This document shows positions 1 to 36,189 of a DNA stretch of 36,189 nucleotides, in pieces. Numbering within the stretch: position 1 is the stretch's first letter; each line of letters opens with the position of its first letter. Location: positions 1-36,189 of the forward strand of contig JAOAGA010000008.1 in NCBI GenBank assembly GCA_026415985.1, in the 5' to 3' direction. This DNA is from Pseudomonadota bacterium (GTDB lineage Bacteria > CALINM01). A program made the translations under genes and the position numbers. The notes below the pieces were generated by a model. It saw nothing but the letters and a program-made list of their open reading frames with translations. It was not told the origin of the DNA and searched no databases.

Positions 1-2
1 CA

Positions 3-1124
3 ATAGATGAGATAAATCAGGCTGGTGGTGAAAGAACCAAGCTTTGCTTTCAGTGCGGAAAGTGTGATTCCGTCTGCCCCTGGAATAGGGTTAAGCAGTT
101 TAGTATGAGAAAACTGATAAGAGAAGCAAACTTTGGATTATCAGAAATAGAAAAAGATGATATATGGAGTTGTACAACCTGTGGAAAATGTCCCAGTATA
201 TGCCCGAGGGATGTAAGACAAATTGAAGATACTGTTGCAGTAAGAAGAGTTGCTAACAGTTACAATATCTTTTCCGAATCGGCAAAGCCAGTTAAAATTG
301 TAAATTCAGGGCTCAAAAGCGAGGGCAATCCCTTCGGTGAGGATCGGAAAAAGAGAACTGCCTGGGCTGAAGGTTTAAATGTTAAGAATTATGAAGAGGG
401 GATGGAGTATCTTTTATTCACCGATTGCTATCTTTGCTATGATCCAAGAATGAAAAAAGTAGCAAAAAAAACGGTAAGCATCCTAAATAATGGGGGCGTT
501 GATTACGGCATATTAGGAGAAGTTGAAAACTGTTGTGGCGAAAGCATAAGAAAAACAGGGAATGAGGAGCTATTTAAAAAATTAGCAAAGGAGAATATAA
601 AAAACTTCATAGATAGAGGGGTCCAAAAGATAATTGCTTCTTCTCCCCATTGTTTATATACCTTCAAGAACGAGTACTCCCAGTTTAAGGTTAATTTTGA
701 GGTAATTCACATTGTTGAGCTTTTGTATAAACTTATAAGGGATGGCAAAATAACATTTACAAAGCCCTTTAATAAAAGGGTTGTCTATCACGACCCCTGC
801 TATTTAGGAAGGCATAGCGGTATATATGATGAACCCAGAGAGATTTTAAATTCAATAGAGGGGCTTACATTACTTGAGATGGAAGAGGAAAGAGAAGATG
901 CCCTTTGCTGTGGTATGGGTGGTGGCAGGGTATGGATGGAAACTCATAAAGAAGAGCGTTTCTCAAACATTAGGATAGAACAGGCAATAAAGGCTGGAGC
1001 AGAAATACTTGTAACTGCCTGTCCTTACTGTATAACAAACTTTGAGGACACAAGAGTGGTTTTAGGCCTTGAGAATAAAATTGAGATAATGGACATAACA
1101 GAAGTAATGATAGAGGCCATTTAA
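3..1124 (+). CDS. (Fe-S)-binding protein, heterodisulfide reductase subunit D / GlpC-like (CCG domains), 5'-truncated by window edge
   Basis: Frame 3 is open from the window start and encodes IDEINQAGGERTKLCFQCGKCDSVCPWNRV before the listed Met at 105. CxxCxxCxxxCP motifs (CFQCGKCDSVCP, CTTCGKCPSICP) and CCG motifs (ENCCGE, DALCCGMGGG) are present. Confidence 0.85.
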   Translation: MDEINQAGGERTKLCFQCGKCDSVCPWNRVKQFSMRKLIREANFGLSEIEKDDIWSCTTCGKCPSICPRDVRQIEDTVAVRRVANSYNIFSESAKPVKIVNSGLKSEGNPFGEDRKKRTAWAEGLNVKNYEEGMEYLLFTDCYLCYDPRMKKVAKKTVSILNNGGVDYGILGEVENCCGESIRKTGNEELFKKLAKENIKNFIDRGVQKIIASSPHCLYTFKNEYSQFKVNFEVIHIVELLYKLIRDGKITFTKPFNKRVVYHDPCYLGRHSGIYDEPREILNSIEGLTLLEMEEEREDALCCGMGGGRVWMETHKEERFSNIRIEQAIKAGAEILVTACPYCITNFEDTRVVLGLENKIEIMDITEVMIEAI

Positions 1125-1140
1125 GAGACATTCTCTGGAT

Positions 1141-1872
1141 TTATTTTATTCCCCAGAACTTGTGTATTTGTGGGAGTATTCTTACGTCTGTGATCCTGTT
1201 TTTAGCAATTTTATAGAGATTTGAAAGAAACTTTATATCAAAATTTTCCTTTGAGCTGGGCTGTAAAATAAGGGGAATAGTCTTATTTACATCAAAGATT
1301 AATGATAGGGCCCTGTCAAAATTTTTTAAGTCTAAATCACCGCTAACTACTATCTTTATCTGAAGAGGCTTGCTGGCACTTAACTCTAAAAACTCCCTTT
1401 GTATCCTAAAAAAGTTATCGCTATCTAAAAAATTAACCTTTATATCCATTGAGATAAAATCAATAAGTTCAATTACTTCCTTTAATTTTTCCGGCATAGT
1501 TCCGTTTGTTTCTAAATGAAAATTTTTATTCCCTTTATAATTTCCAAGAAAAAAGGTTATAAACTCGCTGTATAAAAGAGGTTCTCCGCCCGTCAATGAG
1601 ATACTATCTATAGAAGGATCGAGTCTATAATAGAGATCAATATACTCTTTTAGTCTAAAAGGAGGGGTGGGGTTTCTCTCCTTTATGAAAAAGCCTGAGA
1701 AAGGTTCCGACTCAAAGAGTGCATCGCCTTTGTAATCCTTTGCATATATGGTATCACAATAGTTGCATGATAAATTGCAACCAGAAAATCTAGTAAAGAC
1801 CTGTTTTTTTCCGGCAAAAAGTCCTTCTCCCTGAATGGAGGTAAAAACCTCACACAAATCTGCCGATGCCAT
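1141..1872 (-). CDS. queE: 7-carboxy-7-deazaguanine synthase (radical SAM)
   Basis: EVFTSIQGEGLFAGKKQVFTRFSGCNLSCNYCDT and SLTGGEPLLY motifs; adjacent to folE2 and queD. Confidence 0.9.
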   Translation of the reverse strand: MASADLCEVFTSIQGEGLFAGKKQVFTRFSGCNLSCNYCDTIYAKDYKGDALFESEPFSGFFIKERNPTPPFRLKEYIDLYYRLDPSIDSISLTGGEPLLYSEFITFFLGNYKGNKNFHLETNGTMPEKLKEVIELIDFISMDIKVNFLDSDNFFRIQREFLELSASKPLQIKIVVSGDLDLKNFDRALSLIFDVNKTIPLILQPSSKENFDIKFLSNLYKIAKNRITDVRILPQIHKFWGIK

Positions 1873-2650
1873 CTCTTCTTCTTTCTATATAAGCATAGGC
1901 GTTATGATTGTGAATACTCTCAAAGTTTTCAGCCTCAACGGAGAACCAGATAATTTTTTTATCCTCCATTAGTTTGAGGGCAACCTCTCTGACGACATCT
2001 TCAACAAACATCGGATTAGCAAAGGCCTTTTCTGTAACATACTTTTCATCAGCCCTTTTAAGAATTGCGTATATATCACAACTTGCCGAAGTTTCAATTA
2101 GTTCAACAATATCTTCTATCCATATGAAACCGTCGAATCTTATTTTTACTTTGACATTACCTCTCTGATTGTGGGCACCTTCCTTACTGATAGATTTGGA
2201 GCAGGGGCATACCGTTGTGACTGGAACATTTACCTCCAGAAAAAAATCAAAATTTTCTCCCAAAGTCCCTGAAAAGACACAGTTGTAGGACATTAAACTC
2301 TTTGATTTTGATACCGGTGCCTTTTTTTCTATAAAATATGGAAACTCAATTGTTAAATGAGAAGATTTCGCGTGTAACTTGGTTTTTATGGCTGAGAGAA
2401 TTTCTTTAAAATTTTTTACAGCTATCCCCTTTCTGTATGAGTTGATTATCTCAATAAACCTGCTCATATGGGTTCCTTTGAAGTGATGAGGTAAATCAAC
2501 CCCTATCTCAATGGTTGCTATTGTGTGCTGATATTTATTGAGTTTGTCAAGAACATAAATGGGGTATCTTATTCCTTTAATCCCTACCTTTTGAATCTCG
2601 AGCATTCGTTCATCGGGCTCACTCTGAACGTCCTTCAAGGTATCTTTCAT
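1850..2650 (-). CDS. folE2: GTP cyclohydrolase FolE2 (type IB)
   Basis: DVQSEPDERMLEIQKVGIKGIRYPI; GTHMSRFIE; PVTTVCPCSKSIS; HNQRG motifs. Confidence 0.92.
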   Translation of the reverse strand: MKDTLKDVQSEPDERMLEIQKVGIKGIRYPIYVLDKLNKYQHTIATIEIGVDLPHHFKGTHMSRFIEIINSYRKGIAVKNFKEILSAIKTKLHAKSSHLTIEFPYFIEKKAPVSKSKSLMSYNCVFSGTLGENFDFFLEVNVPVTTVCPCSKSISKEGAHNQRGNVKVKIRFDGFIWIEDIVELIETSASCDIYAILKRADEKYVTEKAFANPMFVEDVVREVALKLMEDKKIIWFSVEAENFESIHNHNAYAYIERRRDGIGRFV

Positions 2651-2670
2651 TTTTCCTCCCTTCTTAAAAG

Positions 2671-3042
2671 TTATCTGGAATAAATAGCGAAGGAGTTTTC
2701 TGATTCAAAAACTTTTACATAATCTATGGATACATCAAAATCTTTAATTTTTTCTGTTAGCTTATCATATATATATCTTGCAAGATTTTCTGAAGAAGGG
2801 CTCTTTTCCTTAAAATAATCAATCTCTTCGTTTATACATTTATGGTCAAGCAAATCAAGGATTTCCTTGAGATATTTCTTCAGATTCCCGAAGTCTATGA
2901 GCATGCCTGACTTGTCAAGATCTTCGCCTTTTACAACAACTTCCACCTTCCAGTTGTGTCCATGCAGATTTTCACACTTACCTTGATAGTTTCTAAGGTA
3001 ATGAGCTGACGAAAAGTGATCCCATACCCCCGCTTTGTACAT
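2671..3042 (-). CDS. queD: 6-carboxytetrahydropterin synthase
   Basis: FSSAHYL, CENLHGHNWKVEV, SSENLARYIYDKL, VFESENSFAIY. Confidence 0.92.
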   Translation of the reverse strand: MYKAGVWDHFSSAHYLRNYQGKCENLHGHNWKVEVVVKGEDLDKSGMLIDFGNLKKYLKEILDLLDHKCINEEIDYFKEKSPSSENLARYIYDKLTEKIKDFDVSIDYVKVFESENSFAIYSR

Positions 3043-3814
3043 AACCTTTCTCCTCTAAATTTTTTTTCAATTCTAATACCTTTTGATAGCTATTTTTATA
3101 AGAATAATTTATCACCTCTTCTCTCTTTTTAAAATCGAGAAAACCTATTCCTTCAAGATCTATATCAATTAGGAAATCTGCCGAAGCTCTTTCCTGTTCG
3201 GTAGTCCTTTGAACCATTAAGGTTACCGATTCATAGACTACTTGATAAATATTTGTAATGACGGGGAATTTTCTTGAGGAACTATTTACATCAACCGCTA
3301 CTACGAAATCGGCACCATTTTCTTTTAGTACAGATACGGGAAGATTGACCGATATTCCGCCATCTACAAGATACATCTCGCCCATCTTAATGGGAGAAAA
3401 AACCCCCGGTAAAGCCATACTGGCAAAAAGGGCTGACCATAAACTACCGCTATTGAAATAAACAGGAGCCCTTTTTTTTAAATCGGTGGCAGAAACAATC
3501 AGCGGTATTTTTAGTTCTTCAAAGCTCTCAGGTATCCCCAATTTTGAAAAGAGATTTGCAACCTTTTTAAAGCTGGAGAGGCCATAAAAGGGAAGGATAA
3601 AACTGAAAATATTAAGAAAACCAATTTCTTTAAGCCGGTTTTTTAGTATATCAAGATTTAACCCAGCAGAATAATAGGCGCCGATTACTGCTCCGACACT
3701 CGAGCCGGAAATTAAACTAACGGGAATCTTTGCCCATTCAAGATTGGAGAGGAAGCCTAAGTGAGCATAGGCCCTGATGCCACCACCTGATAAGGCTAAA
3801 CCGATTTTTTTCAT
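2993..3814 (-). CDS. patatin-like phospholipase (RssA-type)
   Basis: GLALSGGGIRAYAHLG oxyanion motif, nucleophile elbow SGSSVGA, and DGGISVNLPV catalytic Asp motif. Confidence 0.9.
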   Translation of the reverse strand: MKKIGLALSGGGIRAYAHLGFLSNLEWAKIPVSLISGSSVGAVIGAYYSAGLNLDILKNRLKEIGFLNIFSFILPFYGLSSFKKVANLFSKLGIPESFEELKIPLIVSATDLKKRAPVYFNSGSLWSALFASMALPGVFSPIKMGEMYLVDGGISVNLPVSVLKENGADFVVAVDVNSSSRKFPVITNIYQVVYESVTLMVQRTTEQERASADFLIDIDLEGIGFLDFKKREEVINYSYKNSYQKVLELKKNLEEKGYVQSGGMGSLFVSSLP

Positions 3815-3855
3815 AGCATAAGTATAATTTTTTTTTGAGTCTGAGGCAATAATTA

Positions 3856-4812
3856 CTAACCTCTTTTAAATATGAACATCAGATATATTAAATATGTTGC
3901 TAAAAAAAGTATCCCTTCTTTTCGGTAGATTGTCTGTTTTTTTCCTGTAAAGTTGAAAATAAACAAAAGTAAAGTTGAGAAAATAAGTATAAGCGTATCT
4001 ATATTATATATTTCGTTGAACGGAACGGGATTTATAACAGATGAAACCCCCATTATCCAGAAAATATTAAATATATTTGATCCCACTACATTTCCTATGG
4101 CAATCTCACTGTTTTTTTTATAGGCAGCTATGGTGCTTGTAAAAAGTTCGGGAAGGCTTGTTCCTATAGCAATCATTGAGAAACCAATCAGTTCCTGAGA
4201 AAACCCTAACTTTCTTGCTATTTCTGATCCTGAAGAAACTACAAATTTGCCTCCATAAGTAAGCCCCGTTAATCCTAAAATTATTAAAAAGAAAGAAAGA
4301 GGGATGCCAAATTTCGGTTCAATTAAAGCCTCTTCTGGCTTATATCTTGAAAGATTAAAAACATAGGCAAGAAAGATTACAAAGAAACTAATAAGAATAA
4401 GCCCGTCAGAACGTGTAATCAGGTTTTTGTTGTCATTGTTGATAAGAATATCATTGGAAACTATAAAAAATACTACTATTGCTAAAAGTGAAAGTGGTAT
4501 CTCTTTCCATACAGTTGAATGTTTTATAAAAAGAGGTGAGATTGTTGCGGTTACGCCAAGAATAAGTAATATATTGGCAATATTACTGCCTATTACATTT
4601 CCAACGGTAATTCCACCCTTGTTTTCCAATGATGCTATCACATTTACCGTCAGCTCCGGCGCAGAGGTGCCAAAAGAGACAATCGTTAATCCGATAACGA
4701 GGTCGCTGATCTTTAGATGCTTGGCTAAGGATGAAGCACCATCAACAAGATAGTTACCTCCATAAATGAGAAATACGAAACCTAAGATAAAGATTATGAA
4801 CTGTGTTATCAT
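3856..4812 (-). CDS. calcium/sodium antiporter (CaCA family, YrbG-like)
   Basis: Two alpha repeats: GTSAPELTVNVIAS...GNVIGSNIANILLILG and GTSLPELFTSTIAA...GNVVGSNIFNIFWIMG. Confidence 0.93.
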   Translation of the reverse strand: MITQFIIFILGFVFLIYGGNYLVDGASSLAKHLKISDLVIGLTIVSFGTSAPELTVNVIASLENKGGITVGNVIGSNIANILLILGVTATISPLFIKHSTVWKEIPLSLLAIVVFFIVSNDILINNDNKNLITRSDGLILISFFVIFLAYVFNLSRYKPEEALIEPKFGIPLSFFLIILGLTGLTYGGKFVVSSGSEIARKLGFSQELIGFSMIAIGTSLPELFTSTIAAYKKNSEIAIGNVVGSNIFNIFWIMGVSSVINPVPFNEIYNIDTLILIFSTLLLFIFNFTGKKQTIYRKEGILFLATYLIYLMFIFKRG

Positions 4813-4905
4813 AAATATCCCCTATTATTTTAACAGACTTTAAATTTTAGGCACTATTTTTTATGGTAAAAACCCCCTCACTATTATAAAATATTTTTAT
4901 TCTCT

Positions 4906-4979
4906 GCGCCCGTAGCTCAGTTGGATAGAGCGTCGGACTACGAATCCGCAGGTTGGAGGTTCGAATCCTCTCGGGCGCG
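4906..4979 (+). tRNA. tRNA-Arg (anticodon ACG), no encoded CCA
   Basis: 7-bp acceptor GCGCCCG/CGGGCGC, D-arm GCTCAGTTGGATAGAGC, anticodon loop CTACGAA, T-arm GGAGGTTCGAATCCTCT; followed by gt rather than CCA. Confidence 0.96.
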
Positions 4980-4996
4980 TTAATCTATAACTAACT

Positions 4997-5473
4997 ATGG
5001 ATGAGATAAGAAAGATATTAGATGCATTAAATGATCCTCTTCCTGCAATAAGGACTTCTGCTGTACAGGAAGTTGGAAAGCTTAAAATAAAAAGCGTTGT
5101 AGACGAGGTCATAAAACTTTTATTAACAGATCCAAGCCCTCTTGTAAGGGATAACTCTGCTTTCACATTAGGAGAGTTAGGTGAGAGTAGGGCAGTACCC
5201 TATCTTATAAAATCTTTAAAGGAAGACGAAGATGAGTGGGTGAGAAAGTCTTCTGCTAAGGCCTTGGGGATATTAAAGGCAAAAGAGGCCTTTGATGTTC
5301 TTGTATCTGCATTGAAAGATAGTTCCTCTGCTGTTCGGAGATCCTCCGCAAGGGCCTTAGGTCAGATAGGTGATAAAAGGGCTATCAAGCATCTTGAAGA
5401 ACTTCTTAACAACGATGAAAATGTTCTTGTTAAAAAATATGTTAAAGAAGCTTTGAAAAATCTGGAAAAATGA
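4997..5473 (+). CDS. HEAT-repeat (PBS-lyase-like) protein
   Basis: About four tandem ~31-aa HEAT units, e.g. DPSPLVRDNSAFTLGELGESRAVPYLIKSL, EDEWVRKSSAKALGILKAKEAFDVLVSAL, SSAVRRSSARALGQIGDKRAIKHLEELL. Confidence 0.9.
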   Translation: MDEIRKILDALNDPLPAIRTSAVQEVGKLKIKSVVDEVIKLLLTDPSPLVRDNSAFTLGELGESRAVPYLIKSLKEDEDEWVRKSSAKALGILKAKEAFDVLVSALKDSSSAVRRSSARALGQIGDKRAIKHLEELLNNDENVLVKKYVKEALKNLEK

Positions 5474-6540
5474 AAAAAATAGCCATAATAGGTGGAGGAC
5501 CTGCGGGTCTTTCTTCAGCTATTCATCTCATAAAATTTGATAAAAACTTTCTTATTCATCTCTTCGAGAAGTGTAGGATAGGAGAGAATATAGTTTGTGC
5601 AGAGGGTTTTTTTGATTTTTTTGGAAACATTCATGTTGAACTTCCCGAGAAGATGAAAGTTAAGAAAATAATTATCTCATCAGGAAAAAAAACAGAGATT
5701 AATCTGCCAAAAAACAGCAATATTTTTACGTTCAGCAGAAAGAGATGGCAAAAAGATTTGGGTGATTATGCCCGTTCCTTAGGGGTTAAGATTTTTGAAA
5801 ATACAAAGATAGAAAAGGGTGAGATAAAAAAACTCTCCTCTCAATATGATTATGTTCTCGATTGTTCAGGCTTTTCCGGAGTTAGTCATTTCGTTTTTCC
5901 TGAAAAAGAGGTATCAAAATACAGGAAAAGTCTTGTTCCCGCTGTTCAGTTTAGGTTAAAGGGTGATTTCAGTTCTTTTTATGAAGCCCTTTATGCAAAT
6001 GTCTTTGATAACCCGCCGGGATATTTTTGGATTTTCCCTATTTGTGAAGGCAAAAAGCCTGTATATGCAAACGCCGGATTGGGAATACTGTTGAAAGACA
6101 AATCAAAAAGAAATTTGAAGGAGTTACTAAAAGAAATGCTCAAGGAAGAAATCTCTCATTATGAGATAATAAATTACTCCGCATCTCCCATACCCACAAG
6201 GAGGTTAAAAACTTTCAAGGTGAATAATATAATCTTATTGGGCGATTCGTTGGGACTATGTTCTCCACTACACGGGGGAGGAATAGACAGTGCATATTTA
6301 TCAGGGTATTATGTATCCAAGTCTATTATAGCTAATGACTTTTCCATATACAGGAATTTTTTAAAGGAGCTTGACAAAAGATTTTTTAAGGAAAGGCTTT
6401 TTTTAAAATTATGGAATTTTTTCGGTTCCCGGTGGGTTTTGGAAAGGCTCAGAAACAAAGGACTTTTTTCAGAGAACGTTCCCCATGAACCCTTTTCAGG
6501 GAGATGGCTAAGTAATGCAATCATAAGGTTGTTTTTTTAA
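5470..6540 (+). CDS. NAD(P)/FAD-dependent oxidoreductase, geranylgeranyl-reductase-like
   Basis: Rossmann KKIAIIGGGPAGLSSAIHL; GDSLGLCSPLHGGGIDSAYLSGYYVSKSI. Confidence 0.8.
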   Translation: MKKIAIIGGGPAGLSSAIHLIKFDKNFLIHLFEKCRIGENIVCAEGFFDFFGNIHVELPEKMKVKKIIISSGKKTEINLPKNSNIFTFSRKRWQKDLGDYARSLGVKIFENTKIEKGEIKKLSSQYDYVLDCSGFSGVSHFVFPEKEVSKYRKSLVPAVQFRLKGDFSSFYEALYANVFDNPPGYFWIFPICEGKKPVYANAGLGILLKDKSKRNLKELLKEMLKEEISHYEIINYSASPIPTRRLKTFKVNNIILLGDSLGLCSPLHGGGIDSAYLSGYYVSKSIIANDFSIYRNFLKELDKRFFKERLFLKLWNFFGSRWVLERLRNKGLFSENVPHEPFSGRWLSNAIIRLFF

Positions 6541-6541
6541 A

Positions 6542-9500
6542 ATGAAGAGAGAATCAGCAAAAGATTACCAATACTTTTTAAACGATATCCCTGTTAAAAG
6601 AGCGGTATGGGATAATACACATCTCTGGGAGATTGCAAAAGAGGAGGGGAGGTCCTTTTATCATCTCTTATATGACAGATTAAAATTTTTTACCACCCTT
6701 TCGGAAACGATTAACCCTAAATTTTTAATAGCCTTTTCAATATTAAACAGGACTTTCAGATATATAATAAAGACCTATTTCGAAGATAAGCAGAAATATT
6801 TAAATAAAAAAATTTTAGAAAACCCCCTTTATAAATCAATAGTAAGAAATTTTGTCTATTCCTACCCCCCTAAAATTTACAAAAAGGGTTTTAACTTCTC
6901 TCTTTTTTTAAAAAAGGAACCTTCTGAAAAATTAAAAAAGTCAATTTTCTATGAGATGGTATTACTAAAAATAATAGATGAAAATCCCGCGATTAGTGAA
7001 GGCAGAGAGATTTTTGTAGATGATGGCTTTATAAAAAATGAGCTCTATCTGAAAATTTTAAAAACAATTGAAAATGATAAAAAGGTATTGGGACCCTTAA
7101 AAAAATCCGGACTTTTTCTCTTTGATCTACTCAGAGAGCCAATCAGGCACTCCCCCAACTCAATTTACGGTCAGATTATCTATATAAAGGAAAGGTGGGG
7201 TTATCTGCTTCCGGAGGAGATTTTTCAAGATATAGTTATTTCTCTGGATATTATAAAAGAGTATGACCAGATCAAAATAGGAGGTAAGGGGGTACAGGAG
7301 GTTATATCTTTTAAAAAAGAGGAATTTTTCATAGAACCGGAAAGATTTAGTCCTGATACCCATTGGATGCCGGAGGTGGTTTTATTAGCAAAGCTCATAT
7401 ACGTATGGCTCTACCAGCTATCGAAAAAATACTCAAGGGAGATTAAAAGGCTCGATGAGATACCCGATGAGGAGTTAGATTTAATGAGGGAATGGGGTTT
7501 TAATGCCCTATGGCTGATAGGTATATGGGAAAGATCTCCTGCTTCAAAAAAGATTAAACACTTAATGGGAAATATATCCGCCCATTCGTCTGCATACTCC
7601 CTTTACGACTATGTTATTGCAGAGGATTTAGGAGGAGAAGAAGCATTTAATAATCTGAAAGAGCGAGCCTTTAAAAGAGGTATAAGATTGGCCAGTGATA
7701 TGGTTCCCAATCACACAGGGATTTACTCTAAGTGGGTTATTGAACATCCTGATTGGTTTATTCAAACAGACTATCCTCCCTTTCCTAAATACTCCTTTAC
7801 TAAAGCAAATCTTTCGGAAAATCCCGATATAGAGATTTATATAGAAGATGGCTATTATGACAGGACAGATGCAGGTGTGGTTTTTAAATACATAGATAAA
7901 AGAGATGGAAGGGTAAGGTATATTTATCACGGTAATGATGGTACCTCCACACCCTGGAATGATACCGCCCAGTTAAATTATCTCTTAAGGGAGGTAAGGG
8001 AAGCGGTTATTCAGACTATACTGTATGTGGCAAAAAAAACGCCAATTATAAGATTTGACGCAGCTATGACCCTTACCAAAAGGCACTTTCAAAGGCTATG
8101 GTTTCCTATGCCCGGTCAGGGGGGGGCTATTCCTTCAAGGGCGGAATTTTCTATGCCTAAAGAAGTTTTTGATGCGCTCATGCCTGATGAGTTTTGGAGA
8201 GAGGTTGTTGATCGGGTTTCAAGGGAGGCTCCGGATACCCTTCTTCTGGCAGAGGCCTTTTGGTTGTTAGAAGGTTATTTTGTAAGATCTTTAGGTATGC
8301 ATAGAGTTTATAACAGCGCCTTTATGAATATGTTAAAGAATGAAGAAAATGGGAAATACAGGCAAATTATAAAAAATATACTCCATTTTAATCCAGAGAT
8401 ACTAAAAAGGTTTGTAAACTTTATGAGTAACCCCGACGAACAAACTGCTATCGAACAGTTTGGTACCGGTGATAAGTATCTGGGAGTTTGTATTTTATTA
8501 GTGACTATGCCCGGTCTGCCAATGTTTGCTCACGGTCAGGTAGAAGGGTTTAAAGAAAAATATGGTATGGAGTTTTATAAAGCCTTCTGGGATGAAGAAC
8601 CTAATGAAGGTCTTATTGAGCTACATAAAAGATTTATATTCCCGTTGATGAAAAAAAGGTATTTGTTCAGTGAGGCAGAAAATTTTTATCTTTTTGATTT
8701 TTTGACAGAACATGGTATCGATGAGGACGTCTTTGCCTACTCAAACTTCTGTGAGGGTGAAGGGGCTATTATCCTTTACAACAACAGATATAAGTCTACA
8801 AAAGGCTATATAAAGATCTCTTCAGAAAGGATGGTTAAAAATATAAATAAGGGACATGAATACTTAAAGAAAGATATCTTTTCGGCATTAAACTTAAAGT
8901 TGGGAGACAATGTTTACTATCTTTTTGAAAACTTCAGGAATAACAGTTTTTATCTCAGAAGCTCCCATGATATTTATAAAGAGGGGCTTTATTTTGAACT
9001 TAATGCCTACGAATCTGTCGTTCTTATCAACATAAAGGAGCTAATAGATACTGACGGAACTATTTCCAAAATCTATAGGATATTTAAAGATAAATTTTTC
9101 GATAATTTTGAACAGATATATCTTGAAAATAAAAATGAAGAAAAACTAAAAAAAATTAATGAACTTATGGAAATTAAATTAGGGGAGAGAGACAGAATCT
9201 TTGAGATATTATCAGAAATCATTCTCACTGATATTACAAAAACAGAAGATCTAAATAGTCTAAAGGAGAAAGTTGAAGAACTGGTAAGTTTTTTGGATTT
9301 AAATATCAATTATAGACTTATAAATCTTACTATCTCTGATCTATATCTTAGAAAATTCAATAAAAATATTCTCAGTTTCTTTAACGAAATCGGTGCCATA
9401 AAACTTTTAGAAAGGATGAATGAGAGCAATAAGTTATATCTATTAGCTTTTAATGAAATTTTAAATAATATAAATACCTTAGATAACAGGCAATTTTTAG

Positions 9501-9745
9501 ATCTCTTGTCTAAAAATGATATTACAGAAAGGTTTCTTATTTTTAATAACTTTCAGGGTCATACCTATTTTAATAAGGAAAGATTTGAAGAGCTTGTTTC
9601 TTCTCTCTTGCTATTAAATGAAAGTAAAGACTTTGATAAAGACAATGTAAAGTTTTTGATTAAGAGTGCTGAAGAAGCAGGTTATTGTTTTGATTTGTTT
9701 GTAAAAAAGCTTATCCCTGAGGAAAGAAAAGAAACGGAATCTTAA
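6542..9745 (+). CDS. large GH13 (alpha-amylase superfamily) protein with long N- and C-terminal extensions
   Basis: GH13 region I DMVPNHT, region II IIRFDAAMTL, region III LLAEAFW, region IV position SNPDEQT (non-canonical); TIM-barrel context WGFNALWLIGIWERSP. Confidence 0.82.
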   Translation: MKRESAKDYQYFLNDIPVKRAVWDNTHLWEIAKEEGRSFYHLLYDRLKFFTTLSETINPKFLIAFSILNRTFRYIIKTYFEDKQKYLNKKILENPLYKSIVRNFVYSYPPKIYKKGFNFSLFLKKEPSEKLKKSIFYEMVLLKIIDENPAISEGREIFVDDGFIKNELYLKILKTIENDKKVLGPLKKSGLFLFDLLREPIRHSPNSIYGQIIYIKERWGYLLPEEIFQDIVISLDIIKEYDQIKIGGKGVQEVISFKKEEFFIEPERFSPDTHWMPEVVLLAKLIYVWLYQLSKKYSREIKRLDEIPDEELDLMREWGFNALWLIGIWERSPASKKIKHLMGNISAHSSAYSLYDYVIAEDLGGEEAFNNLKERAFKRGIRLASDMVPNHTGIYSKWVIEHPDWFIQTDYPPFPKYSFTKANLSENPDIEIYIEDGYYDRTDAGVVFKYIDKRDGRVRYIYHGNDGTSTPWNDTAQLNYLLREVREAVIQTILYVAKKTPIIRFDAAMTLTKRHFQRLWFPMPGQGGAIPSRAEFSMPKEVFDALMPDEFWREVVDRVSREAPDTLLLAEAFWLLEGYFVRSLGMHRVYNSAFMNMLKNEENGKYRQIIKNILHFNPEILKRFVNFMSNPDEQTAIEQFGTGDKYLGVCILLVTMPGLPMFAHGQVEGFKEKYGMEFYKAFWDEEPNEGLIELHKRFIFPLMKKRYLFSEAENFYLFDFLTEHGIDEDVFAYSNFCEGEGAIILYNNRYKSTKGYIKISSERMVKNINKGHEYLKKDIFSALNLKLGDNVYYLFENFRNNSFYLRSSHDIYKEGLYFELNAYESVVLINIKELIDTDGTISKIYRIFKDKFFDNFEQIYLENKNEEKLKKINELMEIKLGERDRIFEILSEIILTDITKTEDLNSLKEKVEELVSFLDLNINYRLINLTISDLYLRKFNKNILSFFNEIGAIKLLERMNESNKLYLLAFNEILNNINTLDNRQFLDLLSKNDITERFLIFNNFQGHTYFNKERFEELVSSLLLLNESKDFDKDNVKFLIKSAEEAGYCFDLFVKKLIPEERKETES

Positions 9746-10988
9746 CACCGGTATCACCGGTCTCGCTCTTGGGCGGGAACTTAATTGATTTTACTAAACT
9801 TAATATCCTGTCTGTAAAATCCTGGTTTTTAATGGTACTTTCAACAATTTCCGCCTTAGTGACTACTCCTTCCTCCGATATGACAAAAAAAACCACTACC
9901 TTACCTTCCAGCTGAGGGTCTTTTTTTCTTGCATCGGTAAAAATAAACTCAAACCCCTTCTTATATCTTGCCATTACCGAAAGTATCTCATTTTCCGGTC
10001 TCTTCCCCTTTAATATTCTTATCTCCGATTCTTTCTGAACATTGGCTTTTATACTTGCTCCTGCCGATAATTCTACCTTAACTTCCTTTTTTTCAGGACC
10101 TTTATATATACTTTCAGCTTTAACGGATTCATATTTTTCTGTATCTTCACCATCTAATTTTTTTGCCCTTTCTGATGTTTCTCCTGTACCCTTAACAGGA
10201 AGGGCATCTAGGGTTTCGTCAATTTTACTAAAAAGGCTTTTTTCTTTCTGTATGACTACCGTTTTAGCCCCTTCTCTGACTCCGAGAACACCTTCCTTGA
10301 CAACCGCCTGTCCTTCAAAAAACGTTCCTCCTGACTGTTTAAAAGGTTCTTTTGCTGTTTGTATTAACCTTTCACCTCTTTTTTCGGTTATCTTTTCTTT
10401 AGTTTCACCTTCCCTGGTTTTTTCATCTTTTTTATCAGGAAGATCCTTTTCCAGTTTTTTGTAATCTATCTCAATTTCTTTATCTTTTTCATCAAACTTT
10501 GCTACCTTTTCCAATGGTTTAATATTTAATGTGGCATAGATAAAAAATGTTAATAAAAGAACGGATAAAGATAAAAAAAGTGACAGAAAAGGTATATTTT
10601 CTCTTGTTATGTAGCTTTTCCTGAACTTGTTGATGGAATCTGATTTTTCTTCTTTAAACTCACTTGCTTTAAAGAATATCCTTTTCTCATCAAGGGAGAT
10701 CTCACAGACAATGTTTTTACTGAGTTCTAAATATCTTTTATTGGCAAAAATATCTTTAATTTCCCCGATGTCAAGAATCCTGTTATTGTGATGAATTTTT
10801 AAGTTTAAGCCATCAATAAGATTAATTTTAAGATAACCCTCTTTATTTTCTGCAATATTTAAAGATTTTTTTAAAGAATGGCTGTAAATAGAGCTTTTGT
10901 AATCACTACCAATGGTTAAAACCGGACTATTAATTTTTAAGTTTTTTTCTGCACCGCCTTCTATGATTTTTACAAGAAAACCTCTCAT
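9711..10988 (-). CDS. TonB-like / AgmX-PglI C-terminal domain protein with possible N-terminal FHA-like domain (GltG-like)
   Basis: Single TM (FLSLFLSLSVLLLTFFIYATL), charged periplasmic linker, C-terminus GKVVVFFVISEEGVVTKAEIVEST...LVKSIKFPP typical of TonB/AgmX; N-terminal ~80 aa beta-rich, FHA-like by eye. Confidence 0.7.
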   Translation of the reverse strand: MRGFLVKIIEGGAEKNLKINSPVLTIGSDYKSSIYSHSLKKSLNIAENKEGYLKINLIDGLNLKIHHNNRILDIGEIKDIFANKRYLELSKNIVCEISLDEKRIFFKASEFKEEKSDSINKFRKSYITRENIPFLSLFLSLSVLLLTFFIYATLNIKPLEKVAKFDEKDKEIEIDYKKLEKDLPDKKDEKTREGETKEKITEKRGERLIQTAKEPFKQSGGTFFEGQAVVKEGVLGVREGAKTVVIQKEKSLFSKIDETLDALPVKGTGETSERAKKLDGEDTEKYESVKAESIYKGPEKKEVKVELSAGASIKANVQKESEIRILKGKRPENEILSVMARYKKGFEFIFTDARKKDPQLEGKVVVFFVISEEGVVTKAEIVESTIKNQDFTDRILSLVKSIKFPPKSETGDTGVKIPFLFFPQG

Positions 10989-11401
10989 TTTGGTAACACC
11001 GCCAGATAGGGTTTTGAAAAACCGGCCTGAACAGCTAATCGGATGTAGTTTCTGACCATATAGAAGGGGAGTTCCTTATCTGCCTGAATGACAAGATAGT
11101 TTTTGCCTTTTGATTTAATTGACCGGAGCTCTTTTAGTATAAAGCTATCGTCTCTTCCGGTATTTGAGTAAATCTTACCATCAATATCAATCCTGTCTTT
11201 GCCAACAGCTATATAAAATTTTTCTGCTATAGGTATTGTGGTTTTTGCCTTCGGGAGTTCTATTCCTTCTACTAATTGCATCAAAACCCCTTCAAAACTA
11301 TAGGTTGTCAGAAAGAAGAAAAGGATTATAGTAAACATATCCATTAAACTTGTTAGGTTAAGTTCTATTGATGTCTCTTTTTTCTTAAAGAGCTTTGCCA
11401 T
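10985..11401 (-). CDS. ExbD/TolR-family proton channel subunit (canonical Asp)
   Basis: SIELNLTSLMDMFTIILFFFLTTYSFEG: TM helix with conserved Asp. Confidence 0.9.
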   Translation of the reverse strand: MAKLFKKKETSIELNLTSLMDMFTIILFFFLTTYSFEGVLMQLVEGIELPKAKTTIPIAEKFYIAVGKDRIDIDGKIYSNTGRDDSFILKELRSIKSKGKNYLVIQADKELPFYMVRNYIRLAVQAGFSKPYLAVLPK

Positions 11402-11856
11402 TATTTAACCTCATCGTAAAAAACTATATTAGGAAAAAGCTTCCCTTCACTCTTTGCAATATCCATAACTGAGACAACTTTTTCATATTGAACAGCAGGA
11501 TCAACCTTAATCATCAGATCCTGTTTCTGAGGAGCTAACCTTTTTATCTCCATAAGTTTTTCTTCCAAAACGGGTCCGTAATTATCTTTAAAATCTTTTT
11601 CAAGCTTTTTTTCGTCACCCCAGAAAAGGGTAAAACCATCCTTTTTTATCTCGATAATAATATCTTTTGAAGCTTCTGTTTTCTGAGCCACACCTTCCGA
11701 TATGCTTGGAAGCTGAAGCTCCATTGAGGCAATCTTTTGCAAAAAGGCATTTTGTATTACAAAGGGTAATATCAGTAGGAACAGATTCATTACCGGTATC
11801 AATATGGGCAAAAAGGCACCCTTTCTCTTCTCTTTTCTAAACCTTTTATAGAGCAT
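11401..11856 (-). CDS. ExbD/TolR-family protein, divergent (Asn at proton-carrier position)
   Basis: KGAFLPILIPVMNLFLLILPFVIQNAFLQKIASMELQLP: TolR-like TM plus periplasmic domain; adjacent to the canonical exbD. Confidence 0.8.
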   Translation of the reverse strand: MLYKRFRKEKRKGAFLPILIPVMNLFLLILPFVIQNAFLQKIASMELQLPSISEGVAQKTEASKDIIIEIKKDGFTLFWGDEKKLEKDFKDNYGPVLEEKLMEIKRLAPQKQDLMIKVDPAVQYEKVVSVMDIAKSEGKLFPNIVFYDEVK

Positions 11857-12533
11857 TAATACCTCATGGTTATAAGATTGATGAATTTAAGAACATAATA
11901 CTCAGTCTCTTCCATTAACCTTTCTGCCCTTGCATTAAGAATTGTATACATAAAAAGTATAATTACCGCTACAAATAACCCGTAAGCAGTGGTGTTCATT
12001 GCAACAGATATTCCCTGTGCGAGAAATTGAGCCTTCTGAGAAGGATCTACATTTGAAAGAGAGGAAAAGGCCTGAATTAAGCCTTGTAACGTTCCTAAAA
12101 GACCGAGGAGAGTTGATAAGTTAGCAACTGTAGGAAGAAAACTTAACCTTCTCTCAATCTTCGGAAACTCAAGGGCGGCAATCTCTTCAATTGTTTTTTC
12201 TATGACTACAGAAGCCCTCCGCTCACCCTTAAAAAGTTTAACTTCACAGGCTTTGGGATCTTCGCTCATCTGGCATCTCTTGACAACATCAATACCAAAC
12301 TTACATATATTTGATAGAGGAACATCGGGTGAGTTTTTTGAGATATCATCTAACTCTTTGTTTAATATCTTTTGCTCAACAAAATTAAAGTATTTATTTG
12401 CATCTAAATTAAATTTCTTGAAAAGAACAAAAAACCTTTCCACAACGACTGCTATTCCAAAGGCAAAGATTAATGTGATGGGGTACATAAAAAAACCACC
12501 ATCTTTAAAAAACCTACCTATAAAATCAATCAT
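11856..12533 (-). CDS. MotA/TolQ/ExbB-family proton channel protein
   Basis: FLPTVANLSTLLGLLGTLQGLIQAFSSLS and ISVAMNTTAYGLFVAVIILFMYTILN. Confidence 0.93.
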   Translation of the reverse strand: MIDFIGRFFKDGGFFMYPITLIFAFGIAVVVERFFVLFKKFNLDANKYFNFVEQKILNKELDDISKNSPDVPLSNICKFGIDVVKRCQMSEDPKACEVKLFKGERRASVVIEKTIEEIAALEFPKIERRLSFLPTVANLSTLLGLLGTLQGLIQAFSSLSNVDPSQKAQFLAQGISVAMNTTAYGLFVAVIILFMYTILNARAERLMEETEYYVLKFINLITMRY

Positions 12534-12563
12534 TTTTGTAATCCTCCTTTATAAAACTGAAAA

Positions 12564-12833
12564 TTATTTAATTTTAGCATCTTCTATAGTAACTTCAATG
12601 TAATTTTCAATATCCTTTTCCATAAGGTTATCTTTAAGGATAAATTTCATATCTATATCTTTTTTTTCCAGAGGTAGCTTAAGTTCGGGTATAAAAAAAA
12701 TAACCCTTGGTCTCTCTTCCGTTCCTATGATTTCAAAACCTCTTTTAATATCAAAATCGTAGATTATTTCTTCCGAGTAAGATATCGTATTGATTAATAT
12801 ACTAATTATTAAGCCACTTAATAACCTCTTCAT
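12564..12833 (-). CDS. small secreted/periplasmic hypothetical protein
   Basis: Signal-peptide-like MKRLLSGLIISILINTISYSEE; overlaps the upstream gene in the operon by 32 nt. Confidence 0.65.
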   Translation of the reverse strand: MKRLLSGLIISILINTISYSEEIIYDFDIKRGFEIIGTEERPRVIFFIPELKLPLEKKDIDMKFILKDNLMEKDIENYIEVTIEDAKIK

Positions 12834-13764
12834 CCTTTACCTCTTTGAGATATTTCTCGTAATAATTCTTTGCCTTTTCTCTGTCATCAAGATATAAATC
12901 ATATATCAAGCCTAAATTTCTATAAAAACTACCCTTTCTCTCAGTCAAAGGTACACTTTCAAGAAGTTCTAATGCCTTCTTTATATCTCCTCTGTTTATA
13001 AAAACCAGAGAAATAACTGGAATTGTTTTCTCGTTTAGTTGAAGCCTGTTTTCTTCATAATATTTTAATAGTTCATCATATCTGTTCAAATAAAAAAGGC
13101 AATAAAGGGTATATATTTTGGCGTCAGCATATTCTTTAACCACCCTGAACCTTTCTATGGCCCTCTCATAACTGCCTTCAGTAAACAATATCTTGCCCTG
13201 AAGATAATTTTTTTTCTCATAATCTTCTATCTCTCCAATTATGGAAAGTGCCAATGCTGATTGATTTCTTTTCTGGTATAGCAGGGCTAAGTAAATATTC
13301 AGCAAATCATTTTTGTAACCACTATCATATAAAGAAGTTAATATTCTCCTTGAAGCCTCAAAAACTGACTTTTCGTAATAGGCAATTCCTAATATGAGGT
13401 TAATCTCTTTATCCTCTAAATTTGGTATCTTTGAGAGCTTCTCTTCTCCAATTTTTAAAATATCGTCAAATCTTTTTTCTGAAAGAAGAGATAATACAAC
13501 CGGTTTAAGCAACTCAATGCTTACGAACTCATCTTTTCTTTTTTCGTAAAGCTCTATAATATCTTTATATTTACCGTTAGTCTTTTTTTCCCTTATTATT
13601 TCAATAAGGTTTTTTTCTTCGGTAATAACAGGCTTTGTAATCTCTTTATCAATTTTTACAATAGCCTGTTTCTCCTTTGTGGCACAACCGTACAGTGCTG
13701 TCAAAAGCATGGTTATAAACAAAAAATTAATTAGCCCTTTTCCTTTATTTGATGAGATTTTCAT
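12802..13764 (-). CDS. TPR-repeat lipoprotein (GltE-like candidate)
   Basis: Lipobox-like LLTALYGC followed by helical TPR-like repeats (ALALSIIGEIEDYEKKNYLQGKILFTEGSYERAIERF; GLIYDLYLDDREKAKNYYEKYL). Confidence 0.8.
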   Translation of the reverse strand: MKISSNKGKGLINFLFITMLLTALYGCATKEKQAIVKIDKEITKPVITEEKNLIEIIREKKTNGKYKDIIELYEKRKDEFVSIELLKPVVLSLLSEKRFDDILKIGEEKLSKIPNLEDKEINLILGIAYYEKSVFEASRRILTSLYDSGYKNDLLNIYLALLYQKRNQSALALSIIGEIEDYEKKNYLQGKILFTEGSYERAIERFRVVKEYADAKIYTLYCLFYLNRYDELLKYYEENRLQLNEKTIPVISLVFINRGDIKKALELLESVPLTERKGSFYRNLGLIYDLYLDDREKAKNYYEKYLKEVKDEEVIKWLNN

Positions 13765-16700
13765 AGTTAATTATGCTCTCAAAGTTAACGTCTAATTTGT
13801 CTATCTTTAACTTTCTTCCATATTTTTCAGGGTCTATCTCTCTAAGTTTAGTCAAAGATTTTAATACCAAATCTTTGTTACCCTTTTCAACAGAGTTTTT
13901 AACAGCTCGTTTTAAAAGAGCAACAGCTCTCAGCTTAGCCTCTTCCTGCTGGAGAAAAAACAGTGAAAACTCGTTAATAATATCCCCTAACTTATATAGA
14001 TATAGATCATCCCCCGTCTCTTTAAACTTCTTCGATAGATAGCCAACATATAGTTCAAGGGCTTCTCTCGCTTCGTCTTCCGGCTTGGTAAAAACAACCT
14101 TTGCGAGAACATTATGTAAGGGCTCCTCTGTTTCTGTTCCGAATCTATCTAAAATATCTGCCTTCAACCCCGCTATCAATAAATCATAGGCCTTATCAAA
14201 GTTGTTCTTGTAATAATATAAAAGTCCTTTTACAAAATCCTTTTCTTTCTTTTCCCTTTCCGTTAGTCTTTTACTTTCCAATTGATATAAGACCCTTTCT
14301 GAATCGTCATAATTTTTACCCTTAAGAAAGAGATAGGAAGATTCTATCAGATAAAAAATCTCTTTTTCCTTTGATAGGGAGGCATAATCAAGGGCTGCCT
14401 GTGCCGACTCTATAAACATACCCTTTTGTTTTCCAAAATTATAAATAAAATCCTTTGCCTTTATCCTGAGATCGTCCTTTTGTTTAATTTTGCTCATGTA
14501 TTTGACTGCTTCTTCAGTTTTGCCATCTCTCTGAAGTAAAAGCGAGAGGTTATAAATGGCAAACTCTGTAAACTCACTGCTTTTGTCATTTATAATTTCA
14601 TTATATGTATTTATGGCGAAATCCCTTTTTCCCTCACCCTCTAACAGTATCGCATGTTTAAATAATGAAAAATGTTTTAGTTTAAGATATTTATCATCAT
14701 TGAAGTTTTTATATCCTTTGTCAAACAGTTTGGAGATAAATAATTTATTCTCGATCCCGTCAAAGTTTGCCTCAACAAATTCTAAAGCACGTTTAAGCCC
14801 GGAATCATTAGAGCCGGCAACTTCTAAAGCAAAAAACATTTTTTCTGTCAGACCTTCTTTAAGAGATATATCTGCAAGAACAAGGGCAGAATCATTCAGA
14901 TATTTAGATTTTTTAAAATTAATTAAAAAATCTTCCAGAGAGTTTATCAGTTCTCTTGATAATATTTCGTGTCTTTTCCACATCTTATATTCACAGAAGA
15001 GGCTTCTGTAGTAACTTTCCTCTTCGTTAAACTTAAGCCTTCTTGCCTCTCTGAAGTACTTAACCGCTCTTTTGTTATCGTTTTTATCTTCATAAAGTTG
15101 TGCAAGCATAAAAGCTACTTCTCCTGCCCTTTTGTGAGAAGGAAAATAATCAAGCAGGCTTTCGTAGAGTTGAGTAGCTAAAAGGTAGTGGTCATCTTTT
15201 TTTTCCTTATCGTAAAGATTATTATAATAAAAGGCTGTCATTATAATCTCATCGCCAAAATCAGGTGGAAACTCTCTATATTTTTTATAATATTCAGAAT
15301 TCTTATCATATTTTTGTATATATCGCACCCTTTCTTTATAGGCCTGTTCCTGTTTACCCATAAAATTATAGGCATCTATTATAGAAAGGGCGATTTCATG
15401 GGAGTTTTTAAAGAGATAGTATCTATCCAAACCCTTTTTGTAAACAGATATGGCTTTCTCATAATCTGCTAAGTAAAGATACAGGTCTCCTAAATATTTA
15501 AACACTTTGTCTGGGTAAGGAAATTGCCTGTTTTTGTCAAGATAGTTCTCCACCAGATCTAAATTATCTATTTTATAAAAGGCCCTCGACAGTAGATCTA
15601 TCATCTCGTTAAGCAAGAGCTCCTGTCTTTGGCCTAAACTTTCAAATTTATAGTTCAAAAAGAGATTTATAACCTTATCGTATTGGCCTGAAAGATAGTA
15701 GCTCCATCCGATTTTATAATAGGCACTGTCTTTATAAACCTTTGCGGATGCACCTGCCTTTTCATAAAAACTAATAGCCCTCTGATAATCCTTTTTCTCA
15801 AAAAGAAGTTCAGCAATTTTCATATAGACCCTGAAATCACCCTCTTTTTTCTCGTTAAGATAGTCAAAGAATGTCTTTAATGCCTTTTCATATTCACCTA
15901 ACTCTTCATAGGTTTCTGCTAAAAAAAGTGTTACTTCAGCCTTTCTCTCTTTAAACTTTCCAAGATACTTCTTCGCAAGTTCTGTTGCGTTATTCATCAG
16001 TATTGTTCTTTCTTCATTGTTTTCCTTTGATGACATATATAGAAGTTCGTTAATAAGATAAATCTGATAATAAAGGATATTCTCATCAAAACTAAGATTT
16101 TTGTTTTCCAGTTCTGAGTCAAGCTTTTTTAGGGCTGTTAATAAGTTTATTATGTCTTCTGCAGTAAGGTTTTTGTTTTCCAGGATTATTTTTTCTATCT
16201 TTCTTGCGTAAATTTCTATATTTATCCTTTCTAACTCAACATTATATTTTTCTGTAATGTTTTTAAATAGCTTATCTATCTCTCTTTTCTCTTTCTCATA
16301 GGCTTCCTGAAAGAATGATAGCTCGCGGTAATCTTTATCTATGGTTTTTCTGAACTTTTTTATTCTGTTATAGGTCTCGTTAATTGAGACGATCTTTTGC
16401 TGAAGGTCTTTAAGTTTCGGGTCTTCCTTATAGGTTTCATAAACCTTATCAAAGTAAGTATTTACGGAGGAAAGCCCCTTTTCAACGTTTTTTAATTTTT
16501 CCTGAAATACTTTAATTTCATCAAGATAGAGATTTAAATGGTAGGCATAGTTTTTCATCTGCCATTTTATTCTGAAAATATCAGCTTGTTCCTTTAAATT
16601 TTTGTCTTCCAATGTATCTACCAATCTTAAGCTTCTGAGAATTGTAAACTCATCGGAAAGATTATTTGAAAAATCAGCTGGTTTCTCAAAATCGGGTATA

Positions 16701-17449
16701 TTGTAATTGCCCTTAGCTGTCATTGCATCAATTAGCAGAAGTTTTTCTTTATATCCCAATCTTTTATTAGATAAGAGTTCAATAACTTTGTCATATTTTT
16801 TAAGGTAATATGAGGCGACAGCCATAAGGTAATCTCTGTCCTCTATTTCTTGTTTTTCTAAAAACTCCAAAGCGTCGGAAAAATTTTTATTTTTAAAAAG
16901 AATTAATGTATAAACTCTTGGAAAGGTATCTTTATAAGATGTTATTAGCTCGAGAGCCCTTTTATACTGTTCTTCACCATAAGCAAGTACTATCTCTTTC
17001 AAATCGTTAAAGAGAGGTTTTTTTGATTTATATTCTTTTAGCTTTCCAGCTTTGAAGTGATATAAAAAGTTAATATCTTCAAAGTCTGAACTTGACAACA
17101 GGGAACCAAAATTTTTATAAAAAATTTCAAGATCTTTTGAATCTTTCGTGTCAGAGAGGATATTGTATAGTATCTTTTTTCTGGTTGTAAGGTCTTCTTT
17201 TTCAATAAGATTTTTAATAAGAGATATAGTAAAGTTATCTCTATAGGCCCTGTAAATTGCTAAAGTTGTTGTGTCTTTTTCATAAGACGAGCCCTTAAAA
17301 CTTGCAGGCAGATCCAAATCTAATACCAGATATTGGGAGATATCTTTCCATCCTGCAGATTTCACATTAATTTTTTCAACTGTCTGAGGATAAGAAAGAG
17401 TAACCCAAAAAAGAGAGAACAGAATAATAACGCTTAGTCTATAAGCCAT
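13745..17449 (-). CDS. large secreted TPR-repeat protein (1234 aa)
   Basis: Signal peptide LSVIILFSLFWVTLSYPQ; numerous TPR-like units (ETYEELGEYEKALKTFFDYL; KIAELLFEKKDYQRAISFYEKA; FKYLGDLYLYLADYEKAISVYKKGL). Confidence 0.88.
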   Translation of the reverse strand: MAYRLSVIILFSLFWVTLSYPQTVEKINVKSAGWKDISQYLVLDLDLPASFKGSSYEKDTTTLAIYRAYRDNFTISLIKNLIEKEDLTTRKKILYNILSDTKDSKDLEIFYKNFGSLLSSSDFEDINFLYHFKAGKLKEYKSKKPLFNDLKEIVLAYGEEQYKRALELITSYKDTFPRVYTLILFKNKNFSDALEFLEKQEIEDRDYLMAVASYYLKKYDKVIELLSNKRLGYKEKLLLIDAMTAKGNYNIPDFEKPADFSNNLSDEFTILRSLRLVDTLEDKNLKEQADIFRIKWQMKNYAYHLNLYLDEIKVFQEKLKNVEKGLSSVNTYFDKVYETYKEDPKLKDLQQKIVSINETYNRIKKFRKTIDKDYRELSFFQEAYEKEKREIDKLFKNITEKYNVELERINIEIYARKIEKIILENKNLTAEDIINLLTALKKLDSELENKNLSFDENILYYQIYLINELLYMSSKENNEERTILMNNATELAKKYLGKFKERKAEVTLFLAETYEELGEYEKALKTFFDYLNEKKEGDFRVYMKIAELLFEKKDYQRAISFYEKAGASAKVYKDSAYYKIGWSYYLSGQYDKVINLFLNYKFESLGQRQELLLNEMIDLLSRAFYKIDNLDLVENYLDKNRQFPYPDKVFKYLGDLYLYLADYEKAISVYKKGLDRYYLFKNSHEIALSIIDAYNFMGKQEQAYKERVRYIQKYDKNSEYYKKYREFPPDFGDEIIMTAFYYNNLYDKEKKDDHYLLATQLYESLLDYFPSHKRAGEVAFMLAQLYEDKNDNKRAVKYFREARRLKFNEEESYYRSLFCEYKMWKRHEILSRELINSLEDFLINFKKSKYLNDSALVLADISLKEGLTEKMFFALEVAGSNDSGLKRALEFVEANFDGIENKLFISKLFDKGYKNFNDDKYLKLKHFSLFKHAILLEGEGKRDFAINTYNEIINDKSSEFTEFAIYNLSLLLQRDGKTEEAVKYMSKIKQKDDLRIKAKDFIYNFGKQKGMFIESAQAALDYASLSKEKEIFYLIESSYLFLKGKNYDDSERVLYQLESKRLTEREKKEKDFVKGLLYYYKNNFDKAYDLLIAGLKADILDRFGTETEEPLHNVLAKVVFTKPEDEAREALELYVGYLSKKFKETGDDLYLYKLGDIINEFSLFFLQQEEAKLRAVALLKRAVKNSVEKGNKDLVLKSLTKLREIDPEKYGRKLKIDKLDVNFESIINYENLIK

Positions 17450-17889
17450 GCGTTTGGTACCACTCTTAACTTCTCGAAGCTGTCTGAAAAGAGAAACTCT
17501 ACCGCAACTCTTCTGTATTCGGGAACATCAAACTGAAACTTCTTGGAAATTTCACGATTGTCTTTAAACATCCTTATTGTAACAGTGTTAGCACCGGTTC
17601 TTACAGGGAAATCCCCGATGAATTGTGTTTTAAGTTTATCTTCCTTAATCTGAAAATCTCCCGTTCTTATGAGATTATCATTAAGGTATAGACCATAAAA
17701 GACATTATTAAACTTTTTGCTATCATAACTGAAGAATATGGTCACCTTGCTCTTTGTAAAAAAGGGGATTTCTCTTTCTAATTTTCCTATTTCTCTGCCT
17801 AAGTTTATTAGCTCTTCCAGTGGCTCAGCAATTGCAGAGGTAGTAAAAAGTGCACAGAAAACAACAAATATTGTTAATGTTTTTTTCAT
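17434..17889 (-). CDS. secreted hypothetical protein, first gene of envelope operon
   Basis: Signal peptide MKKTLTIFVVFCALFTTSAIAEP; good promoter directly upstream; 16-nt overlap with the TPR gene. Confidence 0.75.
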   Translation of the reverse strand: MKKTLTIFVVFCALFTTSAIAEPLEELINLGREIGKLEREIPFFTKSKVTIFFSYDSKKFNNVFYGLYLNDNLIRTGDFQIKEDKLKTQFIGDFPVRTGANTVTIRMFKDNREISKKFQFDVPEYRRVAVEFLFSDSFEKLRVVPNAWLID

Positions 17890-17891
17890 AG

Positions 17892-17927
17892 TGTAGATAT
17901 TATAGAAAACAAATTATTAAAATTCAA
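17892..17927 (-). promoter_or_regulatory. sigma-70-type promoter of envelope operon, TTGAAT-N17-TATAAT
   Basis: Minus-strand sequence TTGAATTTTAATAATTTGTTTTCTATAATATCTACACTATG; -35 at 17927-17922, -10 at 17904-17899. Confidence 0.65.
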
Positions 17928-18059
17928 TAATATTAACAAATTTCTACCCTTTTCCTTAATAATTGAAAAGAAGGCTTAAATCGTGACAATATCTGAAAGA
18001 TTTTTTTGGAGTTAAAAGTTGTCTCCGAGATTTTTTTAATATTTATATCCATTTTTTGT

Positions 18060-18074
18060 TATAATAACGAGACT
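18060..18074 (+). promoter_or_regulatory. -10 element (TATAAT) of mqnC with predicted ~3-nt leader
   Basis: TATAATAACGAGACTATG; perfect -10 hexamer at 18060-18065, no clear -35. Confidence 0.5.
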
Positions 18075-19100
18075 ATGAAAGAAATTTCCGAGAAAAAGGC
18101 ATTTTTTTTACTCACCGAAGAAGAGTTTCTTAAATTAGGTAAAACCGCTGAAGAGATCAGATTTCTTATTAATCCCGAAAAGATAGTTACCTATGTGATA
18201 GATCGAAACATTAACTATACAAATATCTGCGAGAGTGGTTGTAAGTTCTGTGCCTTTTACAGAAATGAAGGCGACGAAGAAGCTTATTTATTAGACCATT
18301 CGGAAATATTAAAAAAGGTAGATGAGCTTGCTTCTGCCGGCGGAACTCAGCTTCTGATTCAGGGTGGCTTGCATCCGAATATCAGCATATCATATCTTGA
18401 GGATCTCTTTAGAAAAATAAAAAATAAGTTTCCTTCAATAATAATTCATTCACTATCACCTGCAGAAATAATCCATATTTCAAAAAAAAGCGAACTCTCT
18501 GTTGAAGATACACTGATCAGATTAAAAGAAGCTGGCTTAGAGTCACTTCCTGGTGGTGGAGCGGAGATACTTGTAAACGAAATAAGAAGTAAGATTAGCC
18601 CTAAAAAGATAGGCTGGAAGGAATGGCAGGAAGTGATGTATTGTGCTCATAAACTGGGAATGAAGGGAACTGCAACGATGATGTTTGGCAGTGTAGAAAA
18701 ACCACAAGATATAATAACCCATTTAAAAAGAGTAAGGGAGTTTCAGGAAGAGACTGGTTTTTTCAGAGCCTTTATCCCCTGGACATATCAACCGGGCAAG
18801 AACGAGCTTGGCGGGGTTAAGGCATCATCATATTATTATCTCAGGGTCCTTGCGGTATCAAGGATATATCTTCATAATATAAGAAATATTCAGGCATCGT
18901 GGGTAACTCAGGGGCCAAAGGTTTCGCAACTGGCACTTTTTTTCGGTGCCAATGATATGGGTGGCACCATGATGGAAGAAAATGTGGTTTCTGCAACAGG
19001 CTGGAGATTTTTAATGGATAGGAATGAGATAGTTGAGCTCATAAAAGAAGCGGGTTTTGAGCCAAAAGTCAGAAATACAAGGTATGAGGTTTTGGAATAA
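18075..19100 (+). CDS. mqnC: cyclic dehypoxanthinyl futalosine synthase (radical SAM)
   Basis: NICESGCKFCAFYR cluster motif; GGTQLLIQGGLHP; LESLPGGGAEIL; FIPWTYQPGKNELGG. Start reassigned to ATG 18075; the 23 codons from TTG 18006 look non-coding. Confidence 0.9.
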   Translation: MKEISEKKAFFLLTEEEFLKLGKTAEEIRFLINPEKIVTYVIDRNINYTNICESGCKFCAFYRNEGDEEAYLLDHSEILKKVDELASAGGTQLLIQGGLHPNISISYLEDLFRKIKNKFPSIIIHSLSPAEIIHISKKSELSVEDTLIRLKEAGLESLPGGGAEILVNEIRSKISPKKIGWKEWQEVMYCAHKLGMKGTATMMFGSVEKPQDIITHLKRVREFQEETGFFRAFIPWTYQPGKNELGGVKASSYYYLRVLAVSRIYLHNIRNIQASWVTQGPKVSQLALFFGANDMGGTMMEENVVSATGWRFLMDRNEIVELIKEAGFEPKVRNTRYEVLE

Positions 19101-19156
19101 CAGACCATGAGAAACAGTGAAGGGTTAGATAAAGTTTAAATAAGTGAGGAGGAGTA

Positions 19157-19699
19157 ATGACGAGAGACGAAGCCTATAAAATCTTATCGGATAAAATTAA
19201 GAATAAAAACCTGCTTAAGCATATGTTAGCGGTAGAGGCAATAATGGAGGATCTTGCTGAATACTTCAATGAAGATAAGAAAAAGTGGGGGATCTGCGGA
19301 TTATTACATGATTTTGATTATGAAGAAACTCTTAACAATTTTGAAAATCATGGAAAAGTTACAGAGGAGAGGTTTAGAGATACTTTGGAGGAAGATATTC
19401 TTTATGCAATAAGGGCACACACCGGTCTTGTGGAAAGAAAAAGCCCCATGGATAAGGCAATCTATTGTGCCGATCCTGTCTCTGGTTTTATAGTTGCTGC
19501 TACCTTAGTAATACCTTCAAGGAAGATTGCCGATATTAAAGTTGAAAATCTGTTAAACAGGTTTAAAGAAAAACACTTTGCAAAAGGTGCCAGCAGGGAA
19601 CAGATGATGGCTTCAGAAGAGTTGGGACTTAGTCTTGAAAAGTTTTTTCAAATAGCCCTTACCGCAATGAACAGGATATCAAAAGAGTTAGGGCTTTAA
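19157..19699 (+). CDS. HD-domain hydrolase family protein
   Basis: ICGLLHDFDYEET...ENHGK, AIRAHTG; SD gaggagg upstream. Confidence 0.82.
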   Translation: MTRDEAYKILSDKIKNKNLLKHMLAVEAIMEDLAEYFNEDKKKWGICGLLHDFDYEETLNNFENHGKVTEERFRDTLEEDILYAIRAHTGLVERKSPMDKAIYCADPVSGFIVAATLVIPSRKIADIKVENLLNRFKEKHFAKGASREQMMASEELGLSLEKFFQIALTAMNRISKELGL

Positions 19700-19710
19700 A
19701 AAAACAGATA

Positions 19711-21351
19711 CTAACACTCTTTATCGGGGTTGAGATTACAAAAGTTGAGAGTTTGTTTGGGTTTACTTTTATCTCTGTATATGGTGATACCTTTAAGGTT
19801 AAGTTCTAAGGCTAATTTAAAAATCTCTTTCACATCTTCAACCTTAGCATTGGAAGGCAGGTTTACTGTTTTTGAAACGGCGTTCTCTGTGTATTTCTGA
19901 AAGGCAAACTGCATCATTAAATGTTGTTCTGGCTTAATATCAAAGGTAGTTTCGAAAATTTTTTTATCATATTCTTTTCTATCTTTCAGTTCCCTGTAGA
20001 GAGGATGGATATCTTCAAACTCCCTGTCGAGGATCCGGCGTTTTAGTTTAAAAGAGAATATAGGCTCGATCCCGCTTGATGTCCCCGCTATGATACTTAT
20101 GGTTCCCGTAGGTGCTATTGTTGTAACTGTTGCATTTCTTCTTTTTTTATCTCCTCTTTTGCTATAAATACTTCTTGAAAATTCCGGGAAGGCTCCTCTT
20201 TTCTTTGCAAGATTTTCAGAAGCAAATACTGCCTGTTCATTGATGAACCTCATAATATCTTCTGCTATTTGTAGCGCATATTTACTGCTATAGGCTACGT
20301 TCATTAAAATTAAGGCATCGGCAAAACCCATAACCCCAAGACCGATTTTTCTGTTTCTCTTGCTGATTTTTTCAATCTCCCTGAAGGGATAAGAGTTTGC
20401 GTCTAAAACATTATCAAGGAAGTGAATGGCTATTCTAACTACCCTTTTAAGTTCTTCGTAATCTATTCTTTTATTTTTAACAAATTTTGCCAGGTTTATA
20501 GAGCCAAGGGTGCATGATTCATAAGGAAGCAGAGGCTGTTCTCCGCAGGGGTTTGTTGCATTGATATATCCCAGATGGGGTGTTGGATTAGAAAAGTTGA
20601 TTGCATAAAGGTTAATCAGACCGGGATCCCCCGTTAACCAGGCATAATAGGATATCTCATCAAATAGCTTCTCTGCCTTGATTTTTTTCTCTGTTTTTTT
20701 TGTCCTTGGATTTATTAATGGTATAAAACCGCCATTTTTTATGGTACTTATCTCATCCTTACCCAGAGATACAGAGATATTAAAATTGGTAAGAAAACCT
20801 TCTTTCTCTTTAGATTTTATAAAGGATAGGATATCGGGATGAGTTATATGTAAGATGCCCATATTGGCGCCTCTTCTCTTACCGCCTTGTTTGATAATAT
20901 TAGTTGCCATATCATAAATTTGCATAAAGGATATCGGTCCCGATGAAACTCCCTTTGTTGAAGCCACAATATCTCCTGCAGGCCTGAGATCTGAGAAGGA
21001 AAAACCCGTTCCGCCACCGCTTTTGTGAATAATGGCAGACTTTTTTAGGGTTTCAAAGATACTTTTAAGATTATCCTTTATAGGCAAAACAAAGCAGGCA
21101 GAAAGTTGTCCCTTTTTAGTACCCGCATTCATTAAAGTAGGTGAGTTGGGCAGAAACTTGAGGGAATGAATTATTTCGTAAAAATCATCAAAGGTTTTGA
21201 GATAATCATCTTTATATGATCTGTCAACCTCAGCAACAGCTTCAGAGACACGTCTGCATAAGTGCTCGAAATCTTCTGTTATATTTCCATCTTTATCTTT
21301 TAAATAGTATCTTGATTTTAAAACTTCTTCGGCTATTTTAGTAAGTTTCAT
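19711..21351 (-). CDS. nrdJ: adenosylcobalamin-dependent (class II) ribonucleotide reductase
   Basis: LPNSPTLMNAGT; SGGGTGFSFSDLRP; NPCGEQPLLPYESCTLGSINLAKF; TIAPTGTISIIAGTSSGIEPIF; C-terminal Cys pair CNLNPDKEC. Confidence 0.92.
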   Translation of the reverse strand: MKLTKIAEEVLKSRYYLKDKDGNITEDFEHLCRRVSEAVAEVDRSYKDDYLKTFDDFYEIIHSLKFLPNSPTLMNAGTKKGQLSACFVLPIKDNLKSIFETLKKSAIIHKSGGGTGFSFSDLRPAGDIVASTKGVSSGPISFMQIYDMATNIIKQGGKRRGANMGILHITHPDILSFIKSKEKEGFLTNFNISVSLGKDEISTIKNGGFIPLINPRTKKTEKKIKAEKLFDEISYYAWLTGDPGLINLYAINFSNPTPHLGYINATNPCGEQPLLPYESCTLGSINLAKFVKNKRIDYEELKRVVRIAIHFLDNVLDANSYPFREIEKISKRNRKIGLGVMGFADALILMNVAYSSKYALQIAEDIMRFINEQAVFASENLAKKRGAFPEFSRSIYSKRGDKKRRNATVTTIAPTGTISIIAGTSSGIEPIFSFKLKRRILDREFEDIHPLYRELKDRKEYDKKIFETTFDIKPEQHLMMQFAFQKYTENAVSKTVNLPSNAKVEDVKEIFKLALELNLKGITIYRDKSKPKQTLNFCNLNPDKEC

Positions 21352-21569
21352 ACTATTTTCTTAGTAATTTTAATGGTGAGCTTTGGGTTTTTAAATAATT
21401 TCCTATTTTATATGAAAAAAAAAGACTAACAATTATAACAAGGGTTATTATTAGTAAGGTTAATAAACAACGGATTTCTCTGTTCACATTAAGAGGGTAA
21501 TATATTTTTTTTGCAAAATCAAATTAAACTTCTAAAAAATATTAAATTAATGTAAGATTAAAATTATTT

Positions 21570-22448
21570 ATGGGTAGAAAAAAAGAGAAGAAAGACACTG
21601 AAAATATTCACCATGATTACTCTGATGAACTCCTGAAGCTTTATTTAAAGGATGTTCAGAAAAACAAGCTCCTCACTATCGAAGAAGAAAGAAATATAGC
21701 CAAACTCATTAAAAAGGGCGACAAAAAAGCACGGAAAAAGCTGATAGAGGGGAATCTAAGGCTCGTTATAAAAATTGCAAAAAAATATGTTGGCAGAGGA
21801 CTACATCTGTTGGACTTAATAGAGGAAGGAAATATCGGTTTAATCAGGGCGGTTGATAAGTTCGAACCTCAGATGAACTGCAGGTTTTCTACCTATGCTA
21901 CCTGGTGGATAAGACAATCCATAGAAAGGGCTATTTCTAACCAGACATTGGCTATAAGGCTACCTGTTCATATTGCCGATGAAATAGGCAAGATCCAAAG
22001 GGAAATCTATAATTTTACAAATAAGAATGGCAGAGAACCTTCAGAAGAAGAACTTTCTGAACTGCTTGATATGGCCGTTGAAGATATCAGAAAATTCCTA
22101 AACTATGTAAGAAAGATAAGTTCAATGGATTCCCCAAGAAACATAGAAGATGATGATTATGTTCTTTCTGATACCATAGAAGATATAAACTCCCCCAATC
22201 CTCTTGAGATTATGGAGTCTGTTTTTATTAACGACAAGGTTAAGAAGTGGTTGGCCAAGCTTGATGAAAAAGAGAGGAATATTTTAATCCTGAGGTATGG
22301 TCTTGATGATATGATACCCAAAACCTTGGAAGAAGTGGCAAGAATATACAATGTTACGAGGGAAAGAATAAGGCAGATAGAGTGTAAGGCTATGGAAAAT
22401 TTGAGGAAGCTTGTTTTGTCTGAAGTAGAGAGGGATGAAATACTTTAA
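21570..22448 (+). CDS. RNA polymerase sigma-70 family factor (RpoS/RpoD-like, short)
   Basis: Region 2 [24 protein letters not shown]...[17 protein letters not shown]; region 4.2 [29 protein letters not shown]. Confidence 0.93.
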
Positions 22449-22518
22449 CCGGTTGATTGGTGAGTGGAAAAAGCGTGTAATAAACTTTGTATACACCTGA
22501 ACCAATTTAACCTGAGTC

Positions 22519-22548
22519 TTGTTAAGCCACTGTTACTGAATATAAAAT
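22519..22548 (+). promoter_or_regulatory. candidate apt promoter (TTGTTA-N16-TATAAA, or TAAAAT with an 18-nt spacer)
   Basis: TTGTTA 22519-22524; TATAAA 22541-22546; downstream SD ggaggg before ATG 22576. Confidence 0.4.
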
Positions 22549-22575
22549 ATATACAGTTATAACTTGGAGGGTGCT

Positions 22576-23091
22576 ATGGATGAGTTGAAAAGCGTTATCA
22601 GAGATATCCCTGACTTCCCAAAAAAGGGGATTTTGTTCAGAGATATTACAACTCTTCTGAAAGATGCCAAGAGTTTCCACCGGGCGGTAGATTATATAGC
22701 CCACCGATATATAGATAAAAATATAAAGTATGTTATCGGAATTGAGGCGAGAGGTTTTATTCTTGGTTCTGCCCTGGCATATAAGTTAAATAAAGGGATT
22801 GTTTTGGTTAGAAAACCGGGAAAACTTCCATCTGACACTATAAAGGTTACCTACGATTTGGAATATGGACAGGATAGCTTAGAAATCCATAAAGACGCGC
22901 TGGAAGAAGGAGATAGGGTTATTATCTGTGATGATGTACTTGCTACAGGTGGAACGGTGAAGGCAACCATTGAACTTGTTGAAAAACTAAAAGCAGATAT
23001 TTTTGAATGTGTCTTTTTGGCAGAGCTATCCGCTCTTGGTGGAAGGGAAAGGCTAAAAAACTATAATATTTTTTCTCTGCTCCAGTACTGA
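22576..23091 (+). CDS. apt: adenine phosphoribosyltransferase
   Basis: [48 protein letters not shown]. Start moved to ATG 22576 behind SD ggaggg; the track TTG at 22564 spans the SD. Confidence 0.93.
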
Positions 23092-23100
23092 TAGATAATT

Positions 23101-24827
<1,727 letters not shown>

Positions 24828-24869
24828 TAGTGGATAGTAATTGGTTTATAACGTAAATTAGAGTTAGAA

Positions 24870-25565
24870 ATGAATATACTAAAAAATATCAAGGGTTTTT
24901 ACGAGCTATCACTGATGGAATGGAAGGGAGTTGTATCTTCCATAATTTTTTTAGGAGGATGCAACTTCCGGTGTATCTATTGTCATAATTACGATATGGC
25001 TTTTAACCCTAAGGATATACCCTCTAAAGATTTAGACGATATTCTTAACAATCTTGATAATAGAAAAGGTTGGGTCGATGGTGTGGTAATATCGGGTGGT
25101 GAGCCAACCATTTATGGTGAAGAACTGATTGATTTTTTGCTGATATTCAAAAAAAGAGGTCTTAAAACCAAGATATATACAAATGGCTATAATTATGATG
25201 TAATAGAAAAGATTGTTGATAAAAAGATCGTTGATGAGATCAGCATGGATATAAAGCATATTCCGGGAAAGTATGAAGAGATAATCAAGGTTAAATTGCC
25301 AGAATTGGAAGACAGAATTCTTGCTTCAATAAATATACTTAAAAGGGCAAAGATAAATAAAGAGTTCAGATTAACGGCAGTTAAGGGAGTTCATTCCCTT
25401 GAAGACATAAAAAAGATTAGCGAACTTATCTCTCCGGAAAAAATCATCTTACAAAATGTTACAAATGATTGTGTCAGAGATGCCTACAAAGAGCTGATAA
25501 CTCCCTTTACTGATGAAGAAATTAAGTGTTTTGAAAAAAAGATTGAGGTGGATCATGGATATTGA
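24870..25565 (+). CDS. radical SAM protein, anaerobic NTP-reductase/glycyl-radical activase-like (NrdG-type)
   Basis: GGCNFRCIYCHNYDMAF; GVVISGGEPTIYGEELIDFL; DEISMDIKH. Confidence 0.85.
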   Translation: MNILKNIKGFYELSLMEWKGVVSSIIFLGGCNFRCIYCHNYDMAFNPKDIPSKDLDDILNNLDNRKGWVDGVVISGGEPTIYGEELIDFLLIFKKRGLKTKIYTNGYNYDVIEKIVDKKIVDEISMDIKHIPGKYEEIIKVKLPELEDRILASINILKRAKINKEFRLTAVKGVHSLEDIKKISELISPEKIILQNVTNDCVRDAYKELITPFTDEEIKCFEKKIEVDHGY

Positions 25566-26127
25566 TGTAATCTTTGATGAAACCATTTTCCTTTTAGAAA
25601 AGGTAAGAGACAAGTATAAAGATAAGATAACGGAGGTTGCAGAAAAGATCTATGAATGCTTTAAGAGAGGCAATAAGCTTCTTGTATGTGGTAATGGCGG
25701 ATCCTCTGCAGACGCACAGCATATCTCTGCCGAGTTTGTAAACAGATTCAGGATTGAGAGAAAACCGCTTCCTGCCATTGCCCTGACAACGGATACCTCG
25801 ATAATAACAAGCATAGGCAATGATTATAGTTTTAATGAGATCTTTTCCAAGCAGGTTCTTGCCCTTGGAAAAGAGGGAGATGTTTTGTTAGGTATCTCTA
25901 CTTCAGGCAGATCAAAAAATGTTATAAATGCTTTAAAAACTGCCAGGGAGTTAGGCTTGACAACCATAGGGCTTTCGGGAGATTATGCAGATGAGATGGG
26001 AAAGCTATGCGATCACTACATTTATGTTCCTTCAAAGAATACTCCAAGGATACAGGAAGCCCACTTATTGATAGAACATACCATATGTGAGCTTATAGAT
26101 CAGTTCTGGAGAAAGGATAATTTGTAA
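25555..26127 (+). CDS. gmhA: phosphoheptose isomerase (SIS domain)
   Basis: NKLLVCGNGGSSADAQHISAEFVNRF; LLGISTSGRSKNVINAL; IQEAHLLIEHTICELID. Start reassigned to ATG 25555 (MDIDVIF). Confidence 0.9.
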   Translation: MDIDVIFDETIFLLEKVRDKYKDKITEVAEKIYECFKRGNKLLVCGNGGSSADAQHISAEFVNRFRIERKPLPAIALTTDTSIITSIGNDYSFNEIFSKQVLALGKEGDVLLGISTSGRSKNVINALKTARELGLTTIGLSGDYADEMGKLCDHYIYVPSKNTPRIQEAHLLIEHTICELIDQFWRKDNL

Positions 26128-26183
26128 GGACTTGGAGTTTTAAAAGCGGTCAAGGCGGGTTTATTAACAGGTGGTGTAAAAGA

Positions 26184-27122
26184 ATGTATGAGAAGATAGA
26201 TAACAGTAATATTAAGACCTATTCTTTGTATCAAAGAGAAAGCAAGGTTAATATAAAAGATTTTTCTAAGGTGGGAGATATTAAATCTCTTGATGACTTT
26301 GTCAGTTTAATACCCCATATTCTGGCAGGTAAAGAAATTAAAGAGATCGCCCGCAAAGTAGCTACAGTCAAAGAGGATAAAGGGAAAATTATATTAGGAA
26401 TGGGTGCCCATTTAATAAAGGTTGGACTGTCCCCGATTATAATAGCAATGATGAGGGAAGGAATAATAGATGGTATTGCCTTAAACGGTGCCTGTATGAT
26501 TCATGATGTTGAGATTGCAATGGTTGGACACACATCAGAAGATGTGGCAAAGGAGATTAAAGAAGGCACCTTTGGTATGGTAAAGGAAACAACCGAGTTC
26601 ATTATAAATGCGGTAAATAAGGGTAAAGAAAAGGGGTTAGGCGAGCTGATATGTGATGCACTGTTCAACTCAGATTTTCCCTATAAAGAATATAGTATTT
26701 TATCTAATGCCTGCAGATACAGGATACCGGTAACGATTCATCTTGCCATCGGTACTGATATTATTCATATGCATCCGTCTTTTGATGGTGCTACCTTTGG
26801 TTTGGCTACCCACAGGGATTTTCTCGTTTTTTCTAATCTGATAAAAGATCTTGAAGATGGAGTTTATATAAACATTGGCTCTGCTGTCATATTACCGGAG
26901 GTATTTTTAAAGGCTCTGTCTTTAGTAAGAAATTTAGGACACCCTCTGAAAAATATAACAACAATCAATATGGATTTTAAAGAGCATTACAGACCATTGA
27001 CTAATGTGGTAAAAAGACCAACCCTGGAGGGTGGCAGGGGTTATAATCTCATCGGACACCATGAGATACTGTTACCCCTTTTGTATTTTTTGATAAAATA
27101 TTACCAAGGCAAAAATTTTTAA
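26184..27122 (+). CDS. deoxyhypusine synthase-like Rossmann-fold protein of unknown function
   Basis: GKIILGMGAHLIKVGLSPIIIAMMREGIIDGIALNGACMIHDVEIAMVG resembles the DHS NAD-binding region. Confidence 0.65.
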   Translation: MYEKIDNSNIKTYSLYQRESKVNIKDFSKVGDIKSLDDFVSLIPHILAGKEIKEIARKVATVKEDKGKIILGMGAHLIKVGLSPIIIAMMREGIIDGIALNGACMIHDVEIAMVGHTSEDVAKEIKEGTFGMVKETTEFIINAVNKGKEKGLGELICDALFNSDFPYKEYSILSNACRYRIPVTIHLAIGTDIIHMHPSFDGATFGLATHRDFLVFSNLIKDLEDGVYINIGSAVILPEVFLKALSLVRNLGHPLKNITTINMDFKEHYRPLTNVVKRPTLEGGRGYNLIGHHEILLPLLYFLIKYYQGKNF

Positions 27123-27158
27123 TATATAAAAACTCAGAGGTTTTCAGGGGAAAGAAGA

Positions 27159-28040
27159 TTGATTGAAAGAAGAATAGATAGAAGAATACCTTTCAGAACT
27201 AAGGTAATCGTTGAGGCAGATGGTATAAGGAGAGAATTCTATACCATCAACATAAGCAGGGGTGGTGTATATATTGAAACGGATAACCCGCTTACAATAA
27301 ACAGCATTATATCTTTGGAGATTGCCATTGATGAAAACACCAAGATAGACTTGCAGGGCAAGGTTGTTTGGGTATCCTATCCCCATAGGGACAGTAACTA
27401 TCTTCCCGGGATGGGAGTTAAGTTTATGGATATATCGGCAGAAAAAATGGAGATTCTCGGGAATTTTATCGGTGATTATATCAAGAAAAATATGGAGATA
27501 ATAGATTACACGGAATACTCTCTTGATGACAGAATAGTTTTAACTGATGAGAATATCTATGAACAAAATGCGGAACTACTCATTGCCTTTGCCGGTTTGG
27601 GGATAAAGGAGCTTATTAACCATACAAAGTATGTCCTTGACAATGGCGGGGAACAGTTAAGGTTAGAATATGAAAAAAGAGGAGATCTTTTGCCCTTTGA
27701 GGGGTCCTTTCAGGTAACCGCTGGTGGAAATTTAATGGCGAAGTATGTGTTGTTTACCGCTATTCCGAATTTTTATGACAGCTATGGTGAGGAGCTATTA
27801 AGGATATCAATGCTGGAGGTTCTTAATAGGGCTTCTTTGCATTGCTTTAGCTCTGTTTTTTATCCTGCCTTTTCTCTTTTGGAAGCGGGTTTTCCCATAA
27901 ATGTTTCTGCTAAGGTTTTGCTTGGCACAACATATGGTTTTTTAAAGAAAGAGAAATTTCCGGTTAAGGTAATCTTTTTCTGTAACAATCAGGATTTAAT
28001 GGTCTTTCAAAAGATTAAAAGGGAGATTTTTGAGAGTTGA
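27159..28040 (+). CDS. PilZ domain protein with C-terminal macro-like domain
   Basis: N-term RRIDRRIPFRTKV...TINISRGGVYIET (PilZ RxxxR and (D/N)xSxxG); C-term GSFQVTAGGNLMAKYVLFTAIPNFYDSYGEELLRISMLEVLNRA...FYPAFSLLEAGFPINVSAKVLLGTTYGFLKKEKFPVKVIFFCNNQDLMVFQKI (macro-domain pattern). TTG start. Confidence 0.75.
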   Translation: MIERRIDRRIPFRTKVIVEADGIRREFYTINISRGGVYIETDNPLTINSIISLEIAIDENTKIDLQGKVVWVSYPHRDSNYLPGMGVKFMDISAEKMEILGNFIGDYIKKNMEIIDYTEYSLDDRIVLTDENIYEQNAELLIAFAGLGIKELINHTKYVLDNGGEQLRLEYEKRGDLLPFEGSFQVTAGGNLMAKYVLFTAIPNFYDSYGEELLRISMLEVLNRASLHCFSSVFYPAFSLLEAGFPINVSAKVLLGTTYGFLKKEKFPVKVIFFCNNQDLMVFQKIKREIFES

Positions 28041-28690
28041 GAGATTATTTTCCCCTTTTTGTCTCTCTTGCCGATAAGAAAGTTTTGGTTATAGGTGGGG
28101 GGAAGGTCGCTGAAAGGAAAATCAGAAAATTACTTAAATATTCTCCGAAAATTATTATAATCTCGCCTGAACTTACGGAAGGTCTGAAAAATTTATCAGA
28201 TAAAGGTTTTATAGAATGGGAAAAGAGATCATTTCGGGAAAGTGATCTCGACGGGGGAGTATTTCTGGTAATTTCTGCAACTGATAGCAAGGACCTGAAC
28301 GACTATATTCATAAATTATGCGATGAAAGAAATATACTGATTAATAAGGTTTCCGGACGAGGCAGGGTTATCTTTCCTGCAATAGCTGAAGAAGGTAACA
28401 TATCAGTTGCTGTATCAAGTTCCGGGTTAACGCCTCTTATAACAAAAATCTTAAAGAAGAAAATTAAAGAGCTCATTAGACCATATTCAAAAATTGTCAG
28501 TATTATCAAACCATTAAGGTCAAGTTTGTTGACAGAGAACGATGATTCGTCTTATAATAAAAAAATACTAAGGGAAGTTTTATCTCTATCTCCCCTTACT
28601 GGTGATATTGAAAAAGATATAGGCCTTATAAAAGAAAAGGTTAAAAAAATTTTACAAAAGACACCCAGGTCATCTAAAAAAACATTATGA
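28037..28690 (+). CDS. precorrin-2 dehydrogenase / siroheme synthase N-terminal-domain protein (Met8/CysG-N family)
   Basis: FPLFVSLADKKVLVIGGGKVAERKIRKLL; LVISATDSKDLNDYIHKLCDERN; TTG start overlapping the upstream stop (ttga). Confidence 0.88.
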   Translation: MRDYFPLFVSLADKKVLVIGGGKVAERKIRKLLKYSPKIIIISPELTEGLKNLSDKGFIEWEKRSFRESDLDGGVFLVISATDSKDLNDYIHKLCDERNILINKVSGRGRVIFPAIAEEGNISVAVSSSGLTPLITKILKKKIKELIRPYSKIVSIIKPLRSSLLTENDDSSYNKKILREVLSLSPLTGDIEKDIGLIKEKVKKILQKTPRSSKKTL

Positions 28691-29514
28691 GCATTGAAAA
28701 TTTTTATTATATAACTTTATTTTTTACTGTTTTCTCTTCAATACTGTTTTTTGGCTACCTTATTACCTTAAAAAAAACGATCGGTGATATCTCACTGATA
28801 ATATTTTCTTTATCTACAATAGCAATTTTTTTCTATCTTGTTCTCAGAGGAGTTAAGGGTGGTTATTTTCCCGTTTCAAACACCCACGAAGGACTTGTAT
28901 TTTTTGCCCTTCTTTGTTCTGTATTTTTCTTAATCTTCTATCTGAGAAACAAGATATTAATCTTAGGTGTATTTCTTTCCCCCCTTGTTACAATTCTGAC
29001 TCTCATTGCAGGATTTACTGACAAAAGCATCGGTGAGATTCTCCCCATATTACAAAGTTTTTGGTTTCCTATCCATGTTGTGTCAGCTTTCATTGGAAAT
29101 GCTCTTTTTGCCCTTTCTTTTGTTGTTAGTCTCGTCTACCTTATAGAAAACTTCAGATTGAAAAAGAAGAAATTTGATGTTTTAGGGAAGTTACTGCCAT
29201 CCATAACAATGCTTGATACAATAAACTATTTTTGTATTGTCTATGGCTTTCCGTTTCTGACCTTAGGGATGATTACAGGAGCCATATGGGCTCAGGTTGC
29301 CATAGGTTCATACTGGAATAATGATCCCAAGGAAATCTGGTCTCTCTTTACCTGGTTTATTTATGCAGCGTTACTTCATACAAGATTAATAAGTGGCTGG
29401 AGAGGTAAAAAAATAGCCTTTTTATCAATATTAGCCTTTCTCTTTTTAGTTTTTAGCTTTATTGGTGTTAAATTTCTATTTAAGGGTTATCACGTTTTCG
29501 AAACAATAAGATGA
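28687..29514 (+). CDS. CcsA/HemX-like cytochrome c assembly-family membrane protein
   Basis: Polytopic; PVSNTHEGLVFFALL; GMITGAIWAQVAIGSYWNNDPKEIWSLFTWFIYAALLHTRL. Confidence 0.85.
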   Translation: MSIENFYYITLFFTVFSSILFFGYLITLKKTIGDISLIIFSLSTIAIFFYLVLRGVKGGYFPVSNTHEGLVFFALLCSVFFLIFYLRNKILILGVFLSPLVTILTLIAGFTDKSIGEILPILQSFWFPIHVVSAFIGNALFALSFVVSLVYLIENFRLKKKKFDVLGKLLPSITMLDTINYFCIVYGFPFLTLGMITGAIWAQVAIGSYWNNDPKEIWSLFTWFIYAALLHTRLISGWRGKKIAFLSILAFLFLVFSFIGVKFLFKGYHVFETIR

Positions 29515-30803
29515 AGATATGTATCCTTGGTTTAAGTCATAAAACTGCTCCTGTGGAGATTAGAGAAAAGATTGCCTTTTCAAGCCCCCAAAAACTTGAA
29601 GAGGGGCTTCTCTTACTAAAAAAAATCCCCCATATAAAAGAAGTGGTTATACTTTCTACCTGTAACAGGGTTGAGATATATCTGATAGTAAGTGATGGCA
29701 TAAACTGGAAAGAAGATATCATATCCTTTTTCTGCAGTTATCAGGGATTAAAAAGAGATGATTTTGTCAGTCACCTTTACTTTAAAGAAGATACTGATGC
29801 TGTAAAGCATATATTCAGGGTTGCCTGCGGGCTTGACTCAATGGTTTTGGGGGAGCCTCAGATTACGGGACAACTTAAGGAAGCCTATGGGATATCTGCA
29901 GGTAAGAATACCACAGGGTTTTATATCAACAAATTGATGCATAACGCCTTTTCGGTAGCAAAAAGGGTCAGAACAGAAACAAAAATTGGTAGTTTTGCTG
30001 TATCCATTAGTTTTGCAGCAGTAGAACTGGCAAAAAAAATATTTGAGACACTGGAAGGGAAAAAGGCAATGCTCATTGGTGCGGGTGAGATGGCAGAACT
30101 TGCGGCGAAGCATCTCATAACAAATGGTGTCTCTCAGATTATTGTTGCTAACAGAACATACGAAAGGGCCTGTATGCTTGCCAGTGATTTTAATGGTGTT
30201 CCCTGCAATTTCGAGGAGTTTCCTGATAAGCTAAAAGATGTGGATATTGTAATTTCTTCCACCGGTGCACCAAACTTCATCATTACTCCCGAAAAAATAA
30301 AGGATGCCATAAAGGCGAGAAGAAACAAACCAATGTTTCTCATAGACATAGCTGTTCCGAGAGATATAGACCCTAAGGTAAATGAGCTTGATAATTGCTA
30401 TCTCTATGATATAGATGATTTACAAAACGTCGTGGATGAAAACTTAAAGGAAAGACAAAAAGAGGCTTTAAAGGCAGAAGAAATCATCAACAGCGAGGTT
30501 TATGAGTTTGAAAGGTGGCTCAGATCGTTAGAGGTTAAGCCATTGATAGTTGAGATCAGAAGGTATTTTGAGAGAATAAAAGAGGAAGAGCTTGAAGAGG
30601 CAAAGAAAAAACTCTCCCATTTAACTGAAAAAGATATAAAAACCATTGAAGCAATGCTTAACGCAATCGTCAACAAAACCCTTCACAGACCTACAGTATT
30701 CCTGAAGAACCTATCTAATGGTGAAGAAAATTATCTGTATTTAGATGCAATAAAAGAGATTTTTGGCATAGGAAGAGAGGAAAAAGATGAAAAGAAAGAT
30801 TAA
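29511..30803 (+). CDS. hemA: glutamyl-tRNA reductase
   Basis: GLSHKTAPVEIREKIAF; ILSTCNRVEIY; GLDSMVLGEPQITGQLKEAY; IGAGEMAELAAKHL. Confidence 0.97.
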   Translation: MKICILGLSHKTAPVEIREKIAFSSPQKLEEGLLLLKKIPHIKEVVILSTCNRVEIYLIVSDGINWKEDIISFFCSYQGLKRDDFVSHLYFKEDTDAVKHIFRVACGLDSMVLGEPQITGQLKEAYGISAGKNTTGFYINKLMHNAFSVAKRVRTETKIGSFAVSISFAAVELAKKIFETLEGKKAMLIGAGEMAELAAKHLITNGVSQIIVANRTYERACMLASDFNGVPCNFEEFPDKLKDVDIVISSTGAPNFIITPEKIKDAIKARRNKPMFLIDIAVPRDIDPKVNELDNCYLYDIDDLQNVVDENLKERQKEALKAEEIINSEVYEFERWLRSLEVKPLIVEIRRYFERIKEEELEEAKKKLSHLTEKDIKTIEAMLNAIVNKTLHRPTVFLKNLSNGEENYLYLDAIKEIFGIGREEKDEKKD

Positions 30804-31725
30804 GATTGGGACGAGAGGGAGTCAGTTAGCCCTTTGGCAGGCAAACCACATCAAGTCAATACTTGAAAAAAGTTATCCCGACTATACCTTCGAACTGGTA
30901 AAAATAAAGACACAGGGGGACAAGATCCTCGATGTAGCCCTTTCAAAAGTAGGCGGTAAAGGTTTGTTTGTTAAAGAGCTTGAAGATGCCCTGCTGGAAA
31001 AGAAGGTTGATTTTGCTGTCCATAGTATGAAAGATGTGCCGGTTATACTTCCTGAGGGGTTACATCTTACCGCCATAACAAAAAGAGAGGATCCGAGGGA
31101 CTGTTTTCTTTCGAAAAACTATAATAGTCTCTCCGATTTGCCAGAATCAGCAAAAGTGGGTACCAGTAGTCTTAGAAGGCAGTGTCAGATATTGAGTTTA
31201 AGAAAGGATTTACAGGTAGAAGTCCTGAGAGGAAATGTGGAGACAAGGATCAGAAAAATGACCGAAGGTGTCTACGATGCGGTTATACTTGCCTATGCAG
31301 GAGTAAAAAGACTTAATCTTATGGACTATGTTAAAGAAGTTATATCGGAAGATCTCTCGCTACCTGCAATAGGGCAGGGTGCTTTGGGAATTGAATGCAG
31401 GGTTGATGACGATGAGGTAAATAATCTTCTTTCAATACTGAACGATGACGATTCTGCTGTATGTGTCAAGGCAGAAAGGGCTTTTTTAAGAGTTCTTGAA
31501 GGCGGTTGTCAGGTCCCCATAGGGTCCTACGGAAGAATTATTGATAATAAACTTGTGTTAAAAGGGCTCGTGGGAACACTCGATGGTAAGACAATAATAA
31601 AAGAGACCGTTTCCGGTGAAAAGACAGATGCAGAAGCATTGGGAGAGTCTCTGGCAGAAGTTATCTTGTCTAAAGGTGGCAAAAAGATTCTTGAAGAGGT
31701 CTATGGCAGGGAGATGGGTTCTTAA
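30787..31725 (+). CDS. hemC: hydroxymethylbilane synthase
   Basis: IGTRGSQLALWQANHI; AVHSMKDVPVILPEGL; VGTSSLRRQCQ; LRGNVETRIRKM; EGGCQVPIGSYG. Confidence 0.97.
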   Translation: MKRKIKIGTRGSQLALWQANHIKSILEKSYPDYTFELVKIKTQGDKILDVALSKVGGKGLFVKELEDALLEKKVDFAVHSMKDVPVILPEGLHLTAITKREDPRDCFLSKNYNSLSDLPESAKVGTSSLRRQCQILSLRKDLQVEVLRGNVETRIRKMTEGVYDAVILAYAGVKRLNLMDYVKEVISEDLSLPAIGQGALGIECRVDDDEVNNLLSILNDDDSAVCVKAERAFLRVLEGGCQVPIGSYGRIIDNKLVLKGLVGTLDGKTIIKETVSGEKTDAEALGESLAEVILSKGGKKILEEVYGREMGS

Positions 31726-31728
31726 TCT

Positions 31729-33240
31729 ATGAAAAAAGGCTTTGTCTCTCTCGTAGGTGCAGGTCCGGGTGATCCGCTTTTAATTACCATTAAAGGAAAG
31801 ATTTGCATCGAAAATGCAGATGTGGTGATCTATGATTATCTTGCTAATAAAGAGTTGCTTAAATACGCGAAAAAAGATTGTGAATTAATCTATGTGGGGA
31901 AAAAAAGCAAGGAACACACTGTTGATCAGGATAATATAAACAGACTGATATCAGAGAAGGCAAAAGAGGGTAAAAAGGTAGTAAGACTTAAGGGCGGGGA
32001 TCCCTTTATCTTTGGCAGAGGTGGAGAAGAGGCCCTTTATCTGAGAGAACATAATATTGATTTTGAGATAGTGCCGGGTATTACTTCAGGTATCGCAGGC
32101 CCCCTGTATGCGGGTATTCCTGTAACCATGAGAGGTGTAAACTCATCCGTAGCCTTTGTTACAGGACATGAGAGTGAAGATAAAGAGTTAAGCCTTCTTG
32201 ACTGGAAATCACTGACCAAAATGGGGACCCTTATTTTCTATATGGGGGTGAAAAATCTTCCTGCAATAGTTGAAAATCTCATAAAGGAAGGAATGGATAA
32301 GGAAACTCCCGTCGCACTTATCAGATGGGCAACCTATCCTGAACAAACCGTTTTAGAAGGGACACTTTGTAATATTGTTGAGCTCGTAAGAAAAACTGGT
32401 TTTAAGGCTCCCGCAGTAATAATTGTCGGTGAGGTAGTTAAACTGAGAGACAAACTTAAATGGTTCGAGAGCAAGCCCCTTTTTGGTAAGAAGATTATCG
32501 TAACAAGGGCAAGTGAACAGGCAGGGAGCTTTAGTTCTAAACTCAGGGATTTAGGTGCAAGAGTTTTTGAGATACCTACAATAAAGATAGTGCCGATAAA
32601 TGATTATGGTTTGATTGATTCGGCAATAGAAAATATAAAAAATTACGACTATCTTATCTTAACAAGTGTAAACGGTGTTAAATATTTTTTTGAAAGATTG
32701 GAGAAAAAAGGCAGAGATGGCAGAACTCTTTCTAATCTGAAAATATGTGCCATCGGTCCTGCAACAGCAAAGGCTATAAAAGAAAGATTTTTAAATGTAG
32801 ACATCATGCCGGAGAAATATATTGCGGAATCAGTTGTTGAGTCTTTAGAAAAGTCAGGGATAGGGGGTAAAAAATTTCTTCTATGCAGGGCTAAGATAGC
32901 AAGAGATGTAATCCCCGATGAGATTAGAAAAAAAGGCGGGGAAATTGATGTAATACCTGTTTATGAAACATTAATCAATAAAGAAGTTAAAGATGAGCTG
33001 TTAGATGTATTAAGAAAAGGGGTAGATTATATAACATTTACAAGCTCTTCAACAGTATCTAACTTTTTTGAACTCATAGAGGAGAATAAAAATCTCCTTT
33101 CAAATATTAAGCTTGCTTCTATTGGCCCGGTAACATCATCGACTATAAAAAAACTTGGATTTGAACCCTATGTTTCTGCTGAAGAGTATACAATAGATGG
33201 TTTGATCAGTGCCATAATAAAGGCAGAAGGCAAGAATTAG
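31729..33240 (+). CDS. cobA-hemD: fused uroporphyrinogen-III C-methyltransferase / uroporphyrinogen-III synthase
   Basis: SUMT motifs VSLVGAGPGDPLLITIKG, RLKGGDPFIFGRGGEE; C-terminal HemD ITFTSSSTVSNFFELI. Confidence 0.95.
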   Translation: MKKGFVSLVGAGPGDPLLITIKGKICIENADVVIYDYLANKELLKYAKKDCELIYVGKKSKEHTVDQDNINRLISEKAKEGKKVVRLKGGDPFIFGRGGEEALYLREHNIDFEIVPGITSGIAGPLYAGIPVTMRGVNSSVAFVTGHESEDKELSLLDWKSLTKMGTLIFYMGVKNLPAIVENLIKEGMDKETPVALIRWATYPEQTVLEGTLCNIVELVRKTGFKAPAVIIVGEVVKLRDKLKWFESKPLFGKKIIVTRASEQAGSFSSKLRDLGARVFEIPTIKIVPINDYGLIDSAIENIKNYDYLILTSVNGVKYFFERLEKKGRDGRTLSNLKICAIGPATAKAIKERFLNVDIMPEKYIAESVVESLEKSGIGGKKFLLCRAKIARDVIPDEIRKKGGEIDVIPVYETLINKEVKDELLDVLRKGVDYITFTSSSTVSNFFELIEENKNLLSNIKLASIGPVTSSTIKKLGFEPYVSAEEYTIDGLISAIIKAEGKN

Positions 33241-33258
33241 CTGAGGATGATGTTTACC

Positions 33259-34842
33259 TTACCTGTTTTTCTTCCTGTGCTCTTTATATAATTTATACTC
33301 TATACTGTCAACAAGAGCCTGATAACTTGCCTCTATGATGTTTTGAGATACCCCAACGGTTCCCCATTTATCGTCTTTATCTCCCGATTCAATTAAAACA
33401 CGGACTCCTGCAGCAGTTCCTTTATCGGAGCTTAATACCCTTACCTTATAATCAAGCAGTTTCACATCTTTCAGTTCAGGATAAAATCTTTCCAATGCCT
33501 TTCTCAGTGCGTTATCAAGAGCGTTTACAGGACCATTACCTACTGCTGCTGTATGTTCGATATGACCACCCACTTTAATCATAACGGTTGCCTCAGCAAT
33601 AGGCATCTCACCCTCTTTTCTCTTCTCATCGATAACTCTAAAACCCATTAGCTCGAAATATTTTCTTCTCTGACCGATTGCTTCCATCATAAGCAGTTCG
33701 AAGGATGCCTCTGCTCCTTCAAACTGAAAGCCCTGTAACTCTAACTCCTTAAGTCTGTTGAGTATGTCTATCGTTACAGGATCTTTGCTGTCAAGGTCAA
33801 TATTGAACTCTTTCGCCTTGAAAAAGATGTTACTCTTTCCTGAGAGGTCCGATATCAGAATCCTTCTTCTGTTACCGACAAGCTCCGGTGGAATATGTTC
33901 ATAGGTGGAGGCGTTCTTTGTGATGGCGCTTACGTGAACCCCTCCCTTATGAGCAAAGGCACTTTCTCCCACGAAAGGCTGATTTTTTGGTGGTGGGAGA
34001 TTGGCTATCTCATATATATACCTTGCGGTTTCCTTCAATTTTTTTAACTTATCTTCCGTAAGGACAGGTATGTTGAGTTTAAGCTGGATAACGGGTATAA
34101 TTGACACAAGATTTGCATTACCGCACCGTTCTCCAAAACCATTGAAGGTCCCCTGAACCTGAATTGCACCGTTTTCAACAGCGGTAACGGAGTTTGAAAC
34201 CGCAAGCTCACAATCATTATGGCAATGAATCCCAAAAGGTATTTTAAACCGTTTTTTAAAATCATTTATTATCTTTGCTAAAATTGTCGGGATGGTTCCA
34301 CCGTTTGTATCACAAAGACATATAAGCTCAGCACCGCCATTAATAGCCGATTCTATGGTTTTAAAGGCGTATTCCGGGTTTGCTCTGTAGCCATCAAAAA
34401 AATGCTCGGCATCATAAATGACCTTTCTTCCCTTCTTCCTCAAGTAGCTGATTGATCCTTCTATGAGCTTTAAGTTATCATCAAGGCCAATCCTTAGCGC
34501 CTCTTTTACATGAAAATCCCAGGTTTTACCAAAAATAGTAATCCATTCCGTTTCTGCCTTTAAGAGGGTCTGAATGTTGGAATCTTTTTCGGGTTTGGTA
34601 TCGGGCTTTGCAGTGCTTCCAAAGGCAGAAATCTTGATATTTTTAAGATTGTATTTTTTAATCTCTCTGAAAAAATACATATCCTTAGGGTTTGATCCGG
34701 GCCATCCACCTTCAACATAGTCAATACCCAGCTCGTCTAATTTGAGGGCGATTCTTAACTTATCCTCCAAAGTGAAGGATACATCCTCACCCTGAGACCC
34801 GTCTCTTAAAGTCGTATCGTAGATAAAAACCTTTTTTTTCAT
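33259..34842 (-). CDS. cimA: (R)-citramalate synthase
   Basis: [82 protein letters not shown]. Confidence 0.93.
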
Positions 34843-34844
34843 GT

Positions 34845-35339
34845 TTATCCTTCTACTGTTGGCTCTTTGTCTAACTCAAAGGCGTCGTGCAGGACTCTTA
34901 CCGCTAACTCGGTGTATTTTTCATCTATTGCACAGGATATCTTAATTTCAGATGTGCTGATCATTAAAATGTTTATTCCTGCCTTCCCCAAAACCTCAAA
35001 CATTTTTGCTGCAACTCCTGAATGAGATCTCATTCCCAGTCCAACGATAGAGACTTTTGCTATGCTATCGTCTGACAAAACCTCTTTTACTCCCAGATCT
35101 TTCGCAATTTTCTCAATGAGAATTAAGGCCTTTTTTAAGTCCGATTTAGGAACGGTGAAGGTTAAATCAGTGGTGCCGTCTATGCTTGAGTTTTGTATTA
35201 TCATATCTACTACAATATTGCCTTTTGATATCTCTCCAAAAACCTGTGCAGCAATCCCGGGTCTATCAGGGACATTTACAAGGGTGATCCTTGCTTCATC
35301 TTTATTATAAGAAACACCGGAGACTACTACTTTTTCCAT
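34845..35339 (-). CDS. predicted internally initiated ACT-domain beta subunit of aspartokinase
   Basis: In-frame ATG at 35339 preceded on the minus strand by GAGGAGG-N8 (GCGAGGAGGATAAAGATATG), SD at 35354-35348, located at the kinase/ACT junction. Confidence 0.55.
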
Positions 35340-36077
35340 ATCTTTATCCTCCTCGCATACTATAGTACCAGGTTCATCGGTAAAAGATGACCTTACATGG
35401 ACCGGAACCTTATATTTTTTAGCAAGTTCCACAGACCTTATCTGCAAGACCTTAGAGCCTAAACTTGCCAGTTCAAGCATCTCATCATAGGAAATCTTTT
35501 TTAGCTTTCTTGCCTTATTATAGATCCTCGGGTCTGTGGTATAAACCCCATCCACATCGGTATAAATATCACAGACATCTGCCTTTAAACCCGCTGCTAT
35601 TGCAACACCGGTTGTATCTGAACCACCTCTTCCTAAGGTGGTGATATTACCGTCTTTATCAACGCCCTGAAAGCCTGCAACAACGACTATATAGCCTTCA
35701 TCTAAATCCTTCAGAATGTTTCGGGATTCAACTTCGAGAATTCTTGCTTTTGTGAAGGCACTATCAGTTAGTATCTTTACCTGACTGCCCAGGTAAGATT
35801 TTGCCTTATATCCCAATTTTTTGAGGGTTATTGCAAGTAAGGCAACAGATACCTGCTCTCCGGTGGAAACCAGTACATCGAGCTCCCTTTCATCGGGGAG
35901 GTCTGTTATTGAATGAGCGAGGGCCAAAAGCCTGTTGGTCTCTCCTGCCATAGCAGAGACAACGACAACGACCTTGTTGCCCCGTTCATATTCTGCTATC
36001 GCCTTCCTTGCGACATTTTCAATCTTTTTAATATCTCCTACGGAAGTGCCACCAAATTTCTGAACAACCAAAGCCAT
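34845..36077 (-). CDS. lysC: aspartate kinase with C-terminal ACT domains
   Basis: [64 protein letters not shown]; upstream SD tggagg. Confidence 0.96.
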
Positions 36078-36117
36078 CTAAAAACCTCCACAAAAGTGTA
36101 AGCTAACAACTAATTAA

Positions 36118-36152
36118 TGAACGTTCAACATTATCTTTGAAGTATTTTTCAA
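36118..36152. promoter_or_regulatory. candidate lysC promoter/operator region: palindrome TGAACGTTCA and dyad TTGAA-N6-TTCAA
   Basis: TGAACGTTCA at 36118-36127 overlaps a minus-strand -35-like TTGAAC (36128-36123); TTGAAGTATTTTTCAA at 36137-36152. Confidence 0.3.
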
Positions 36153-36189
36153 TTTATTAAAATATAGCCTAAAAGGCAAGAAAAAAGTT

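Follow-up and report, generated by a model that had tools for sequence, protein, structure and literature searches.

A probable Agl/Glt-type core complex from an isolated bacterial lineage, with a first TolR that lacks the transmembrane aspartate

Introduction

Which envelope process is served by a proton motor that is encoded in one operon with TPR proteins and a TonB-tailed transducer? The question is raised by a locus in a 36,189-nucleotide stretch of a Pseudomonadota genome (GCA_026415985.1, contig JAOAGA010000008.1), here called the window. A sequence-only reading had proposed a relative of the AglRQS/Glt machinery of Myxococcus xanthus. The kinship finds support in synteny over many loci and in profile, fold and sequence homology; what that reading missed is that the class has already been described, and that one of the two TolR proteins has lost its aspartate. 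The operon probably belongs to a class defined by Luciano et al. 2011 (PMC3169522), a core complex of seven genes that comprises GltC, GltD, GltE and GltG with AglR, AglQ and AglS (group B), includes GltC by those authors' definition, and was found in Gamma- and Deltaproteobacteria and in Fibrobacter.

Results

The operon consists of eight overlapping genes at 9711-17889 of the minus strand (Table 1), and the positions, strand, lengths and domains given by the sequence-only reading were all confirmed. Domain calls were made with Pfam and NCBIfam (MotA_ExbB, ExbD twice, the AgmX/PglI tail and TPRs). Translational coupling is evident at the junctions TAATG (11856 and 11401) and ATGA (10988), and the junctions further up overlap by 16-32 bp. 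Promoter-like sites in the intergenic stretch are no more frequent than in shuffled sequence. The flanking genes are unrelated housekeeping genes. In the relative SKW176 (G002) all eight genes recur in identical order amid different neighbors, and we therefore regard the eight-gene unit as real and self-contained.

Table 1. Genes of the operon and the adjoining intergenic stretch (window coordinates)
Feature	Position	Strand	Evidence
Secreted protein, 151 aa	17434..17889	-	signal peptide by eye
Secreted TPR protein, GltD-like, 1234 aa	13745..17449	-	TPR Pfam matches
TPR lipoprotein, GltE-like, 320 aa	12802..13764	-	lipobox LYGC
Secreted protein, 89 aa, GltF position, precedes TolQ	12564..12833	-	motif E-I-x-G-xxx-RP-x-V-I-F-x-I-P
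TolQ/AglR-like proton-channel subunit, 225 aa	11856..12533	-	PF01618 8.5e-27
TolR1, ExbD/TolR paralog, 151 aa	11401..11856	-	PF02472 1.1e-11
TolR2, ExbD/TolR paralog, 138 aa	10985..11401	-	PF02472 4.7e-14
GltG-like transducer, 425 aa	9711..10988	-	NF033768 (AgmX/PglI tail) 5.4e-18
Divergent intergenic stretch, candidate operon promoter TTGAAT-17-TATAAT (17927-17899, -)	17890..18005	.	consensus scan

The composition is that of an Agl/Glt core: TolQ and two TolR paralogs share a single operon as in AglRQS, GltD- and GltE-like TPR proteins lie upstream of the motor, as judged by gene order and hhalign, and a GltG-like protein carries an FHA-type domain, a transmembrane helix and a TonB tail. A core operon of the same order occurs in Gammaproteobacteria, Nitrospirota, Fibrobacterota, Fermentibacterota, Deferrisomatales and others in addition to the source lineage, which in our tree stands alone on a long branch, uncertainly placed and with no supported neighbors. 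Of 'reduced' and 'ancestral', the two descriptions offered by the sequence-only reading, the tree favors neither. The source bacterium is deep-branching and barely sampled, and its machine would be a compact version of the proton-driven one that is the supposed progenitor of the myxobacterial gliding motors. A profile search for GltC gave nothing beyond short matches at the level of TPRs, in three genomes of the family, the source genome being 84% complete. The operon itself holds none of the genes for the outer-membrane barrels and lipoproteins GltA, GltB, GltH and GltK.

The 1234-aa protein has a full-length match in SKW176 (E 2.6e-137). It aligns with gammaproteobacterial and Nitrospirota GltD at an hhalign probability of 99.5% over 695 columns, and the 320-aa lipoprotein with core-complex GltE at 97% (E 1.8e-11), with the C-terminal motif NLGxxYDLYL common to both; these homologies are mostly of TPR repeat to TPR repeat, and the hhalign E-values are those of single comparisons. 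The NCBIfam GltE model NF033758 was not among the matches of the lipoprotein at E<=1. The 89-aa protein aligns with its equivalents (hhalign 94.6%, E 6.5e-8), and its motif precedes TolQ in 45 of 84 loci, compared with 2 of 84 when the antisense strand is read. Homology to the GltF-like protein of Bacteriovoracaceae was considered and rejected, as no similarity was found, so that the assignment as GltF depends on where the gene lies and on the occurrence of the motif in other phyla. The 151-aa protein is homologous to the product, ~180 aa long, of the first core-operon gene in Gammaproteobacteria and Nitrospirota (hhalign 64%, E 6.4e-5, 81 columns; multiple alignment). It is predicted to be a beta-sandwich with an N-terminal helix (AlphaFold pLDDT 84), for which PDB searches gave generic beta-sandwich matches, none of them informative.

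In the GltG-like protein, AlphaFold and NF033768 delimit an FHA-fold N-domain (1-110), a transmembrane helix (~129-155), a disordered linker (160-321) and a TonB-type AgmX/PglI tail (324-421). The FHA-like N-terminus that the sequence-only reading had thought possible is supported by Foldseek matches to PDB FHA domains; Pfam does not detect it. The tail finds its best fold matches in TonB C-terminal domains. Scores fall below the equivalog cut-offs for full-length M. xanthus GltG and GltJ (NF033760, 49.9 bits versus 650; NF033761, 25.5 versus 450). Compared with the aligned gammaproteobacterial GltG proteins, which lack the FHA-fold N-domain, the source protein has retained it.

The best PDB match of the channel subunit is TolQ (1.1e-10), and its transmembrane threonines T148, T181 and T182 are conserved in the alignment. 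TolR2 retains the transmembrane aspartate (SLMDMFTIILFF). In TolR1 asparagine takes its place (PVMNLFLLILPF), with a transmembrane proline at +7. This is not peculiar to the source operon: the proton-binding aspartate is missing from the first TolR in 61 of 84 loci (Asn in 46, Ser in 12, Ala or Gly in 3) and present in the second TolR in 83. All but two of the Asp-less first TolRs (59/61) have a proline seven residues beyond, and an independent-contrast test of aspartate loss against the proline, with just 3-5 independent pairs, did not reach significance. Loci with an Asn/Asp or Ser/Asp pair include those of the culturable genera Marinobacter, Microbulbifer and Agitococcus. Both TolRs carry the aspartate in Bdellovibrionota and in the motor of G030, a genome inferred to be myxobacterium-like. 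Our literature searches, which covered few subscription papers, found no earlier report of an Asp-less TolR.

Discussion

We put the probability at roughly 0.7 that the products of the operon form an Agl/Glt-type core complex and act as a proton-driven, envelope-spanning force transducer. In such a machine, TolQ pentamers would surround a TolR1-TolR2 axle, and protons would pass via the single aspartate of TolR2. The resulting motion would be handed to the GltG-like protein, with its flexible linker spanning the peptidoglycan. The TonB-like tail of that protein would hold on to an assembly of the two TPR proteins (GltD-like and GltE-like) in the periplasm or at the outer membrane, possibly through the motif in the 89-aa protein, and this assembly would be drawn or transported over the cell surface. 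The most likely function is to use protons to move a partner in the outer membrane or at the surface, linked to polysaccharide in some phyla; gliding is not proven.

A surface glycan would be the likeliest load, because in Fibrobacterota genes for capsule-type export (Wza, Wzc, glycosyltransferase) come directly after the operon, an arrangement that recalls the Agl-Nfs and Exo systems of Myxococcus sporulation. There, Agl moves Nfs and the spore-coat glycan in a manner requiring AglQ Asp28, and the core has been termed a basal transport machinery (Wartel 2013, PMC3858216). Given the housekeeping neighbors of the source operon and the absence of a Poly_export gene from the source assembly (84% complete), the case for a glycan load rests on the other phyla.

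The Asp-less TolR1 bears on how such a motor could turn. Tentatively, and at somewhat less than even odds, we suggest that in most Agl/Glt-type core motors, that of the source operon included, the axle is an obligate heterodimer with only one proton-binding aspartate. TolR1 would be a proton-inert half with a proline-kinked transmembrane helix, and the 5:2 motor would take larger steps, of 72 degrees, or ratchet. If TolR1 is proton-inert, the motor could not alternate between two sites, as is assumed for ExbBD, TolQR and MotAB; published 5:2 models assume alternation of two aspartates (PMC12215075). The Asp/Asp axle of gliding-type motors would then be a different state, possibly tied to continuous motion. 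A rather less likely arrangement, compatible with the core-complex reading and not exclusive of the other alternatives in our estimate, places TolR1 outside the axle, as an accessory or anchoring protein beside TolR2 homodimers with two aspartates. The loss of the essential residue and the transmembrane proline are in keeping with it, as is the finding that in M. xanthus the D28N substitution in AglQ eliminates conductance (PMC3858216). However, TolR1 is kept next to TolR2 in several phyla with a strongly conserved transmembrane segment, which points to a position within the pore, and even for AglQ and AglS the choice between homo- and heterodimers is an open question (PMC9389320).

Could TolQ, TolR1 and TolR2 with the GltD-, GltE- and GltG-like proteins instead be a gliding motor controlled by MglA, like that of Myxococcus? 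The sequence-only reading saw no MglA gene, which holds for the window; a family-by-family search of the source genome, however, found a 340-aa MglA homolog on contig C70, 63% identical to the MglA-like protein of the relatives, and in both relatives MglA is adjoined by a 161-aa MglB-like protein. MglA is nevertheless widespread. The FHA-TonB transducer, as in GltG, would also suit a gliding motor. Against this, the sampled gliding-type motors are Asp/Asp and the source motor is Asn/Asp, GltC was not found by profile search, and Luciano et al. 2011 argued that the core by itself does not drive motility (PMC3169522). We consider a gliding motor improbable.

Still more doubtful is a dedicated TonB-like energizer of outer-membrane receptors with the TPR proteins as scaffolds. 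The TonB-type tail would fit, and the source assembly has one TonB-dependent receptor and only two ExbB/TolQ genes; yet that receptor lies near its own TonB gene on contig C123, neither a receptor nor a canonical TonB is linked to the operon, and SKW176 has a complete ExbB-TonB-receptor cluster besides its eight-gene operon. To our knowledge, ordinary Ton systems have no GltD/GltE-type TPR proteins. Least credible is a variant of Tol-Pal that serves to constrict the outer membrane. TolQ is the best match of the channel subunit among equivalogs as well as in the PDB, but this subunit and the TolRs score far under the TolQ and TolR equivalog cut-offs, no TolA, TolB or Pal gene is linked to the operon's tolQR, and TolB, Pal and CpoB lie on contig C33 with a separate TolQR pair on C73. 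The two outcomes that the sequence-only reading had named as refuting it, a standard Tol-Pal or TonB system and linked pal/tolB genes, are not borne out, as those systems lie elsewhere in the genome.

Although described in 2011, the core complex has had no function assigned to it, and the present operon extends it, in a version without GltC, to an isolated lineage. The natural loss of one 'essential' aspartate, linked with a proline and spread across many phyla, offers a ready-made experiment on how a 5:2 proton motor turns, and the Asp-less first TolR brings the rotary cycle, assumed to use two aspartates, within reach of experiment.

Among known systems, Tol-Pal and TonB-ExbB-ExbD share the motor family and the TonB-like C-terminal domain with the source operon, but not its two unequal TolRs or its TPR and FHA parts, and the operon in turn lacks TolA, TolB, Pal and a receptor. 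In the PVC group, TPR-tolQ-two tolR-vWA clusters also pair one TolQ with two heterologous TolRs and include a TPR gene, with a vWA transducer in place of the FHA/TonB-tailed one (PMC12204202). The Agl-Glt gliding and Agl-Nfs sporulation machines of M. xanthus are closer, with one TolQ, two TolRs, GltD/GltE TPR proteins, a small secreted protein after GltE (89 aa here) and an FHA-TonB GltG. In contrast to them, the source genes form one continuous operon without GltA, B, C, H, I, J or K, and its first TolR lacks the aspartate reported in both AglQ and AglS (PMC9389320). Closest is the core complex of Luciano et al. 2011: although the source operon lacks GltC and belongs to a lineage beyond the groups described then, it opens with a homologous secreted protein, keeps the order GltD-GltE-small secreted protein-TolQ-TolR-TolR-GltG, and ends in the same TonB-type tail.

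Identity of the operon

The eight open reading frames proposed in the sequence-only reading were all found where it had placed them, running in a single direction and coupled by overlapping starts and stops. A divergent intergenic region lies on the 5' side and a convergent gene abuts the 3' side; a TTGAAT-17-TATAAT site sits just upstream, and such sites are no more frequent than in shuffled sequence. Domain searches agreed with the assignment of TolQ/ExbB, two ExbD/TolR proteins, TPR proteins and an AgmX/PglI-type TonB tail, and returned no family match for the two small secreted proteins. Structure prediction and fold comparison supported the suggested FHA-like N-terminus of the GltG-like protein, whose predicted layout is an FHA fold, a transmembrane helix, a long disordered linker and a TonB-like domain; the pThr-binding residues typical of FHA domains were not evident on inspection by eye.

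Features located in the window and elsewhere in the host genome
Feature	Location	Strand	Observation
Operon	window, 9711-17889	-	eight genes
GH13-like ORF	window, 6542-9745	+	1067 aa, alpha-amylase-family (GH13)-like by eye; convergent, overlaps operon 3' end by 35 bp
PilZ fusion	window, 27159-28040	+	PilZ domain fused to macro-domain-like region, an unusual pairing
MglA homolog	contig C70, locus L144, 1057-2079		340 aa, C-terminal extension of ~145 aa

A Tol-Pal or TonB system is disfavoured, since the host genome encodes TolB-Pal-CpoB, a further TolQR pair with intact Asp, and a TonB gene near a receptor gene, all apart from the operon, and the relative SKW176 carries a full ExbB-TonB-receptor cluster. 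A TolQ-profile scan of named genomes, from which the best 80 loci (those nearest to the window TolQ) were kept, showed that many listed loci share the order [secreted ~180 aa]-(GltC)-GltD-GltE-small secreted-TolQ-TolR-TolR-GltG, among them loci of Gammaproteobacteria (Marinobacter, Microbulbifer, Woeseiaceae), Nitrospirota, Deferrisomatales, Fibrobacterota and related groups. Luciano et al. 2011 (PMC3169522) described this arrangement as the core complex. In profile-profile comparisons, the window GltD-like protein matched core-complex GltD over 695 columns, the GltE-like protein shared a non-generic C-terminal motif with GltE, and the small secreted and head proteins each linked to their counterparts; because the E-values apply to single pairwise comparisons and GltD and GltE are repeat proteins, synteny bears much of the weight. 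When 241 genomes from a broad sample of bacterial families were searched with the head-protein family profile, only 9 had a match, so the system is scattered widely, yet uncommon. Directly upstream of the core operon at six gammaproteobacterial and nitrospirotal loci (L038, L040, L047, L059, L066, L110) lie ApbE-like and thioredoxin-like genes (by eye), as if it were tied to flavinylation or redox.

The comparison covered two other genomes of the host's family, beyond which the nearest genomes share only the domain. SKW176 (loci L018/L034) has all eight genes in the same order with different neighbours, and the other relative has the operon in pieces broken across contigs. A profile search of the three genomes, the host's own being a 1.57-Mb, 84%-complete assembly, found no GltC. 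Besides the host's MglA homolog, the relatives carry a plain 196-aa MglA adjoining an MglB-like gene; MglA is widespread, and its presence is therefore no proof of gliding.

A motif like I-x-G-xxx-KP-x-V-x-(Y/F)-x-x-P occurs in the ORF just before TolQ at 45 of 84 loci (the antisense strand gave 2 of 84) and, among the matches listed, in nearly all groups except Bdellovibrionota. To our eye it recalls TonB boxes, and published models have GltG gripping outer-membrane-side proteins that bear one (PMC5349195). GltF was described as limited to Myxococcales and Bdellovibrionales (PMC3169522); going by position and motif, the core may include a GltF-like protein in all groups, one perhaps overlooked because it is short.

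The TolR pair

The transmembrane Asp is essential in canonical TolR/ExbD, with two per motor. Alignment places Asn at this position in window TolR1, the first paralog (PVMNLF), and Asp in TolR2 (LMDMF). In the 84 distinct loci that carry both paralogs (two duplicates removed), the matches listed have Asn (46), Asp (23), Ser (12), Ala (2) or Gly (1) in TolR1, and Asp (83) or Asn (1) in TolR2; the loci are related, so these counts are non-independent, and percentages describe the neighbourhood of the window TolQ rather than the whole family. Pro at +7 accompanies 59 of 61 Asp-less TolR1 listed, 0 of 23 Asp-type TolR1 and 0 of 84 TolR2. ExbD/TolR proteins of other systems in control loci have Asp wherever the helix is readable. 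Most Asp/Asp pairs among the matches listed come from Bdellovibrionota; they are joined by the motors of G030, whose GC and gene content suggest a myxobacterium, and by a single motor of another genome, G045. The TolQ+TolR2 tree requires five changes of Asp state and gives them no direction. The sole Asn/Asn locus listed, L070 (Bacteriovoracaceae, counted among the 46), could be a motor without a proton site or a copy in decay.

Given the parts, order, folds and residues observed, we infer a motor mechanism in which proton flow would pass through TolQ5 with a TolR1/TolR2 axle and drive cycles in which the linker and TonB tail of the GltG-like protein would act on a periplasmic GltD/GltE assembly. 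Our best guess for the load is a surface glycan or outer-membrane partner, because at four Fibrobacterota loci (L064, L076, L097, L101) the operon leads directly into genes for Wza, Wzc and glycosyltransferase-like proteins, and because the glycan that Agl-Nfs moves in M. xanthus is exported by Wza (PMC3858216). The same four loci have a gene for a ~108-aa STAS-like protein (SpoIIAA-type, by eye) between TolR1 and TolR2.

We conclude that the operon encodes a variant Agl/Glt core complex, found in an isolated lineage and lacking GltC, whose single-Asp TolR pair is a class-wide feature. A literature search, with most subscription papers outside its reach, found no earlier report of an Asp-less TolR partner. 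Such a pair merits direct test. The Asp is reported in both AglQ and AglS, which may form either hetero- or homodimers (PMC9389320), and the rotary models now current invoke alternation between two Asp (PMC12215075).
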